64,000 bases of DNA, from NCBI RefSeq assembly GCF_900107995.1, contig NZ_FNUM01000001.1, positions 62,001 through 126,000 of the forward strand. Reading direction: 5' to 3'. Positions 1 to 64,000 of this stretch are shown piece after piece. Source of the stretch: Alcanivorax sp. DSM 26293. Lineage in GTDB: Bacteria > Pseudomonadota > Gammaproteobacteria > Pseudomonadales > Alcanivoracaceae. The number at the start of each line of letters is the position of its first letter. The first letter of the stretch is position 1. The position numbers were made by a program, and so were the translations under genes. The notes below the pieces were generated by a model. That model was given only the letters and a program-made list of their open reading frames with translations. It was not told the origin of the DNA and did no database searches.

Positions 1-436
1 GGACCATGGGGAACTGGAAGGCGACGATACCGACGCCCACGTAGATACCCTGGCCCGTTTCGTGGATGCCCGCACCATCGCCTACGTGCAATGCCGGGAC
101 CGGGAAGACAGTCACTATTCCGGTCTGGCCGCCATGGAAAAGGAGCTGCAGGCACTGGCGCTGGCGCACAATCTGACCCTGGTTCCCCTGCCCCTGCCCA
201 CCCCGCAATTCAACCGGGAAGGCGAGCGGCTGCCGGCCACCTATGCCAACTTTCTTATCACCAACGAGAAGATCCTGCTGCCGGTTTATGGTTGTAACAC
301 GGATGAGGCCGCCATTGATGCCCTGCGAGCCGTGTGCGGCAACCGCACCGTGGCACCGGTAAATTGCCGGGTATTGATCGAACAACACGGCAGCCTGCAT
401 TGTGTAACCATGCAATTGCCCCGTGGCGCGGTCTGA
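1..436 (+). CDS. aguA: Agmatine deiminase, C-terminal part (5' end outside window)
   Basis: Hydrolyses agmatine to N-carbamoylputrescine and ammonia in the cytoplasm, the first step of the agmatine-to-putrescine route. The reading frame is open from base 2, giving about 144 residues that lack the N-terminal two thirds of the usual ~360-residue enzyme. The fragment begins with the family motif HGELEGDDTDAHVDTLARF, which carries active-site acidic and His residues. Near the C-terminus LHCVTMQ holds the catalytic Cys (codon at 401-403). The gene for the next enzyme of the pathway, aguB, starts 39 bp downstream, so the two are probably co-transcribed. The family is the porphyromonas-type peptidyl-arginine deiminase fold; the neighbour makes agmatine the likely substrate. 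Confidence 0.93.
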   Translation, partial: DHGELEGDDTDAHVDTLARFVDARTIAYVQCRDREDSHYSGLAAMEKELQALALAHNLTLVPLPLPTPQFNREGERLPATYANFLITNEKILLPVYGCNTDEAAIDALRAVCGNRTVAPVNCRVLIEQHGSLHCVTMQLPRGAV

Positions 437-475
437 AAAGGGTTGGAAGGGTTGAAAGAATTAAAGGAGACATTC

Positions 476-1369
476 ATGCGCGTGGCCGTGATCCAGCAGA
501 AAAACCAGTCTGATCTGCAAGCGAATCTGGAGCACTCCCTCTCTCTGATTCGTGAAGCGGCGGACCAGGGCGCCGAGCTGGTGCTCCTGCAGGAACTGCA
601 CCGCAGCCTGTATTTTTGCCAGACCGAGGACACCGCCGTTTTCGATCTGGCGGAAACCATCCCCGGCCCCAGCACCGATACCCTGGGCAAACTGGCCAGG
701 GAGCTGGGCATTGTCATTGTCGGCAGTCTGTTCGAAAAGCGGGCCGCCGGTCTTTACCACAACACCGCCGTGGTAATGGAAAAAGACGGCAGCCTGGCCG
801 GCATCTATCGCAAGATGCACATTCCCGATGATCCGGGCTTCTACGAAAAGTTCTACTTCACTCCGGGGGATGCAGACTTCAACGGGGGTCGCAGCGGCTT
901 CAGCCCCATTGAAACCAGTGTCGGCAAACTGGGCCTGCTGGTCTGCTGGGACCAATGGTACCCGGAAGCGGCGCGCCTGATGGCCCTGGCCGGCGCCGAC
1001 CTGTTGCTCTACCCCACCGCGATTGGTTGGGATCCCAGTGACGACGACGGGGAAAAACAGCGCCAGCTCAACGCCTGGATCACCATTCAGCGCGCCCACG
1101 GCATCGCCAACGGCCTGCCGGTACTGGTGGCCAACCGTACCGGTTTCGAGCAAAGCCCGGTGGATGACAGCGGTATCCAGTTCTGGGGTAACAGTTTCGT
1201 CTGCGGCCCCCAGGGAGAATTCCTGGCCCAGGCAGACAATGACAACGAACAGGTGCTACTGGCCGACGTGGACATGCAGCGCAGCGAGTCCGTGCGCCGC
1301 ATCTGGCCCTACCTGCGTGACCGGCGAGTGGATGCCTACGGCGACCTGACCAAGCGCTACCGGGATTGA
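476..1369 (+). CDS. aguB: N-carbamoylputrescine amidase
   Basis: A nitrilase-superfamily amidohydrolase that converts N-carbamoylputrescine to putrescine, CO2 and ammonia. It has 297 residues, the usual length. The Glu-Lys-Cys triad is visible as Glu40 (LLQELHRS), Lys113 (YRKMHIPDD) and Cys157 (LVCWDQWYPEAAR). The start at 476 was chosen because it follows the ribosome-binding site AAAGGAGA and gives the conserved MRVAVIQ N-terminus; an in-frame ATG at 443 would add 11 residues unlike the family. It lies immediately downstream of aguA, so the pair forms a complete agmatine-to-putrescine unit. Confidence 0.95.
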   Translation: MRVAVIQQKNQSDLQANLEHSLSLIREAADQGAELVLLQELHRSLYFCQTEDTAVFDLAETIPGPSTDTLGKLARELGIVIVGSLFEKRAAGLYHNTAVVMEKDGSLAGIYRKMHIPDDPGFYEKFYFTPGDADFNGGRSGFSPIETSVGKLGLLVCWDQWYPEAARLMALAGADLLLYPTAIGWDPSDDDGEKQRQLNAWITIQRAHGIANGLPVLVANRTGFEQSPVDDSGIQFWGNSFVCGPQGEFLAQADNDNEQVLLADVDMQRSESVRRIWPYLRDRRVDAYGDLTKRYRD

Positions 1370-1460
1370 CCTGCTCGACAACATTACAGAAAGCCCCTTG
1401 AGGGCAACGTTGCCGGAAAGTACCTTGCCCGTTTTCCCGCGATCTCAGATGGAGCCCACA

Positions 1461-1787
1461 ATGACACGCCTATCCATGCTTCTTGCCGCCACCTTGCTCG
1501 CCGGCTGCGCGGCCCCTTCCGCCATGGTAGTCAGCGATGGCAACCAATCCGAAGGTACCGTGGTCCTGTCCTATGACTACAGCCTGATGCAGAGCCCCAA
1601 AGTGGATTGGCAAGAGGGGCTGCAGAAAGCCAGCGCTCAGTGCCTGAGCTGGGGTTATAACGGCGCCCTGCCCTCCGACAAACCCAGCAAATCCTGCAAG
1701 ACAGAAACCCAGGACGGCGACTGCATCGCCTGGACCCTGAGCACGACCTTCCAGTGCACGGCCAAGGCGCAGCAACCCCAGCAATAG
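1461..1787 (+). CDS. YecR-like lipoprotein
   Basis: A small lipoprotein of 108 residues. A type II signal peptide ends in the lipobox LLAGC with the lipidated Cys at residue 16. The mature part has a beta-rich pattern with four further Cys and the phrase VDWQEGLQKASAQCLSWGY, which resembles the YecR-like lipoprotein family (named after an E. coli flagellar-regulon gene of unknown function). The start at 1461 follows GGAG at 1451-1454 and places the signal peptide at the N-terminus; the frame opens further upstream at 1398 without a good ribosome-binding site. No flagellar gene is nearby, so no role is proposed beyond a probable outer-membrane lipoprotein. Confidence 0.75.
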   Translation: MTRLSMLLAATLLAGCAAPSAMVVSDGNQSEGTVVLSYDYSLMQSPKVDWQEGLQKASAQCLSWGYNGALPSDKPSKSCKTETQDGDCIAWTLSTTFQCTAKAQQPQQ

Positions 1788-1812
1788 ACCACATCCGCCG
1801 GTCGGCCGGTAT

Positions 1813-2565
1813 TTATCCGCTTGCTGTGACCGCCGGGTAACCCCGAGCCATATCCGTGTAGGTCAGGCTGGCCGAGACCGCCTCTGCCATGGGGATCACC
1901 CGGTGACCCAGCCGCAATGACAGATCATCCGGGTGAATGCCCAACCGCAGAGGCTGCCCGGTGTGGCAGCCTCTGCGCCAGTTGACGTGATTAACGCCCC
2001 GTAAAAACCACTCTCTCAGCGGCGTATCCGCCTCGAACCCTGCCAGGGGGAGAGAGTGCATCCGTTGTGCTCTGGCATCAAAGACGCCCGTCAGTGTCTC
2101 GAACAGGCGAAAAGGCATATCCGCCAGCTGGGTGCGACTGATTGCTCCCATGGCCCAGGCCGGCGGCACGTACAGCTCGCAGGGTTGCAGCCCCTGGTCC
2201 AGAAACCATTGGTGGCAATTGCGTATCAAGGCGTCGATACCACTGGCCGACAGGGAGAGGTGCTCCGCCACACGCCGTGACAGCAGCAGACTATGCACGC
2301 GGTGATACAGACTGATCGGGGGGTCACAGCGATGCAACCAGCCATGGCCGGCCAGCGGGTAGCCCTGCTGCTGGAGCTGGTGCAGCCAGTCCAGATCCGC
2401 CGTTTGCCAATTCCGCCCCGGTACCACCAGCAAGGTCACCGCCTGGGGGGGCTGCGGTAGCAGCGCCAGAATCCGACTGACCTGCTCGCGAGTTTCCGGC
2501 ATCACATCGTGGATGGAAACCAGTGCCCGAGGTGCGACTAACGACTCAGAGGGCGCTGCGGGCAT
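1813..2565 (-). CDS. DUF2334 / polysaccharide deacetylase-like protein
   Basis: A predicted deacetylase of 250 residues in the NodB-homology superfamily. The N-terminal motif VSIHDVMPE (His19, Asp20) and HGWLHRCD (His74, His78) correspond to the metal-binding and catalytic regions of DUF2334 proteins. No signal peptide is seen, so the enzyme is probably cytoplasmic. Its 5' end overlaps the 3' end of the upstream glycosyltransferase by 20 bp on the same strand, suggesting translational coupling and a shared product such as a de-N-acetylated glycan or glycolipid. The substrate cannot be read from the sequence. Confidence 0.75.
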   Translation of the reverse strand: MPAAPSESLVAPRALVSIHDVMPETREQVSRILALLPQPPQAVTLLVVPGRNWQTADLDWLHQLQQQGYPLAGHGWLHRCDPPISLYHRVHSLLLSRRVAEHLSLSASGIDALIRNCHQWFLDQGLQPCELYVPPAWAMGAISRTQLADMPFRLFETLTGVFDARAQRMHSLPLAGFEADTPLREWFLRGVNHVNWRRGCHTGQPLRLGIHPDDLSLRLGHRVIPMAEAVSASLTYTDMARGYPAVTASG

Positions 2566-3724
2566 AGTTACTGCTCAGGCGACGCAACAGCGCCAGGGTC
2601 GGGGAAGGCAGTGAACGGTTGGCTGCCGGCACCATCTGGGCACACTGCCCCAGCACGGCGGCCCAATGCTCAATGGCATCCCGATTCATGGTCAGCGCTG
2701 CCTGCCTGGCCTGCTTCGCCTTCAGGTCGCGGACCACCGGGCTCAATGACTGCAAGCGATCCAGGGTCTGCTTCAGGCTTTCCCGGGGTTCCATGATCCA
2801 CAGTCCTGACGCCAGGGCCGGCCATTCATTGATGCCGCAGGCCGGTGTGGTGATTACCAGCCGCTCACGAGCCATGGCTTCCAGAGCCACGGTGCCGAAG
2901 GCTTCCACCGAAGAAGGCAGCACCAGCACCTGGCAGCGATCGAGAATTTCCACCACCTGCTGTCGGCGACACCAGCCATGGAAGGTCAGGTTGGCGGATG
3001 CCTTGCAGGCCTGCTCCACCTTGTTGCGAAGCGGCCCGTCGCCGGCTATCTCGAACTGCAGATCCGGTCGCGAAGCCGCCAGGGCCAGGAAGGATTCGAT
3101 ATTCTTTTCCGCCGCCAGCCGCCCCACATAGCAAACCCGCCTGACGCTGTCATGCAGCCGCGTGACCGGCGTATTAACAAACTCCCGGGCCAGCGGCGTG
3201 CCCACCAACTGCGGGTTACGGGCGCCGGCGGCACGGGCCTGGGCGATCATGGATTCACAGATAGTGGCAGCGGTATCACTGCCCCGGAACAGGGTGCGGT
3301 TGACCCAGTTAAGCAGTCCACCGGCCAGCCTTGCCAGGCGGCGTCCCCAGTACAGCTCCACCAGGCGGTTGTAGTCCGTCTGGAATGTCACGCAGACCGG
3401 GATACCCCACTTGCGGGCGATCCAGTACCCGATCATGGAAAAAATACCGGGGCCGGGAATGACGATAACGTGGGGTTTCATTTCCCAGACCAGGGCGCTG
3501 AGTTCACGGACCTTGGGGAAGAAAAGTCGCTGGGTGGGGTCACCGGGGATCGGCATGGACGCACCCTGACAGGGATGCGGTTCCTCCATGCAGGGCTGCA
3601 CCAGTTCCACCTGGGCCACATGGTCCTTGAGATGCGAGACCAGATCCTGGAAGTAGGCGCCGACGCCATTCCGACCCTTGATCGCATCCACCACAAACAG
3701 TATGCGTAGCTCTTTGGTATCCAT
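2546..3724 (-). CDS. Glycosyltransferase, GT4-like family
   Basis: A 392-residue retaining glycosyltransferase of the GT-B fold. The N-terminal Rossmann half starts with RILFVVDAIKGRNGVGAYF, containing the glycine-rich acceptor-side loop. The C-terminal donor-side half contains VCYVGRLAAEKNIESF and the EX7E region VEAFGTVALEAMARERLV. No membrane segment is evident. It overlaps the downstream deacetylase-like gene by 20 bp. The pair resembles enzymes that transfer and then modify a sugar on a lipid or surface glycan. Neighbouring genes include a sulfotransferase-like protein, a glycerophosphodiesterase and a phospholipase, but a common pathway is only a guess. Confidence 0.88.
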   Translation of the reverse strand: MDTKELRILFVVDAIKGRNGVGAYFQDLVSHLKDHVAQVELVQPCMEEPHPCQGASMPIPGDPTQRLFFPKVRELSALVWEMKPHVIVIPGPGIFSMIGYWIARKWGIPVCVTFQTDYNRLVELYWGRRLARLAGGLLNWVNRTLFRGSDTAATICESMIAQARAAGARNPQLVGTPLAREFVNTPVTRLHDSVRRVCYVGRLAAEKNIESFLALAASRPDLQFEIAGDGPLRNKVEQACKASANLTFHGWCRRQQVVEILDRCQVLVLPSSVEAFGTVALEAMARERLVITTPACGINEWPALASGLWIMEPRESLKQTLDRLQSLSPVVRDLKAKQARQAALTMNRDAIEHWAAVLGQCAQMVPAANRSLPSPTLALLRRLSSNYARSAL

Positions 3725-3826
3725 GGGCGCCAGTATCAGCGCCCCTCATGTCGATAATGTGACAGCATTGCCGCACCATGACGGTGAAATTGCGACAAGA
3801 TGTAACGAACCCAGAACGCGCCGCAT

Positions 3827-3847
3827 GAGCGTCGCTGGCGGCGCGAT
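3827..3847. repeat. Solo outer arm of the TAGGAGC repeat family
   Basis: These 21 bases are identical to bases 4-24 of the left arm of element D (24195-24218), but no inverted partner lies close by. It looks like a remnant of a second element, next to the complete element A. Confidence 0.6.
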
Positions 3848-3872
3848 TCCGTAACATCTGCAACGCCGCTGT

Positions 3873-4036
3873 AGGAGCACCGCTTGAGGCGCGAACCCAA
3901 ACAGTTTCAAGTTGCGAGAAGCGAGTTCCGAAAACCAAAAAATCATTCGTGGGTTTCAGGTTTCGGTTTTCGGAACTCGCTTCTCGTGACTCGCAACAGG
4001 TATCGCAAGCAGATTCGCGCCTCAAGCGGCGCTCCT
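3873..4036. repeat. Nested inverted-repeat element A
   Basis: Outer arms at 3873-3895 and 4014-4036 are inverted and match at 22 of 23 positions. Inside them lie inner arms, 3911-3936 and 3965-3997, which pair except for a 7-base gap in the left one and contain the recurring words GAGAAGCGAG and CGAAAACC. The element lies 10 bp beyond the stop codon of the sulfotransferase-like gene. It belongs to the same family as elements B to I. Confidence 0.8.
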
Positions 4037-4046
4037 GGAACAGTTT

Positions 4047-5201
4047 TTAATCGATGTTGGGAAGTGGGTATTCGAAACGGTCATAGACCCAGCCGAAGAC
4101 ATCAGCGAGTTCATCGGGGCTAACACCCAGTTCGTCCGGGTTGTAGTGATGGCCGCTGCGGTACTGTTTTGCCTGGCGGTCTTGTGCTTCCAACCGCTGC
4201 AGGAAAACCGCTCCAGGCTGCCAACCAAACCGCCGGTAGAACGCCTGCACCGTCGCCGCCGAGGCCGATGCCAATTGCTCCATCACCGAAAGCGCCTGAC
4301 GTTCCCGCGGCAGGCTTTCCAGCACCTCAAGCACATGGCGGTAGTAATAATCGAGCATGGCCATAAAGCCCTGCCGCCAATAACCGGTTGTGTCACGGCC
4401 ATCAAACAGGCGGGCGCCGATCAAAATGGAATTGATCTGGGATGGCACCGCCGCGCTGGGATTACGAATACAGCCGATAAAGCGGGCATCCGGGAAGGCC
4501 TCTGCCAGAGTCGCCATCCAGGGCGTAAAGGACGGATTCTTGGAGAGCAGTTGCTTGTGGCTGCCGTGGAAATAGAGATGCCGCTGCACAAAGCGCCGGT
4601 AGGCCGCGATCAGCCTCTGCTTTTCCTTGTCGGTGCCATCCCGGTCCAGATAGGTGAGACGCCACAGGGCTGGCACCGGCACGGCGAGTACCAGCAGGAA
4701 GCAGCCCCACACGGGAATCAATGCCAGGTAATCTTCCTCCGGGTCCAGCAGCCCGGTCTTGTGGACCCCGTCCAGACCGCCGAGCAGGCGCCGCTCTATC
4801 CATAGCAACACCCGCCCCGCGGGTCGGCCGATCATGTCATCAAGGCGCGCAACAGCGGTCCAGAAATACCGCTGGCTAATCGACGGGGCGAACAGCAGTT
4901 CCCACAGGGCCGTGGTGGTAAACCGCTCATCCCTGGCCAGCAGACGGTGCAGAAAGGTGGTACCACTGCGCGGCACCCCGACCACAAAGAGAGGCTCACG
5001 AACCTGAACCCGCTGAAAATCAGGGAACAACAGATAATCCAGCAGCAGCCCCAAACCATTGATGGCCTGCACCAGCAGAAACACAGGCCAGAACAACGCC
5101 ATCACCAGCCATCGTTGCAGCGAAAACCGCCCTGCCCGGCCATCGTAGACCGGCAACCAGCTCATCAGAAAAAACTGCAGATAGCGTTTCAGTACTGCCA
5201 A
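4047..5201 (-). CDS. Sulfotransferase family protein
   Basis: A 384-residue protein with the PAPS-dependent sulfotransferase fold. The 5'-phosphosulfate-binding loop is seen as VVGVPRSGTTFLHRLL (residues about 73-88) and the 3'-phosphate-binding region as GCIRNPSAAVPSQI. A hydrophobic stretch at residues about 31-60 may anchor the protein to the membrane. Such long bacterial members are generally uncharacterised, and the acceptor is unknown. The gene stands alone between a repeat element downstream and a divergent glycerophosphodiesterase gene upstream. Confidence 0.82.
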   Translation of the reverse strand: MAVLKRYLQFFLMSWLPVYDGRAGRFSLQRWLVMALFWPVFLLVQAINGLGLLLDYLLFPDFQRVQVREPLFVVGVPRSGTTFLHRLLARDERFTTTALWELLFAPSISQRYFWTAVARLDDMIGRPAGRVLLWIERRLLGGLDGVHKTGLLDPEEDYLALIPVWGCFLLVLAVPVPALWRLTYLDRDGTDKEKQRLIAAYRRFVQRHLYFHGSHKQLLSKNPSFTPWMATLAEAFPDARFIGCIRNPSAAVPSQINSILIGARLFDGRDTTGYWRQGFMAMLDYYYRHVLEVLESLPRERQALSVMEQLASASAATVQAFYRRFGWQPGAVFLQRLEAQDRQAKQYRSGHHYNPDELGVSPDELADVFGWVYDRFEYPLPNID

Positions 5202-5324
5202 ACCGTTCTCCCGGCTATTCCCATGCAGCGTGCACGCTACGCCCCGCCCATGTCATAAAAATGACAATTTTGCCTCTTGTGTCCAGGTCACAGCACTGTC
5301 ATCTTTCTCGAAAACAATGGCGGC

Positions 5325-6128
5325 ATGACTATCGCAATGACAGCACCCAGCACAGCGCCTCGTCACCCGACACTGGTCGGCCACCGGGGCGCCCGAGGCG
5401 AAGCCCCGGAAAATACCCTGGCCAGTTTTCAGGTGGCACTGGAGGCCGGTGTCACGGAAATGGAACTGGATGTCAGGCTATCCGCCGACGGCCATCTGAT
5501 CGTGTTGCACGATAGCGACGTCACACGCACCACCGGCATGCGTGGCAATGTGCGCCAATATACCCGCTCCCAATTGGGCACCATGGATGCTCGCCGCAAT
5601 ACCCCCGGCTGGCATAGCCCCACGGGCATCCCGTCCCTGCAGGAAGTGGTGGAGCTGTGCGGCCCGGCCATGCGCTTCCAGTTCGAAGTGAAGGGAGCGG
5701 ATCGGGTGGTGCTGCATCAGCTGGCGCATCACCTCACGCATATGATCCATGAACAGCACCTGCAATCCCGGGTGGTGGTGACCTCCAGTCATACCGGTTT
5801 CCTGCGCATGATCGGTACCATGGCGCCGGATGTGGAACGGGGTTATGTGTGCCAGTACCGCTACCTGCAACCCACCCGCCGGGCCCATGGCCTGGGCTGC
5901 AGCTGGCTGATGCCTCATTACTCGCTGGTGACCCCGGCGTTAATGCGCCGGGCCCGCAAACGTGGCCTGAAAGTGTCGGTGTGGACGGTGAATGACCTCA
6001 CCGAAGCGGATCGGCTGGCCCAACTGCAGGTGGATGGCATTATCACGGACTACCCCACCAGTTTTGTCAGCCACTTCCGACGCAGCCCTCGCTACTCGTC
6101 CTCGGAAACGGCTGCTGTGAGCGGCTGA
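5325..6128 (+). CDS. Glycerophosphodiester phosphodiesterase
   Basis: Hydrolyses glycerophosphodiesters to glycerol-3-phosphate and an alcohol. The TIM-barrel family signature is present: GHRGARGEAPENTLASF near the N-terminus, then ELDVRLSADG and VLHDSDVTRTTG, providing the metal-binding Glu, Asp and catalytic His residues. About 267 residues without a signal peptide, so a cytoplasmic UgpQ-like enzyme is likely. The start at 5325 is preferred to a TTG at 5277; ATG 5337 is also possible. Its 3' end overlaps the convergent patatin gene by 37 bp, so the transcripts are antisense at their ends. Both enzymes act in phospholipid turnover. Confidence 0.9.
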   Translation: MTIAMTAPSTAPRHPTLVGHRGARGEAPENTLASFQVALEAGVTEMELDVRLSADGHLIVLHDSDVTRTTGMRGNVRQYTRSQLGTMDARRNTPGWHSPTGIPSLQEVVELCGPAMRFQFEVKGADRVVLHQLAHHLTHMIHEQHLQSRVVVTSSHTGFLRMIGTMAPDVERGYVCQYRYLQPTRRAHGLGCSWLMPHYSLVTPALMRRARKRGLKVSVWTVNDLTEADRLAQLQVDGIITDYPTSFVSHFRRSPRYSSSETAAVSG

Positions 6129-7267
6129 TCGGCGAAGAACGCCAGGATTTCTTCCTTGCGGGCCATGGCATCCTTGCGACCCATCTCAATCAGCGTGCGG
6201 GTGAAACCCGGCTCGAACAACAGGTAGCTCATGGCACTGGCCCCCGGCGACCGCGTGGCACCCGACCCCCGCAGGAAAAAACGCAGGGCCCGCGGCAATT
6301 CGCGGATATGTTCGGCGGCAATTTCATCAATGGGGCGGGACGGGTAGATCTTCAGCACATCCACCTGCCGCAACTGGATGCCATGCTTGCGCCGGGCGCG
6401 CTCACTCATGGCAGAGAGGGTCCGGTTGATCCGCTCCAGCCGCTCCACATCCCCCTCCAGGGTGTCCACAAACACACTGTTGAGCACATGGCCCAGCACC
6501 TGGGCCATGGACGGGTAGCCGCTTAACTGGCGCTGATGGCCGGCGCTCATGTTGCCGGACACACCAATGACCAGTAACCGGGAAGCGCCAAGATGCAACG
6601 CCGGACTCAAAGGCGCCAGTTGCCGCAGCGCGCCGTCGCCATAATAGGCGCCATCCACCTTGCTGGCAGGAAACAGGATGGGAATGGCCGCCGACCCCAG
6701 CAGATGTTGCACCCCGATTTCCGAGCGCTTGCCCTTGCGGCGTGCCCGCACCCACTCCGGCAGCGCGCTGTCGCCCTGGAAAAAGCTCACCGACTCACCA
6801 CTGGCATAGCCGGAAGCGGTGATTGCCAAGGCGCGCAAATGGCCCTGATCCAGGTTGTCGCGAATACGACGAAAATTGATCACCAGGGTAAGCAGGCGTT
6901 GCAGCGGCATGTTATCCAGTAGCGCGCTGCGTTCCGGCGTCTTGCCGGTGGTGACACCGGAAAACAGCCAGCGAACAATCGCTTTCAGCAACGCGTAGGT
7001 ATCGGTGCGGTAAACCTGCTCGGCGGTAATATTGGACCAGACCCGTTCCAGCCCCCGAATGGCCGAGCGAAAATTACCGGCATTGGCAGCCAGGGATGCC
7101 GCGTTGATTGCGCCCGCAGAGGTACCGCAGATAATCGGAAACGGATTGGGCTCCCCACGGGGTAATAACTCGGCTATGGCAGCCAGTACACCGACCTGAT
7201 AAGCGCCGCGAGCGCCGCCACCGGACAAGATCAACCCGCGAACCGGGTCCTGTTTCTGCATTTCCAC
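6092..7267 (-). CDS. Patatin-like phospholipase
   Basis: A 391-residue Ser-Asp dyad lipid acyl hydrolase. The oxyanion loop is GGGARG (residues 16-21), the nucleophile elbow is GTSAG with Ser50, and the catalytic Asp lies in the YYGDGALRQ motif. No signal peptide is present, suggesting cytoplasmic or membrane-peripheral action on phospholipids or storage lipids. The C-terminal part carries the extended region common in bacterial patatins of this size. It is convergent with, and overlaps, the glycerophosphodiesterase gene. The upstream region to 7383 is divergent toward the GNAT-C39 gene. Confidence 0.9.
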   Translation of the reverse strand: MEMQKQDPVRGLILSGGGARGAYQVGVLAAIAELLPRGEPNPFPIICGTSAGAINAASLAANAGNFRSAIRGLERVWSNITAEQVYRTDTYALLKAIVRWLFSGVTTGKTPERSALLDNMPLQRLLTLVINFRRIRDNLDQGHLRALAITASGYASGESVSFFQGDSALPEWVRARRKGKRSEIGVQHLLGSAAIPILFPASKVDGAYYGDGALRQLAPLSPALHLGASRLLVIGVSGNMSAGHQRQLSGYPSMAQVLGHVLNSVFVDTLEGDVERLERINRTLSAMSERARRKHGIQLRQVDVLKIYPSRPIDEIAAEHIRELPRALRFFLRGSGATRSPGASAMSYLLFEPGFTRTLIEMGRKDAMARKEEILAFFADQPLTAAVSEDE

Positions 7268-7382
7268 CCTCCAAATTTACACCAGTATGCCGTGACTGAC
7301 ATTCTGTCACCACAGCCGCAATACCACTGGCGATCTGCCGCTTGCCTGCCGTATGCTGGGGTATCTTCTGGAACCCGCGTTT

Positions 7383-8498
7383 ATGTACCGCTTTCAGCTC
7401 CGACCCGCCACCTCCGATGACCTGGACGCGCTCACCGCCCTGGAACAGCGCTGCTTTTCATCGGACCGTCTTTCCCGACGCAGCTTTCGCAAATGGCTGA
7501 AGCGCCAGCACAGTGGCCTGATCGTCGCCGTTGATGATGACGATGCCCTGGCCGGCTATACCCTGGTGCTGTTGCAACCGGGCACCCGCCTGGCACGCCT
7601 CTATTCCATTGCCGTAGACCCTCAGCAACGGGGTCGGAATCTGGGGGAAAAGCTTATGGAAGCCGCCGAAGAGTATGCGCTTCAGCAACGCCGTCCCTAC
7701 CTGCGTCTGGAAGTGCGCAAGGACAACCCGGCCGCTATTGCCCTTTATGAAAAGCGCGGTTACCGCCTGTTTGCGCAGACACCGGATTACTACGAAGACC
7801 ACCAGGACGCCCTGCGGTACCAGAAGCGCCTCCTTTTCCTGCCGGACAACGCGGAACGGCTGCATCTGCCCTGGGTTCAGCAGACCACACCGTTCACCTG
7901 TGGTCCGGCCTGCCTGATGATGGCCCTGGCCGCGCTCAAGCAGCAACCGCCCAGCACCACCGAAGAGTTGCTGCTGTGGCGGGAGGCCACCACCATTTTC
8001 ATGACGGCTGGTCACGGCGGCTGCCACCCCATGGGGCTGGCACTTGCCGCTCGCCAACGGGGCCTGGAAGCCCGCGTCTGGTGCAACCAGACCGGCCCCT
8101 TGTTTGTCGACTCGGTACGGGACACGGAAAAGAAAGCCGTGATCACCACCCTGCACAACTATTTCGTGGAAACCTGCAAGGCACAATCCCTGCCGGTCTG
8201 TTACGAGGATTTCAGCGCTGCGGATCTGGACGATGCCATCGCTGCTGGCAGCATCGTGCTGGTTCTGATCAGCACCTGGCGCCTGGACGGGCGCAAGGCT
8301 CCTCACTGGGTGGCTATCAGTGGCAGCGATGAAGAATGCTTCTACATCCACGATCCGGACCCGGGGGAAGACCAGGTTCCGCTGGACTGCCAACATGTGC
8401 CCATCACCCGGGAAAAGTTCGACCAGATGCGCAAGTACGGCCAGGCCAAGTTGCGCACGGCGGTGGTTCTGGGAGCCCCAGACAACACCTATCTGTAG
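7383..8498 (+). CDS. GNAT acetyltransferase fused to C39-like peptidase domain
   Basis: A two-domain protein of 371 residues. Residues 1-150 form a RimI-like GNAT acetyltransferase, with the acetyl-CoA loop at about 78-90 (VDPQQRGRNLGEK) and the C-terminal ALYEKRGYRLF signature. Residues about 160-371 resemble C39 cysteine peptidases (DUF3335 type): the presumed nucleophile is Cys173 in TTPFTCGPACLMMAL, and a later His and Asp lie in PHWVAISG and YIHDPDPG. The fusion is known in gammaproteobacteria but its substrate is not established. ATG at 7383 gives the conserved GNAT start; the frame is open further up. The stop codon TAG is the first three bases of repeat element B. Confidence 0.85.
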   Translation: MYRFQLRPATSDDLDALTALEQRCFSSDRLSRRSFRKWLKRQHSGLIVAVDDDDALAGYTLVLLQPGTRLARLYSIAVDPQQRGRNLGEKLMEAAEEYALQQRRPYLRLEVRKDNPAAIALYEKRGYRLFAQTPDYYEDHQDALRYQKRLLFLPDNAERLHLPWVQQTTPFTCGPACLMMALAALKQQPPSTTEELLLWREATTIFMTAGHGGCHPMGLALAARQRGLEARVWCNQTGPLFVDSVRDTEKKAVITTLHNYFVETCKAQSLPVCYEDFSAADLDDAIAAGSIVLVLISTWRLDGRKAPHWVAISGSDEECFYIHDPDPGEDQVPLDCQHVPITREKFDQMRKYGQAKLRTAVVLGAPDNTYL

Positions 8499-8653
8499 GA
8501 GCGCCGCTAGCGGCGCGATAACCTCAATAGTGACGAGTCACGAGAAGCGAGTATCGAAAATCAAAACCTGAAATTTGCGAAAGCCAGGTTTTCGCTTCTC
8601 GCTACTCGTACCTCGCAACTGCTGTCTGTCGCCCCGCCAGCGACGTTCCTACG
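8496..8653. repeat. Nested inverted-repeat element B
   Basis: Left outer arm from 8496 (TAGGAGCGCCGCTAGCGGCG) and right outer arm ending near 8651-8653 are imperfectly inverted. Inner arms carry the family words CACGAGAAGCGAG and CGAAAATCAAAACC on the left and their complements on the right. The left arm begins with the TAG stop codon of the GNAT-C39 gene. A bidirectional terminator follows directly at 8668. Confidence 0.75.
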
Positions 8654-8667
8654 GATAGGCCAGACAC

Positions 8668-8696
8668 AAAAAAGCCCGCGCAAGGCGGGCTTTTTA
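8668..8696. terminator. Bidirectional intrinsic terminator
   Basis: A GCCCGC/GCGGGC stem is flanked by A6 on the left and T5 on the right, so it can work on both strands. It lies between the convergent GNAT-C39 gene and nqrM. Confidence 0.85.
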
Positions 8697-8712
8697 TTGG
8701 GCGGGCGTGGCA

Positions 8713-8949
8713 TTACATCTTCATCACGTCCTTGCCCAGAGCAGCCACTTTTTCAGCGTCAACTTTCTGGGTATTTTCCTCACACTTGCCCCGGTCACCA
8801 CCGCAGATTTCGCAGCCTTCCTTCATGCCCAGTGTCGCCAGCCCACCACAGGAACCCTTGATCGGCTTGTTGGAGAGAATCACGCCGACGGCCATGGCCG
8901 TGAAGAGCAGGCCGATAAAAATCACTGCGGCCATAATGGTCATCAACAT
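8713..8949 (-). CDS. nqrM: Na+-NQR maturation factor NqrM
   Basis: A small membrane protein of 78 residues needed for assembly of Na+-translocating NADH:quinone reductase, proposed to deliver iron to the Fe centre between NqrD and NqrE. One transmembrane helix (about 3-26) is followed by four conserved Cys (34, 46, 49, 56), in the pattern CGGL...CEICGGDRGKC typical of the former DUF539 family. The start at 8949 follows a strong GGAGGAG ribosome-binding site; an upstream in-frame start at 8973 would run into apbE. It lies directly after apbE at the end of the nqr cluster. Confidence 0.93.
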   Translation of the reverse strand: MLMTIMAAVIFIGLLFTAMAVGVILSNKPIKGSCGGLATLGMKEGCEICGGDRGKCEENTQKVDAEKVAALGKDVMKM

Positions 8950-8950
8950 G

Positions 8951-9967
8951 CTATTTCTCCTCCAGGATTGCATCGAAGGCGGGCGTGGAAAGCTCTTCTA
9001 CGCCCTCACCTTTTCTGACAATAAAAAACACCGCCAGTTCATGCTGCTTGGCAAACGCCATACCGGCTTCGGGCCCCAGCACGGTCATGGCCGTGGACAG
9101 CCCATCCGCCATCATGGCGCTTTCATGCAGTACTGACACGGATGCCAGCGTATGGTTAACAGGATACCCGGTTCTGGGGTCCAGGGTATGTGAATACAGT
9201 TGCCCATCAGACTCGAAGAAGTTGCGGTAATCGCCGCTGGTAGCCACCGCCATATCGGTGAGGGCCACCACTTTTTCCACCTCACGGACACCGGCAATCG
9301 GTCGCTCGACTGCCACCCGCCAGGGCTGACCGTAGGGCTTTTTGCCGCTACCGCGCAACTCGCCCCCGACTTCCACCAGGTAGTTTTTCAAGCCCTGACT
9401 TTCCAGCAACTCGGCCACCTTGTCCACGGCAAACCCCTTGGCAATGGATGACAGGTCCACATACACATCGCCGGGCTGCAGAAGCTCATTGTCGTTGAGC
9501 AGCAGCTGTTGCCAACCAACCCGCGCCATCGCCGCGGTGATCTCGTCTTCCGAGGGAGGCTCGAAACGATCCGGGTCCGGGCCGAATCCCCACAGGTTTA
9601 CCAGCGGTCCCACGGTGACGTCATAGGCGCCGTCGGTCATGGAAGAAATGGCAAACGCCGCAGACAGTACCTTGACCGTATCCGCCGGCAACGCCATCAA
9701 TGTACCCGCATCCGCTGCATTGAACCGGCTCAGATCGGACTCCGGCCGGTATGTACTCATTTCCGCGTTGACCTGCTCCAGCGCCGCCTCGATATCCGCT
9801 TTCAGATCGTCTACGCCTTCCTTGGGCGTGCCGCTGAACTTCACACTCCAGGTAGTGCCCATGGTCGGGCCGCTGAGAACGGACAGGCGGTTTTTGCTGT
9901 CGTCACAGGCGGACAGCAGCGCAACGGAGAGAACAAGAAAAACGGCGACGAGACGGGACATACTCAT
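8951..9967 (-). CDS. apbE: FAD:protein FMN transferase ApbE
   Basis: Attaches FMN covalently, by a phosphoester bond, to a Thr in target proteins; in this context NqrB and NqrC. The 338-residue protein begins with a lipoprotein signal peptide (lipobox LLSAC) so it should act at the periplasmic face. The family region GPTMGTTWSV and the segment YDVTVGPLVNLWGFGPD are visible, and the C-terminal part holds HTLDPRTGYPVNH. It follows nqrF after a terminator and repeat element C, and nqrM begins next to its stop codon. This is the standard location for the NQR flavinyltransferase. Confidence 0.95.
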   Translation of the reverse strand: MSMSRLVAVFLVLSVALLSACDDSKNRLSVLSGPTMGTTWSVKFSGTPKEGVDDLKADIEAALEQVNAEMSTYRPESDLSRFNAADAGTLMALPADTVKVLSAAFAISSMTDGAYDVTVGPLVNLWGFGPDPDRFEPPSEDEITAAMARVGWQQLLLNDNELLQPGDVYVDLSSIAKGFAVDKVAELLESQGLKNYLVEVGGELRGSGKKPYGQPWRVAVERPIAGVREVEKVVALTDMAVATSGDYRNFFESDGQLYSHTLDPRTGYPVNHTLASVSVLHESAMMADGLSTAMTVLGPEAGMAFAKQHELAVFFIVRKGEGVEELSTPAFDAILEEK

Positions 9968-9991
9968 GATCCAGAGGGTTCAACGTACTGC

Positions 9992-10130
9992 AGGAGCCAT
10001 GCTGGCGAAGGTCAGCGAGGCGCGAGTAACGAGTCACGAAAACCTGTAGGGGCTGCCGGTTTTGCTTTTCGTAACTCGAACCTCGTGACTCGAAACTTGC
10101 CGCCCCTTTCGCCATGCAAGCATAGCTCCT
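9992..10130. repeat. Nested inverted-repeat element C
   Basis: The right arm (10109-10130) is of the GCTATGCTTGCATGGCGAA type also used by element H; the left arm (9992-10009) is the same with a 5-base deletion. The inner palindrome uses the words GCGAGTAACGAGTCACGAAA and its complement. It lies between apbE and the terminator of the nqr operon, and is the only full copy in the family more than 30 bp from a stop codon. Confidence 0.7.
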
Positions 10131-10153
10131 ACATAAAACCGGGGCTAAACGAC

Positions 10154-10180
10154 AAAGCGCCGACCATTGGTCGGCGCTTT
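10154..10180 (-). terminator. Intrinsic terminator after nqrF
   Basis: An 11-bp stem AAAGCGCCGAC/GTCGGCGCTTT lies 6 bp past the nqrF stop codon. There is no long T run, so it may be a partial terminator that lets some transcripts continue into apbE and nqrM. Confidence 0.65.
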
Positions 10181-10185
10181 CGGTG

Positions 10186-11415
10186 TTATCCGCCGAAGTC
10201 ATCCAGCAGGATGTTTTCCGGTTCCACACCCAGGTCATCCAGCATCTTGATCACCGAGGCGTTCATCATCGGCGGCCCACACATGTAGTACTCGCAGTCT
10301 TCCGGCGCCGGATGGTCCTTCAGGTACTGCTCGTACAACACGTTATGGATAAAGCCGGTGAGCCCGGTCCAGTTGTCTTCCGGCTGGGGATCGGACAACG
10401 CCAGATGCCATTCGAAGTTGTCGTTTTCTTCGGCCAGGATGTCATATTCATCGTTGTAGAAGGTCTCACGCCAGCTTCGGGCACCGTACCAGAAGCTGAT
10501 CTTGCGCTTGGAATTGAGACGCTTCAGCTGATCGAAAATATGACTGCGCATGGGGGCCATGCCGGCACCACCACCGATGAACACCATTTCCGCATCGGTC
10601 TTCTTGGCAAAGAACTCACCGAAGGGCCCGAATACGGTAATTTTGTCACCCGGCTTCAGGCTGAACACGTAGGAACTCATGATGCCCGGAGAAATGTCCT
10701 TGGAACCCGGAGGCGGCGTGGCAATCCGGATATTGAACTTGAGAATGCCCTTCTCTTCCGGGTAGTTGGCCATGGAGTAGGCGCGGATCACTTCCTCATT
10801 GTTCTTGCAGCTCAGATCGAAGAAGTTAAAACGCTCCCAGTCACCCCGGTACTCTTCGCCAATATCGAAATCGGAGAATTTCACGTCGAACGGCGGCGCT
10901 TCCAGCTGCACATAGCCACCCGCGCGGAAGTCCACGTTCTCGCCTTCCGGCAATTTGAGGGTCAGCTCTTTAATGAAAGTGGCCACGTTATCGTTGGCGA
11001 TAACCTCGCACTCCCATTTTTTCACACCGAAGAACTCTTCCGGCACTTCGATCTTCATGTCCTGCTTCACGTTCACCTGGCAGCTCAGGCGCCAGCCGTC
11101 GCGAATTTCGCCCTTGGTGAAGTGGCCTTCTTCGGTGGGCAGAATATCGCCACCGCCGTCCAGCACCTTGCACTTGCACTGGGCACAGGTACCACCGCCA
11201 CCACAGGCAGAAGACAGGAAGATACCCTGATTGGCCAGGGTTCCCAGCAACTTGCCACCGGCAGGGGCATCGATGGATTTCTCTTCATCGCTGTTGATGT
11301 TGATGTGCACATCCCCGCTGGCCACCAGCCGGGAACGGGCCATCAGGATCACTGCCACCAGTGCCAGCACAATGGCGGTGAACATGACCACACCGAGAAT
11401 AATCTCAAAACTCAT
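10186..11415 (-). CDS. nqrF: Na+-NQR subunit F
   Basis: The NADH-oxidising subunit of Na+-translocating NADH:quinone oxidoreductase. Of 409 residues, an N-terminal transmembrane helix (about 3-26) is followed by a 2Fe-2S ferredoxin domain with Cys71, Cys77, Cys80 and a later Cys, and a ferredoxin-reductase module binding FAD (RAYSMANYP) and NADH ([15 protein letters not shown] and YMCGPPMM). Electrons pass from NADH through FAD and the 2Fe-2S centre to the membrane subunits. It is the last gene of nqrABCDEF, 16 bp after nqrE, and is followed by a hairpin terminator. Confidence 0.98.
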
Positions 11416-11431
11416 GATTCAACCCCTTCGC

Positions 11432-12052
<621 letters not shown>

Positions 12053-12064
12053 TCCTCGTCTCCG

Positions 12065-12730
12065 TTAAAACGCGTCGCTGACACGGGTGTGTGGCTTCAT
12101 CTTGAAGGTATCTTCTTCCACCTGTTCCGGCTTCCATACCCGGATCGCCCAGATGAACAGGCCGATCAGGAAGAAGGCACTCGGCGGCAACAGCATCATG
12201 CCGTTGGTCACGAACCAGCCACCATCTGCAGCCTTGGTCAGGATCTGCTGACCAAACAGGCTGCCGGCACCCAGCAGTTCACGGATGAAGCCCAGACCCA
12301 GCAGGATCACGGAGTAACCCAGGCCATTGCCCACACCATCCAGGAAGGACGGGATCGGCGGATTCTTCATGGCGAAGGCTTCCGCACGCCCCATCACGAT
12401 ACAGTTGGTGATGATCAGCCCCACGAACACGGACAGCTGCTTGGAAATGCTGTAGGCGTAGGCCTTGAGGAACTGGTCCACCACGATTACCAGCGAGGCA
12501 ATAATGGTCATCTGCACGATGATCCGGATGCTCGAGGGAATCGAGTTACGGATGCAGCTCACAAAAAAGTTGGAGAACGCCACCACCACGGTCAGTGCGA
12601 TACACATGGTCAGAGTGGTGCTCAGGTTACTGGTTACCGCCAGGGCGGAGCAGATACCCAGGATCTGCAACGCGATGGGGTTGTTGTCGAAAATCGGACC
12701 AAAAAGAATGTCCTTGGTTTTCTCCGCCAT
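12065..12730 (-). CDS. nqrD: Na+-NQR subunit D
   Basis: A polytopic membrane subunit of 221 residues, homologous to NqrE and to RnfE/RnfA, with about six helices. It pairs with NqrE around the intramembrane iron centre. Recognisable stretches include [20 protein letters not shown], with the conserved Cys, and [20 protein letters not shown]. Its first base coincides with the last base of nqrC (TAATG overlap), implying coupled translation. Confidence 0.97.
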
Positions 12731-13527
12731 TACGCGTCTCCTTCCTGCTGTACGACCGCTTCACCGTTCTGCATGCGCTTCAGGTAGGGACCGAAACCGT
12801 TTTCGCCGACCCAGAAGCGCAGCAGGTTGCTGACACCATTACTGGTCAGGGTTGCACCGGCAAGACCATCCACCTTGTGCTCGGCATTCGGCGTTTTGCT
12901 GTCAACGGAACCCTTGACCACCTGGATTTCCACTTCACCCTGCTCACCGTAAAGCTTTTTGCCTTCCCACAGGGCTTTCCATTTCGGATTGTCCACTTCA
13001 CCACCGAGGCCCGGAGTCTCACCGTGCTCGTAGAAACCCAGACCGGACACGGTGTTGGCATCCGGCTCAAGTGCCAGGAAACCATACAGGGTGGACCACA
13101 GGCCATAGCCGTGAACCGGCAGAATGATGCGACTCAGCTCGCCGTCATCACCACGGGCCAGGAACACTTCCGCTACCTTCGCCTGGGACTTGATGCCGGC
13201 GATATCCTCTTTACCGCTGAGTCGCTCGGAACGCTGGGGATCCTTGGCAGCCTTACGCTGGTCATAGGATTCCGGCATCTCGACGTATTCACCGGTATCG
13301 ATATCGACAAAACGACGTTCAATACTTTTGAACACCGTGTTCACATCCACGCCGGGCTGGTACAGGCCAGCGGCCTGCAGGATGTTCATGCGCTTGTCCA
13401 GCAGCTGGTTCTTGCTCTGTACCGGCCGCAGGCTTACCGCTGCGGTGGCAACCACCACACCGCATACCACACAGACCAGAAAGGCAACCAGCAGCGTCTT
13501 GCCTACACTTTCTTTATTCGCTGACAT
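12730..13527 (-). CDS. nqrC: Na+-NQR subunit C
   Basis: The periplasm-facing flavoprotein subunit of Na+-NQR, with 265 residues. A single N-terminal helix (about 10-33) anchors the protein. Near the C-terminus, [17 protein letters not shown] carries the ApbE target site; Thr226 is the expected covalent FMN attachment residue (AGAT in place of the common SGAT). Electrons pass through it before reaching FMN on NqrB. Its start directly follows the nqrB stop, and it overlaps nqrD by one base. Confidence 0.97.
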
Positions 13528-14760
13528 TTACACTTCTCCCCCGGTCCGGCGCAGACGACGACGAACGTTCGCCTGTACAACAAAGTGGTCGATTAACGGC
13601 GCACAGAGGTTGGAGAACAGGATGGCCATCATCACACCCTCCGGGAACGCCGGATTCACCACCCGGATCAGAACAACCATGACACCGATCAGCGCGCCAA
13701 AGATGTACTTGCCGGTATTGGTCATGGAAGCCGATACCGGATCGGTTGCCATGTAGATCATGCCGAAGGCAAAGCTGCCCACGGTCAGGTGCCAATACCA
13801 GGGCATGGCAAACATGGGGTTAGTGGCGGAACCCACCGCATTCAGCAGGGTGCTCAGTGCCACCATGCCCAGGAATACGCCCAGCACGATGCGCCAGGAG
13901 GCCACCTTGGTCAGCAACAGTGCCGCACCACCGATCAGAATCGCCAGGGTGGACGTTTCACCGATGGAGCCCTGAATACCGCCCAGGAAGGTTTGCATCC
14001 AGGAGATGTTGGCACCGGCATCGGCGGTCAGGTTGCTGGCGAAATCCAGCTGCCCGGCAGCGGCCAGCGCCAACGGCGTCGCACCGGAGAAGTTATCCAC
14101 CGCCGTCCATACCGCGTCACCGGACATTTCTGCCGGATAAGCGAAGAACAGGAATGCCCGCCCGACCAACGCCGGGTTGAGGAAGTTCTTGCCGGTACCG
14201 CCAAATACTTCCTTGCCGATAACCACGCCAAAGGAAATCCCCAGGAACACCTGCCACAACGGGATGGCTGGAGGCAGAATCAGGGTAAACAGGATCCCGG
14301 TAACGAAGAAACCCTCGTTCACCTCGTGACCGCGTTTCCAGGCAAACAGGCCTTCCCAGATGAAACCACCCAGATAGACCACAATCAGAATCGGCACGTA
14401 GTAAACCATGCCGTGCAGCAGGTTCGACCACAGACTGGAGGCATCAAAGCCGGCCAGCGCCATGACCAGATCGCTACGCCAGCCGGGAATCGGGCTGAAG
14501 CCTTCAGCAATCTGCAGGTTGGCCTGATAACCGGTGTTCCACAGCCCGAACAGAATTGCCGGGAAGGCGCAGAACCACACCGTCATCATGATCCGCTTGA
14601 GATCGATACCATCACGTACATGCGCGGAGGACCGGGTCACCGAATCCGGGGTGTACAGCATGGTGTCGAACATTTCGTAGAAGGTGTAATACTTCTCGAA
14701 CTTGCCGCCCTCGTGAAAATGCGGGGCAACCTTGTCGTCCAGAAAACTTCTCATGCCCAT
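13528..14760 (-). CDS. nqrB: Na+-NQR subunit B
   Basis: The largest membrane subunit, 410 residues, with about ten helices; it is thought to carry the Na+ channel. The motif DNFSGATPLALAA places the covalent FMN on Thr228, and riboflavin binds in the same subunit. GIDLKRIMMTVW and GKNFLNPALVGRAFLFFAYP are typical of the family. It lies 2 bp after nqrA and abuts nqrC. The amphipathic N-terminal region before the first helix is of normal length. Confidence 0.98.
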   Translation of the reverse strand: MGMRSFLDDKVAPHFHEGGKFEKYYTFYEMFDTMLYTPDSVTRSSAHVRDGIDLKRIMMTVWFCAFPAILFGLWNTGYQANLQIAEGFSPIPGWRSDLVMALAGFDASSLWSNLLHGMVYYVPILIVVYLGGFIWEGLFAWKRGHEVNEGFFVTGILFTLILPPAIPLWQVFLGISFGVVIGKEVFGGTGKNFLNPALVGRAFLFFAYPAEMSGDAVWTAVDNFSGATPLALAAAGQLDFASNLTADAGANISWMQTFLGGIQGSIGETSTLAILIGGAALLLTKVASWRIVLGVFLGMVALSTLLNAVGSATNPMFAMPWYWHLTVGSFAFGMIYMATDPVSASMTNTGKYIFGALIGVMVVLIRVVNPAFPEGVMMAILFSNLCAPLIDHFVVQANVRRRLRRTGGEV

Positions 14761-14762
14761 GC

Positions 14763-16109
14763 TCAGCTCTCCGCTTCAATGGTGGTGAGATTGTCGCGCA
14801 GAATCGGACCGTATTCGTACTTGCCCGGGCACACAAAGGTGCAGAGGGCCAGGTCTTCTTCCACCAGCTCAAGCGCGCCCAGTGCCGTGGCACTGTCGGT
14901 ATCGCCAACAATCAGAGCACGCAGCAACTGGGTTGGCAGGATATCCAGCGGCATCACTTCCTCGTAGGCGCCCACCGGCACCATGGCCCGCTCGGAACCG
15001 TTGGTGGTGGTGGTAAAGTTGAAGCGCTTACCCGGCATCAGCTTGGACAAGTAGATGTTCATGACCGAGAAGCGGTTCACGCCCGGGGAGATATACCCCA
15101 GCAGTTGACGTTCATGGCCTTCAGACAACACTGTCACCTGATTCACGGTGCGGTTCAGGAAGGCCACCGGCCCCTGAGCATTATGACCGCCGAACACAGA
15201 GCCGCTGATCAGGCGGTTATCGCCCTCTTTCAGCTCACCCTGAACGAAGTCATCGGTGCTGGCGCCCACGCGGGTACGCAAGGAACGCGGTGTTTTCACC
15301 TGCGGGCCGGCCAGTGCCACCACCCGCTGGGAATAGATCTTGCCTTCGGTAAACAACTTGGCGATGGCAATCACGTCCTGATAACCGATCGACCATACCG
15401 TCTTCTTCAGGCTAACCGGGTCCAGGTGATGAATGTGTGTACCCACATTGCCTGCCGGGTGCTTGCCGGCAAAGGCTTCTTCACGGACCTGACCGCCGGC
15501 AAAGCTTGGCAAATCGGTGTTGGGGCCACGACATACCCACACCGGGCCATCGGTGAGACGGCTCAGCACGGCAAGACCATGACGGAAAGCCTGCTCGTTT
15601 TCCTTGATAACCAGCGCAGGCTCCTGGGCCAGCGGGTTGGTATCGAGTACGGAAACGAAGATGGAGTTCGGAATACTGCCCGGCGCTGGTACCTTGCCGA
15701 AGGGGCGAGTCCGCAACAAGGTCCACTCGCCGGAGTCAACCAGCTGACGCTGGACCGTTTCACGGTCCAAACCGCCAATCTGGTCGGCACTGTAGGAATC
15801 AAAAGTGACTTCGTCTTCCTGCTCGGCCACTTCAATCACCACCGATTGAAGCACGCGCTTGTGGCCACGATTGATCGCCACCACCTTGCCCGCTGCAGGA
15901 GCGGTGTATTTCACACCCTCGGTTTTCTTGTCCGTGAAGATCAACTGGCCTTTTTTGACCACATCGCCTTCGCGGACCTCCATGGTGGGTTTCATGCCCA
16001 CATAGTCACCGCCGAGCACGGCAACAGAACGAACCTGGTGGCCTTCCTCAATCGTCTGGCGCGGCGCACCAGCGATGGGCAGATCCAGGCCCTTCCTGAC
16101 TTTAATCAT
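14763..16109 (-). CDS. nqrA: Na+-NQR subunit A
   Basis: The cytoplasmic subunit of Na+-NQR, 448 residues, implicated in quinone binding and contacting NqrB. The N-terminus [16 protein letters not shown] with a biotinyl/lipoyl-like fold ([18 protein letters not shown]) is typical. It contains no transmembrane segment. The start at 16109 matches the conserved N-terminus; an in-frame start at 16151 would add 14 unrelated residues. It is the first gene of the operon, and the upstream 500 bp hold a MITE-like palindrome between it and the GAPDH gene. Confidence 0.97.
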
Positions 16110-16217
16110 AGTTTCTCGCCCACGTTGCGTGTTGCTGAAGTCGAGGCACATCCGCCTGCAAGCCCCGAAAAGCGGGGAAAATGCCGAGGATGTTCGCTAA
16201 AACCGGAATTTGCTAGG

Positions 16218-16480
16218 CAGGCTGCTGAAAAGCCCGTTGCGTACTCAGCGTGGCCTGAAGGGTGCAGCTGTTGTGTTTTGTCGCGACGGACAGGGTGGTT
16301 CCCTTTCCTAGCGACAAAACGCAGCAGATGTGCCCTTCAGGCCGCGCCCTCCGGGGCTTTCAGGCTGGCCCACACTCGTTGTTGCAATTTCTCAATGGAT
16401 CGACATACACCTTCAAAATTGCGCCTAGATTGTGAACCAGCCTGAAAGCCTGAGCATGCAACGGGCTTTTCAACAGCCTG
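16218..16480. mobile_element. MITE-like element with terminal and internal inverted repeats
   Basis: Terminal arms at 16218-16247 and 16451-16480 are inverted and match at 27 of 30 positions, beginning CAGGCTG(C/T)TGAAAAGCCC. Inside is a second imperfect hairpin, 16252-16284 with 16311-16343 (28 of 33), and a third short pair around CTTTCAGGCTGG (16358-16369 with 16438-16449). No coding sequence is present. The TGTTGAAAAG-type end resembles insertion-sequence termini, so this is probably a non-autonomous element of 263 bp. Target duplications were not confirmed. Confidence 0.65.
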
Positions 16481-16605
16481 CACGGAGCCGGCAGCTGCCA
16501 GCGGCGCCATTATAAAGACGCACCTGCCCATTCGCCAGCACCGTCCGACCCGTCTTTCGTCGCACAGAACTGCTTTGGTGCAAAAGAAAAGCCGGTCATG
16601 CACCG

Positions 16606-16633
16606 AAAAAAAGCCCGCAGCGCGGGCTTTTTA
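16606..16633 (-). terminator. Intrinsic terminator after the GAPDH gene
   Basis: The stem AGCCCGC/GCGGGCT is followed on the minus strand by a run of seven T; on the plus strand it is followed by T5, so it may act both ways. It lies 13 bp beyond the GAPDH stop codon. Confidence 0.85.
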
Positions 16634-16645
16634 TTCAAACGCCGT

Positions 16646-18085
16646 TCAGTCCTTCGGATACGCCGGGTATTCCACCCCGGAGATCTGCTGCAGGATGCGC
16701 AACACCTGACAGCTGTAACCGAACTCGTTGTCGTACCACACGTACAGTACGCAATGGCGCCCACTGACAATGGTAGCCTCCGCATCAATCACGGAAGCGT
16801 GACGGGAACCCACGAAGTCGGTGGAGACCGCATCCGGGCTGCTGACGAAATCCACCTGACGCTGCAGCGGAGAATGCAGGCTCACCCAACGCAGGTACTC
16901 GTTGAGTTCTTCCAGGGTGGTTTCCTTGCCCAGGGTCAGGTTCAGGATCGCCATGGACACGTTCGGGGTCGGTACCCGGATGGAGTTGCCGGTGAGCTTG
17001 CCTTTCAGGGACGGCAGCGCCTTGGCAGCAGCCGTCGCCGCACCGGTTTCGGTCAGCACCATGTTCAGGGGAGCAGAGCGACCGCGACGAGGACCTTTAT
17101 GGAAGTTATCCAGCAGGTTCTGGTCGTTGGTGTAGGAATGCACGGTTTCCACGTGGCCGTATTCGATGCCGAACTTGTCTTCCAGCGCCTTCAGCGGCGG
17201 CACGATGGCATTGGTGGTGCAGCTGGCAGCGGAGATGATCTTGTCGCTGTCCTCGATCATGTCGTTATTCACGCCATGAACAATGTTTTTCATATCACCT
17301 TTGCCCGGCGCGGTCAGCATGACACGGGCAACGCCCTTGCACTGAAGGTGCTGGGAGAGACCTTCCGCATCGCGCCACTTACCGGTGTTATCGATCACCA
17401 CGGCATTATTGATGCCGTACTCGGTGTAATCGATGGCAGACGGATCACTGGAGTAGATCACCTTGATGAAGTTGCCGTTGGCGATGATGGCATTTTCTTC
17501 TTCATCCACGGCGATGGTGCCGGCGAACGGGCCGTGCACGGAGTCACGACGCAGCAGGCTGGCGCGCTTCTGCAGGTCACCCTTGCCGGACTCACGCACT
17601 ACGATGGCTTTCAGGCGCAGGCCGTCACCGGAACCGGCTTTCTCGATCAGCAGACGGGCCAGAATACGGCCAATACGACCAAAACCGTACAGCACCACGT
17701 CCGTGGAGCTGGGCACCGGCCCCTTGTTATTGACCGCTTCCGCCAGCTCTTCTCGCACATAGTCCTCAACGGACAGGCCGCGGTTGTCTTTCTTGTACTC
17801 TACCGCCAGTTTGCCGATATCAATGCGGCAGGGGCCCAGGTCCAGCTTGTTCACTTCCTGCAGAATCGGGAAGGAATCCACCACAGACAGCTCGGAATCT
17901 TCGACCTGCTTGACGAAACGGTGGGCTTTCAGGATCTGGATAACAGACTTGTTGACCAGGGAACGGCTGTAAACAGTGGTGGTGACGTTCTTTTCGCGAT
18001 GCAGCTTGCCAATCATCGGGATCATGGCTTCTGCGATTTCTTCGCGGTTCTTCCAGCGTCCGAAGTGGTCTTCCAGTTTGTTCAC
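16646..18085 (-). CDS. Glyceraldehyde-3-phosphate dehydrogenase, long form
   Basis: Oxidises glyceraldehyde-3-phosphate with NAD(P)+ and phosphate to 1,3-bisphosphoglycerate, or the reverse in gluconeogenesis. The protein is about 479 residues, longer than the usual ~335, because about 130 residues precede the NAD(P)-binding loop VVLYGFGRIGRILAR (about 130-145). The catalytic Cys289 lies in ISAASCTTNAIV, and the C-terminal YVWYDNEFGYSCQVLR is normal. A homologue of this long type (PA3001) sits between nqr and mfd in Pseudomonas, as here. The GTG start at 18085 follows a GAGAGGGG ribosome-binding site; a GTG at 18136 would add 17 residues of unclear value. Confidence 0.9.
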   Translation of the reverse strand: MNKLEDHFGRWKNREEIAEAMIPMIGKLHREKNVTTTVYSRSLVNKSVIQILKAHRFVKQVEDSELSVVDSFPILQEVNKLDLGPCRIDIGKLAVEYKKDNRGLSVEDYVREELAEAVNNKGPVPSSTDVVLYGFGRIGRILARLLIEKAGSGDGLRLKAIVVRESGKGDLQKRASLLRRDSVHGPFAGTIAVDEEENAIIANGNFIKVIYSSDPSAIDYTEYGINNAVVIDNTGKWRDAEGLSQHLQCKGVARVMLTAPGKGDMKNIVHGVNNDMIEDSDKIISAASCTTNAIVPPLKALEDKFGIEYGHVETVHSYTNDQNLLDNFHKGPRRGRSAPLNMVLTETGAATAAAKALPSLKGKLTGNSIRVPTPNVSMAILNLTLGKETTLEELNEYLRWVSLHSPLQRQVDFVSSPDAVSTDFVGSRHASVIDAEATIVSGRHCVLYVWYDNEFGYSCQVLRILQQISGVEYPAYPKD

Positions 18086-18230
18086 GGAGATGCCCCTCTC
18101 AGGTTGGGTTCGGGTGAAGAAAACCGTGGCTGGCACCGAAATGCCCGGTTTCTGCGTTCACCGGCGGTGGAGTTTGGGGCGCGAATAATATCGCCAAACG
18201 CCACGTTTATCCACCCAAATGGCGGGGATA

Positions 18231-18818
18231 TTACGGTTTCACGAACAATGCTTTCACACGTTCACGCAACACCGGTAAAACCGCTTCCTCGAACCAGGGC
18301 CGCTGGCGCAGCCATAGCCGGTTTCGCGGGCTCGGATGAGGCAGCGGGAAGTAGCCAGACTGCAGGGCCCGGTCGAAATCCCGGACATTGTCCGACAGGG
18401 TCTTGCCCGGCGACGGCAGGTAGTATTTCTGCGCATACTGCCCCACCAGCAGGGTCAGCTGCAGATCCGGCAGCTCCGCCAGCAACCGTTCATGCCACTG
18501 GGGAGCACATTCCGGCCTGGGCGGCAGGTCGCCCCCCTTGCCGCGGCCCGGGTAACAGAACCCCATGGGAATAATGGCAATCTGGTTTTCGTCATAAAAG
18601 ACTTCCCGGTCCATCTGCAGCCAGTCACGCAGACGGTCCCCGGATGGATCATTCCAGGGAATGCCGGTTTCATGGACCCGGGTGCCCGGTGCCTGCCCCA
18701 CGATCAGCAACCGGGCGCTCTGCCCTGCCCGCACCACGGGGTTCGGCCCCAAAGGCAGATGGGCCTCACACAACCGGCAGGCCCGGACCTCCTCCAATAA
18801 AGAAATCAGTGAACTCAT
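18231..18818 (-). CDS. Uracil-DNA glycosylase family protein with four-Cys iron-sulfur pattern
   Basis: A 195-residue member of the uracil-DNA glycosylase superfamily. Four Cys (14, 17, 88, 104) follow the spacing of the [4Fe-4S] UDG families: CRLC near the start and GFCYPG with PEC. The active-site region LIVGQAPGTRVHETGIPW and the C-terminal LPHPSPRN loop, which contacts DNA in the family, are present. It may remove uracil from DNA, but some members of this subgroup have weak activity or another role. The start at 18818 forms an ATGA overlap with the tesB stop, so the two are translationally coupled. Confidence 0.8.
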   Translation of the reverse strand: MSSLISLLEEVRACRLCEAHLPLGPNPVVRAGQSARLLIVGQAPGTRVHETGIPWNDPSGDRLRDWLQMDREVFYDENQIAIIPMGFCYPGRGKGGDLPPRPECAPQWHERLLAELPDLQLTLLVGQYAQKYYLPSPGKTLSDNVRDFDRALQSGYFPLPHPSPRNRLWLRQRPWFEEAVLPVLRERVKALFVKP

Positions 18819-19699
18819 GCCACCGGGCTGTCCGAACGGTGCAGACGCATCAGCCCTTCCTGCGCCACCGATGCCACCAGGGTGCCGTCCTGGCGATAGA
18901 TGGAACCGAAATTCATCCCCCGGGAGCCTCCGGCAAAAGGGCTCTCGCTGCGATACAGCAGCCATTCATCAATACGGAAATCCCCGTGGAACCACATAGC
19001 GTGGTCGATGCTCGCGCACTGCACATGGGGCTGCCAGAAGTTCATGCCGTGGGGCAGCATGGCGGTCCCCATCAGCCCGAAATCCGAGCAGTAGGCCAGC
19101 AGCGCCCGCTGGGTCATGGGGTCTGCCTCCACCGAATCGACCACCTTGAACCACACCTCCCGCAGCGGCGGTTCCGGTTGGGAAGAAATCGGGTCACGGG
19201 GCGTGACCGGGCGGAATTCCACCGGCCGATCCTGGAGAAAGGCTTCGCGGTACTGTTCCGGCAACCGGGCCACCAGCTTCTGCCGGGCCGCCTCGTCATT
19301 CTCCAGGCCCTCCGGGCCGGCCACCTCCGGCATGGGCGCCTGATGGGCAACGCCCTCCTCTTCGACCTGGTACGACGCCGCCAGCGAGAAAATCGGCCGG
19401 CCATGCTGGATGGCGTTGACCCGGCGGGTAGTAAAGCTCCTGCCGTCCCGAATGCGGTCCACATCGTAGACAATGGGCTTGGTGAAATCTCCGGCCCGCA
19501 GGAAATAGGCGTGCAAGGAGTGCACGGAACGATCAGCTGGGACGGTTTTCGACGCCGCCAGCAACGCCTGCCCTGCCACCAGCCCCCCAAACACACTTTG
19601 CTGGCCGTTGGCCTGGCTTTGCCCCCTGAACAAATTATTTTCCAGCTGCTCCAGGTCAAACAGCGCCATCAGTTCCCGAACCGATGCATTCATAGCCAA
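18815..19699 (-). CDS. tesB: Acyl-CoA thioesterase II
   Basis: Hydrolyses acyl-CoA to free fatty acid and CoA in the cytoplasm, with broad chain-length range. The 294-residue double hot-dog protein has typical segments: NLFRGQSQANGQQSVFGGLV near the N-terminus, SVHSLHAYFLRAGD in the middle, and DHAMWFHGDFRIDEWLLY in the second half, which contains the catalytic Asp region. It is transcribed away from mfd and overlaps the downstream UDG-family gene by 4 bp. In an alkane-degrading host it may balance acyl-CoA pools. Confidence 0.93.
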   Translation of the reverse strand: MAMNASVRELMALFDLEQLENNLFRGQSQANGQQSVFGGLVAGQALLAASKTVPADRSVHSLHAYFLRAGDFTKPIVYDVDRIRDGRSFTTRRVNAIQHGRPIFSLAASYQVEEEGVAHQAPMPEVAGPEGLENDEAARQKLVARLPEQYREAFLQDRPVEFRPVTPRDPISSQPEPPLREVWFKVVDSVEADPMTQRALLAYCSDFGLMGTAMLPHGMNFWQPHVQCASIDHAMWFHGDFRIDEWLLYRSESPFAGGSRGMNFGSIYRQDGTLVASVAQEGLMRLHRSDSPVA

Positions 19700-19861
19700 T
19701 CCTCAGCGCAAAAAACAAAAACGCATCTTAACCGCTGTCAGCCCGCATGTTCAGCCCCCACCCTGCAGGCGCCCCGGTTGACGCTGCAATGGCCGGGGAA
19801 GCCCCTCACCGCTACAATACGCCGCCTGATACCCCACCGAACACGCAGGAAACGGGTCTTA

Positions 19862-22800
19862 ATGAAGTTACTCCCTGACAGCCCTCTTTTCCCCACCGGC
19901 CCCGAGCACTACAAAGACTGGGCCGGGCTGGACAGCGGTAGCCTGGCTGCGGTGCTGGCCGAGCTGGCCCGAAGCCAGGACCATCTGTTTGTGGTGTTGG
20001 CCCCCAACAGCAGCCGTGCCCAGCACCTGGCCGACTCACTGGATTTTTACCTGGCGGGCAGCCAGACGCCGGTGATGCTGTTTCCGGACTGGGAGACCCT
20101 GCCCTACGACCTGTTCAGCCCCCATCAGGACATTATCAGCGACCGTATCCGCGTGCTTCACCAGCTGCCCACCAGCCACAAGGGCATCCTGGTCGTCCCC
20201 GTGAATACCCTGATGCAGAGGCTGGCGCCACCACTGCACATCACCGGCAACAGCTTCCTGCTCAAGGTGGGCGACACCTTTGACATGGAAGCGACCCGCC
20301 AACGGCTGGTGGCCTGTGGCTATCGACAGCGGGATAACGTCTACGAACATGGTGAATTCGCCGTACGCGGCGCCATCATGGATATCTTTCCCATGGGCGC
20401 GGATCAACCCTTCCGCATTGAGCTATTCGACGACGAGATCGAATCCCTGCGCCTGTTCGACGCGGAAAGCCAGCGCTCCACCGGCAAGGTGGAAGAGATC
20501 ACCCTGTTGCCGGCGGCGGAATACCCGCTAAGCGCTGACGGCATCAGCCGCTTTCGCACGGCTTTCCGCGATACCTTTGACGTGGACACCCGCGGCGTAC
20601 CGCTCTATCAGGATGTGTCCGATGGCCTGTCGGCGCCGGGGCTGGAGTACTACCTGCCCTTGTTCTTCGAGCACATGGCCACCCTGTTTGACTACCTGCC
20701 CGACGATGTACGGCTGGTGGAAATGGCCGGCAGCCAAGGTGCCGTGGAGCATTTCTGGGCTGACGTGGAACAGCGCTATGAATCCCGCCGCCACGATATC
20801 CACCGGCCCATTCTGGCACCCTGGAAACTGTACCTGCGTCCGGAGGAGCTGGGCGCCTCCCTCAAGCAACATCCCCGGGCAAGGCAGACCGGCAGTGATG
20901 CCGACAGGAAACATGCCATCCAGTTCGACGTGGCAGCCATGCCGGCACTCACCGCCGACGTGCGCGCCAGCAATCCGCTGGCCCTGTTGCATACCTTCGC
21001 CGACGCCCATCCGGACACCCGCATTCTGCTCTGTGCGGAAACCGCCGGCCGCCGGGAGGCCCTGCTGGAGCTAATGCAGAAAATCGGCATCCAGCCATCG
21101 CTGAAAGACAACTGGCCGGACTTTATCGCCCGGCCGGAGCGCTGGAGCCTGACCCGTGGCGAGCTGGATGCGGGCTTTTACGCCCCCGAACATGAACTCT
21201 TGGTGGTCACCGAAAACGACCTTTACGGGGAGCGCGTCCTGCAACGCCGGCGCCGTAAATCCAGCAGCGACGATGGCGCCGCCGAGCAGGCTTTCCGCTC
21301 CCTGGGCGAGCTCACGGAAGGCTCCCCGGTGGTGCATCTGGAACACGGCGTGGGCCGCTATCTGGGCCTGATCCACATGGAAGTGGACCGCCAGCAACAC
21401 GAATTCCTGCTGCTGGAATATGCCGGCGGCGACAAACTCTACGTGCCGGTCTCTTCTCTGCATCTGATCAGCCGCTACGGCGGCGGCGATACTGCCCCGC
21501 TCAACCGGCTGGGCACCGAGCAGTGGAGCAAGGCCCGGCAGAAGGCGGCGGAAAAAATCCACGATGTGGCCGCGGAACTGCTCAACACCTACGCCCGCCG
21601 CGAGGCCCGCCAGGGCAAGCAGTTCGACGTGGACATGAGCGATTACGAGCGCTTCAGCGCCGGCTTCCCCTTTGAGGAAACCCCGGACCAGCAGGCCGCC
21701 ATTGCCTCGGTGATTGCCGACATGCAATCCAGCCAGCCCATGGACCGGCTGGTGTGCGGCGATGTGGGCTTCGGCAAGACCGAAGTGGCCATGCGCGCCG
21801 CCTTTGTGGCGGTGGAAAACCAGACCCAGGTAGCGGTGCTGGTGCCCACCACCCTGCTCGCCCAGCAGCATTACGAATCCTTCACCGACCGCTTTGCCGA
21901 CTGGCCGGTGAATATCGAAGTGTTGTCACGGTTCCGCAGCGCCAAGGACAAGACCCAGGTCCTCAAACGCCTGAAAGAAGGCAAAGTGGATATCCTGGTG
22001 GGCACCCATCAGTTGCTGCAGGAAACCGTGTCGTTCAGCGACCTGGGGCTGATCATCGTGGACGAGGAACACCGTTTCGGGGTACGCCACAAGGAACGGC
22101 TCAAGCAGATGCGCGCCGAGTGCGATATTCTCACCCTCACCGCCACGCCGATCCCCCGCACCCTGAACATGGCCTTCAGCGGCATGCGCGACATCTCCAT
22201 CATCGCCACCCCGCCGCAGAAACGCCTGTCCGTAAAAACCTTCGTGCAGCAGCACAACGACACCACCATCAAGGAGGCCCTGCTCCGTGAGCTGCTCCGG
22301 GGGGGTCAGGTGTATTACCTGCACAACGACATCGACACCATGGAGCGGACCGCCGAGGACATCCGCAAGCTGGTCCCCGACGCCCGGGTAGGGATTGCCC
22401 ACGGGCAGATGCGCGAGCGGGAACTGGAAGCGGTGATGAGCGACTTCTACCACCGTCGCTTCAATGTGCTGGTTTGCTCCACCATCATCGAAACCGGTAT
22501 CGATGTGCCCAGCGCCAACACCATCATCATTGATCGGGCGGACAAGCTGGGGCTGGCTCAGCTGCACCAGTTGCGTGGCCGGGTTGGCCGCAGCCATCAC
22601 CAGGCCTACGCGTATCTGATCACGCCAAGCCCCAAGGCAATGACCAAGGACGCCCTCAAACGACTGGAGGCCATCGAACAGGCCACCGACCTGGGGGCCG
22701 GCTTCATGCTCGCCAGCCAGGATCTGGAAATTCGTGGCGCCGGGGAACTGTTGGGCGAAGAGCAGCATGGCAACATCGAAACCATCGGCTTCAGTCTCTA

Positions 22801-23338
22801 CATGGAGATGCTGGAACAGGCGGTGGAAGCCCTGAAACGGGGCGAACAACCGGACGTGGAAAAGCCCCTCAGCGGCGGCCCGGAGCTGAACCTGCGAATT
22901 CCCGCACTGATTCCCGAGGATTACCTGCCCGACGTGTTCGGCCGATTGACACTCTACAAGCGCATTGCCGGCTGCAAGACCCGCGATGGCCTGAAAGAGC
23001 TGCAGGTAGAGATGATCGACCGCTTCGGCCTGCTGCCGGAACCGGTAAAAAATCTGTTTGCGGTGACCGAGCTGCGTCAGCAGGCAGAACGACTGGGCAT
23101 CACTCGACTGGATGCTCACGCCGGCGGCGGCAAGCTGGAGTTTGGCGAGCGTACACCGGTGGACCCGCTGACCATTGTCAAACTGGTCCAGTCCGGGCCC
23201 AACCGCTTCAAGCTGGAAGGGGCCAATGCGCTGCGTTTTGTAGAGGGCAGTGACAGTGCCGAGGAACGCATTCAGGTGGTCGACGCCCTGCTCAAGCGCC
23301 TGTCCGCCCAGAGTATCAAACAGGATACGGGCAGCTAA
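19862..23338 (+). CDS. mfd: Transcription-repair coupling factor
   Basis: Removes RNA polymerase stalled at DNA lesions and recruits UvrA. The protein has 1158 residues, the usual length. An N-terminal UvrB-homology region is followed by the RNA polymerase-interacting domain (VVHLEHGVGRYLGL), then a RecG-like helicase with Walker A GDVGFGKTEVAMR, Walker B as DEEHRFG, motif III TATPIPRTLNM and a C-terminal TRCF domain. The start at 19862 matches the family; the frame is open about 1.2 kb further upstream, but that part is antisense to tesB and not family-like. It is divergent from tesB. Confidence 0.97.
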   Translation: MKLLPDSPLFPTGPEHYKDWAGLDSGSLAAVLAELARSQDHLFVVLAPNSSRAQHLADSLDFYLAGSQTPVMLFPDWETLPYDLFSPHQDIISDRIRVLHQLPTSHKGILVVPVNTLMQRLAPPLHITGNSFLLKVGDTFDMEATRQRLVACGYRQRDNVYEHGEFAVRGAIMDIFPMGADQPFRIELFDDEIESLRLFDAESQRSTGKVEEITLLPAAEYPLSADGISRFRTAFRDTFDVDTRGVPLYQDVSDGLSAPGLEYYLPLFFEHMATLFDYLPDDVRLVEMAGSQGAVEHFWADVEQRYESRRHDIHRPILAPWKLYLRPEELGASLKQHPRARQTGSDADRKHAIQFDVAAMPALTADVRASNPLALLHTFADAHPDTRILLCAETAGRREALLELMQKIGIQPSLKDNWPDFIARPERWSLTRGELDAGFYAPEHELLVVTENDLYGERVLQRRRRKSSSDDGAAEQAFRSLGELTEGSPVVHLEHGVGRYLGLIHMEVDRQQHEFLLLEYAGGDKLYVPVSSLHLISRYGGGDTAPLNRLGTEQWSKARQKAAEKIHDVAAELLNTYARREARQGKQFDVDMSDYERFSAGFPFEETPDQQAAIASVIADMQSSQPMDRLVCGDVGFGKTEVAMRAAFVAVENQTQVAVLVPTTLLAQQHYESFTDRFADWPVNIEVLSRFRSAKDKTQVLKRLKEGKVDILVGTHQLLQETVSFSDLGLIIVDEEHRFGVRHKERLKQMRAECDILTLTATPIPRTLNMAFSGMRDISIIATPPQKRLSVKTFVQQHNDTTIKEALLRELLRGGQVYYLHNDIDTMERTAEDIRKLVPDARVGIAHGQMRERELEAVMSDFYHRRFNVLVCSTIIETGIDVPSANTIIIDRADKLGLAQLHQLRGRVGRSHHQAYAYLITPSPKAMTKDALKRLEAIEQATDLGAGFMLASQDLEIRGAGELLGEEQHGNIETIGFSLYMEMLEQAVEALKRGEQPDVEKPLSGGPELNLRIPALIPEDYLPDVFGRLTLYKRIAGCKTRDGLKELQVEMIDRFGLLPEPVKNLFAVTELRQQAERLGITRLDAHAGGGKLEFGERTPVDPLTIVKLVQSGPNRFKLEGANALRFVEGSDSAEERIQVVDALLKRLSAQSIKQDTGS

Positions 23339-23584
23339 CCCGTGAAAACCGACCGGTCAGACTGTTGGTCGTGAACCGGGAGTGTGAACTGGTTATAGTC
23401 TTTGCAATAACAAACGATGTGGGTGCGTAAGGGGAAACGCCTTGATCCGGATGAGGCGACCAGCACCAGGAAGGCACCGGAACTCTCTGCCGCCAAGCCG
23501 GGTTCCACAGGCAACAGGAAAGGCCCGCTCCCACGTCAGCATCACGATAAGGCCTGCGCACGGGCCATCAAAGGAGAGTTTCCG

Positions 23585-24178
23585 ATGCTTCGCGCATTCT
23601 TTCTGGTCGTGCTGGCCCTCGTGGCCAACGCCGCCATTGCCCAGAGCTGGTACAACATCGAAGTGCTGGTGTTTGCCCGCGATCACGGCGGCAGCGACGA
23701 AATCTGGCCCGCGGATCTGCAGCCCCGCTATGCCTCTCACTCGGTCACCATTGGCGAACCACAAGTCAGTGAATACGCGGACCCGGATGCTCTGTCCCAG
23801 GGAGCCTGGCAGCCTTTACCGGAGGATCAGACGGTGCTGCAGTACATGATGGAGCGCATGGCCGGCACCGGCGAGTATCGCCAGCTTTACCACAAGGCCT
23901 GGCGTCAGCCCATCGGCAACAAGAGCGAGACGGTGCCGGTCTACCTGCGCGGCGGCCAGATCCTCAGCACCGATGACGGCCAGGTTCCGGAACTGGAAGG
24001 CACCCTGCAATTCCACCAGTCCCGCTACGTGCATGTGGAGCCCCGCATCTGGTTCAATACCCAGAGTCATGGCCAGCGCTTTTATGTGAAAATTGATGAA
24101 AGCCGCCGCCTCACCGGCCACGAAGTCTACTACTTCGACCATCCCATGTTCGGCATGCTGGTGCGAATTACCCGCTAG
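23585..24178 (+). CDS. CsiV family protein
   Basis: A secreted protein of 197 residues with an N-terminal signal peptide (about 1-19, ending in AIA). The segment QSWYNIEVLVFAR and the C-terminal HEVYYFDHPMFGMLVRI are characteristic of the CsiV family. In Marinobacterium-like and related gammaproteobacteria CsiV is linked to peptidoglycan-associated steps of growth, but function is poorly defined. It starts after the ribosome-binding site AAAGGAGAG. It follows mfd, as PA3003 does in Pseudomonas. Repeat element D begins 16 bp past the stop. Confidence 0.78.
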   Translation: MLRAFFLVVLALVANAAIAQSWYNIEVLVFARDHGGSDEIWPADLQPRYASHSVTIGEPQVSEYADPDALSQGAWQPLPEDQTVLQYMMERMAGTGEYRQLYHKAWRQPIGNKSETVPVYLRGGQILSTDDGQVPELEGTLQFHQSRYVHVEPRIWFNTQSHGQRFYVKIDESRRLTGHEVYYFDHPMFGMLVRITR

Positions 24179-24545
24179 AACCCCGGCCCAGCCCTAGGAG
24201 CGTCGCTGGCGGCGCGATAACGCAACAGTGACGAGTTGCGAGAAGCGAGTTTCGAAAATCAAAACCCAGGGGCAGGGAAAGCCCGGTCTTCGCTCCTCGT
24301 CTCTCGTCACTCGCAACTGGATTGAACTATCGCGCCGCCAGCGACGCTCCTACGGTGGCCATTCACCACTGTCCCGCACCGTGCCACCTTATTCCCCCAC
24401 CCCATAACACCGCTTGTCAGAAATAACAGATCCGTACAGGCGCACCGCCGTTTCCCGCGCTAAAGTAAACCCAAGGGCCTTACCCGGCCCCCACAATACG
24501 CTCCCGTACGGGCCTACCCGCCCCACCGGGAAAGGAGCCGTTGCC
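24179..24545. other. Gene-free stretch between csiV and the leucine dehydrogenase-like gene
   Basis: No gene is seen in these 367 bases. The first half is repeat element D. The second half (24353-24545) should hold the promoter of the dehydrogenase cluster; no clear box or operator was identified. Confidence 0.55.
24195..24352. repeat. Nested inverted-repeat element D
   Basis: Outer arms 24195-24218 and 24329-24352 are perfectly inverted over 24 bp. Inside are inner arms rich in CGAG words, from GACGAGTTGCGAGAAGCGAG on the left to CTCGTCACTCGCAAC on the right. The element starts 16 bp after the csiV stop codon. Confidence 0.85.
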
Positions 24546-25598
24546 ATGTTCGTTACCCTCGAACAGACCGACGCCGCCGAACTCCACCAATTCCGGGATC
24601 CGGCAACCGGTCTGCGCGCCCTGATCGCCCTGCACTCCACCCGCTTGGGCCCTGCCCTCGGTGGCTGTCGCTGTCTTCCCTACCCCGATGAACACACCGC
24701 CCTGAATGACGTCTGCCGTCTTGCCCGCGGAATGAGCTACAAGGCCGCCCTGGCAGGCCTGCCACTGGGCGGCGGCAAAGCGGTAATCATGGAACCAGAC
24801 AAACCCTACGACCGGGCTGCCCTTTACCGTGCCTTCGGCGACGCCGTTAACCGCCTGGGCGGGCGCTATATCACCGCCATGGACGCCGGCACGGAAATCA
24901 CCGATCTCGACCAGGTAGCCACCCGAACCCGCCATGTGTGGGGCTTTTCCGGCGACGGCATGGACCCGTCACCCTATACCGCTCTGGGCGTATTCGCCGC
25001 CCTGGATGCGGGTATCCGCCACCGCTTCCAGCGCCACGGGGCCAAGGGCCTGCACATCGCCATTCAGGGCCTGGGCCATGTGGGCAGCCAGCTCGCTCTG
25101 ATGCTGGCCCGGGCCGGCGCCAGACTCACCCTGGCGGACCTTGACCCGCGACGGGCCCAGCGGCTGGCAGACCGCCTGAATACCCGGTGGGTACCCGCCG
25201 ACAGCCTCTACGACGTGGCCTGCGATATCTTCATGCCCTGCGCCCTGGGCGGCGTGCTGAACGCCGATACCATCCCCCGCCTGCACGCCGCGTTGATTGT
25301 GGGCGCCGCCAATAACCAGCTGGCCAGCGACGACGATGCGCAACGACTACGCCAGCGCGACATCCTCTACACACCGGACTACCTCAATAACGCTGGCGGT
25401 CTGATATCGCTGGCGTTGGGCCACCGGCAGGAAGACCGCAGCACCATCCGGCAGAAAGTGCTCGGCATTGGCCGCACCCTCAGCCAGCTACTGGACCAGG
25501 CGGACCAGCACCATCTCAGTCCGGCACAGATGGCCGACAGACAGGCCGAACAGCGCCTTCACGACGACACCGGCAAGCACGCCTGGGAAGCCGCCTGA
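24546..25598 (+). CDS. Glu/Leu/Phe/Val dehydrogenase, leucine dehydrogenase-like
   Basis: Catalyses reversible NAD+-dependent oxidative deamination of a branched-chain or related amino acid to the 2-oxoacid. The 350-residue protein contains the catalytic-Lys regions RGMSYKAALAGLPLGGGKAV and the coenzyme-binding IQGLGHVGSQLALMLARAG. The length and the short N-terminal domain fit leucine/phenylalanine dehydrogenases rather than glutamate dehydrogenase. It begins after GGAAAGGAG and precedes a 2-oxoacid dehydrogenase E1 gene by 20 bp. The two steps would link: deamination, then oxidative decarboxylation of the product. Confidence 0.88.
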   Translation: MFVTLEQTDAAELHQFRDPATGLRALIALHSTRLGPALGGCRCLPYPDEHTALNDVCRLARGMSYKAALAGLPLGGGKAVIMEPDKPYDRAALYRAFGDAVNRLGGRYITAMDAGTEITDLDQVATRTRHVWGFSGDGMDPSPYTALGVFAALDAGIRHRFQRHGAKGLHIAIQGLGHVGSQLALMLARAGARLTLADLDPRRAQRLADRLNTRWVPADSLYDVACDIFMPCALGGVLNADTIPRLHAALIVGAANNQLASDDDAQRLRQRDILYTPDYLNNAGGLISLALGHRQEDRSTIRQKVLGIGRTLSQLLDQADQHHLSPAQMADRQAEQRLHDDTGKHAWEAA

Positions 25599-25618
25599 AC
25601 GCCGCCAAGGAGGATGCC

Positions 25619-26680
25619 ATGTTCACGTCTACGCCCTACGACATGCACCATCGACTACCGGACCTGCCGGAGAACACGGACTGGCCACGGCTGGTGGACG
25701 GCTACCGCCATATGACGCTGATTCGCACCTTCGACAAGAAGGCGGTAAATCTGCAACGCACCGGCAAGCTGGGCACCTATGCCTCCTGCCTGGGCGCCGA
25801 AGCCATCGCCACCGCCGGCGGCATGGCCCTGCAAGATGATGATGTCTTCGTGCCATACTACCGGGACCACGCCACCCAATACCTGCGCGGCGTACCGTTG
25901 CATCTGATCCTGCAGTACTGGGGCGGCGACGAGCGCGGCAACGCCTTTCCGGCGGATACCCCCGCCGCCCGCGACCTGCCCAACTGCGTCCCCATCGCCA
26001 GCCAGCTCACCCAGGCCGCCGGCATCGCCACCAAGGCCAAACTGGACCACGCAAAAGCCGCCGTGCTGGCCACCTGCGGCGATGGCGCCACCTCCCGGGG
26101 TGACTTCCATGAAGCCCTCAATGTGGCCGGCGTCTGGCAGCTGCCGCTGGTGGTGATGGTCAACAACAACCAATGGGCCATCTCCGTGCCACGCAGCCTG
26201 CAGACCGCCAGCGACACCATCGCCCAGAAAGCCGTGGCCGCTGGCATCGAAGGCTTCCAGGTGGACGGCAACGACCTGCCCGCCCTGCTGGAAGCGGTGG
26301 ATTACGCCCTGGACAAGGCCCGCCACGGCAAGGGCGCCACCCTGATCGAAGCGGTGAGTTACCGGCTCAGCGACCACACCACCGCCGACGACGCCGGCCG
26401 TTACCGCAAGGCCAGCGACCTCCATGCCGCCTGGCAACGGGAACCGGTGGCACGGCTGCGCCAGGCCCTGGCAGACGCCGGTCACTGGGATGCAGAGCAG
26501 GAAACGCAGTGGCTGGCCGAGTGTCAGCAACGGGTGGATACCGCGGTGGAGACTTACCTGAACCAACCGCCGCAGGCCCCCACCGACATGCTCGACTACC
26601 TCTATGCCGAGCTGCCCGAGGCCCTCAAGCCACAACGGCAACGTCTGCTGCAACAACAACCGGGAGACCACCATGCATAG
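25619..26680 (+). CDS. 2-Oxoacid dehydrogenase E1 component, alpha subunit
   Basis: The thiamine-diphosphate-dependent decarboxylase subunit of a pyruvate or branched-chain 2-oxoacid dehydrogenase complex. The 353-residue protein has the ThDP motif CGDGATSRGDFHEALNVAGV continuing to VVMVNNN, and the substrate-side GTYASCLGAEA region. It starts after AAGGAGG and ends 8 bases inside the beta-subunit gene (ATGCATAG), so the two are coupled. The adjacent leucine dehydrogenase-like gene favours branched-chain 2-oxoacids, but pyruvate cannot be excluded from the sequence. Confidence 0.9.
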   Translation: MFTSTPYDMHHRLPDLPENTDWPRLVDGYRHMTLIRTFDKKAVNLQRTGKLGTYASCLGAEAIATAGGMALQDDDVFVPYYRDHATQYLRGVPLHLILQYWGGDERGNAFPADTPAARDLPNCVPIASQLTQAAGIATKAKLDHAKAAVLATCGDGATSRGDFHEALNVAGVWQLPLVVMVNNNQWAISVPRSLQTASDTIAQKAVAAGIEGFQVDGNDLPALLEAVDYALDKARHGKGATLIEAVSYRLSDHTTADDAGRYRKASDLHAAWQREPVARLRQALADAGHWDAEQETQWLAECQQRVDTAVETYLNQPPQAPTDMLDYLYAELPEALKPQRQRLLQQQPGDHHA

Positions 26681-27680
26681 CGCCCAACCACACCCGGACA
26701 CCAGCGTTCCGCTCAATCTGCTGGAAGCGGTCAACCAGGCCCTCCGCCACGCCATGGAGGCCGATGAAAACGTGGTGATACTGGGCGAGGACATCGCCAC
26801 CAACGGCGGCGTTTTCCGTGCCACCGAAGGGCTGAAAGAGACATTCGGCTTCCGTCGGGTCATGGATACCCCGCTGGCGGAAAACCTGATCGCGGGGCTG
26901 GCGGTGGGCATGGCCAGCCAGGGCCTGAAACCAGTGGCCGAGATCCAGTTCATGGGCTTTATCTACGCCGCCCTGGAGCAACTGATCAGCCACGCCGCCC
27001 GCCTGCGCAACCGCACCCGGGGCCGGCTGAGCTGCCCGCTGGTGATCCGCGCGCCCTTCGGCGGCGGCATCCATGCCCCGGAACACCACAGCGAAAGCAC
27101 CGAGGCCCTGTTTGCCCATATCCCGGGCCTGCGGGTAGTGATTCCTTCTTCGCCGGCAAGGGCCTATGGCCTGCTGCGCGCCGCCATCGCCTGCCCGGAC
27201 CCGGTGCTGTTTCTGGAACCGAAACGGCTCTACCGCCTGCAACGGCTACCGGTGGAACTGGATGATGATCCGCTACCACTGGATCGCTCTTTTACCTTGC
27301 GTGCCGGCGAGGACGTGAGCCTGATCAGCTGGGGCGCCATGATTCATGAAGCCCTGGCCGCGGCGGAGCAATTGGCCGCCGAAGGCATCAAGGCGGAAGT
27401 GATCGACGTGGCCAGCCTCAACCCGCTGGACAGGGACACCCTGATCGCCACCGCCAGCAAGACCGGCCGCGTGGTTATCGTCCACGAAGCGCCCCTCAAC
27501 GGTGGCTTCAGTGCCGAGATTGCCGCCACCCTGGCCAGCGACGCGCTCATGCATCTGCTCGCCCCCATAGAGCGGGTCACCGGCTACGACTGCCCCATGC
27601 CCTACTTCGCCATGGAGCAGCATTACATGCCGAGCGTGGAACGTATCGTGGCGGCGGCGAAGGAGACGTTGAAGTATTGA
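26673..27680 (+). CDS. 2-Oxoacid dehydrogenase E1 component, beta subunit
   Basis: The partner of the alpha subunit, 335 residues, completing the ThDP site. The family segments VVILGEDIATNGGVF, RVMDTPLAENLIAGLAVGMA and the C-terminal transketolase domain with VVIVHEAPLNGGFSAEIAA are present. It is translationally coupled to the alpha gene. Repeat element E separates it from the E2 gene, an unusual insertion within a functional operon. No E3 gene (dihydrolipoamide dehydrogenase) is in this cluster, so one must be supplied from elsewhere. Confidence 0.92.
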   Translation: MHSAQPHPDTSVPLNLLEAVNQALRHAMEADENVVILGEDIATNGGVFRATEGLKETFGFRRVMDTPLAENLIAGLAVGMASQGLKPVAEIQFMGFIYAALEQLISHAARLRNRTRGRLSCPLVIRAPFGGGIHAPEHHSESTEALFAHIPGLRVVIPSSPARAYGLLRAAIACPDPVLFLEPKRLYRLQRLPVELDDDPLPLDRSFTLRAGEDVSLISWGAMIHEALAAAEQLAAEGIKAEVIDVASLNPLDRDTLIATASKTGRVVIVHEAPLNGGFSAEIAATLASDALMHLLAPIERVTGYDCPMPYFAMEQHYMPSVERIVAAAKETLKY

Positions 27681-27706
27681 GGGAAGGCTGGCACGGAACA
27701 GAGCCT

Positions 27707-27865
27707 CCGTAGGAGCGTCGCTCGCGGCGCGATAACCCAGTCTCGAGATACGAGGAACGAGAAGCGAAAACCTGGCTTTCCCAGATACAGGGTTTTGATT
27801 TTCGAAACTCGCTTCTCGCAACTCGTTCCTGTTGGGTTATCGCGCCGCCAGCGACGCTCCTACGG
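27707..27865. repeat. Nested inverted-repeat element E, inside an operon
   Basis: Outer arms 27707-27739 and 27833-27865 are 33 bp long and match at 32 positions, extending to CCGTAGGAGC and GATAACCCA. The inner palindrome carries AGGAACGAGAAGCGAAAACC and its relatives. It lies 26 bp past the E1 beta stop and 68 bp before the E2 start. Confidence 0.88.
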
Positions 27866-27933
27866 AAAGACACCGTCTCCGGCGTGTCGGCGTCAAGCGT
27901 GTTGCATGCCAGCGAGTGACCAAGGAGCGAAAC

Positions 27934-29037
27934 ATGCCCTACTTCACCCTGCCCGATCTGGGCGAAGGTTTGCAGGAAGCGGAAGTCGTCGAATGGCACG
28001 TGAAAGAAGGTGACACCGTGAAGGTGGATGACCTGCTGCTCAGCGTGGAAACCGCCAAGGCCATTGTCGATATCCCCGCTCCCCGGGACGGCATCATCGC
28101 CACCCTGTTCGTGGCCAACGGCGATCTGGTGCATACCGGCGAACCGCTGCTGGCCTTTGCCGGTGACGAGGGCAGCGGCAGCCAGACCGTGGTGGGCAAT
28201 CTGCAGAGCCAGGAGGATGCGGACAACCCGGACAGCTTCGTGATCGGCGCCGTCCCCGACTCCCGCCCTTCCGGCGGCACCACTCCCGCCATCCGCGCCC
28301 TGGCCCGCCACCTGGGCGTCAACCTGGACCAGATCAAGGGCAGCGGCCCGGCGGGCAGCATTACCCTCGAGGATGTGCAGCAACACGCCAACCTGAAACA
28401 CAGCCACGGCGACAGCACGCCGCTGAAAGGCGTGGCCCGCACCATGGCAAAGGCCATGGCCAGCGCCGGGCAACAGGTGGTGCCGGTGAGCCTGTTCGAC
28501 CAGGTCAGCGTCAGCCACTGGTCGCAGGACACGGATATTACCCTGCGCCTGATCCGTGCCATCGTCGCCGGCTGCCAGGCAGAGCCAAGGGTGAACGCCT
28601 GGTTCGACGGCGAGCAGCTAAGCATGCGATTGGTGGAGAAAGTGGACCTGGGGATTGCCGTGGATACCCCGGACGGTCTTTTTGTACCGGTATTGCGGGA
28701 CGTGGCCAACCGGGAACCCTCTGACCTTCGGCAAGGCCTCAACCGCCTGCGCCGGGATGTGGAGCAGCGAAAAATTCCCGCCAGGGAACTGCAAGGCGCC
28801 ACCCTGACCCTGAGCAACTTCGGTACCTTGGCCGGTCGTTATGCCACCCCGGTTGTAGTGCCTCCCCAGGTGGCCATTGTGGGTGCCGGCAAACGTTTTG
28901 CTCAGCCGGGTATTCGCAACGGGGAGTGGTTCGAGGATTGGCAACTGCCGGTCAGTCTCACCTTTGACCATCGTGCTCTGAACGGCGGCCAGGCAGCCCG
29001 TTTTCTGGCCGCGCTACTGGCTGACCTGGGTCATTAA
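27934..29037 (+). CDS. 2-Oxoacid dehydrogenase E2, dihydrolipoamide acyltransferase
   Basis: The acyltransferase core of the complex, 367 residues. An N-terminal lipoyl domain (1-80) has the lipoylation motif VETAKAIVDIPAP. A peripheral-subunit-binding domain at about 112-150 (TPAIRALARHLGVNL) and the catalytic domain follow. The catalytic motif reads FDHRALNGG, with His346 and Asn350 where E2 enzymes commonly have Asp (HxxxDG). This may alter catalysis or mark a subfamily. It starts after CAAGGAG. Only one lipoyl domain is present, as in branched-chain E2. Confidence 0.9.
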   Translation: MPYFTLPDLGEGLQEAEVVEWHVKEGDTVKVDDLLLSVETAKAIVDIPAPRDGIIATLFVANGDLVHTGEPLLAFAGDEGSGSQTVVGNLQSQEDADNPDSFVIGAVPDSRPSGGTTPAIRALARHLGVNLDQIKGSGPAGSITLEDVQQHANLKHSHGDSTPLKGVARTMAKAMASAGQQVVPVSLFDQVSVSHWSQDTDITLRLIRAIVAGCQAEPRVNAWFDGEQLSMRLVEKVDLGIAVDTPDGLFVPVLRDVANREPSDLRQGLNRLRRDVEQRKIPARELQGATLTLSNFGTLAGRYATPVVVPPQVAIVGAGKRFAQPGIRNGEWFEDWQLPVSLTFDHRALNGGQAARFLAALLADLGH

Positions 29038-29047
29038 CAGCCTTGCT

Positions 29048-29077
29048 GCAGGTGCCATCTTTGCTGACGGCACCTGC
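29048..29077. terminator. Hairpin between convergent E2 and yebC-like genes
   Basis: A 9-bp stem GCAGGTGCC/GGCACCTGC with a 12-base loop lies between two convergent stop codons. There is a short T run (GGCCGTTTTA) a few bases past it, so its strength as a terminator is uncertain. Confidence 0.6.
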
Positions 29078-29087
29078 ACGGGCCGTT

Positions 29088-29810
29088 TTATTCAGCCAGA
29101 TCCACGTTGTGATAGACGTTCTGCACATCGTCCAGATCGTTGAGCATGGCCAGGAATTTATCGAACAACTCCCGATCATCACCACTCACCGTGGTATAGC
29201 TCTGCGGGATAAACTGGATCTCGTCCACCTCGAAATCGATCCCTTCGAAAGCCGCGGTTAACGCCTGGCGGGCCTTGGCATATTCGGTGTTCGGGGTGAA
29301 CACGGTCAGCATTCCGTCTTCGTTTTCCAGATCGGTGACATCCACATCCGCTTCCATCAGCGCTTCCAGCACCGCCTCTTCATCATCGTGGCGGAACACG
29401 AAAATGGCCGCGTGATCGAACATGTGGGCCACGGTGCCCTGGGTGCCGATCTTGCATTTGGTCTTGGTAAACGCCACCCGTACATCCCCGAAGGTGCGGT
29501 TGGGGTTGTCCGTCAGGCATTCGATGATCGCCATGCAACCGCCGGGGCCATAGCCCTCGTAACGGGCCGGCGCAAAATCTTCGCCGCCACCGCCTTTGGC
29601 CTTGTCGATGGCTTTCTCGATCACATGGCCCGGCACCTGATCCTTCTTGGCCCGGTCGATCAAACTACGCAGGGCCAGATTGGCGGATGGGTCCAGGCCA
29701 CCTGCCTTGGCACAGACATAGATTTCACGACCATAGCGGCTATAAACCTTGGCTTTCATGTCCGAGGTTTTCGCCATGGATTCTTTTCGGTTCTGGTAGG
29801 CGCGGCCCAT
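29088..29810 (-). CDS. YebC/PmpR family protein (YeeN type)
   Basis: A 240-residue member of the YebC/PmpR family, related to E. coli YeeN. Family members are annotated as transcriptional regulators; some recent work connects them to translation of polyproline-containing proteins. The pattern [20 protein letters not shown] and the [19 protein letters not shown] region are well conserved. The start at 29810 gives the [10 protein letters not shown]-terminus equivalent to MGRKWANI of YeeN. It is convergent with the E2 gene. Confidence 0.9.
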
Positions 29811-29913
29811 GGGATACTTGCTCCGAGAGTGATAGTCAGCCGCAGATTCTAGGGGAAAACCCGGAAATTACCTACGACCGACGCATCCTCTCCTCGCCAT
29901 GCCCCCCTGACAG

Positions 29914-30822
29914 CTAATCATTCAGATAGCGCACCCCGGTCAACCGCTCCGATTCCTCCCACAACCGCTGTGCAACGGCCTGGTTGTCAGTGATCTTGCG
30001 GGCAAAGGCCGGGGCCGGATAGCCGCGTAACTCCATCAGTTTGCCATCCGGACCGTAATAGCCACCCGCCTCTACCGCATCGCTGGTGGCAGCCATGACA
30101 CCGGGCAGGCACCCCATCTGTGCAGACTGCGCCATGATCTTGTTGAACAGGCCCCCGCCGGGCACCGTATCCTGAAGGTGGGTTGCGGAATAGCCGGGAT
30201 GGGCGGCCATGACCCGGATGCGCGAGCCGGATGCCTGCAAGCGACGCTGCAGGTCCTTGGCGAAAATCAGGTTGGCCAGCTTGCTCTGACAATAGAAGGG
30301 CCAGCGGGAATAACGTTTCTCCGCATTGAGATTCCCCCACATCAATTTCCCGCCCCGATGGGCCAGGCTGGATATCTGCACAATTCGCGGATCATCGGCG
30401 GATTCCAGACGCTCAATTAACTGACCGGTCAACGCAAAATGCCCCAGGTGGTTGGTGCCAAACTGCATTTCGAAACCATCCCGGGTTCGCTGCAACGGTG
30501 GAGCCATCAAACCCGCGTTGTTGAGCAACACATCCAGGGTGGCAAAGCGCTGCTTTACCGCCTCGGCAAAGGCCTTCACCGAGGCCAGATCCGCCAGATC
30601 CAGCGCCATGATTGACAGTCGGGCCCCGGGGGCTACCGCTTTCACCGCCTGCGCCGCCGCGTTGGCCTTGTCCGCATTTCGACAGGCCATGATCACTTCC
30701 GCGCCCCGGCCGGCGAACAACTTCACCGCTTCCAGGCCGATACCGCTGTTGGCGCCAGTGACCAGAATCGTCTTGCCGGAAAGATCTGGAATCATCTCCG
30801 GCCGCCAGCTGGATTTGCCCAT
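29914..30822 (-). CDS. SDR family oxidoreductase, retinol dehydrogenase-like
   Basis: A classical-type short-chain dehydrogenase of 302 residues. The NAD(P)-binding motif is TGANSGIG, NNAG follows in the middle, and the catalytic Tyr/Lys are in YCQSK. The extended pattern (MACRNADKA, HPGYSATHLQ) resembles retinol dehydrogenase/protochlorophyllide reductase-like SDRs that reduce lipophilic carbonyls. The start at 30822 follows AGGAGAGG; the frame is open upstream to 30951 without a better site. It is divergent from another SDR gene. Confidence 0.88.
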   Translation of the reverse strand: MGKSSWRPEMIPDLSGKTILVTGANSGIGLEAVKLFAGRGAEVIMACRNADKANAAAQAVKAVAPGARLSIMALDLADLASVKAFAEAVKQRFATLDVLLNNAGLMAPPLQRTRDGFEMQFGTNHLGHFALTGQLIERLESADDPRIVQISSLAHRGGKLMWGNLNAEKRYSRWPFYCQSKLANLIFAKDLQRRLQASGSRIRVMAAHPGYSATHLQDTVPGGGLFNKIMAQSAQMGCLPGVMAATSDAVEAGGYYGPDGKLMELRGYPAPAFARKITDNQAVAQRLWEESERLTGVRYLND

Positions 30823-31053
30823 ACGAGAACCTCTCCTGTCGTTGTGATGAAAATGATTGTGCACGGCAGCGGCTATCGCCACCCCTTCCTGCTGGGCCAA
30901 TCGTGTGACACCAAAGGGAAAGCCTGAGATCGGCAACTGGTGAATCCACAAGACCCTGACTGAGCATCAGTGGTATGGTTCTGTGCTTGTTTTGACCCAC
31001 CGGTGATGGCTGTGATGATCACCGGGCACAACGATTGACTGGGAGATCAACAC

Positions 31054-31905
31054 GTGGGCAAGAAGTATGACCTGAATGGCAAGGTGGTTCTCATCACCGG
31101 CGCAACCGGCGGCATTGGTGCTGCCAGCGCGCGAGCGCTTTATTCGAAAGGCGCGAATCTGGTGCTGACGGATTTATCCCAGCAGTCCCTGGATTTGCTC
31201 GCCGCAGAATTTGATGTCACCCGGGTACTCGCCGTGCCCCTCGACGTCACTGATGCTGCCGCCTCAAAAGCTGTCGTTAAGCAAGCCGTCGCGCACTTTG
31301 GCCGTCTCGATATCGCCTTTGCCAACGCCGGCATTGCCTGGCGGAACAATCCCGCAACCATCGCCAGCTGCGATGAGGACGAGTTCGAGAAAATTATCGA
31401 CGTGGATCTGTTCGGCGTCTGGCGCACCCTGCGTGCAGCCCTGCCGGAAGTGCAGCGGAATCATGGCCAGATTGTCATTACCTCCTCCATCTATTCGTTC
31501 GTCAACGGCATGGTCAATGCCCCCTACGCCGCCTCCAAGGCCGCTGTGGAAATGCTCGGCAGGGCCTTGCGGGCTGAGCTGGCGGGTACCGGCGCCAGCG
31601 CCAGCGTGCTCTATCCGGGTTGGACCGCAACACCGATCACCGATCTCGCCTTCGGGGGGCATGCCACCGCCTCCGAGTTGATTGAAAGCGCCTTTCCTGC
31701 CGTACTGAGAAAGCAGGTGCAACCCGAGGAAATTGCCACTGCCCTGGTTGCCGGCCTGGCAACCCGTTCCGCCGCCATCATTGCCCCGGCCCGCTGGAAA
31801 CCCTTGTCCATGTTGCGCGGGGTGATGAGCCCCCTCAGCGATGCGCTACTGGCGCGAAGCGATAAAATTCACCGCCTGGTGCGCGATATCGAATCGAATC
31901 GCTAG
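31054..31905 (+). CDS. SDR family oxidoreductase
   Basis: A short-chain dehydrogenase of 283 residues. It has the cofactor loop TGATGGIG near residue 15, NAG (FANAGIAW), catalytic Ser region ITSSIYSF, and YAASK. The C-terminal 50 residues are positively charged and hydrophobic (MLRGVMSPLSDALLARSDK), as in SDRs of lipid metabolism. The GTG start follows GGGAGATC at 31040. It is divergent from the neighbouring SDR, and its substrate cannot be assigned. Confidence 0.85.
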   Translation: MGKKYDLNGKVVLITGATGGIGAASARALYSKGANLVLTDLSQQSLDLLAAEFDVTRVLAVPLDVTDAAASKAVVKQAVAHFGRLDIAFANAGIAWRNNPATIASCDEDEFEKIIDVDLFGVWRTLRAALPEVQRNHGQIVITSSIYSFVNGMVNAPYAASKAAVEMLGRALRAELAGTGASASVLYPGWTATPITDLAFGGHATASELIESAFPAVLRKQVQPEEIATALVAGLATRSAAIIAPARWKPLSMLRGVMSPLSDALLARSDKIHRLVRDIESNR

Positions 31906-32060
31906 CAAGACCACCTCGCGGCATTTCCTGCCACTTCCTATACGGCAGGAAGTGTCGCGGGCCGGGCGCTACCCCTGCCCTGACTTTTCAAGCTTTGACT
32001 CCCCCACCACCACTGGCATGATCAACCTATCCCAGCCCGCAGTGCCAGCCAGGAGTCACC

Positions 32061-33602
32061 ATGTCCAAACCCGTGATTGCCGATATCAAACCGCATAAAA
32101 CCGAACTCAAGCCGGGGGAAACCTACTACTTCTGCCGCTGCGGCCGTTCTGCCAACCAACCTTTCTGTGATGGCTCCCATGCGGGCACGGATATCACCCC
32201 TCTCGGCTTTGAAGCGGACAAGGACGAAGGCTACCTGTGCATGTGCAAGCACAGCGCCTCTTTCCCGTATTGCGATGGAACCCACGCGCGCTTTGACAAG
32301 GATCAGGTCGGCAAGGAAGGACCCGGGCCGGATGCCATCTCCCGGGACGGCATGCCCAGCCCCAAAGCCACTGCAGAAGAACCGAATGTGGAGTTGATCC
32401 ATGCGCTGGCGGAAAATGGCCTGGCCAAAATGGGCCATCATGGTCCCATGAGTGCCATGGGGGTGCCCCGGGACCGCCTTCCCAAGTGGGATGATATTCA
32501 GATCATGGTGGCACAGATGGCCACACAACCATTGCTGGACGATCAACCGGTGGGTACCGAGCTGGTTATCGGCCCCCGGGCAGACAAACCGTTAACCCTG
32601 GATATTCCCCTGATGGTCTCGGACATGAGCTTCGGCGCCCTCTCTGAAGAAGCCAAGGTGTCGCTGGCCCGTGGCGCAGAACTGGCCGGCACCGGCATCT
32701 GCTCCGGAGAGGGGGGCATGCTGCCCGAAGAGCAGGCCGCCAACTCTCGTTACTTCTACGAATTGGCCAGCGCCATGTTTGGCTATAGCGAAGACCATCT
32801 TAAGAAGGTGCAGGCGTTCCACTTCAAGGGAGGCCAGGGTGCCAAGACCGGTACCGGCGGCCATCTGCCCGCCAACAAGAACGTGGGCAAGATTTCCCAG
32901 GTACGCCAGATTCCCGAAGGACAGCCGGCCATTTCCCCTGCCACCTTCAGGGAGCTGCACAGCAGCGATGATTTCAAACGTTTTGCGGATCGGGTACGGG
33001 AAGTATCCGGCGGTATTCCGGTGGGATTCAAGCTGAGCGCGAACCATATCGAAAGGGACATACAGTTCGCCCTGGATGCCAGCGCCGACTACATCATTCT
33101 GGATGGCCGGGGTGGCGGCACCGGCGCCGCCCCGACCATTTTCCGTGATCACATCAGCGTGCCCACTATCCCTGCCCTGGCCCGGGCCCGCCGATTCCTG
33201 GATGACAAAGGCGCCAGTGGCAACGTCACCCTGCTGATCACCGGCGGCCTGCGCATGCCCATGGATTTTATCAAGGCCCTGGCTCTTGGCGCCGACGGCA
33301 TCGCTCTTTCCAACAGCGCCATGCAGGCCATTGGTTGTGTCGGTGCCCGCATGTGCAACACCAATCAGTGTCCTGCAGGGATTGCCACCCAGAACGAAGC
33401 GTTGCGAAAACGACTGGACGTGGACCACGCCGCCCAACGCCTGGCCAACTTTTTCCATGCTTCCACAGAACTGATGCAAGTGATGGCCCGCGCCTGCGGA
33501 CACGACCATCTGAATCAGTTCCGATTGGATGATCTCGCCACCTTTGATCGGGACATGGCCAGCCTGGCGGGGGTTCGCTATAGCGGACTGGGCGGGGCCT
33601 AG
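32061..33602 (+). CDS. CDGSH iron-sulfur domains fused to FMN-binding glutamate synthase domain
   Basis: A 513-residue fusion. The N-terminus carries two CDGSH-type 2Fe-2S motifs: Cys25/Cys27/Cys36/His40 and Cys60/Cys62/Cys71/His75, both with the full CxCx2Sx3PxCDGxH pattern. From about residue 120 on, the protein resembles the FMN-binding domain of glutamate synthase: SDMSFGALS, KGGQGAKTG, GRGGGTGAAP, and a three-Cys region (CVGARMCNTNQCPAGIATQ) typical of its 3Fe-4S cluster. There is no glutaminase domain. An electron-transfer chain from 2Fe-2S to FMN is plausible; whether it makes glutamate is unknown. No partner gene is adjacent. Confidence 0.85.
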   Translation: MSKPVIADIKPHKTELKPGETYYFCRCGRSANQPFCDGSHAGTDITPLGFEADKDEGYLCMCKHSASFPYCDGTHARFDKDQVGKEGPGPDAISRDGMPSPKATAEEPNVELIHALAENGLAKMGHHGPMSAMGVPRDRLPKWDDIQIMVAQMATQPLLDDQPVGTELVIGPRADKPLTLDIPLMVSDMSFGALSEEAKVSLARGAELAGTGICSGEGGMLPEEQAANSRYFYELASAMFGYSEDHLKKVQAFHFKGGQGAKTGTGGHLPANKNVGKISQVRQIPEGQPAISPATFRELHSSDDFKRFADRVREVSGGIPVGFKLSANHIERDIQFALDASADYIILDGRGGGTGAAPTIFRDHISVPTIPALARARRFLDDKGASGNVTLLITGGLRMPMDFIKALALGADGIALSNSAMQAIGCVGARMCNTNQCPAGIATQNEALRKRLDVDHAAQRLANFFHASTELMQVMARACGHDHLNQFRLDDLATFDRDMASLAGVRYSGLGGA

Positions 33603-33983
33603 CCTGAGCAAAATAAGTCTTTACCCGTGCTGTTGTACGCCATTGCCTACAAAGTAGCCCCTGCCTGTAAGATAAATCTTACGTCAGGGGATGACCTGCG
33701 TGGCAACTGAGCCCGCGTTGCCCGACGGTCATAATATCTCCAATAATCAAACCTTTATAAAAGCTGGCTAATCGTCATTCGATCTTCAGGCCATAAAGAC
33801 AGTCAACGCGGCGTGATCGCAAAATCTGTTCATCCCTTCAAACTCTCCGCCTGTCGCGATCCCTTTGCCCTGTCCGCCGTGCCGAAACTAATAATAAGTG
33901 AGACATGGTTCACTAACTGAGAGTGCACCAATGGCTTAGTTACCACTGCGATGACCGGCCCCCCCGGACCCAGGAAGGCACAA
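33603..33983. other. Intergenic region before the GTPase-roadblock operon
   Basis: These 381 bases have no recognisable gene. They hold a palindrome at 33658-33690 and then sequence that should contain the promoter of the operon starting at 33984. The stretch is more AT-rich than its surroundings. No sigma-54 or other specific promoter could be assigned with confidence. Confidence 0.5.
33658..33690. promoter_or_regulatory. Palindrome upstream of the GTPase-roadblock operon
   Basis: Left arm 33658-33673 (CCCCTGCCTGTAAGAT) and right arm 33676-33690 (ATCTTACGTCAGGGG) pair almost fully around AA. It could be a terminator for the preceding gene without a T run, or an operator. Its function is not known. 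Confidence 0.45.
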
Positions 33984-34937
33984 ATGCGAACACAACGACT
34001 AGGATTTGTCGGATTAGAAGAAGACACGGTCAGTGCCTGCCTTTCGATGCTGAAAATCATCGACGGGCGCTCCTCGGTTCACTGGGATCAGAGCATCCCC
34101 GATGATGCGGATGTGTTGATGGTCGCGTGCGACAAGCAGGAACAGACCCGGCGCTCCGACCTGTCTGACAAACCCTGCATCGTGGTTTATCCGAACACCT
34201 ATGACAGGCCCGCCTCCACGTTTAGCTTGCCTCATCCATTTCGGGTCATGCAGCTGCTTGATGTGCTTGACGATGTGGTACGGACCTTGACCACGGACAC
34301 AACCCCGCGCCACACCAGCGCAACAGTGACGTCCACCACGCCGGATTCAACAACGGACTTCTGCGCGTCGTTGCATCATGTGATCAACGCCAAAGACGGA
34401 CAACGCAGCGAGCTATATTGCAGTCACAGCGATGAGGGCCTGTTGCTGGTAAAACCCGCAAGCCATCGTTTTTATGCCCGCCCCGCCCTTCTCCATGCAC
34501 TCAACGCCGGGACGGTGACCTTGTCACCACTGAGACCGTTCTCGGAGTCGGTTCCCGAAGGGATGGCTGCTCGCCCCCTGTTCGAGCTGGCCTGGATGAC
34601 GGGCGCCAAACACAGCGATGGCTTGCTCCCCTGGCTGGACCCGGACAGCCAGTTCCAGTTAAGCCGCTGGCCCAGTGCTGCTGCCCTCAACAAATCACGG
34701 CCCCTGCTTTCCCTGTGTGCATTGATGACCCGACGCGCGTTGGGCCGAGCGCAATTACAGATTTTGTCGAAATGCGATGAAGCCACCTTCAATCACTTCC
34801 TCAATGCCTGTGAAATTAGCGGGCTTCTGGTCAGTGAACGCCGTCGTTCAACGGCACAACCGACGGCTGTTGCGATGGAATCACAACGTTTTGGAGGCTT
34901 GATACGAGGCCTCAGAACTCGCCTGGGATTGAGCTGA
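33984..34937 (+). CDS. Uncharacterised protein, first gene of a GTPase-roadblock operon
   Basis: A 317-residue protein without an assigned family. Residues 1-101 (RLGFVGLEEDT, DADVLMVACD) look like a compact alpha/beta domain, perhaps a degenerate receiver. A Thr/Ser-rich linker spans about 102-125. The C-terminal half ends with a helical segment (about 250-300: GRAQLQILSKCDEATFNHFL) that resembles a winged helix like those in DUF742 or DUF4388 proteins. No signal peptide or membrane helix is seen. It starts after AGGAAGG and precedes the small GTPase by 4 bp. By position it may be an effector or regulator of the GTPase. The domain reading is an inference. Confidence 0.6.
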   Translation: MRTQRLGFVGLEEDTVSACLSMLKIIDGRSSVHWDQSIPDDADVLMVACDKQEQTRRSDLSDKPCIVVYPNTYDRPASTFSLPHPFRVMQLLDVLDDVVRTLTTDTTPRHTSATVTSTTPDSTTDFCASLHHVINAKDGQRSELYCSHSDEGLLLVKPASHRFYARPALLHALNAGTVTLSPLRPFSESVPEGMAARPLFELAWMTGAKHSDGLLPWLDPDSQFQLSRWPSAAALNKSRPLLSLCALMTRRALGRAQLQILSKCDEATFNHFLNACEISGLLVSERRRSTAQPTAVAMESQRFGGLIRGLRTRLGLS

Positions 34938-34941
34938 CAGC

Positions 34942-35493
34942 ATGACGCATGACGAATTCAAGATCCTCTTTACCGGGCCAATGGGCGCGGGAAAAACCAC
35001 TGCCATCGCCCAGTTAAGCGACGATGAATGCGTATCCACCGATGTGGTGAATACGGACCTGGAGCAATGCAACAAGGAAATGACCACGGCCGGACTGGAT
35101 TACGGCTATATCAGCCTGGCGGATGGTTTCGGGGTTCGGCTATACGGCACCCCGGGACAGGAGCGTTTCCGCTTCATGTGGCCCATTCTGGCCAGCAATG
35201 CGGCGGGCGTGATTCTGCTTCTGAACGGTGAGCACCCGGATCTTGAGAAACACCTGGCCATCTACGCCGACGCCTTTGCCAACAACGGCGAAACACCACT
35301 GGTGGTGGGAATTGGCCGGCTGGCGGCCAACGATTTCAGCTGTGTTGATCTGGTAACGGAAAGACTGGCGAACATGGGCCTCTTCGTTCCCGTGATTTCC
35401 GTCGATGTCAGGGAAAAAGAAGACGTATTGCTGCTGGTGGAGACCCTTCTCTGCCAGATCGAAGCTCACGAGATGGAATTAATGGAAGTATGA
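34942..35493 (+). CDS. Small Ras-like GTPase, MglA/CvnD-like
   Basis: A 183-residue P-loop GTPase of a bacterial small-GTPase group. G1 is GPMGAGKTT (residues 12-20), G3 is GTPGQERF (69-76) with the likely catalytic Gln73. The G4 site reads VVGIGRLAAND (121-131) and lacks the NKxD guanine-specificity motif, so nucleotide preference is uncertain. It resembles MglA of Myxococcus and the GTPase of Streptomyces conservons. It is translationally coupled to the roadblock gene that follows (ATGA overlap), as expected for a GTPase and its regulator. Confidence 0.85.
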   Translation: MTHDEFKILFTGPMGAGKTTAIAQLSDDECVSTDVVNTDLEQCNKEMTTAGLDYGYISLADGFGVRLYGTPGQERFRFMWPILASNAAGVILLLNGEHPDLEKHLAIYADAFANNGETPLVVGIGRLAANDFSCVDLVTERLANMGLFVPVISVDVREKEDVLLLVETLLCQIEAHEMELMEV

Positions 35494-35894
35494 CTAACAA
35501 GAACCCCCTGGGTCAGGCAGCGACAGAGATAGCGCAACAACAACTGCAGAAGTTGCGGGCAACCACCACCGGAATCACCTCCGCAGTGTTGTTGAGCAGC
35601 GACGGATTTGAAGTGACCTCTCTGGAAACGGACAAGGGCAAGGCCAGTCGACTTGCTGCCATGGGCAGCTCTCTGGCAGCGATCAGCTCTGCCATTGCCA
35701 AGGAAGCAGGCATCTCCGAATGTCGCCGTCTTATCGTGGAATCCGAGGAAGGTGTCGTGGCTGTCATGACAGTGCCGGACAGCTCTCCTCCTCTGGTATT
35801 GGCCGTTGTGGCCAATGATGCCTCCAGACTGGGGCAACTGCTCTGGGGCGCCAAACACTGCTGTGCAGCGTTATCAAAAAAGTTAAAAAAGTGA
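35490..35894 (+). CDS. Roadblock/LC7 domain protein 1
   Basis: A 134-residue protein with the roadblock/LC7 fold: ITSAVLLSSDGFEVTSL at the start of the fold, a central helix (KASRLAAMGSSLAAISSAI) and VVAVMTVPDSSPPLVLAVVA. Such proteins, including MglB, dimerise and act as GTPase-activating or exchange partners of small GTPases. Its start overlaps the GTPase stop codon. The C-terminal LSKKLKK tail is basic. A second roadblock protein is encoded 46 bp downstream. Confidence 0.82.
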   Translation: MTNKNPLGQAATEIAQQQLQKLRATTTGITSAVLLSSDGFEVTSLETDKGKASRLAAMGSSLAAISSAIAKEAGISECRRLIVESEEGVVAVMTVPDSSPPLVLAVVANDASRLGQLLWGAKHCCAALSKKLKK

Positions 35895-35940
35895 GTTAAC
35901 TCCCTGGAAAAAGGGAAAAAATATAAATTAGGAGTATGAA

Positions 35941-36300
35941 ATGGGCAACGTTAACGAAAGTTTGAAAACCCTGCTGCAGGCCGATGGCGCCATGTGCGCT
36001 GCTATTGTGGACGCCAACAGTGGCATGATGCTGGGCCATGAAGGCACAGGGCTCGATCTGGAACTGGCCGCCGCCGGCAATACCGAAGTGGTGCGCGCCA
36101 AAATGAAGACCATGAAATCCCTGGGTCTTAACGACGCGATTGAGGATATCCTCATTACGCTTGGCAGCCAGTATCACATCATTCGTCCGGTCGCGAAGAA
36201 TGAGGGGCTGTTCATGTACCTGGTGCTGGACAAAGCCAAATCCAACCTGGCCCTGGCGCGCCGCAACTGCCAGCAAGTAGAAACCTCGCTGACAGTCTAA
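35941..36300 (+). CDS. Roadblock/LC7 domain protein 2
   Basis: A 119-residue protein with a likely roadblock/LC7 fold: DGAMCAAIVDANSGMMLGHE, then a helix (LAAAGNTEVVRAKMKTMKSL), and SQYHIIRPVAKNEGLFMYLVLDK. It is only distantly like the first roadblock protein and may form a heterodimer or a separate homodimer. It starts after TTAGGAG. A hairpin terminator lies just past its stop, marking the end of the four-gene operon. Confidence 0.78.
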   Translation: MGNVNESLKTLLQADGAMCAAIVDANSGMMLGHEGTGLDLELAAAGNTEVVRAKMKTMKSLGLNDAIEDILITLGSQYHIIRPVAKNEGLFMYLVLDKAKSNLALARRNCQQVETSLTV

Positions 36301-36308
36301 CGCGGGCC

Positions 36309-36344
36309 CCTGGAGCGGTAGCCAATACCGCTCCAGGTTGTTAT
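36309..36344 (+). terminator. Terminator of the GTPase-roadblock operon
   Basis: A 12-bp perfect stem CCTGGAGCGGTA/TACCGCTCCAGG with a 5-base loop is followed by TTGTTATT. It starts 8 bp past the stop codon of the second roadblock gene. Confidence 0.82.
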
Positions 36345-36507
36345 TCAACCGTGCGGTAACGCACCTTCGCCCGGCCATTCAGCCTGGCTTGTGCTGTCCT
36401 GTCATGTCTGACGGGGACGGGCTTCCGCCTGAGGAGCCGGGTTTCCCATCTGTCCCACCCTGTTGCTACACTGCCGGGCCTTCTCTGCGATTTTCTGAGA
36501 CCGCTGT

Positions 36508-36939
36508 ATGGCTCGTGTTCAACTGGATCTGCCCGAACAATTCCTCTACACCCACACGATCAACGTCCGCATGACGGACCTGAATACCGGTAAGCATGTG
36601 GGTAATGACCAGATGATTTCCCTGCTCTCCGAGGCCCGTTACCGGTTTTTCTGCCATATCGGTTTTGATCAATTCGATAGCGACAAACAAAGTATTGTCG
36701 TAACCGACCTTGTTGCCACCTACATGGCAGAGAGTTTCGCCCAGGATGATCTGCAATTCGAAGTCGGATTGATGGATTTCAACAAGTACGGGGCCGATCT
36801 GATTTTCCGGGTGACCAAACAGCCCTCCGGGCAACGGGTGGTACTGGCCAAGCAGGGGTTTGTGTTTTTCGATCACCTGAAGCACGGGGTGATGCCCATG
36901 CCTGCTGCATTCCGTGAACGCTTTCCCAACCTGCAATGA
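36508..36939 (+). CDS. Acyl-CoA thioesterase, hot-dog fold
   Basis: A 143-residue single hot-dog protein of the 4-hydroxybenzoyl-CoA thioesterase type. MRMTDLNTGKHVGNDQMISL-like wording (HTINVRMTDLNTGKHVGND) corresponds to the active-site region with the acidic residue and His found in the family, followed by EARYRFF and a long helix. It should cleave acyl-CoA thioesters, but the substrate is unknown. It starts at 36508, about 200 bp past the GTPase operon, and is convergent with the regulator gene. Confidence 0.8.
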   Translation: MARVQLDLPEQFLYTHTINVRMTDLNTGKHVGNDQMISLLSEARYRFFCHIGFDQFDSDKQSIVVTDLVATYMAESFAQDDLQFEVGLMDFNKYGADLIFRVTKQPSGQRVVLAKQGFVFFDHLKHGVMPMPAAFRERFPNLQ

Positions 36940-36979
36940 GTATCGACGACGGTTGCAAAGGTCTATACGACAACCAGAC

Positions 36980-38704
36980 TCAAGCCAGCTCCAGCAACTC
37001 GGTCAGAAATTCCTTCCACATCGGGTAAACCATAAAGCGCCCCAGCCCGGGAAAACTGCGAAACCGTACTCCGGGAAGCTCATTCGCCAGGCCACGGGCA
37101 CTGCCGATGGAAATAATCCGGTCATCCTCACCGTGCCACTGCATGACCGGCATGGTGATCTTGCTCAAATCCACCTGCCAGGGGTGCTGCATGCGCAGGT
37201 ACTCGTCGATCATGATGCGCGCCCCCTGGAAATGGCTGCGGCGCATACATGTAATGGTTCGTTGTAGCAGGTCCGGGTTTGCCAGCACGGCTTTGTCCTG
37301 ATCGCACAATCCCTTGGCAATCATGGCAAAAAACTTCTCCGGTGCCTTCTGTACTCCACGAATGCCCAAACGCCCGACCAGCACGAACAGGCGCGGATCT
37401 CGCCGGAACAAACGCAGGAACATATTGTGGAGTGGATCAAGCTTGTCCAGTTCAAAGTGTTCAATGGGAACGGTGCTGGCAAGCAAACCGAGCCGGTCGA
37501 AGATATCCGGATACAGGGCAGCAGCGCACAATGCATAAGGCCCTCCCCCGCAATACGCAGCCATTGGCGGCCTATCCAGTTCAAGATGCCCGCACAGCGC
37601 CATGATATCCGGCGCAAAAGAACGGAATTCCAGATCAGATTTGTAGGTGGAGATGCCGTAGCCGGGTCGCACGATCATGATCATGCGCAGCCCTTTTTCC
37701 CGATACCATTCCTCAAAGTAGCTATGATCCGGCAGCGATGCTCCCAGATTATCCAGGGTTAATACCGGGCGACCATCGGGATCACCATACTCATACCAGC
37801 TCAGCACACGGCGATCCGGCAGGCTCAGGGTGTATTCCCGTTGCGTGTGGAGTTGCGGAAGTTTTGCCGCTTGCACCAGTGCATGGCCCATGGCGTGGCT
37901 GACCAGCTGTACCTGACTGTTGGCCTTCAATTTGGCCATGGTGGATTTGAGCTGGGTGCGCGCAGTATGAACACTCACATTCAACAGCCTGGCGCTCTGA
38001 TTCAGATTGCCGATTTTGCATAGCAGATGCAGCAGCCGCGATTCAGCCTGGGTGATATTGAACAGGGAGCGCAGCATTTCCGGAGAAGGCGTCACCACAC
38101 TGTGGCCCGCCAGTACCCAGACGATGGTGCGAAGCTGGGAAAGAGTGCCGGGTGCATCCGACTTCTGTACCGGCAGACATAACAGGGATACCCCGTCACC
38201 GGGAGAACTGATCAACCGGGGTTCCCGGCCTTCAGCCAGACGATTGATGCGATCCAGCGCCAGTTTCAAGGCCCGGTCGGCAAAAAGCAGGCCGCCGTCC
38301 TCGCGCAGCTGCACCGGGCCGTCCGCCAGCACCTGTCTGGCCACCGGATTGCATTCCAGCACCTGCATGCTGTCGTCCAGCATCAGCATGGGCCAGGGCA
38401 TCTGGTTGTACATGGCATTGAGCACCTGGGTGCGGTCTTCCAGGGCATGCATGTACGCACTGCTGCGTACCGCCCGTTCCAGGTGATCAATCAGCCGGTC
38501 CACTTCCCGGGCGCTTTGCCGGGGAGCCAGGGAGGAATCTGTGCCGTTGGCCTGTGGCTGGCTATCCGTCCAGCCGGCGATAGTATCCAGCAATTCTACC
38601 CAGTCACCGGGGGACAGTGCGGTTTCGTAGATCTTGCCGATCAACGCATCATGATTGTTATCGTCTTCCACAAGATCCTGTCCACAGAGAGCACAGCCAA
38701 TCAT
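36980..38704 (-). CDS. LuxR-type regulator with C-terminal degenerate alpha/beta hydrolase domain
   Basis: A 574-residue protein in three parts. Residues about 1-210 may hold a PAS-like sensory region (MPWPMLMLDDSMQVLECN). A LuxR-type helix-turn-helix lies at about 220-265 (ITQAESRLLHLLCKIGNLNQ, then LNVSVHTARTQLKS). From about residue 290 there is an alpha/beta hydrolase fold. The nucleophile elbow reads AAYCGGGPYAL with Cys385 instead of Ser, the expected His is Arg556 (GLGRFMVYP), and the usual HG oxyanion motif is DN; only Asp near 527 (HGEDDR) is kept. This suggests a ligand-binding pseudo-enzyme that controls the DNA-binding part. Start at 38704 is provisional; GTG 38671 is possible. 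Confidence 0.82.
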   Translation of the reverse strand: MIGCALCGQDLVEDDNNHDALIGKIYETALSPGDWVELLDTIAGWTDSQPQANGTDSSLAPRQSAREVDRLIDHLERAVRSSAYMHALEDRTQVLNAMYNQMPWPMLMLDDSMQVLECNPVARQVLADGPVQLREDGGLLFADRALKLALDRINRLAEGREPRLISSPGDGVSLLCLPVQKSDAPGTLSQLRTIVWVLAGHSVVTPSPEMLRSLFNITQAESRLLHLLCKIGNLNQSARLLNVSVHTARTQLKSTMAKLKANSQVQLVSHAMGHALVQAAKLPQLHTQREYTLSLPDRRVLSWYEYGDPDGRPVLTLDNLGASLPDHSYFEEWYREKGLRMIMIVRPGYGISTYKSDLEFRSFAPDIMALCGHLELDRPPMAAYCGGGPYALCAAALYPDIFDRLGLLASTVPIEHFELDKLDPLHNMFLRLFRRDPRLFVLVGRLGIRGVQKAPEKFFAMIAKGLCDQDKAVLANPDLLQRTITCMRRSHFQGARIMIDEYLRMQHPWQVDLSKITMPVMQWHGEDDRIISIGSARGLANELPGVRFRSFPGLGRFMVYPMWKEFLTELLELA

Positions 38705-38750
38705 AGGAAGAGCCGGGAAACACGGCAAGCAGGCAGGTGACAGCCGGCCG

Positions 38751-40469
38751 CTATTCCCGTACGTCTGCCGGCGCCGCCCGACGCTTGGCCAGCCAGCGCC
38801 AGACCAGTCCGTCCGGGCGCTGGTGTCCGGTCTGGACATAACGCAACGCGTTCAGATGCCGCAGGCTCCATTGCATCTGGTTATTGGCCTTGTCCGTGCC
38901 GCAAAAGAGCACCCGGTCACCGGGCTCAAGATTTTCCTTTTCATCGGGCAGGAGAGTATTGCGGCCATTACGACGCAGCATCAGGGGAATCGTATCCAGG
39001 CACGTTAGCCGATGGCGGGGACTGCGACACAGATTGCCCAGGGTCACCGGCTCCCCCAGACGCAGAGCCAGGGTCACTGCGGGGGTTTCTTCATCGCCTA
39101 TCTGCACGTGCCAGCTTTCCGGGGTAATCGTAGACGTGATGCTCCCCATTCTTGCCAGCAGTTGCTCATTCCAGGCATTGCCCTGCTTCTCCGCTTCCTG
39201 AAGAAATTCTTTCAACAACGGCGCATTGAGGACGGAGAGAAAACGGCTGGCCACAAGGAAGCTGGTCTGGACCGGCAATTCCGGGTTGACCGCCTGAAAC
39301 AGCAGACGATTGTGCAGCCGATTCTGCAAGGCCACCATGTAGATACTGCTATTGAGCTCCCGGGCGGTCATCATCACCGACAGGTTGTCAGCATCGTCCG
39401 GCGTGGCCACCACCAGGGCTACCGCCTTGTCGATACCGGCTTCACGCAAGGTCACCGCCTCGGTGCCCTTGCCTTCCACACTCCCCGCGGGTACATCCGG
39501 TTGCTTCGGATGCGGGGTAACCACCACCAGTTCGATACCTGCCTCCTTGCTGAGCGCTTCGTAGACGGCACGTCCGAAAGGACCGAAGCCACACAATATC
39601 CAGCGCCCCTGGGGCGGCATGGGGCGCTCCGGCAAGGCGGCACCGGGCAAAGAGGTAAGCCAGTCGTAAACCCGATGCGTATCCGGCTGGCGAATACCCA
39701 ACAACAATCGGCGGGCAAAATCCTGATAGGGATTGACCACCAGATCGGTGCCAAAGGACAACATGTTATTGGCATTCTCTTCGCTGCCGGCACGGCAGAA
39801 CACCTGGCTGTGCTTGTTCAACAACTTTACCGTGGTGGCAATTTTCAGATTGGTGTGATTGTTGTCGGTCACCGCCAGTACACCACGACATAGCGGATGC
39901 TTGAGTCCGGCCTTGACCAGATTTCCGGGAATTTCCGCATCCACGGTAAAACCTGGCACATACAGCCCCTGATCCTTCACGCGAAGGGAGTCAATGGCTT
40001 CCGGATCCTTGTCCACAATGACCACCCGCATGCCACGGCTCAGCAACGAGCGGGTCAGCAGTTTGCCTGTGTCGCCATAACCGCAAATCACATAAAAAGG
40101 TTCTCGAAACCGGCGCAGGCTCCGCTGCAACTGCACCCGGCTAAGCTCCTGACGGAAACTCTTGTCCTGAAGCAGGGAAATGATAATCCCCACGGAATAC
40201 AGCCAGGAAAACACGGTCAGATAAATACTGACCATAGTCCACATGCGCTGGCCGCCGGAGAAGTCGTAGGGGACTTCACCAAAGCCAATGGTACTGCCGG
40301 TATAACTGACCACATAGAAAGCTTCAAAAAAGCTCATGCGCCAGGGGTTTCCCTGATCATCCACCCCCGGAATCAGAGTGAAGCCTACCGTGGCAATACT
40401 GTAGGCGACTATCAGCACCACCAGCGGCACACGCATGCGCCGCAGGATCATGGGGACGACCGAGGGCAT
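38751..40469 (-). CDS. Potassium channel with two RCK/TrkA-N domains
   Basis: A 572-residue ion-channel protein. Two transmembrane helices near the N-terminus (about 13-32 and 76-100) flank a pore loop with the selectivity filter STIGFGEVP, Thr60 to Gly64, which fits K+ conduction. Two NAD-binding RCK-type modules follow, with CGYGDTGKLL at about 129-138 and LCGFGPFGRAV near 295. A TrkA-C-like region closes the protein (GDRVLFCG). RCK domains gate such channels by nucleotides or ions. The small membrane-protein gene upstream (40475) is 5 bp away, so the two are co-transcribed. Confidence 0.88.
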   Translation of the reverse strand: MPSVVPMILRRMRVPLVVLIVAYSIATVGFTLIPGVDDQGNPWRMSFFEAFYVVSYTGSTIGFGEVPYDFSGGQRMWTMVSIYLTVFSWLYSVGIIISLLQDKSFRQELSRVQLQRSLRRFREPFYVICGYGDTGKLLTRSLLSRGMRVVIVDKDPEAIDSLRVKDQGLYVPGFTVDAEIPGNLVKAGLKHPLCRGVLAVTDNNHTNLKIATTVKLLNKHSQVFCRAGSEENANNMLSFGTDLVVNPYQDFARRLLLGIRQPDTHRVYDWLTSLPGAALPERPMPPQGRWILCGFGPFGRAVYEALSKEAGIELVVVTPHPKQPDVPAGSVEGKGTEAVTLREAGIDKAVALVVATPDDADNLSVMMTARELNSSIYMVALQNRLHNRLLFQAVNPELPVQTSFLVASRFLSVLNAPLLKEFLQEAEKQGNAWNEQLLARMGSITSTITPESWHVQIGDEETPAVTLALRLGEPVTLGNLCRSPRHRLTCLDTIPLMLRRNGRNTLLPDEKENLEPGDRVLFCGTDKANNQMQWSLRHLNALRYVQTGHQRPDGLVWRWLAKRRAAPADVRE

Positions 40470-40474
40470 GTCAG

Positions 40475-40858
40475 TTACCGCTGCAGGGTGATGGTTTCCA
40501 CCGTCAGAAGCACGGCGGATAACAGGTTCGCCAGCAGGGCGCCACCGGACAGGGAGACAATGGACGCCATCACCGCTGGCGTCAGTCCCACTTCCGTCAC
40601 ATGCACTGCCACCGCCCAGACAATCGCCGCGACAATCAGCTGCAAGTCCGCCACCAGGCTGGAGGCCAGTAACACGGCGCCAATCTGTGTGCGTTCGCCA
40701 AATTTCAGCACAGTGGCGATCAGGCTCACGACCAGGGCAGCAAACAACTCGTAAACGTCATGGTGTTCCGGGTTATCAATCTCGCCGTAAAAGAACCCAA
40801 AGTTGAGAGTCAGCGCAAGCAGAATGAAAAAGCCAAAAACCACCTTCTCGAGGTTCAT
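40475..40858 (-). CDS. Small membrane protein (DUF6394-like)
   Basis: A 127-residue integral membrane protein with about three or four hydrophobic helices (residues about 8-24, 37-52, 58-85, 93-120). The pattern GFFYGEIDNPEHHDVYELFA and KFGERTQIGAVLLAS fits a family of unknown function (DUF6394) from memory. It lies 5 bp upstream of the K+-channel gene, so it may be a channel-associated subunit. No catalytic motif is visible. Confidence 0.6.
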   Translation of the reverse strand: MNLEKVVFGFFILLALTLNFGFFYGEIDNPEHHDVYELFAALVVSLIATVLKFGERTQIGAVLLASSLVADLQLIVAAIVWAVAVHVTEVGLTPAVMASIVSLSGGALLANLLSAVLLTVETITLQR

Positions 40859-41021
40859 CGTGCATCCTTGTTTTGCCTGAGGTGTTGGAGCTCATTGTGT
40901 CAGGGAATGGACGGGTGGGCTACCGGGTGACCGGGGGCATTCATTCGACCCGGCCCCGCAGCTGACGGGCAAACCTGTTTGCGTAGCCTCAGCTGCCAGC
41001 CCCTCTGACACCAGAATAATG

Positions 41022-42212
41022 CTACAACGCCAACCCGGTGCACCAGCCGCTGGCCCAGGCCCACTGGAAATTGAAACCCCCGAGCTGGCCGGTAACATCC
41101 AGGACTTCACCAATGAAGTGCAGGCCGGGCACGGTATTGACCTCAAACGTCTTGGAGGAGATGGCATCGGTATCCACACCGCCCAGGGTCACTTCCGCGG
41201 TACGATAGCCTTCGGTGCCGGAGGGTTTGAACTGCCAGCCCTTGAGGGTGGCCGCCACAGCGGCCAACCGCTCGTTACTGAACTGCTGCAGGTTGCCCTG
41301 CCAACCGAACCGTTCCACCAGTGCCCCGGCCAGCCGTTGCGAGAAGTATTGGCGCAACCATCGCTCCATGCCCCGATTGGGATGTTGGTTGCGCTCGGCG
41401 ACCAGATCGGCGAACGGATCGGCAACAGCCGGCAGCCAGTCCACAGTCACCGGGTGGCCTGGCGTCCAGAAACTGGACACCTGCAGCATGGCCGGGCCGG
41501 ACAGGCCCCGGTGGGTAATCAGCATGGGCTCGGCAAACCGGGCGCCACCCGCCTCGGCCACCACCTCGGTGCTGATCCCGGACAAGGCGGACAGCCAGGC
41601 CTTGTCATCCGGCTGCAACGTAAACGGCACCAGTCCGGCACGGGTGGGCAGCACACTGAGTCCGAATTGCTCGGCAAGCTGATAGCCGAAGCCGGTCGCC
41701 CCCATGGTGGGAATGGACAGCCCCCCGCAGGCCACCACCAGTTTGCGGCACTTTACGGCCCCAGCCGTGGTGGAAAGCACAAACCCATCCCCTGCCCGTT
41801 CCACCCGTCTGATGGCGGTTTTCAAGCAAATCTCTGCACCGGCCCATTCACATTCAGTGAGCAGGATATCGAGAATCTCTCTGGAGGATTCTGAACAGAA
41901 CAGCTGCCCCGGCGCCTTTTCCACATGCTCAATGCCGTGGCGCTCAACCAGCTCGACGAAGTGCCAGGGGCTGTAACGCTTGAGCGCGGATTTACAGAAA
42001 TGGGGGTTGGCGGAGACGAAATGATCCGGGGTGGTATTCAGGTTGGTGAAATTGCACCGCCCGCCACCGGACATGAGGATTTTCTTGCCCGCCTTGTTGG
42101 CGTGGTCAAGCACCCTGACCCGATGACCCTGATAGGCAGCCGTGGCGGCACACATCAGTCCGGCCGCACCCGCACCGATCACCACGACATCCACCTCTGC
42201 CACTGCTGCCAT
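41022..42212 (-). CDS. HI0933-type flavoprotein (YhiN family)
   Basis: A 396-residue FAD-dependent protein of the HI0933/YhiN family, whose function is not established. The N-terminal dinucleotide-binding motif VVIGAGAAGLMCAATAA is followed by the family signature AGKKILMSGGGRCNFTN. The C-terminal segment GEVLDVTGQLGGFNFQWAWASG closes the FAD site. No membrane segment is seen. It is monocistronic between the K+-channel pair and cysK. Confidence 0.9.
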   Translation of the reverse strand: MAAVAEVDVVVIGAGAAGLMCAATAAYQGHRVRVLDHANKAGKKILMSGGGRCNFTNLNTTPDHFVSANPHFCKSALKRYSPWHFVELVERHGIEHVEKAPGQLFCSESSREILDILLTECEWAGAEICLKTAIRRVERAGDGFVLSTTAGAVKCRKLVVACGGLSIPTMGATGFGYQLAEQFGLSVLPTRAGLVPFTLQPDDKAWLSALSGISTEVVAEAGGARFAEPMLITHRGLSGPAMLQVSSFWTPGHPVTVDWLPAVADPFADLVAERNQHPNRGMERWLRQYFSQRLAGALVERFGWQGNLQQFSNERLAAVAATLKGWQFKPSGTEGYRTAEVTLGGVDTDAISSKTFEVNTVPGLHFIGEVLDVTGQLGGFNFQWAWASGWCTGLAL

Positions 42213-42288
42213 ACCACCTCCTGATTGGGCGGCAAGGATAGCATAAGGTCCAGCGGTAGCCGTGATTTGCGGCGGCCAAGAGGAACAA

Positions 42289-42305
42289 GCCCCGCAGAGC
42301 GGGGC
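42289..42305 (-). terminator. Hairpin after cysK
   Basis: A 7-bp stem GCCCCGC/GCGGGGC with a 3-base loop lies 9 bp past the cysK stop. On the minus strand it is followed by TTGTTCCTCTT, so it may work as a weak intrinsic terminator. Confidence 0.65.
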
Positions 42306-42313
42306 GTGTGAAA

Positions 42314-43282
42314 TTACTGGTTCAGTTCCTGTTCACTGAACATGTCGGCGAACAGCGGAGAACTGAGGTAGCGTTCGCCGGAATCCGGCAACACCACAAC
42401 GATGGTTTTTCCCTCGAACTCTGGCAACTGACTGATGCGATCCGCCACGCACATGGCGGCCCCGCAGGAGATGCCGGCAAGAATACCCTCTTCCTGCATC
42501 AGTTTGTGGGCCCATGCCATGGCGTCGTCATTGCTCACTTGCTCACAACGATCCACCACCGACAGGTCCAGATTCTTCGGCACAAAGCCGGCACCGATCC
42601 CCTGAATCTTGTGGGGGCCATGGGTAGGCTCCTCGCCTTTCAAGGCAGCGGTAATCATGGTGGAGGAATCCGGCTCCACGGCGATGGAAGTGATGGCCTT
42701 GCCTTTCTGGTTCTTGATGTAGCGGGATACCCCGGTGATGGTGCCACCGGTCCCCACGCCACTGACCAGAACGTCGATATCACCACCGGTGGCCTCCCAG
42801 ATTTCCGGGCCGGTGGTTTTTTCGTGAATTGCCGGATTGGCCGGGTTGTTGAACTGCTGCAGCATCAGGAATTTTTCCGGGTTTTCGCTGACCAGTTCTT
42901 CCGCCTTGGCGATAGCCCCGGGCATGCCTTTGGCCCCGGGAGTCAGCACCAGCTTGGCACCCAGCGCCTTGAGGATCTTGCGACGCTCCAGGCTCATGGT
43001 ATCCGGCATGGTCAGGGTCAGGTCATAGCCCCGCGCCGCCGCCACATAGGCCAGGGCGATACCGGTGTTGCCGCTGGTGGGTTCCACCAGGGTCATGCCG
43101 GGTTTCAGTTGGCCACTTTTTTCCGCGTCCCAGATCATGGAGGAACCGATACGGCACTTCACACTGCCCGCCGGATTGCGTGATTCCAGCTTCGCGAGAA
43201 TCTTGCCCTGGCTGATACGGTTGATGCGCACCAGCGGTGTTTTGCCAATGGTTTCGCTGTTGTCCTTGTAGATCTCGGTCAT
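42314..43282 (-). CDS. cysK: Cysteine synthase A
   Basis: Makes L-cysteine from O-acetylserine and sulfide, using pyridoxal phosphate. The 322-residue protein has the PLP Lys in [11 protein letters not shown], the phosphate loop TSGNTGIAL, the substrate loop segment and [14 protein letters not shown]. The ending [14 protein letters not shown] (here [11 protein letters not shown]) is typical. The start at 43282 gives [20 protein letters not shown] terminator lies past its stop, and the CBS-domain gene ends 30 bp upstream of its start. Confidence 0.95.
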
Positions 43283-43312
43283 GGTTGCCTCTCCTGAATC
43301 TCTCGTTGATTC

Positions 43313-44338
43313 CTATTGCGGCTTTTCCTGCTTTTTCAACCGTCGGCTCCAGCGCTGACGGGCGTAAAGTCGCAAATCCGCCACGTGATCGGTTTCGTCC
43401 ATGATCTCACGGCCGAGAATACTTTCCAGAATATCCTCCAGGGTAATCAGTCCCACCCAGGTGCCGTGCTCATCATAGACCACCGCCATGTGCTGACGTT
43501 GGGCCAGCATGGCATGGAACAGCTTGTCGATGCCCATACTGGTGTGGACCAGAGGGACCTCGTGAGCCAGGGCGCTCATGGTCTGGTCCGGGTTGCAGCC
43601 GAGCAGGTCGGATTTGTGAATATAGCCCTTGCCCTCGCCCTGCTCCGTCATCACCGGAAAACGGGAAAACGGCTGGTCCTTCTCCTTTTCCAGAAAGTCG
43701 GCCACGGTCATTTCCGGGGTCACCGTGCGACATACGGTGCGCGGAGTCATGATGGTGCCGACCTTGATGTCATGCAGACGCAGGATGTTCTGGATCACCT
43801 GAAACTCGTTGTCATCTAGCGCATCCTGGTCCTTGCCCATATCGGCCAAAGCGCGAATTTCCGCCCGCACTTCCACGTCATGCTCGCCGCCACCAATGCG
43901 GCTGGTGATCAGTTTCGACAACCACACAAACGGCATCAGGGCGATAATAATGAATTGCAGAATGGGCGGGAGAATGGGCGCCAGGGCGCGCCAGTACTTG
44001 GCACCAATGGTCTTGGGGATAATTTCAGACAACACCAGAATCGCCAGTGTCATCACCGCAGAGGCCGCCCCCAGCCAGGCTTCGCCAAACACCACCGCCA
44101 CCTGGGCGCCGACTCCGGTGGCGCCTACGGTATGAGCCACCGTATTAAGAGTAAGAATAGCGGACAGGGGCTTGTCGATATCATCTTTATAGGTACGCAG
44201 CGTCTCGTAGAGCTTGGGCCGTGTTTCTCGCAGGCCGGCGATGAAGCTCGGCGTGATCGACAATAATGCTGCCTCAAGAATCGAGCAGAGAAAGGAGAAG
44301 CCGATGGAAACGGCCGCGAAGATAATCAGCAGGGTCAC
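43313..44338 (-). CDS. CNNM/CBS-pair (DUF21) membrane protein
   Basis: A 341-residue membrane protein of the hemolysin/CorC-like CNNM family. Residues 1-150 form the DUF21 transmembrane domain with about three helices and a fourth re-entrant segment (ILVLSEIIPKTIGAKYW, which contains the conserved Pro). A pair of CBS domains follows (about 195-320), with KVGTIMTPRTVC and AVVYDEHGTWVGLITLEDIL. Related proteins act in Mg2+ or Co2+ handling, and the CBS pair binds adenosine nucleotides. It ends 30 bp before the cysK start. Confidence 0.85.
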   Translation of the reverse strand: MTLLIIFAAVSIGFSFLCSILEAALLSITPSFIAGLRETRPKLYETLRTYKDDIDKPLSAILTLNTVAHTVGATGVGAQVAVVFGEAWLGAASAVMTLAILVLSEIIPKTIGAKYWRALAPILPPILQFIIIALMPFVWLSKLITSRIGGGEHDVEVRAEIRALADMGKDQDALDDNEFQVIQNILRLHDIKVGTIMTPRTVCRTVTPEMTVADFLEKEKDQPFSRFPVMTEQGEGKGYIHKSDLLGCNPDQTMSALAHEVPLVHTSMGIDKLFHAMLAQRQHMAVVYDEHGTWVGLITLEDILESILGREIMDETDHVADLRLYARQRWSRRLKKQEKPQ

Positions 44339-44386
44339 TGTGTGAAGCTCCTTCCGAAAGCCGCTGTCAGGCAGCGGTCCAAATAA

Positions 44387-45682
<1,296 letters not shown>

Positions 45683-45696
<14 letters not shown>

Positions 45697-46840
45697 GCTG
45701 TGCTTCCTCGGTGTTGTCGTCTTCCAGGCCCGTGGCGGGATGATCGTCGTTGTGGCTGACAAGATGCAGGGTACGGGTGGGGAAGGCAAACTCTGCCCCG
45801 TGCTCGTTGACGATGGCCATGATCTTCATGAGCACATCCTGCTTGATCTCATGGTAACGCACCCACTGGGTGGTCTTGGTGAAGGTATAGATAAAGAATT
45901 CCAGATGCGAGGCGCCGTAACTGTCGAAATTCACGATCAGGGTACGGCTGTCAGTTTCCAGCTCCTCGTGATCAATCAGCATCTGTTTCACCTCCGCCAC
46001 GATAGCCGGCATTTTCTGCCAGTCCTCGTAGCGGATACCGATTTTCTCGTTGATGCGGCGGTTGAGCATGCGCGATGGATTTTCCAGCACCACGGTCGTG
46101 AACATGGCATTGGGGATATACAGCGGGCGCTGGTCGAAGGTGCGGATGCAGGTCAGTCGCCAGCCGATGTTCTCCACCGTGCCCTCGATGGAACGATCCG
46201 GCGAACGTACCCAGTCCCCCACCCGGAACGGCTTGTCCAGATACACCATCATGCCGCCGAAGAAGTTGGCCAGCAGATCCTTGGCCGCAAAGGCCACCGC
46301 CATGCCCCCGATGCCGCCAAAGGCCAACACCCCGGAGATGCTGTAGCCCAGGGTCTGCAACACGATCAGCAGGGCGGTAATGATTACTGACACCCGCAAC
46401 AGCTTGGCAATGGCCGCCGCCGTGGACTGGTCCATGGGTTTGCGCATGCGCGACGGGTCGATCAGGTTTTTCTCCGTGTAGGAGATAAACCGATTGAGAA
46501 ACATGGCGATGATCACGATAAAGGCGATCTGACGCACCTTGGGGGCAAGATCGAACAACTCATTGGCTTGTTCGGTTACCGCTTGCAGCAGTTCCACCGA
46601 TACGGACAGCCCCACGACCCAGAACACCAGCCGCAGCGGAATCCGCGCCGCTTCCAGCAGGGCGTCGTCCCACAGGGTTTCCGTCTTGTTGATGAGCCGG
46701 TCGAGCACGTCGATGACGCGCATCATGATAAAGTTCACCGACACCGTGCACAGCACGATGATGAACAGTTGAGTCAGCCAGATATCCGTGGGGGTCTCCA
46801 CGTTCGGCCATTGCAACAGTTGGTTCCAGTCCCAGTTCAT
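45683..46840 (-). CDS. mscS: Mechanosensitive channel, MscS family
   Basis: A small-conductance mechanosensitive channel that relieves osmotic downshock. The 385-residue protein has about four transmembrane helices at residues 20-180, including the pore helix with the MscS pattern (GISGVLAFGGIGGMAVAFAA continuing to AKDLLANFFGG) and the beta domain signature GDWVRSPDRSIEGTVENIGW. A C-terminal cytoplasmic cage domain follows, with RTLHLVSH. It overlaps hpt by 14 bp and begins 8 bp after nagZ. Confidence 0.92.
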
Positions 46841-46848
46841 GAGAGTCC

Positions 46849-47862
46849 TTAGCGAAGTTCAGTCAATGCCGCCGCCAGCTCCGTGGCAGCACGGCGTTTG
46901 GTATTTTCCATCGGGCGACGCGGGCGGGCACGCAGGCCGCTGGCCGGCACCTGACCGCTGAAACGGGTAGCGGCGAGGAAGTCCAGCACCTGTTCCGCCC
47001 CGGCGCGGTTGTTGCAGGCGAGCACCATGTCACAGCCTGCCTCCAGGGCTGCCCTCGCCCGCTCCGGATAATCGCCGACACCATGGGCCCCGGCCATGGA
47101 CAGGTCATCGGAGAAGATCACGCCGCGAAAGCCCATCTGCTCGCGCAATCGGGTCTGCAGCCAGTAACGGGAAAAACCGGCGGTCTGGTTTTCCACTGCA
47201 CTGTAAATCACGTGGGCGGGCATGATGCCGTCCAGCTTTTGTGCCAGCGCCACAAAAGGACGCAGGTCCGCCGCTTCAATCTCGGCCAGCGGCCGCGGGT
47301 CCACCGGCAACTCCAGATGGGAGTCCGCCACCACATGGCCGTGGCCGGGAAAATGCTTGCCGGTGGCAGCCATGCCGGCGGCGCTCATGCCGTCGATAAA
47401 CGCGCTGGCCAGGGCGATCATGGCATCCGCATCACCATGAAAGCTGCGATCGCCGATCACCGTGCTGGTGCCGTAATCCAGATCCAGTACCGGGGCAAAG
47501 CTCACATCGATATCCAGCTCGGTCAGCTCCGAAGCCATCAGCTCACCCAGCAAGGCGGCATCCGCCACCGCAGCTTGCGGGGCCTGATCATAACGACGTC
47601 CCAGTGCGGCCATGGGCGGTAGACGCACGAAGCCGTCCCGGAAACGCTGCACGCGCCCTCCCTCCTGGTCCACGGCGATCAGTATTTCCGGGCGCACGGC
47701 ACGAATCTGGCGAACCAGCTCCGCCAGCTGCTGCCGATCCTGATAATTACGGGTAAAGAGAATCAACCCGCCCGTCCCCGGGTGGGTCAGCAGGTCTTTT
47801 TCCACATCACTGACCTGGAGTCCTTCCAGATCGAGCATCAGCAGGGGGGAAACGGATGGCAT
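46849..47862 (-). CDS. nagZ: Beta-N-acetylhexosaminidase NagZ
   Basis: Cleaves GlcNAc from GlcNAc-anhydro-muropeptides in the cytoplasm during peptidoglycan recycling. The 337-residue GH3 enzyme has the family motifs VDQEGGRVQRF, KHFPGHGHVVADSHLELP, and the catalytic Asp region VIFSDDLSMAGAHGVGDY. It follows the L,D-transpeptidase gene by 21 bp in the same direction, and the order nagZ, psrA agrees with Pseudomonas (PA3005-PA3006). A nearby envelope enzyme gene makes a role in wall turnover coherent. Confidence 0.95.
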   Translation of the reverse strand: MPSVSPLLMLDLEGLQVSDVEKDLLTHPGTGGLILFTRNYQDRQQLAELVRQIRAVRPEILIAVDQEGGRVQRFRDGFVRLPPMAALGRRYDQAPQAAVADAALLGELMASELTELDIDVSFAPVLDLDYGTSTVIGDRSFHGDADAMIALASAFIDGMSAAGMAATGKHFPGHGHVVADSHLELPVDPRPLAEIEAADLRPFVALAQKLDGIMPAHVIYSAVENQTAGFSRYWLQTRLREQMGFRGVIFSDDLSMAGAHGVGDYPERARAALEAGCDMVLACNNRAGAEQVLDFLAATRFSGQVPASGLRARPRRPMENTKRRAATELAAALTELR

Positions 47863-47883
47863 GGCAATCCTGATTGGTGATCG

Positions 47884-48354
47884 TTATTCCGTGATGGTGA
47901 CAGCGGCACCCACCGGCACCTGATCGAAAACGCGAATTATGTCCGCGTTACGCATCCGAATGCAGCCGTGGGACGCGGGCGCCCCCATGGGTTCGCTGTC
48001 CGGTGTGCCGTGAATATAAATAAAGCGACGAAAACTATCCACGTCACCGCCCAGATTATGGCCGGGCTCCATGCCTCCCAGCCAGAGAATACGGGTAAGA
48101 ACCCAATCGCGCTGGGGATGCTCCTGAACCTTGGTCGCATCGCAGATTTCCCCGGAGAATTTACGCCCGGCCAGCACCGCGCCTTCCGGCAGACCCTCAC
48201 CGAAGCGAGCCCGCACCAGATGCCGGCCCAGGGGCGTGGCTTCACTCCCCATGGCCTGGCCGGCCCCGTTGCGGGCGGTGGATACGGGGAACCGTTCCGT
48301 ACGCTCGCCGCGCAGTTCCAGCCATTGTTCCGAAAGGTTAATGATCAGTTCCAT
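47884..48354 (-). CDS. L,D-transpeptidase, YkuD type
   Basis: A 156-residue enzyme of the YkuD family that cross-links peptidoglycan or attaches lipoprotein through a Cys nucleophile. The motif HGTPDSEPMG... with SHGCIRMRN gives the active-site His, Ser, His, Gly and Cys. There is no signal peptide, which is unusual because the known enzymes act in the periplasm; some homologues are cytoplasmic murein-tripeptide-related enzymes. The start at 48354 was chosen over 48438 on the domain pattern. It is 21 bp upstream of nagZ. Confidence 0.85.
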   Translation of the reverse strand: MELIINLSEQWLELRGERTERFPVSTARNGAGQAMGSEATPLGRHLVRARFGEGLPEGAVLAGRKFSGEICDATKVQEHPQRDWVLTRILWLGGMEPGHNLGGDVDSFRRFIYIHGTPDSEPMGAPASHGCIRMRNADIIRVFDQVPVGAAVTITE

Positions 48355-48470
48355 ACCATCCTTTTCAGGCAATGAAAGCCTGCATATTGAACCACCCAAC
48401 GGGGCCGCTTGCAGCCGCGAACCGCACTGACCAAGCAATTGCGTAAGCGCCCACGGCCACCGACCAATCC

Positions 48471-48630
48471 GCAGGAGCGCCGCTGGCGGCGTGATAAACG
48501 AGGCACGAATGACGAGTTACGAGAAGCGAAAACCTGATTTTCCCTTATTTCAGATTTTGATTTTCGATACTCGCTTCTCGTGACTCGCCACTGTTGAGGT
48601 TATCCCGCCGCCAGCAACGTTATTCGCTAC
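48471..48630. repeat. Nested inverted-repeat element F
   Basis: Degenerate outer arms at 48471-48497 and 48600-48630 flank an inner palindrome with GACGAGTTACGAGAAGCGAA on the left and TTTTCGATACTCGCTTCTCG on the right. It ends 19 bp past the stop codon of psrA. Confidence 0.72.
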
Positions 48631-48649
48631 GTTCCAGCAGCAAGGCAGG

Positions 48650-49285
48650 TCACTCAGGCACGTCGGCCTGGATGCCTCCGACCAGGAACGGCAACAGGCG
48701 CCGGGTGATATCTGCAGCGCTCACATCCAGGTTGAAGTCGGCCTTGCTGATAGCCTGCAGGGACTGCATGCCGGACAGGGTAAAGATCACGGCGCCCAGA
48801 CTGAACTGAACCCGCCAGAACAGCTCCATGGGCGGTACGCTCGGCACCGCTCGCTGCAAATGCTCCTGCAGGCGTTTAAAGACAGCGCCGTAGTGTTTGT
48901 GCAGGTAGTCACGCAAGTGCCCTTGAGGCTGGCTGTAGGCCTGCCCGGAGAGACGAAAGAAAATGGCCGCGCGCTGGGGGTCTTCCGGGTGGGTACCCAG
49001 GGCCAGGCGAAACACGATGCCGAGCACATTTTCCGGCGTATCCGGCGTGCCGGTCGCTTCCATTTCATCCAGCTTGGCCCCGAGTGCCGCACTGAACGGC
49101 GTCAGAAAGCGTTCGAATACCGCTTGTATCAGCGCTTCCTTGGAACCGAAATGATAGTTCACCGCCGCCAGGTTGACCCCGGCCTTGCTGGTGATGGCAC
49201 GCAGACTGGTTTCCGCAAAGCCCTTCTGGGCAAACAGTACCTCTGCGGTATCCAGAATCCGGTCAACCGTGCCCGCCTGTGCCAT
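48650..49285 (-). CDS. psrA: TetR family regulator PsrA-like
   Basis: A 211-residue TetR-family repressor. The N-terminal HTH (ILDTAEVLFAQKGFAETSLR, then ITSKAGVNLAAVNYHFGSKE) is almost the same as in Pseudomonas PsrA, which senses long-chain fatty acids and controls beta-oxidation and RpoS-related genes. The position beside nagZ and near lexA also agrees with PsrA. Two tandem PsrA-type operator motifs lie just upstream (49304-49330), consistent with autoregulation. In a hydrocarbon degrader the ligand is plausibly a fatty acid or acyl-CoA. Confidence 0.88.
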   Translation of the reverse strand: MAQAGTVDRILDTAEVLFAQKGFAETSLRAITSKAGVNLAAVNYHFGSKEALIQAVFERFLTPFSAALGAKLDEMEATGTPDTPENVLGIVFRLALGTHPEDPQRAAIFFRLSGQAYSQPQGHLRDYLHKHYGAVFKRLQEHLQRAVPSVPPMELFWRVQFSLGAVIFTLSGMQSLQAISKADFNLDVSAADITRRLLPFLVGGIQADVPE

Positions 49286-49303
49286 GCGCCCCGCCCTGTG
49301 TTC

Positions 49304-49330
49304 AAAACATACGTTTCAAACATACGTTTG
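49304..49330 (-). promoter_or_regulatory. Tandem PsrA-type operators
   Basis: Two adjacent inverted-repeat sites: AAAACATACGTTTC (49304-49317) and CAAACATACGTTTG (49317-49330). The second fits the Pseudomonas PsrA consensus (C/G)AAAC-N2-4-GTTT(G/C). They lie 19-45 bp before the psrA start, a position expected for autorepression. Confidence 0.8.
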
Positions 49331-49368
49331 GGTGTGTAGGGGGTCAAGGGGGGATTCAAAAACCCGTT

Positions 49369-49541
49369 GTAGGAGCGTCGCTGGCGGCGCGATAGCCCAA
49401 GCTCTGAAAAGATCGGTTTCCCACAGAGGACACAAAGCCCACGGAGCAATCCTGTTTTTACTCAGTGGGCTCTGTGTCCTCTGTGGTGAAAATGTGCTTT
49501 TAACCCAGCCTGGCAAATCGCGCCGTCAGCGACGCTCCTAC
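49369..49541. repeat. Nested inverted-repeat element G with a different inner core
   Basis: Outer arms 49369-49393 and 49517-49541 are inverted with 24 of 25 matches, and are the same arms as in element D. The inner arms are not the CGAG type: 49421-49442 and 49465-49486 (CCACAGAGGACAC, 21 of 22 matches) form a second palindrome. The element lies 7 bp past the stop codon of the beta-barrel gene. Confidence 0.85.
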
Positions 49542-49548
49542 GGAAAAC

Positions 49549-50832
49549 TTAGAAGTAATACACCACTTCCGCCTGAATGAAGTCGGAGCGGCTGACCGGA
49601 CTCAGACCCGGGTTCTCTGCCCGGCCCTGCAGGGCCGACAGATACAACTCCGAGGCAGTGAGCGGTTTGCCGGTGTCGGTGTAGAAACGCGCTTCCAGGG
49701 AGGCCTTGAGGTTGTTGCCGAAACGACGACTGGATTCCAGATTGATGGCTTTCTCGTCGTTTTCCAGGTCGTAAATCACGCCGGCAAGAATCTCTGTGGA
49801 CGCCACATCGTTGAACGTAAACCGGGTAGCCAGCAGAACGTCATCCTGGAAAGGCGATGCCAGCGCCTCATCCCGATCCTCCCACAGGTACTCCAGCAGC
49901 CAGCCCAGATCCGCCGGGCCGTCGAACACTCCCACCTGGGTATATTCGAAGCCACCATCCAGGGCGGTAAAGCGGTCGCCTTGGCCGGATCGGGTAATGG
50001 CCTCCAGCTTCCATAGCCAGCCGTTGTTCAGGTACTGGAGCTCCAGGCCGGTTTGGTCAATCACGTTATACAATGGCACCAGCTGCGGATCGCTGCCGGC
50101 CGGCAGGCTGCCGGTGAGCAGCAGGGCCTGCAGTTGTTGCGGGCTGAGGGCCTCCGGGAGCAGCAAGGGTTCACGGCTGGTCCCGGAGAAATGGGACAGC
50201 GCCAGTTCCAGGCCATTATTGAAATACTGCTGGTAGCGCAACGCCACATCCACCCGTTTGTCTTCGGCACCGGATTCGTAACGGGCCTGGTCAGACACCG
50301 GCAACGGCGTGCGCGGTCGCCCCTCTTCTCCGGCATAAGTGCGCTCACGGAATCCGGGCAACAGGAACAGGTCCAAAATGCCCCAGTCCCGCACCGTGGA
50401 AAGATTGAGCATGGGCTGACCGAGCTTTTCCTCGCCATCCACCTGATCCACCAGATCGGTCTGGTTGATGATATCCACCAGGTGCCGTCCTTCCGTCACG
50501 CCCCAGAACACCTTGCGAATCCCCACCCGGGATTCCCAGCCGCGGCCCACATGAATCCATGACAGCTCACGAATATCGGCGTGGGTGCGCTCGCTATCGT
50601 TCTCGTCCACCCGCAAATAGGGAATGAAGGTGAACAGATCATCCCGGTTATTCCACTCGTGGAAGACCTCGCCCTTCAGGTACAGGGAGCCATTGGTGGA
50701 ATAATCCGCCGCCTCATAGGGCGATGACTGGGTAAAGTAACGCCCTTCCAGGCCCGCCTCGCCACGAAACTCCCAGGCAACCGCCAGGGATGGCAGCACC
50801 AGCAGCGCAGCCAGACTGTGTCGCCATACCAT
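49549..50832 (-). CDS. Predicted outer-membrane beta-barrel protein
   Basis: A 427-residue secreted protein with a signal peptide (about 1-18, ending in VAWEF). The mature part has many alternating aromatic/polar strands (LYLKGEVFHEW, ELALSHFSG) and ends with Tyr-Phe (EVVYYF), the usual outer-membrane barrel ending. It resembles DUF1302-type barrels that are often next to LolA-like genes and RND exporters. Start at 50832 (ATG) is preferred to TTG 50838. It is 2 bp from the stop of the LolA-like gene, so they form an operon. No RND gene is adjacent. Confidence 0.75.
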   Translation of the reverse strand: MVWRHSLAALLVLPSLAVAWEFRGEAGLEGRYFTQSSPYEAADYSTNGSLYLKGEVFHEWNNRDDLFTFIPYLRVDENDSERTHADIRELSWIHVGRGWESRVGIRKVFWGVTEGRHLVDIINQTDLVDQVDGEEKLGQPMLNLSTVRDWGILDLFLLPGFRERTYAGEEGRPRTPLPVSDQARYESGAEDKRVDVALRYQQYFNNGLELALSHFSGTSREPLLLPEALSPQQLQALLLTGSLPAGSDPQLVPLYNVIDQTGLELQYLNNGWLWKLEAITRSGQGDRFTALDGGFEYTQVGVFDGPADLGWLLEYLWEDRDEALASPFQDDVLLATRFTFNDVASTEILAGVIYDLENDEKAINLESSRRFGNNLKASLEARFYTDTGKPLTASELYLSALQGRAENPGLSPVSRSDFIQAEVVYYF

Positions 50833-50834
50833 GA

Positions 50835-51623
50835 TCAACGGGCCCGTTTCAGACTGTTCTGGTTGAAGTCCGCTTCCGTCAGGCCGGTGTCATAGCGATA
50901 GTTGCTCCAGAACAGGTCGGTGGCCTTGCCGGTCTGATGATTGACCATGGCCATCTTGCCGGGCTGCCAGAACCGGTCCTGGTACTGGGCGAAGTCGCTC
51001 ATGGTGAGGGTTTTCAGCAGGGATTCCTTGCGGTCGTAGTAATCCACCTTCCAGGTGCGGTATTCCTGCTGATCAATCCAGGCCACCTGCTTGGTGTAGC
51101 CGGAGTTCTCGTCGGTGGGGTAGCGTTCCATCACAAAGCAGGTGAGCTCACCGCAGGCTTCGTCGCGCAGGTATTTGTAAGTGTATTTCTCCACTTCCTG
51201 GCCACGCATGTCCTCGAAACTGAATTCACTGCCCATAAAGGGGCCAGACTTGTTCCGCGAGGCAATGGTCTTCACCCGACGCAGGGCCGGCAGATAGAGC
51301 CACTGGTCATCATCGCGGGTCTTGTAGCTGTAGGTCAGCAAGGCGGTGCCACGCACATCCCGGGGCGTATCGAAAATGGTCAGGCTCTTGTCCCCCTCCT
51401 CGCCGGTGCCTTCCAGGGTACTGACCCGCAACTCGCGCTCCGAGGTATCGCCACGCCCGGTGATCAGCACCATGCGCATGTCCGCCTGAAAGTCACCAAA
51501 ACCCGCCCCGCGGCGATCCGCTTCGCGGGCGATTTCCAGACCTTTCTCTTCCGGCGTCTGGGCATGGAGAACAGGAACGGCACAGGCCAGAGCCAGACCG
51601 GCCAGCAGCAGGCGTACTTTCAT
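50835..51623 (-). CDS. Outer-membrane lipoprotein-sorting (LolA-like) protein
   Basis: A 262-residue periplasmic protein with a signal peptide (about 1-21, ending LHAQT). It belongs to the LolA-like outer-membrane lipoprotein-sorting family (PF17131 type): DDDQWLYLPALRRVKTIASR and the segments WIDQQEYRTWKVDYYDR are characteristic. Members carry lipophilic substrates across the periplasm and usually lie beside RND/MMPL exporters and DUF1302-like barrels. Here the barrel gene follows directly, but the exporter is absent. A partial RND/MMPL gene is 12 kb away at the right end of the window. Confidence 0.85.
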   Translation of the reverse strand: MKVRLLLAGLALACAVPVLHAQTPEEKGLEIAREADRRGAGFGDFQADMRMVLITGRGDTSERELRVSTLEGTGEEGDKSLTIFDTPRDVRGTALLTYSYKTRDDDQWLYLPALRRVKTIASRNKSGPFMGSEFSFEDMRGQEVEKYTYKYLRDEACGELTCFVMERYPTDENSGYTKQVAWIDQQEYRTWKVDYYDRKESLLKTLTMSDFAQYQDRFWQPGKMAMVNHQTGKATDLFWSNYRYDTGLTEADFNQNSLKRAR

Positions 51624-51729
51624 GATAAACCTCGGTTTGGTTGGTTGTTGATCACACCGTTATGGGTAACAGTGTGTTTACCATGATAGGGAGGATAGCG
51701 GAAAGGGGAATGCTGAAGGGGCCAAAATT

Positions 51730-51892
51730 AGTTGACAGTTGATAGTGGACAGTTGACAGCTACGCGATTGAATACAGTCTGAGTTTTTAACGTATGAGGC
51801 CGCGCCCACGCTCTGGGCGCGGCCTCATACGTTGGAAGTTAAAGCATTGCCCTGTACGCGAGCTGTCAACTGTCCACTATCAACTGTCAACT
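51730..51892. repeat. Nested inverted-repeat element J, perfect 32-bp arms
   Basis: Outer arms 51730-51761 and 51861-51892 are 32-bp perfect inverted repeats made of GTTGACAGTT-like words. An inner 20-bp perfect palindrome, 51789-51808 with 51814-51833, has the core GAGGCCGCGCCCA. It ends 4 bp past the stop codon of the DUF6586-like gene. The core is shared with element K. Confidence 0.9.
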
Positions 51893-51896
51893 ACCT

Positions 51897-52427
51897 TCAC
51901 CACTCCTCCAGATACCCCACACAATGCTCCACCAGCTCGCTGACCCGCTGGATGGCATTGCTCAGGCGCTCCAGGTCGCCTTCTGCCAGGGGGGCATAGC
52001 GGTCTTCTGCCATCAGGTTGAGAGCGTTGGCATCGCTGGGCGGTGCTGGCCGACGGGCCAGGCCAGCGGCACCCATGGCACCCTGCATTTCCCCGTCCAG
52101 CCAGGCGATCAGGTCCGCGCGGTCGGCCAGGGCCTGGCCGAGGATGGCCATTTCCGGGGCTTCCACTTCAGAATCGCGGAATGCCTGAACCAGGGCAGCC
52201 AGGCTGAACAAGTGGTCGGCACCGGCTACCTGATAGGTGTTGGCAGACTGGCGCGCCAGACCAACCAGGGCGGAATAGAGATGAAAGACCACGGCACCAC
52301 GCAGGGCCAGGCGCACCGCAGGCACCGCATCAGCCTGTTCACGGGTGAGCTGACGTAGAAGGGCCTGGGCAAAATAGATCCGCTCGCGCAGACCACTGAC
52401 GGCATTTTCTCGGACCATTCGGGACAT
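51897..52427 (-). CDS. Uncharacterised protein (DUF6586-like)
   Basis: A 176-residue helical, probably cytoplasmic protein. The N-terminal half holds VFHLYSALVGLARQSANTYQV and the rest is Ala/Leu rich. From memory it resembles the PA3009 type protein between sulA and topA in Pseudomonas, here likewise beside topA. No catalytic motif is visible. It is transcribed in the same direction as topA and is separated from it by repeat element H, so it might be read from the topA transcript if H does not terminate. Confidence 0.6.
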   Translation of the reverse strand: MSRMVRENAVSGLRERIYFAQALLRQLTREQADAVPAVRLALRGAVVFHLYSALVGLARQSANTYQVAGADHLFSLAALVQAFRDSEVEAPEMAILGQALADRADLIAWLDGEMQGAMGAAGLARRPAPPSDANALNLMAEDRYAPLAEGDLERLSNAIQRVSELVEHCVGYLEEW

Positions 52428-52469
52428 GGGGACTCACAGAAACTATGGATATAACGGGTTAACCTGACC

Positions 52470-52541
52470 GTAGGAGCTATGCTTGCATGGCGAACCTGCT
52501 CGCGATGACCCTGGTTTTCGCCATGCAAGCATCGCTCCTAC
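52470..52541. repeat. Nested inverted-repeat element H, short
   Basis: Arms 52470-52494 and 52517-52541 are inverted with 24 of 25 matches and a 22-base spacer, so this element is almost a single hairpin. The arms use the GCTATGCTTGCATGGCGAA type. The element ends 12 bp past the topA stop codon. Confidence 0.85.
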
Positions 52542-52553
52542 AAATAAAGGCGG

Positions 52554-55289
52554 TCAGGATTTCTTGGCAGCGGCCTTTTTCTTGGCCGGGGCCTTCTTCT
52601 TGGCTGCCGCTTTCTTTTTCGCGGGCGCCTTTTTCTTGGTCTGTTCCTCGACCCATTTGCCGTCCCGGTAGAAGGCCATCCAGCCGGTGGCCTTGCCGTC
52701 GATCTCGCTCATCACGTACTGCTCTTTGGCCTTTCGGCTGTAACGCAGGACCCCGGGATTGCCGTCCGGGTCTTTCGCCGGCGCTTCGGCCAGGTACTTG
52801 TGTTTGGGATCAAGCTGCTCGGCGACGCTCTGGATTTCCAGGATCAGTGGCGGCCGGGTTTCCCGGTTTTTGGGAAACTTGCTGGCGGCCAGGAACAGGC
52901 CGGAGGCACCATCGCGCAATAGATAGTGATCGTCATCGTATTTCTCGCACTTCAGGTGCGGCATGGGAATCGGATCGGCCCGTGGCGGTGCCGGCTCGCC
53001 GCTCTTGAGGAGTTTGCGGGTATTACCACATGCCTCGTTGGTGCACTTGAAGAATTTCCCGAACCGACCGGTTCGCAGCTGCATGTCGTTGCCGCACTTT
53101 TCGCATTCCAGCACCGGCCCATCGTAGCCCTTGATGCGGAACTCGCCCTTCTCGACCACATAGCCGTCACAATCGGGGTTATTACCGCAGATGTGCAGCT
53201 TGCGCTTTTCGTCGATCAGGTAATTTTCCATGGCGGTGCCGCACTTCGGGCAACGCTTCTTGTTGCGCAGTTCCTTGGCTTCCGCTTCTTCATCGTCAGC
53301 ATTCACCGACTCGGCTTCTTCTCCGGGCAACAGATTCAGGGTCGCCGTGCAGCGTTCCTTCGGTGGCAGGCTATACCCTGAACAGCCCAGAAAGACCCCG
53401 GTGGAACCGGTACGGATCTGCATGGGCCGGCCACACTTGGGACACTCGATGTCGGTATCCGTGGGCAGGTTGGCACGCATACCGCCAATGGCCTGCTTGC
53501 CACTGCCCTCACCCTGGGCCGCTTCCAGTTTGGCAACAAAATCCCGGTAGAACTCATCGAGCACATCCTGCCAGTTACGGCGGCCCTCGGCGATTTCATC
53601 CAGGGTTTCCTCCATGCGGGCGGTAAAGCTGTAATCCATCAGGTTGGGGAAGTTTTCCGCCAGACGATCAGTGACGATATCGCCCATTTTTTCCGCGTAG
53701 AAACGGCGGTTGTCCTGGCGCACATAGCCACGATCCTGAATGGTGGAAATAATCGCCGCATAGGTGGACGGACGACCAATGCCACGTTTTTCCAGCTCCT
53801 TCACCAGGCTGGCTTCAGTGAAACGGGCCGGCGGCTTGGTGAAATGCTGATCGATGTCCACCTGGTCGATGGTCAGGCGGTCGCCCTCTTTCACATCCGG
53901 CAGCAGGGTATCTTCCTGACCCTTGCGCGAAGCGGGGGGCTGGATACGGGTCCAGCCGTCGAACTTCATGATGCGCCCCTTGGCCTTCAGCTCGTAGTCA
54001 TCGCCGGTGGCGGTGAGCGTGGTGCTCAGGTATTCCGCCGGGGGCATCTGGCAGGCAATAAACTGGCGACGGATCAGTTCGTAGAGACGCTGGGCATCAC
54101 GCTCCATGTCCTTGAGGGAGTCGGAGGTGCGGCGCACGTCGGAGGGGCGAATCGCTTCGTGCGCTTCCTGGGCGCCCTCCTTGCTGCTGTAGGACAACGG
54201 CTTCTCGGGCAGGTACTTGTCGCCCAGTTTCTCGCCGATCCATTCCCGGCAGGCTGCCACGGCATCTGCACTCAAGTTGGTGGAGTCCGTACGCATGTAG
54301 GTAATGTGGCCAGCTTCGTAGAGGCGCTGGGCCATCATCATGGTCTTCTTCACCCCGAATCCCAGGCGGGTACTGGCCGCCTGCTGCAGCGTGGAAGTAA
54401 TAAAGGGGGCCGAAGGCTTGGAACGGGTAGGACGTTGCTCACGCTGGCTGATGGTCAGAGTACCGGCCTGCAGCAATGCCTGACGATGTGCTTCCGCGTC
54501 ATCGCCATTGTTCGGGCGGAAGTTCTCCCCCTTGTGCTTGGCCACTTCCAGGCGCAGGGCTTCGCCCTGATCACTGTGGGTGTCGCTGCGCATTTCCCAG
54601 AACTCTTCCGGAGTAAAGGCGCGGATTTCCCGCTCTCGCTCCACCACCAGTTCCACCGCCACGGACTGCACCCGTCCTGCGGACAGGCCACGGGCAATCT
54701 TTTCCCACAGCAATGGCGAGATCATGAAACCCACCACCCGGTCCAGGAAGCGGCGGGCCTGCTGGGCTTCCACCCGACTCAGATCCAGTTTGCCCGGCTG
54801 CTCAAAGGCGGCCTGAATGGCTTTTTTGGTAATTTCGTTGAACACCACCCGGTCAAAGCGACTGTCATCACCGCCGATCACTTCCCGCAGGTGCCAGGCA
54901 ATGGCCTCCCCTTCGCGGTCCAAATCCGTGGCCAGATAGATGCGGTCGGCCTTGGCGGCAAGACGCTTGAGTTCGTCGATCACCTTTTCCTTGCCGGGAA
55001 GGATCTCGTAATGGGCCTTCCAGCCGTGCTCCGGGTCGACCCCCATGCGGTTGATCAACTGGGCCTTGGCCTTCTTCTTTTTATAGGCTTCGCGCTCCTC
55101 CTTTGGCAGTGAGCGCGTATAGGCGGCCTCCTTGGCACGTTCCTGAGGGGTGCTCTTCTTGGAACCGCCACTGACCGGCAGATCGCGTACGTGGCCGACG
55201 CTGGACTTCACTACGAAGTCGTCGCCCAGGTAGCGGTTGATGGTCTTGGCCTTGGCAGGCGACTCCACAATAACAAGAGTTTTTCCCAT
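52554..55289 (-). CDS. topA: DNA topoisomerase I
   Basis: Relaxes negative supercoils by cutting one DNA strand. The 911-residue type IA enzyme begins with the TOPRIM region [17 protein letters not shown] and [13 protein letters not shown]. The catalytic Tyr region appears as MRTDSTNLS preceded by AGHITY. Three or more four-Cys zinc-binding motifs lie near the C-terminus ([21 protein letters not shown], then CPKCGTAM and CEKCGNDM). The tail is a lysine/alanine-rich repeat ([15 protein letters not shown]) of about 30 residues, likely DNA-binding. The start is at 55289; the upstream gene is uspA, divergent. Confidence 0.96.
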
Positions 55290-55756
55290 TCTCAGGTTCT
55301 CAATGGCGGCGGTTTGTTGAACAGAGCACAGACCGGCTGCCCTTACCCCACTATGACGGTGGCTGGGGCGACGCAGGTCCTCTTCGGGCGCTATTTAGAC
55401 AGCGCCGGTATGGCCGGGTCAAGCTCTGCTGTCTTCCGGGGAGCCTCTGAATAACCCTCCACGTGCCCGATCTCCCGGGCTGGATCGCAATCCCGGCGCG
55501 AGTTTCACAGCGTCTGCCTCTCCCTCCACGCATCCCCCTGGACATGCAAAAAAACCGGGGAACGTCAGCCAGCAGGACCCGCAGAGCGCGCCCGCAAGGT
55601 ACCACGGGCTCGCAGTGAGTTCGTCAGAGGCACCGTCTTTTTAGTAGTAGACCAGAGGCGGTTGTGGAGCAACCCTCAAAGCGGCGTTCTCCCCCCCTGG
55701 AAAGCCATTGAAAGCGCGTTATACTGCAGAAAAGTCACCGTTTCAGGGAGAGAACC
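55290..55756. other. Intergenic region between topA and uspA
   Basis: These 467 bases have no clear gene. They hold a possible decayed MITE at 55440-55634 and must contain the divergent promoters of topA and the universal stress gene. A possible -10 box, TATACT, lies at 55720-55725, but no good -35 was seen at the right spacing. Confidence 0.5.
55440..55634. mobile_element. Possible decayed MITE
   Basis: Terminal arms 55440-55469 and 55605-55634 are inverted with about 21-22 of 30 matches; the ends read GG(A/T)GCCTCTGA. The arms also end in a common GCCCG. No coding sequence lies between. It is far more degenerate than the element at 16218. Confidence 0.35.
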
Positions 55757-56203
55757 GTGCCGAGCCCCTACCGCCGAATTCTGGTCGCCATTGATTGCAG
55801 TGATGAGTCTGCACAGGTGCTATCCCGTGCCGCCGGGGTCCTCTCCGGCAACGACGGTGAACTGCATCTGATCCATGTGATCGAGCCTCTGGCCCTGGCC
55901 TACGGTGCCGATGTGCCCATGGATGTGACCGACCTGCAGAGCGGCCTGATGCAACAGGCCCGCGAGACCGCTGACACCTATGCCAGCCGCTATCAGATTC
56001 CCGCCGACAATGTTCATGTGGAGCTGGGCTCCATTGAGAAGACCATTCTCGACCAGGCTGACAAGCTGCACGCCGACCTGATCGTGGTCGGCAGCCACAC
56101 CCGCAGCGGCCTGGCCCTGCTACTGGGCTCCACCGCCCGGGGACTGGTGCCGGGGGCGCATTGTGATGTGCTGGCGGTGAAGGTGGATCAGAAAGGCAAT
56201 TAA
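55757..56203 (+). CDS. Universal stress protein, UspA family
   Basis: A 148-residue cytoplasmic protein of the universal stress family. It begins RRILVAIDCSDESAQVL, contains a central DIxVVG-type strand (LIVVGSHTRSGLALLLGSTA), with the nucleotide-binding GxxG-9x-G(S/T) pattern visible, and ends CDVLAVKV. The GTG start follows GGGAGAGAACC. It is divergent from topA. Its stop codon lies inside the left arm of repeat element K. Confidence 0.9.
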   Translation: MPSPYRRILVAIDCSDESAQVLSRAAGVLSGNDGELHLIHVIEPLALAYGADVPMDVTDLQSGLMQQARETADTYASRYQIPADNVHVELGSIEKTILDQADKLHADLIVVGSHTRSGLALLLGSTARGLVPGAHCDVLAVKVDQKGN

Positions 56204-56352
56204 TAGTTAATAATGAATAGTTTCGCGGTTGGATGCTTGAGGAATACGAAAGCAAAGAGGCCGCGCCCATAGTATAGGCGCGGCCTCTTGCGTTGCAGCA
56301 CAGATAACTCATTCCGCGACGTTATTAATTATTCATTATTAACTATTAATTG
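56197..56352. repeat. Nested inverted-repeat element K between convergent genes
   Basis: Outer arms 56197-56218 and 56331-56352 are 22-bp perfect inverted repeats, AT-rich (AATTAATAGTTAATAATG). The inner palindrome 56252-56267 with 56277-56292 shares the core GAGGCCGCGCC with element J, although the outer arms are wholly different. The element contains the uspA stop codon and ends 3 bp from the stop of the cNMP-binding gene, so it fills the whole gap between two convergent genes. Confidence 0.9.
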
Positions 56353-56355
56353 CCC

Positions 56356-57006
56356 TCAAGTGAGCTGCAACGCCCCCGTCCCTTCCGGGCCTTCTTCATT
56401 CCAGCGACACAGCAATTCTGCCAGCCCCTGGGCCTGAACCTTGAGAGCCGCCAGTTCTTCCCGGCTGCCTTTCTCGCCGTGAAACACCGGGAGTTTGCGC
56501 ATGGACTGGACCAGCTCGTGATCCGGAGACTGCATTCTTTTGACTTCCAGCGTCCAACGGATGTGATGAACGATCATGTGGAAAAAGGCCAGCCGCGTCG
56601 CCAGTGAATAAGGACCGTCATCCTCGTTGAACTGATTGAAGTCCAGGCTTGCCAGCACGGCTTCGCGGGCATTCTCCGCCACCTTGATAGTGGCGCTGCG
56701 CGGCGTGCCCAGCAGCATGGAAAGGGTGCCGAAGACTTCACCGGGAGAAACGTAATAAAGTGGCGTGTCGCCGGCATGCTCCGAGAGCACTTCCAGTTGC
56801 CCCCGCAACAGGAAATACAAGGTGGAATCCACATCCCCGGCACGAATCACCGTGTCACCGGAACCTGCCACCCACAGGCGCGTATTGCGCTCCAGATGCG
56901 CGAATTCATGCTGGTCGTCACGGGCAATTTCATTGAAAAACGGGACACCGGATAACAGTTGCCGAGTCCGTTGTTGGCCGAAATCATTATTATTGGCCTG
57001 CTCCAT
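56356..57006 (-). CDS. Cyclic nucleotide-binding domain protein without DNA-binding domain
   Basis: A 216-residue protein with a Crp-like cyclic-nucleotide-binding domain at about 20-140: DTVIRAGDVDSTLYFLLRGQ and the phosphate-binding cassette region GEVFGTLSMLLGTPRSATIKV. Residues 145-216 are helical and lack a recognisable helix-turn-helix, so it is probably not a Crp-type regulator itself. It may be a nucleotide-sensing adaptor. It is divergent from lexA and convergent with uspA. Confidence 0.75.
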   Translation of the reverse strand: MEQANNNDFGQQRTRQLLSGVPFFNEIARDDQHEFAHLERNTRLWVAGSGDTVIRAGDVDSTLYFLLRGQLEVLSEHAGDTPLYYVSPGEVFGTLSMLLGTPRSATIKVAENAREAVLASLDFNQFNEDDGPYSLATRLAFFHMIVHHIRWTLEVKRMQSPDHELVQSMRKLPVFHGEKGSREELAALKVQAQGLAELLCRWNEEGPEGTGALQLT

Positions 57007-57322
57007 CTACTATCCCCAGGTCTGATGGAATTATTATCGGAGACTCCGGCTGCAGGGCGAATCCGGAAGGACACGCAACCGCTCAGAAGCTCCCTTCAAT
57101 ATGCTAGTGCCAGCGCTCCCACAGGGCAACGATATCCTCCCTCAACGGTCGAAAAACCGGCCCGGACAACTGTTCAAATAGCACTGTTCATATTATCAGT
57201 ACCTGTGCTAGCATCGGTTTTGTAGCACCGGCTGTCAGCCTCGACTGACAGCCTGGTCAGCCAGAAGCGCCATTGGCGCCCCGGCATGGAACCGAAATCC
57301 TGCGGGAAACATGGAGAAGGTT
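57007..57322. other. Divergent intergenic region with the lexA promoter
   Basis: No gene is seen in these 316 bases. They carry the LexA-like box (57182-57201) and an inverted repeat CTGTCAG/CTGACAG at 57232-57251, and must hold the promoters of lexA and the cNMP-binding gene. Confidence 0.55.
57182..57201 (+). promoter_or_regulatory. LexA-like operator
   Basis: The sequence CACTGTTCATATTATCAGTA is close to the gammaproteobacterial SOS box CTGT-N8-ACAG, with one mismatch (TCAG). It lies about 120-140 bp before lexA and would permit autorepression. Confidence 0.6.
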
Positions 57323-57937
57323 ATGAGCAGCAAACTCACCGATCGCCAGCAACAGGTACTGGATTGTATCCGCGAATGTATCGCCGATACCGGTATGGCT
57401 CCGACGCGTGCGGAAATTGCCGACATCATGGGCTTTCAGTCCAAAAATGCCGCCTCTGACCACCTGAGAGCACTGGAACGCAAGGGCTTTATCAAACTCC
57501 ACAGCGACCGCTCCCGCGGGATTCAGCTACTCGATAATGCGTTCTGGTCGGAAGAAGAACTGCCGGTGGTGGGCAAGGTCGCTGCCGGCGTTCCCATCGA
57601 GGCAATCGAGAACGTGGAGCGCACGGTTCCCGTCCCCCAGGGGCTGTTCAAACAACGGCCAACCTACCTGTTGAAGGTACAGGGCGACAGCATGATCGAG
57701 GCAGGCATTTTCGATGGCGACCTGATTGCCGTACGTAAATCCAACGTGGCCCGCTCCGGCGAAATCGTGGTAGCCCGCATTGACGAAGAAGTCACAGTGA
57801 AGACCCTAAAGTTGAATAAATCCAGCGCTACCCTGCTACCGGCCAATGAGGCGTATGAGCCCATCAAGGTGCCGGCGGATCAGTTGATCATCGAGGGTAT
57901 TTTTGTGGGGCTAATCCGTGATCCGAATTCTTACTAG
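57323..57937 (+). CDS. lexA: SOS repressor LexA
   Basis: Represses SOS genes and is inactivated by RecA-stimulated self-cleavage. The 204-residue protein has the winged HTH (LTDRQQQVLDCIRECIADTG, then PTRAEIADIMGF), the Ala-Gly cleavage site in KVAAGVPIEA, the catalytic Ser in VQGDSMIEAGI and Lys in VTVKTLKL. The start at 57323 follows GGAGAAGG; an in-frame ATG at 57311 is less likely. The DUF1499 gene begins inside its last 20 bp. No sulA gene follows, unlike in Pseudomonas. Confidence 0.96.
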   Translation: MSSKLTDRQQQVLDCIRECIADTGMAPTRAEIADIMGFQSKNAASDHLRALERKGFIKLHSDRSRGIQLLDNAFWSEEELPVVGKVAAGVPIEAIENVERTVPVPQGLFKQRPTYLLKVQGDSMIEAGIFDGDLIAVRKSNVARSGEIVVARIDEEVTVKTLKLNKSSATLLPANEAYEPIKVPADQLIIEGIFVGLIRDPNSY

Positions 57938-58385
57938 TGCCGTTCTGCTATTGATGAGTGCCGTCGCCATGTCCGATACGAATCTTCTCGCCCCTTGCCC
58001 GGATTCGCCCAACTGCGTGTCCAGCCTGGCAACCGATGAGGACCGCCGGGTCGCTCCGCTGAAGGTCGCACAAACCCGCCAGGCAAGCATGGCCCGCCTG
58101 CAGGCACTGTTACGCCAGTTACCCCGGGTTGAATTCGACGTGGTTGGTCAGTCCCGCATTCAGGCCCGCTTCTCCAGTCGCCTGCTTCGCTTCGTGGATG
58201 ATGTGACTTTTTATGTCCGTGAAGATGGCATGGTAGAGGTACGGTCCGCATCCCGGGTGGGCTACTGGGATTTAGGTGCCAACCGTCGTCGGGTAGAATC
58301 CCTGCGCGAACAACTGGCGGAGCAGGCCCCTGATGACAGCACCTCACAACACTACCCTCAACACGGCTCCCGTTCATTGGGCTGA
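57918..58385 (+). CDS. DUF1499 family protein
   Basis: A 155-residue protein with an N-terminal hydrophobic stretch (about 3-18) that looks like a signal peptide. The pattern [12 protein letters not shown] and [30 protein letters not shown] is typical of DUF1499, which is of unknown function and is thought to be envelope associated. The GTG start lies 20 bases within lexA, and its end overlaps tatD by 53 bp, so the three genes are translationally linked. Confidence 0.85.
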
Positions 58386-59154
58386 TATCGGCGTCAACCT
58401 GACCGACAAGCAATTCCAGGACGATCGCGACCAGGTACTGGCACGCGCCCGCTCCGCCGGGGTGACCTGGCAATTGCTCACCGGTACCAATGTGGAAGAA
58501 TCCCGCCAGGCCATAGCGCTGGCAAGCCAACACAACGATTTGTTTGCCACTGCCGGCCTGCACCCCCATAGCGCCCGCTTCTACTCGCCGGCGCTGGAAA
58601 AGGAACTGCGTGAACTACTGGGACAGCAGCGCGTAAAAGCCGCCGGCGAGATGGGGCTGGACTTCAATCGAGACTTTTCCCCGCGTTCCGACCAGGAGCA
58701 CGCCTTTGAGGCCCAGCTGGCACTGGCAGTGGAGCATAAGCTACCGGTGTTTCTCCATGAACGTGATGCCCATGAACGCTTTGCGCCCATCCTGAAAGCC
58801 TATCGGGATCACCTTGTGGGTGCCGTGGTGCATTGCTTTACCGGTTCCCGCGAGGCACTTTTCGATTATCTGGACCTGGATTGCCATATCGGCATTACCG
58901 GCTGGATTTGTGATGAACGCCGCGGGAAACCACTGGCAGAGCTGGTGCACAATATTCCGGATAACCGACTGTTGCTGGAAACCGATGCCCCCTATCTGCT
59001 ACCGCGGGACCTACCGGAACCGCCCCCGAAGAAGCGGCGCAATGAACCTTCATTTCTTCCCTGGATCGGTAAACGGGTGGCGAGTTTGCGGGGGCAAGAT
59101 GTGGCCCGGGTGGCGGGCATGACGAGTGAAAACGCGCGAGCGATGTTCAGATAA
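58333..59154 (+). CDS. tatD: TatD family metal-dependent DNase
   Basis: A 273-residue TIM-barrel metallohydrolase. It begins [20 protein letters not shown], as in E. coli TatD, and has the metal-binding [30 protein letters not shown] and [13 protein letters not shown] regions. TatD has 3'-5' exonuclease activity and is linked to DNA repair and quality control. Its start overlaps DUF1499 by 53 bp. Repeat element I begins 15 bp past the stop. Confidence 0.93.
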
Positions 59155-59169
59155 GCGAAACCACACCCC

Positions 59170-59249
59170 GTTGGAGCTTTGCTCGCAAAGCGAAGCTTCC
59201 CGAAAGAGGGAACTGCACCAAGCCTTCGCCTTGCGAGCAAGGCACCAAC
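59170..59249. repeat. Inverted repeat element I
   Basis: Arms 59170-59195 and 59224-59249 are inverted with 23 of 26 matches and a 28-base spacer. They use yet another arm type (GCTTTGCTCGCAAAGCGAAG). The element lies 15 bp past the tatD stop and 3 bp before the stop of the small protein gene on the other strand. Confidence 0.78.
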
Positions 59250-59252
59250 CGA

Positions 59253-59558
59253 TCAGGTCTGGCTTCGCCAGTGAAAGCGCACCCGCAGGGGCGGTATCAC
59301 CTCGCCTTCCGGCTGCCCGACCATTTCCGCATGGGCGGAATGATGGAGCAAATGCGCCGTGCTGGTGACCAGGGTCTGGAGCTGGTTATTGGCGTGCTCA
59401 GGGCCATTAAAGCGCATGATCTTGCCACTGTCGTCGGCAACCCAGTACCAGGTGTCACCGAAACGCACCTTGACGGTACAGACGGACAGGCAGGCTGAGA
59501 AGATCTCAACCTCATCGGCTTTGCGCTTGTGCAGTTTCTTCGGGCTGATGGTTTCCAT
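59253..59558 (-). CDS. Small conserved-looking protein, possibly DUF6482
   Basis: A 101-residue protein without a signal peptide. The N-terminus is basic (PKKLHKRKADEVE), and a beta-strand-like pattern follows (VRFGDTWYWVADDSGKIM). The C-terminal HAEMVGQPEG with PPLRVRF faintly resembles DUF6482 proteins, but this match is from memory only. It lies between tatD and the glutaredoxin-like gene. No function is proposed. Confidence 0.5.
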   Translation of the reverse strand: METISPKKLHKRKADEVEIFSACLSVCTVKVRFGDTWYWVADDSGKIMRFNGPEHANNQLQTLVTSTAHLLHHSAHAEMVGQPEGEVIPPLRVRFHWRSQT

Positions 59559-59602
59559 ATGAGTAATAGTGGCTCCACGGCTGTGAAGCCCGCATCAATC
59601 AC

Positions 59603-59827
59603 TCAACCTGCCAGAAATTGCTGCACATCCAGCAGACCAAAAGGCCAACCCAGCTCCCGTCCCTCCTTCATCAACACGGGAATGCGTTCACCGTATCGCG
59701 CCAGCAACTCATCATCCTCAGCCACATCAACCAGCGTCAGCGTGATATCCGGTGCCACCGTGGACACCAGTTCCCGGGCCTGTTCACAGAGATGGCAGCC
59801 CACCGTGGTGTAAAGCACTACACTCAT
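59603..59827 (-). CDS. Glutaredoxin-like thioredoxin-fold protein
   Basis: A 74-residue thioredoxin-fold protein with the redox motif CHLC near the N-terminus (VGCHLCEQARELV) and the cis-Pro region GERIPVLM. It belongs to the small glutaredoxin family (DUF836 type), whose partners are not known. Its ATG overlaps the rlmKL stop codon (ATGA), so the two are co-translated. A tie to rRNA modification is not implied by this alone. Confidence 0.82.
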   Translation of the reverse strand: MSVVLYTTVGCHLCEQARELVSTVAPDITLTLVDVAEDDELLARYGERIPVLMKEGRELGWPFGLLDVQQFLAG

Positions 59828-61938
59828 CAGTCCTCCACATGCCGAATGGCATAGCAGACATGAATCCTGTCATTCCGGCGGAAGTCCTCCGGGATGCTCC
59901 AGCGGGTAATATCGTCTACCTGATACCACTTGCTGATACTCGGGTCGAGTTCAAACCGCCGATAGTTGCAGGAAAAATACAACACCCCGCCCGGCTCCAG
60001 CCGGCGCATGATCTTGCGGATCAGCTCGCCGTGATGCTCTTCCACCACGAAGTCGCTGCGTGACTTGTTGTTGGAAAAGGTCGGCGGATCACAGAACACC
60101 AGATCAAACTGTTCCTGACATTCGTCCAGCCACCGCATGGTGTCGGCTCGCACCAGCTCATGCTGGTCAGTGGAGAAACCGTTGGCCGCCAGATTGCAGG
60201 CTGCCCACTCCAGATAACGTTTTGAGGCATCCACCGTGACGGTGCGTTTGGCGCCTCCCACCGCGGCGTGCACGGTCGCCGAGCCGGTGTAGGCAAACAG
60301 ATTGAGAAAGCGCTTACCGCTGGCTTCCTCGGCAATCTTCAGTCGTGTCGGTCGATGGTCAAGGAAAAGACCCGTATCCAGATAGTCCTGCAGGTTGATC
60401 AACAGTTGTGCCTGCCCTTCGCGCACCAGCCGGTAACGGCCCTGGCCATCCAGTTTCTGATATTGCTGGTTGCCTTTCTGGCGCTCCCGGGTGCGCAGAT
60501 GCACCTGCTCACGGTGCACACCCAGGGCGGCGCGGACTGCGGTTACCGCCAGATCCCGGCGTTGCTTGGCCTTTTCCGGGTCCACGGTTTTCGGCGCTTT
60601 GAATTCCTGAACCAGTACCTGGTCACCATAGATATCCACCGCCACATTGAACTCCGGTAAGTCCCGGTCGTAGAGGCGATAACACTGGATATCCTCGCGC
60701 TCCAGCCAGCGGCGCAGATGTTTGCCATTCTTGCGAAGACGGTTTACCAGGGGCTGCGCCCCTTCCGGTACGTCAAAGGCGGATGACTCAGCAATGGTCA
60801 CCACCTCCACCGGCGCCGGCTGGCGAGAGTGATACAGACGGATGAAATTATTGAACGGTCCGTTCTTCAGTCGCCACTGGCCCTGCAGATCCATGCCGGA
60901 GCGGTCCATGACTTCCGCATCGGCTCCCAGCAACACCGCCTGCCAGTTCGGCGCCAGCCTGGCCAGCAATCGTCCCAGCGCGAAATGCAGCCAGCCGGCC
61001 TGCTGCTGTTCATCCAGGCGTTCGCCCCAGGGCGGGTTGGCCACCAGCAGCCCTTGATCGGCAAAATCCCGGGGACGCAGGGCCCCCAGTTCACGGCGCT
61101 CGAAGTGAATCGCCTGACGCCCCCCTGCCCGCTCCGCATTCTGCTGGGCCAGCTGGATAGCGCGGCCATCCACATCGAAACCCTTCAGGGACATTTCGGG
61201 AAGCGGCTGACGGACGCTATCGGCCGCCTCCGCCATTGCCTCCTGCCAGAGCTGACGACGGCAACCCCGCCACTGCTGAAAACCGTACTGTTTGCGCTGG
61301 GCGCCGGCAGCCCAGCCAGCGGCGATTTGCGCCGCTTCGATGAGCAGGGTGCCGGAACCACAGAAAGGATCCATCAGGGCCGCCGGATGACTGCCATGAC
61401 GCCAGCCTGACGCCCACAGCATGGCCGCGGCCAGGGTTTCCCGTAGCGGCGCCCGTCCCCCGGCCAGCCGGTAACCGCGGCGGTGCAAGGGATCGCCAGC
61501 CAGATCCAGCCACAGATGTGCCTGGTAAGGGTCCAGCCGGGCACGGATACAGCAACTGCCCCGGGCATCCCGGGAAATGGTGAACTGTGGCGGTAACGCC
61601 TGAATAAAGCGCTTGGTACTGATTCGGTTATCCCCACGCACTCCCACCCCGTGTTCCAGGTGGATATGCAGTGGCGCATCATTGCCCACCAGCGCCAGCC
61701 AGTCCTGGCTGGCAGCCAGCTTTTCCGGGGCAATATCGGGAGAGACCCCCAGGGTTCCCAGGGACAACAACACCCGCTCGGCAAGGCGTGACCACAGGCA
61801 GACCCGCAGGGCATCCGCAGTCCCGCCGCTAAACGCCACATGGGCGCGACCGGTTTCTGTTACCGATATCCCCAGTGACGACAGTTCATCGGCCAGCAAC
61901 TCGGCAATGCCGGGCATGCTGGTGGCCACAAATTCCAT
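59827..61938 (-). CDS. rlmL: Bifunctional 23S rRNA methyltransferase RlmKL
   Basis: Methylates 23S rRNA at G2445 (N2, RlmL half) and G2069 (N7, RlmK half) with S-adenosylmethionine. The 703-residue protein has a THUMP domain near residue 60-155, a first methyltransferase with NPPWGERL, and a second with DPPTFSNN at about 625 and the SAM loop FAYTGSATVHA. The start at 61938 matches the expected N-terminus (MEFVATSMPGIAELLADEL). It is the upstream gene of the glutaredoxin-like gene and is divergent from rmf. Confidence 0.95.
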   Translation of the reverse strand: MEFVATSMPGIAELLADELSSLGISVTETGRAHVAFSGGTADALRVCLWSRLAERVLLSLGTLGVSPDIAPEKLAASQDWLALVGNDAPLHIHLEHGVGVRGDNRISTKRFIQALPPQFTISRDARGSCCIRARLDPYQAHLWLDLAGDPLHRRGYRLAGGRAPLRETLAAAMLWASGWRHGSHPAALMDPFCGSGTLLIEAAQIAAGWAAGAQRKQYGFQQWRGCRRQLWQEAMAEAADSVRQPLPEMSLKGFDVDGRAIQLAQQNAERAGGRQAIHFERRELGALRPRDFADQGLLVANPPWGERLDEQQQAGWLHFALGRLLARLAPNWQAVLLGADAEVMDRSGMDLQGQWRLKNGPFNNFIRLYHSRQPAPVEVVTIAESSAFDVPEGAQPLVNRLRKNGKHLRRWLEREDIQCYRLYDRDLPEFNVAVDIYGDQVLVQEFKAPKTVDPEKAKQRRDLAVTAVRAALGVHREQVHLRTRERQKGNQQYQKLDGQGRYRLVREGQAQLLINLQDYLDTGLFLDHRPTRLKIAEEASGKRFLNLFAYTGSATVHAAVGGAKRTVTVDASKRYLEWAACNLAANGFSTDQHELVRADTMRWLDECQEQFDLVFCDPPTFSNNKSRSDFVVEEHHGELIRKIMRRLEPGGVLYFSCNYRRFELDPSISKWYQVDDITRWSIPEDFRRNDRIHVCYAIRHVED

Positions 61939-62190
61939 TACTGATACCTCGTAAGTGACTGTTTTATGCGCAACGAAAAAATTAACGTTATATCTTTCAA
62001 TGCGTTACACAAACTGTCATCAAGCTGCCCTTTATACGTCATATGCTTAACAAGCACGAACCATATTGCTACATGATATTCGACACCACCCCAACGGTTT
62101 CCCATACTGAATTGGTCGACCCCGATAACTGGCCTTGTTCTCTGCCAGGGGTCATTGTCAATACCGCTATCTGTGAAAGGGAAAGCGTCT

Positions 62191-62397
62191 ATGAAGCGAC
62201 AAAAACGAAACAAAGACGACCGCGCCTACAGCCGGGGATACAACGCCGGCCTGGATGGAAAATCTCGTGAGGAATGCCCGTTTGGCACCCTCAGTGCACG
62301 TACTAACTGGATGGGCGGCTGGCGCGAAGGTCGCACCGATTTCGCACAAGGAATGCTGGGGGTCTCCAGTATCCAGAATCTGAAAAATATCGGCTAA
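62191..62397 (+). CDS. rmf: Ribosome modulation factor
   Basis: A 68-residue basic protein that joins 70S ribosomes into inactive 100S dimers in stationary phase. It begins MKRQKRNKDDRAYSRGYNAG and contains the conserved GRSREECPF-like segment (KSREECPFGTLSARTNWMGG) and WREGRTDF. E. coli RMF has 55 residues; the C-terminal 13 or so here are extra. The start at 62191 follows GAAAGGGAAAG. It is divergent from rlmKL and followed by a strong terminator. Confidence 0.93.
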   Translation: MKRQKRNKDDRAYSRGYNAGLDGKSREECPFGTLSARTNWMGGWREGRTDFAQGMLGVSSIQNLKNIG

Positions 62398-62448
62398 CAC
62401 CTGACTTAACAGTTCAACACCGCGCCGGCGTGTCACGCGCCGACTCAC

Positions 62449-62471
62449 AGGGCCCCTCCCGGGCCCTTTTT
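62449..62471 (+). terminator. Intrinsic terminator after rmf
   Basis: A stem AGGGCCC/GGGCCCT with a short CTCCC-type loop is followed by T5. It lies about 50 bp past the rmf stop and could also serve the convergent pyrD gene. Confidence 0.85.
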
Positions 62472-62488
62472 AATTGCTGGCCTCTATC

Positions 62489-63499
62489 TCAGACAGCCCT
62501 GGGCCAAGCGCGGGCGATATCACCAATCAAGCCCGGCCCCTGATAAATCAGACCACTGTAGATCTGAACCAGATCGGCTCCCAGACGCTGCTTCTCCAGT
62601 GCATCGGCGGCACTATTGATGCCGCCCACGCCGATAATCGGAATTCGGCCTTTCAGCGCCTGGCTCATGGAGGCAAGCGCCCGGTTGGCAACAGGCGTCA
62701 AGGGGGCACCACTGAGGCCTCCCTGCTCATTCCCTTTGGGCAGCCCTTCGACCCCTTCACGGGACAGAGTGGTGTTGCCTACACAGACACCATCGATACC
62801 GTGCTGAACAAAGGCTTCCGCCATGGCCTGCAGCTCTTCGTCAGTGTTGTCCGGTGCGATCTTGATCACCAGCGGGACACGGCGGCGATGCTGCTGATCC
62901 AGACGGCTCTGGGCCTCGCGCAGCGTGCCGAGCAGCTCATTGAGGGCATCCCCGTGCTGCAGGCTGCGCAGGCCCGGAGTGTTGGGAGAAGAGACGTTCA
63001 CCACCAGATAGGACGCGTAGGCATGCACCTTCTGCTGACAGATCAGGTAATCCTGGACCGCGTCTTCCACCGGCGTGTCCTTGTTCTTGCCGATATTGAT
63101 ACCCAGCACGCCCTTGTAGCGGCTCTGTTTCACCGCACCCACCAGATAATCCACACCAAGGTTGTTGAAACCCATTCTGTTGATCAGCGCCTGTGCCTTG
63201 GGCAGGCGAAATAAACGAGGCTGGGGGTTACCCGACTGCGGACGTGGTGTCACCGTACCCACCTCGATAAAGCCAAAACCCAGATCGGCCAGGCCATCGA
63301 TGCAGTCACCATTCTTGTCCAGGCCCGCCGCCAGCCCCACCGGATTGGGGAATTCAATGCCCATCACCTCCCTGGGAGAGGCAGACACACTGCCCGGCCA
63401 CAACTTGCCAGTCCGCTTGCGCAGCATGGCCAGAGTCAACTCGTGGGCATGTTCTTCAGACAGGGAAAACAGCAAGGGGCGAGCAAGGGAGTACAGCAT
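62489..63499 (-). CDS. pyrD: Dihydroorotate dehydrogenase (quinone), class 2
   Basis: Oxidises dihydroorotate to orotate with FMN and ubiquinone in pyrimidine synthesis. The 336-residue protein has the class 2 N-terminal helix region ([20 protein letters not shown]), which contacts quinone and the membrane, the catalytic Ser loop [14 protein letters not shown], and [14 protein letters not shown] near the C-terminus. The start at 63499 is the family N-terminus. It is convergent with rmf and shares the region 62449-62471 as terminator. Confidence 0.95.
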
Positions 63500-63822
63500 G
63501 GGATAACCCGGATTGTGATAATGGCGGGCATTATAGCCAAGCTACCCAGGCACTTCGATGCTTTGTGTCGGACAGCGGCTCTGCCCAGGGTCAGGCGTCA
63601 TGGAATCGTCTACCCATAGGAGTCATGCTCCCCCCTAAGGAGGATCTGCGACATGCGAACCGGGACCCGGCGAGGATACCGTGGCGCAGCTTGCTCCAGA
63701 GCTTTTCAAAAAGCCCTGTCGGCCCCGGATAATCCCGGCCACCCTGCGGGCAGTCCCCAAAAAAAACAAAAAAAGCCCGGCGAAGCCGGGCTTGAAAATA
63801 ACCAACGAAACCAGCGCGTCAG
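63500..63822. other. Intergenic region between pyrD and the RND/MMPL gene
   Basis: No gene or repeat of the families above is seen in these bases. The stretch holds the pyrD promoter region and a terminator for the gene on the right edge. Confidence 0.5.
63774..63792 (-). terminator. Intrinsic terminator of the RND/MMPL gene
   Basis: An 8-bp stem AGCCCGGC/GCCGGGCT with a GAA loop is followed on the minus strand by a long T-rich run (complement of A7-C-A7). It lies about 30 bp past the stop at 63823. Confidence 0.88.
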
Positions 63823-64000
63823 TTAGCTTTTCTGACGAGCGCGGGCCGCATCAGGCTTGAGTAGGAAGGCGCCCAATGCAGGCAACAGCCAGAGGGCCCC
63901 GATCATATTCCACAGGAACATGAAGGTGAGCAGAATGCCCATATCCGCCTGGAACTTGATGGAACTGAAAGCCCAGAAGATCACGCCCACTGCCAGGGTA
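63823..64000 (-). CDS. RND/MMPL family transporter, C-terminal part (5' end outside window)
   Basis: The last 59 residues of a membrane protein. They form two hydrophobic helices: LAVGVIFWAFSSIKFQADMG and ILLTFMFLWNMIGALWLLPA, followed by ALGAFLLKPDAARARQKS. The pattern SSIKFQADMGILLTFMFLWN is typical of the C-terminal end of RND/MMPL exporters. The gene runs past the right edge. Its LolA-like and barrel partners may be the pair at 49549-51623, 12 kb away, but this is not shown. Confidence 0.75.
   Translation of the reverse strand, partial: TLAVGVIFWAFSSIKFQADMGILLTFMFLWNMIGALWLLPALGAFLLKPDAARARQKS

Follow-up and report, generated by a model that had tools for sequence, protein, structure and literature searches.

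Positions 33984 to 36300 of the window, the whole 64,000-nucleotide stretch of Alcanivorax DNA analysed here, encode a Ras-like small GTPase, two small proteins and a larger first protein, all on the plus strand. The locus raises the question of what kind of GTPase system these four genes form and what its first and last proteins, here called P1 and P4, contribute to it.

Gene organization and conservation of the cassette

The cassette begins with the gene for P1, a protein of 317 amino acids (33984..34937, AF2 model with a pLDDT of 87.9), and an ORF of the same family lies 5' of the GTPase gene in relatives. An alternative ATG is present at 33951; the start at 33984 is preferred because close homologues have a MRTQRLGF-like start in common. 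P1 is followed by a small GTPase of the MglA family, Group 3 type (34942..35493), by an MglB-like roadblock/LC7 protein of 134 amino acids, the candidate GAP (roadblock 1, 35490..35894), and by the 119-residue P4, a second protein with a predicted roadblock fold (35941..36300). The first-pass annotation had described this operon as tightly packed and closed by a terminator. Tight packing holds for two of the three junctions, a gap of 4 nt between P1 and the GTPase and an overlap of 4 nt between the GTPase and roadblock 1, but not for the gap of 46 nt before P4. As for the terminator, a hairpin of 12 pairs followed by a T-rich tail lies 3' of P4 (36309..36337, plus strand), and a 52-nt stretch of this region folds better than 200 of 200 shuffles (z -4.6), but a consensus terminator scan of the cassette region gave 3 sites against a mean of 2.7 in shuffles, no excess. 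By Pfam, the nearest flanking genes are a Glu_synthase/CDGSH gene and a 4HBT thioesterase gene. Next to the operon we saw neither pilus nor motility genes, and its ORFs include no histidine kinase of the CvnA type, in agreement with what had been noted from the sequence. Searches of the cassette against NCBIfam yielded nothing above a curated cut-off, and against PHROGs nothing at E 0.1.

Of the 56 other genomes in the sample of relatives, 15 share the four-gene order: 14 of 16 congeners and one genome of another genus. Among the 69 P4 loci with at least 3 kb 5' of P4 in the genome contigs searched, 39 have the order P1-GTPase-roadblock-P4 and 18 more have variants that contain the GTPase, giving 57 with a GTPase. 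Because the order recurs at these frequencies, the cassette is beyond chance, and the conservation in other gammaproteobacteria that the annotation had anticipated was confirmed by this neighbourhood search, the order recurring across beta- and gammaproteobacteria. An ORF of at least 130 amino acids lies directly 5' of the GTPase on the same strand in 152 of 170 GTPase matches (a redundant set), and 143 of 146 distinct proteins at this position match P1 profiles, 129 of them at E <1e-5.

The GTPase and its relation to Group 3 MglA systems

Group 3 MglA systems were catalogued by sequence in 2014 by Wuichet and Sogaard-Andersen (PMC4316618). The relevant sections of that paper define them by an unknown protein with a receiver-like N-terminal and a winged-helix C-terminal domain, a GTPase, and one or two adjacent MglB-type proteins; the GTPase, from beta- and gammaproteobacteria, has a GTPGQ G3, a degenerate G4 and a D-x-R type G5. 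The window GTPase shows this set of motifs. It carries the P-loop GPMGAGKT, KEMTTAG in G2, GTPGQ at residues 69-73, the G4 region VVGIGRLAAND without the NKxD lysine, and VDVR at residues 154-157, and no Arg finger is present beside the G2 threonine. In an alignment of 16 GTPases, G12, G15, G17, K18, T48, T49, G69, P71, G72, D155 and R157 are invariant. Pfam gave a weak ATP_bind_1 match above the cut-off and Roc and Ras matches below theirs.

In an unrooted tree of GTPases, built without Group 1, 4 or 5 rows, nine CvnD sequences formed their own clade on a long branch (100/100), which excludes the window GTPase, and six systems that bear a BLUF domain formed one clade (100/100). The fork uniting the window GTPase with Stenotrophomonas is weak (81/93), and a second GTPase of the same genome falls on the CvnD side of it.

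With P1, the GTPase and two adjacent MglB-type proteins, the second MglB-like by fold only, the cassette fits a Group 3 MglA system in the features tested, gene content and GTPase motifs agreeing. The cassette is thus not undescribed, since Group 3 covers its gene set, P1 layout included; what stands of the earlier view of a little-described module is that its workings have been little studied.

Roadblock 1 and P4

Roadblock 1 matches Pfam Robl_LC7 (E 9.6e-10) and, among PDB sequences, Rv3364c (1.2e-5) and a Roadblock/LC7 protein (1.9e-5). P4 of the window has no Pfam match. Its AF2 model (pLDDT 91.6) has the roadblock order helix-strand-strand-helix-strand-strand-strand-helix; Foldseek returned Robl, MglB and Ragulator p14 (best E 8.5e-7), and the predicted model gave a TM of 0.81-0.83 against the MglB chains in the MglA complex 3t12. 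Both small proteins can thus be assigned to the roadblock type, roadblock 1 by Pfam and P4 by a confident fold prediction, which upholds the claim of a GTPase and two different roadblock-fold proteins in one operon. Neither ground that the annotation gave for discarding the module, a failure to model as roadblock folds or a lack of conservation next to the GTPase, applies. We name P4 a roadblock-fold protein and not a Robl_LC7 member because the Robl_LC7 profile fails on the window P4; within its family, Robl_LC7 matched 1 of 16 rows (E 0.001) and LAMTOR5 matched 2 of 16 (best E 2.8e-4). A profile-level kinship between P4 and roadblock 1 was rejected: the comparison gave 5.5% with a clean alignment, and 99.3% only when two P4 rows had contaminated it. 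Since profiles give no link, the case for that kinship depends on the predicted structures.

No other part of the cassette is as conserved as P4, which shows 51-71% identity among 20 listed of 28 plasmid-record matches, the listed ones including Streptomyces, Nocardia and Deinococcus. P4 thus represents a roadblock-fold family across phyla that Pfam barely and NCBIfam not at all detects. P4 is not always part of a GTPase switch, as it lacks a GTPase at 12 of the 69 adequately flanked loci and also in four plasmid records examined.

Neighbours of lone P4 genes recur solely inside small sets of related loci and are uninformative; a response-regulator-like and a PAS-type protein, for example, accompany lone P4 at as many as 7 of 20 loci, most of them from Comamonas relatives (named by eye).

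Domain architecture of P1

P1 itself has no Pfam match. Its model comprises, in order, a receiver-like N-domain, a linker, a middle domain, an LxRWP winged helix, a low-confidence linker and an amphipathic tail, in line with the alpha/beta domain, linker and winged helix read from the sequence beforehand. The N-domain (residues 1-105, 33984..34298) is a receiver-like alpha/beta domain according to the AF2 model, Foldseek and alignment. Together with the winged-helix C-domain it gives the layout described for Group 3, with receiver matches in Foldseek at E 0.03-0.17 only, no P1 match of any kind at E <0.001, and a lysine decarboxylase as best match. A48 occupies the inferred phospho-Asp site and H84 the inferred beta-5 Lys site, both placed from sequence and strand order, not superposition; across the family, D and K occur at these sites in 14/57 and 8/57 aligned rows, respectively. 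The N-domain is therefore best described as receiver-like with a degenerate phosphorylation pocket, and not as a canonical receiver. In 6 of 108 P1-position proteins, Pfam detects a BLUF blue-light sensor in place of the receiver-like domain; one such BLUF cassette is that of Agarilytica.

The winged helix, with its LSRWP motif (residues 226-285, 34659..34838; alignment and AF2 model), is common to P1-position proteins, and W229 is invariant in 108 aligned rows. In hhalign it matched DUF742 at 92.6-93%, MarR at 95% and IclR at 89%. Because these two controls score like DUF742, a kinship of the P1 winged helix with DUF742 was dropped. The suggested DUF742 role for P1 thus has no specific support, the nine DUF742 tails also missing the P1 tail motif, and the kinase role proposed as its alternative found no support.

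The tail (residues 302-317, 34887..34934, RFGGLIRGLRTRLGLS), identified by motif search and helical moment, is basic and amphipathic, with a helix at 304-313 in the AF2 model (pLDDT about 62). Its consensus is G-[LF]-[LFI]-x-R-[LI]-R-x-R-L-G-L. The motif, derived from 102 of these tails with a leave-one-out sampler and no separate test set, scored a median of 21 bits among P1 proteins (5th percentile 12). The 95th percentiles of the controls were 4.8 for roadblock, -0.8 for P4, -2.6 for the GTPase and -0.7 for 1730 other mechanical ORFs, many of which are not genes; the nine DUF742 tails scored -11.6 to 1.5 (median -6.6). The helical moment of the aligned motif is 0.51 against 0.31 in shuffles (sd 0.015), and 0 of 500 shuffles reached it. 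This test, which used a lipid-binding formula and threshold, gave a clear signal, unlike an earlier one for amphipathicity over the full 25 residues of each tail, where only 24% of 108 reached p<0.05. The probable function of the tail is to keep P1 at the membrane, a contact suggested by its charge and amphipathicity, or to dock it on the GTPase.

A proposed switch and its alternatives

The gene order, motif conservation, sensor exchange and pilM co-occurrence observed here, together with the modelled folds, lead us to propose, as somewhat the likelier account, that these genes form a switch of the Group 3 MglA type with P1 as input, the roadblock-fold pair as control and surface or pilus behaviour as output. 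The GTPase would cycle between GTP and GDP forms, with roadblock 1 as the likely GAP core, and P4 would complete or tune the regulatory platform, either as a homodimer or as a putative heterodimer with roadblock 1; a bipartite GAP has a precedent in MglB and RomY, as described in part of PMC9481161. P1 would act as an input adapter whose exchangeable N-terminal sensor, a degenerate receiver here and BLUF in another lineage, may couple through the winged-helix module to the GTPase complex, the tail probably serving as membrane holder or GTPase dock. The most likely output would be surface or type IV pilus behaviour: of the 59 GTPase genomes 55 carry pilM, against 177 of the 262 others (OR 6.6, uncorrected for ancestry and genome size), the flagellar control FliM is associated too, though more weakly (OR 2.2), and in a species that carries a Group 3 mglA, an orphan mglB allele altered both spreading in soft agar and colonisation of the host, as reported in PMC11112851.

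A variant compatible with this switch, which we hold only tentatively, takes the tail as a GTPase-binding, GEF-like helix instead of a membrane anchor and P1 as the nucleotide-exchange component. The tail consensus is fairly specific, the operon holds no other GEF candidate, and the C-terminal helix of Myxococcus MglB1 stimulates exchange according to part of PMC11016934, but strong positive charge and amphipathicity fit lipid binding as well. We consider it unlikely that the operon is instead a transcriptional switch in which P1 would bind DNA in the manner of a response regulator, with its winged helix under the control of the GTPase and roadblocks, a reading of the Group 3 unknown protein suggested in PMC4316618. 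The receiver-like and winged-helix layout, the MarR profile match and the weak Pfam matches that a few of the 108 members have to DprA_WH, IclR, TrmB and MarR speak for it, but the phosphorylation pocket is degenerate, a basic amphipathic tail would be unexpected in a plain soluble regulator, and the recognition-helix region has a slightly negative mean charge (net -1.2 in 57 P1 proteins, +0.3 in MarR), the last a weak argument because the MarR comparison comprises 9 sequences only. That the cassette is a gammaproteobacterial conservon, with P1 a CvnC (DUF742) homologue and the kinase lost, seems very improbable. A GTPase, a roadblock protein and a winged-helix-like protein occur in both, the DUF742 profile match is high and a weak fork in the unrooted tree places the second GTPase of the genome on the side of CvnD, but MarR matches as well as DUF742, the tails differ, the operon is without a histidine kinase, and CvnD forms a clade of its own.

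Comparison with known systems

Conservons of Streptomyces (CvnA-D, DUF742) likewise have a roadblock, a winged-helix-like protein and a D-x-R G5 GTPase, the last as stated in part of PMC4316618. They differ in the histidine kinase CvnA, absent from the cassette, whereas P1 is larger, has receiver-like or BLUF input and another tail; measured against a conservon, the cassette has neither CvnA nor a DUF742 protein, P1 having no Pfam match to it and a non-specific profile link. Myxococcus MglA/MglB with RomY also combines a GTPase with roadblock control and a second factor that joins MglB for full GAP activity; RomY has 188 amino acids and a conserved N-terminal region that matched no domain model (PMC9481161, in part). 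Myxococcus MglA belongs to Group 1 and has an intrinsic Arg finger, unlike the cassette GTPase, according to a section of PMC4316618. The Snodgrassella mgl locus, as described in PMC11112851, likewise combines a Group 3 GTPase with several roadblock proteins, two of them coupled and a third an orphan; this paper is the one experimental study that our searches found on small-GTPase/roadblock switches of beta- and gammaproteobacteria.

In Ragulator-Rag (LAMTOR), roadblock-fold proteins also serve a small GTPase, and P4 resembles p14 at the fold level only. It is a rather doubtful idea that the cassette is a bacterial Ragulator counterpart, in which P1 would be a membrane-tethered scaffold with a plug-in sensor, BLUF in one lineage, and a roadblock 1/P4 heterodimer would recruit and gate the GTPase. 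If so, the BLUF cassettes would be a natural light-controlled Ras-like switch.

Relative to Group 3 as published, P4 here lies below Pfam detection and its family reaches other phyla. In the main text of PMC4316618 neither BLUF nor amphipathic occurs as a word, its sections 13-15 and 18 do not name a conserved tail of the unknown protein, and a literature search on the newly described features found nothing. Our analysis adds to Group 3 the conservation of P4, the degenerate pocket of P1, the BLUF exchange, and the LxRWP helix and tail. Testable roles are now proposed for P4, as a roadblock-fold family, and for P1, with modular input and a conserved tail, and since the BLUF cassettes supply a known stimulus, blue light, they open signal flow in a bacterial Ras-like switch to direct tests.

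Organization of the operon and its surroundings

Four forward-strand open reading frames (ORFs) encode, in order, a 317-residue protein (P1, 33984-34937), a Ras-like GTPase (34942-35493), an MglB-like roadblock protein of 134 residues (roadblock 1, 35490-35894; Pfam Robl_LC7, E 9.6e-10) and a protein of 119 residues (P4, 35941-36300). The close packing described in the first-pass annotation holds at two junctions, where the genes lie 4 nt apart in one case and overlap by 4 nt in the other, but not at the third, where 46 nt precede P4. Hairpin search and folding identified a strong hairpin 3' of P4. According to Pfam, the nearest upstream gene is CDGSH/glutamate-synthase-like and the nearest downstream gene encodes a 4HBT thioesterase. 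Inspection by eye of the other ORFs of 29000-41500 revealed no kinase, chemosensory or pilus genes, in line with the earlier remark that motility and histidine-kinase neighbours are absent.

The GTPase very probably belongs to the Group 3 MglA class

The GTPase matched the Pfam family ATP_bind_1 above its cut-off and Roc and Ras below theirs, all weak matches of the right kind. Positions invariant across 16 aligned GTPases include G12, G15, G17, K18, K45, T48, T49, G69, P71, G72, P150, D155 and R157. Its G3 motif is GTPGQ, its G5 motif is VDVR, and the lysine of NKxD is missing (G4 region VVGIGRLAAND); these are the features assigned to Group 3 in PMC4316618. Because of its gene set and motifs, we consider it almost certain that the system belongs to Group 3. 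In an unrooted tree of 65 GTPase rows, with no rows from Groups 1, 4 and 5, nine conservon CvnD GTPases formed their own clade (support 100/100), with the window GTPase outside it. In the same tree, whose deep forks are weak, the window GTPase shares a fork (81/93) with Stenotrophomonas, a genus listed under Group 3 in PMC4316618. The window's genome encodes a further GTPase, which lies on the CvnD side of this weak fork.

P4 is predicted to adopt a roadblock fold and is the most conserved component

The window P4 had no Pfam match; among 16 P4 rows, two matched LAMTOR5 (best E 2.8e-4) and one matched Robl_LC7 (E 0.001). The AlphaFold2 (AF2) model, based on a 28-row alignment, reached a pLDDT of 91.6, with its elements in roadblock order. 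A Foldseek search of the PDB returned 102 chains at E <= 0.001; the top match was a roadblock protein from Streptomyces (8.5e-7). TM-scores were 0.81-0.83 by query length against MglB in the MglA complex 3t12, 0.72-0.83 for the MglB chains listed and 0.61 for MglC, and Ragulator p14 was also among the leading matches. The prediction therefore bears out the first-pass proposal of a second roadblock protein. Profile comparison found no link between P4 and roadblock 1 proteins (5.5%), so their kinship lies at the level of the fold.

P4 is the most conserved part of the cassette. It is 57% identical over residues 11-114 to the P4 of copy 2, a second cassette on another contig of the same genome, compared with 34% for the GTPase pair. 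Plasmid matches were 51-71% identical in the 20 listed of 28 records, which include Comamonas, Deinococcus, Streptomyces, Nocardia, Acinetobacter and Methylomagnum; Hymenobacter appears in the plasmid counts outside these 20. Among the matches listed in the genome_contigs scan, the best is from Alcanivorax nanhaiticus (84% identical). Conservation peaks in strands 3, 4 and 5 and in helix 2. P4 was annotated in eight of nine opened regions, always as 'hypothetical protein'.

P1 is a modular protein with a basic amphipathic tail

Neither Pfam, searched up to E 1, nor NCBIfam yielded a match for P1. Its AF2 model (57-row alignment, pLDDT 87.9) predicts an alpha/beta domain (residues 1-105), a linker modelled at low confidence, a middle domain (126-226), a winged helix (approximately 228-285) and, at the C-terminus, a short helix at 304-313 with a pLDDT of about 62, in agreement with the alpha/beta domain, linker and winged helix first suggested for it. 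The whole model matched nothing in the PDB at E < 0.001 by Foldseek; a lysine decarboxylase ranked first (0.013), followed by flavodoxins and receivers (E 0.016-0.17; target TM 0.57-0.59 for receivers). Pocket sites were placed by sequence: the phospho-acceptor position at the end of strand 3 is alanine in the window P1 and aspartate in 14 of the 57 aligned sequences; the lysine of the beta-5 'KP' position is histidine in the window P1 and lysine in 8 of the 57. On this basis we read the N-terminal domain as a degenerate receiver.

After removal of 35 truncated or near-identical sequences, 108 of 143 P1-position proteins were kept, all sharing W229 of the LxRWP motif. Among the 25 C-terminal residues, the best amphipathic 11-mer carries a net positive charge in 107 of the 108. 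A 13-column tail motif, trained on 102 of these tails, gave a median of 21 bits for P1, whereas the control sets had 95th percentiles of 4.8 (roadblock proteins), -0.8 (P4), -2.6 (GTPases) and -0.7 (1730 other mechanical ORFs); the helical moment of the motif was 0.51 against 0.31 for shuffles, none of 500 being as high. A lipid-binding formula classed 107/108 tails as membrane-active, a class that charge alone favours. The tail may resemble the membrane-targeting helices of MinD and FtsA, and we see an even chance that P1 is a membrane-tethered adapter.

A BLUF domain was detected by Pfam in six of the 108 proteins (best E 8.8e-27), and a home-built BLUF profile also found six, one of them weakly (3e-10). 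In the 65-row unrooted tree the GTPases of these six systems form one clade (100/100), so the exchange looks like a single event in this sample. One BLUF-bearing cassette lies on Agarilytica rhodophyticola plasmid pSU2 (locus L055, 5001-7072, in the order P4, BLUF-domain P1, GTPase, roadblock) and is possibly a natural light-controlled Ras-like switch.

Distribution and variants of the cassette

Within a sample of 57 genomes of relatives, the GTPase was present in 24 and P4 in 19. Across 321 gammaproteobacteria, the GTPase profile matched 59 genomes at E <= 1e-12 and the P4 profile 26 at E <= 1e-3, 13 strongly (E < 1e-30) and 13 weakly; six weak matches, when aligned, were longer, diverged P4-like proteins. 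The genome_contigs scan kept the best 80 of at least 546 P4 loci and is thereby biased to close relatives; in 69 of them the sequence extended 3 kb or more upstream of P4, and 11 were cut by contig ends. The order P1-GTPase-roadblock-P4, for which the first-pass annotation had proposed a neighbourhood search in gammaproteobacteria, was found in 39 of these 69 loci from the best 80. Within the same 69, a second P4-like gene occurred in ten, a recognised P1 was missing in four, an extra P1 match occurred in two, an extra GTPase-like match in one, and P4 came first in one; in 12 there was no GTPase within 3.2 kb of P4 (e.g. L128, L133, L143). In copy 2, a diverged cassette (contig C13, locus L002/L250, 6087-8690), P4, P1 and GTPase share a strand, and a roadblock-like gene is convergent.

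Several individual records depart from this pattern. P4 genes without a nearby GTPase were also seen in loci L056, L057, L059 and L062. A Streptomyces sp. NBC_01243 plasmid (locus L058, 4233-6375) carries consecutively genes for a P4-like protein, a protein weakly matching DUF4388 and HTH models, a roadblock and P4 with no GTPase annotated in this stretch, a roadblock cluster without its GTPase. Acinetobacter wuhouensis plasmid p1_010062, typed as conjugative, encodes GTPase, roadblock, P1 and P4, split by the record start. In a Neisseria gonorrhoeae entry classed as a plasmid (locus L032, 4995-5530), a GTPase homologue is split over two overlapping reading frames. Two contigs labelled Microbacteriaceae bacterium (L199, L201) carry a GTPase and a P4 62-64% identical to that of the window, reflecting either transfer or contamination.

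Possible function and comparison with known systems

The best account of these results is a Group 3 MglA-type switch, in which P1 would serve as a modular input protein acting with two roadblock-fold partners. The pilus gene pilM was found in 55 of 59 GTPase-positive and 177 of 262 other genomes (OR 6.6, p 2e-5), and the flagellar control FliM in 38 of 59 and 119 of 262 (OR 2.2, p 0.009), with genomes treated as independent and ancestry and genome size uncorrected in both comparisons; in the window's genome pilM is present and FliM gave no match. An output in pilus or surface behaviour is our tentative suggestion, which we place slightly below an even chance. Regulation of transcription, suggested as a possibility in PMC4316618, is a less likely alternative; the P1 recognition-helix region is mildly acidic relative to a control of only nine sequences, and this and the basic amphipathic tail speak somewhat against such a role.

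The first-pass annotation regarded the module as little described, but PMC4316618 had already described systems of the same kind in 2014. A word search of its main text found neither 'BLUF' nor 'amphipathic', and the BLUF variant, the P1 tail and the cross-phylum P4 family were not found in print in searches of the open-access literature. Snodgrassella has a Group 3 mglA, and an orphan mglB allele there went with soft-agar flares and better colonisation (PMC11112851); Myxococcus MglB reaches full GAP activity only together with a partner, RomY (PMC9481161); and a GEF role has been proposed for CvnC, the DUF742 protein of the conservons (PMC13343842). The published work on Snodgrassella and Myxococcus points in the same direction as the co-occurrence with pilM.
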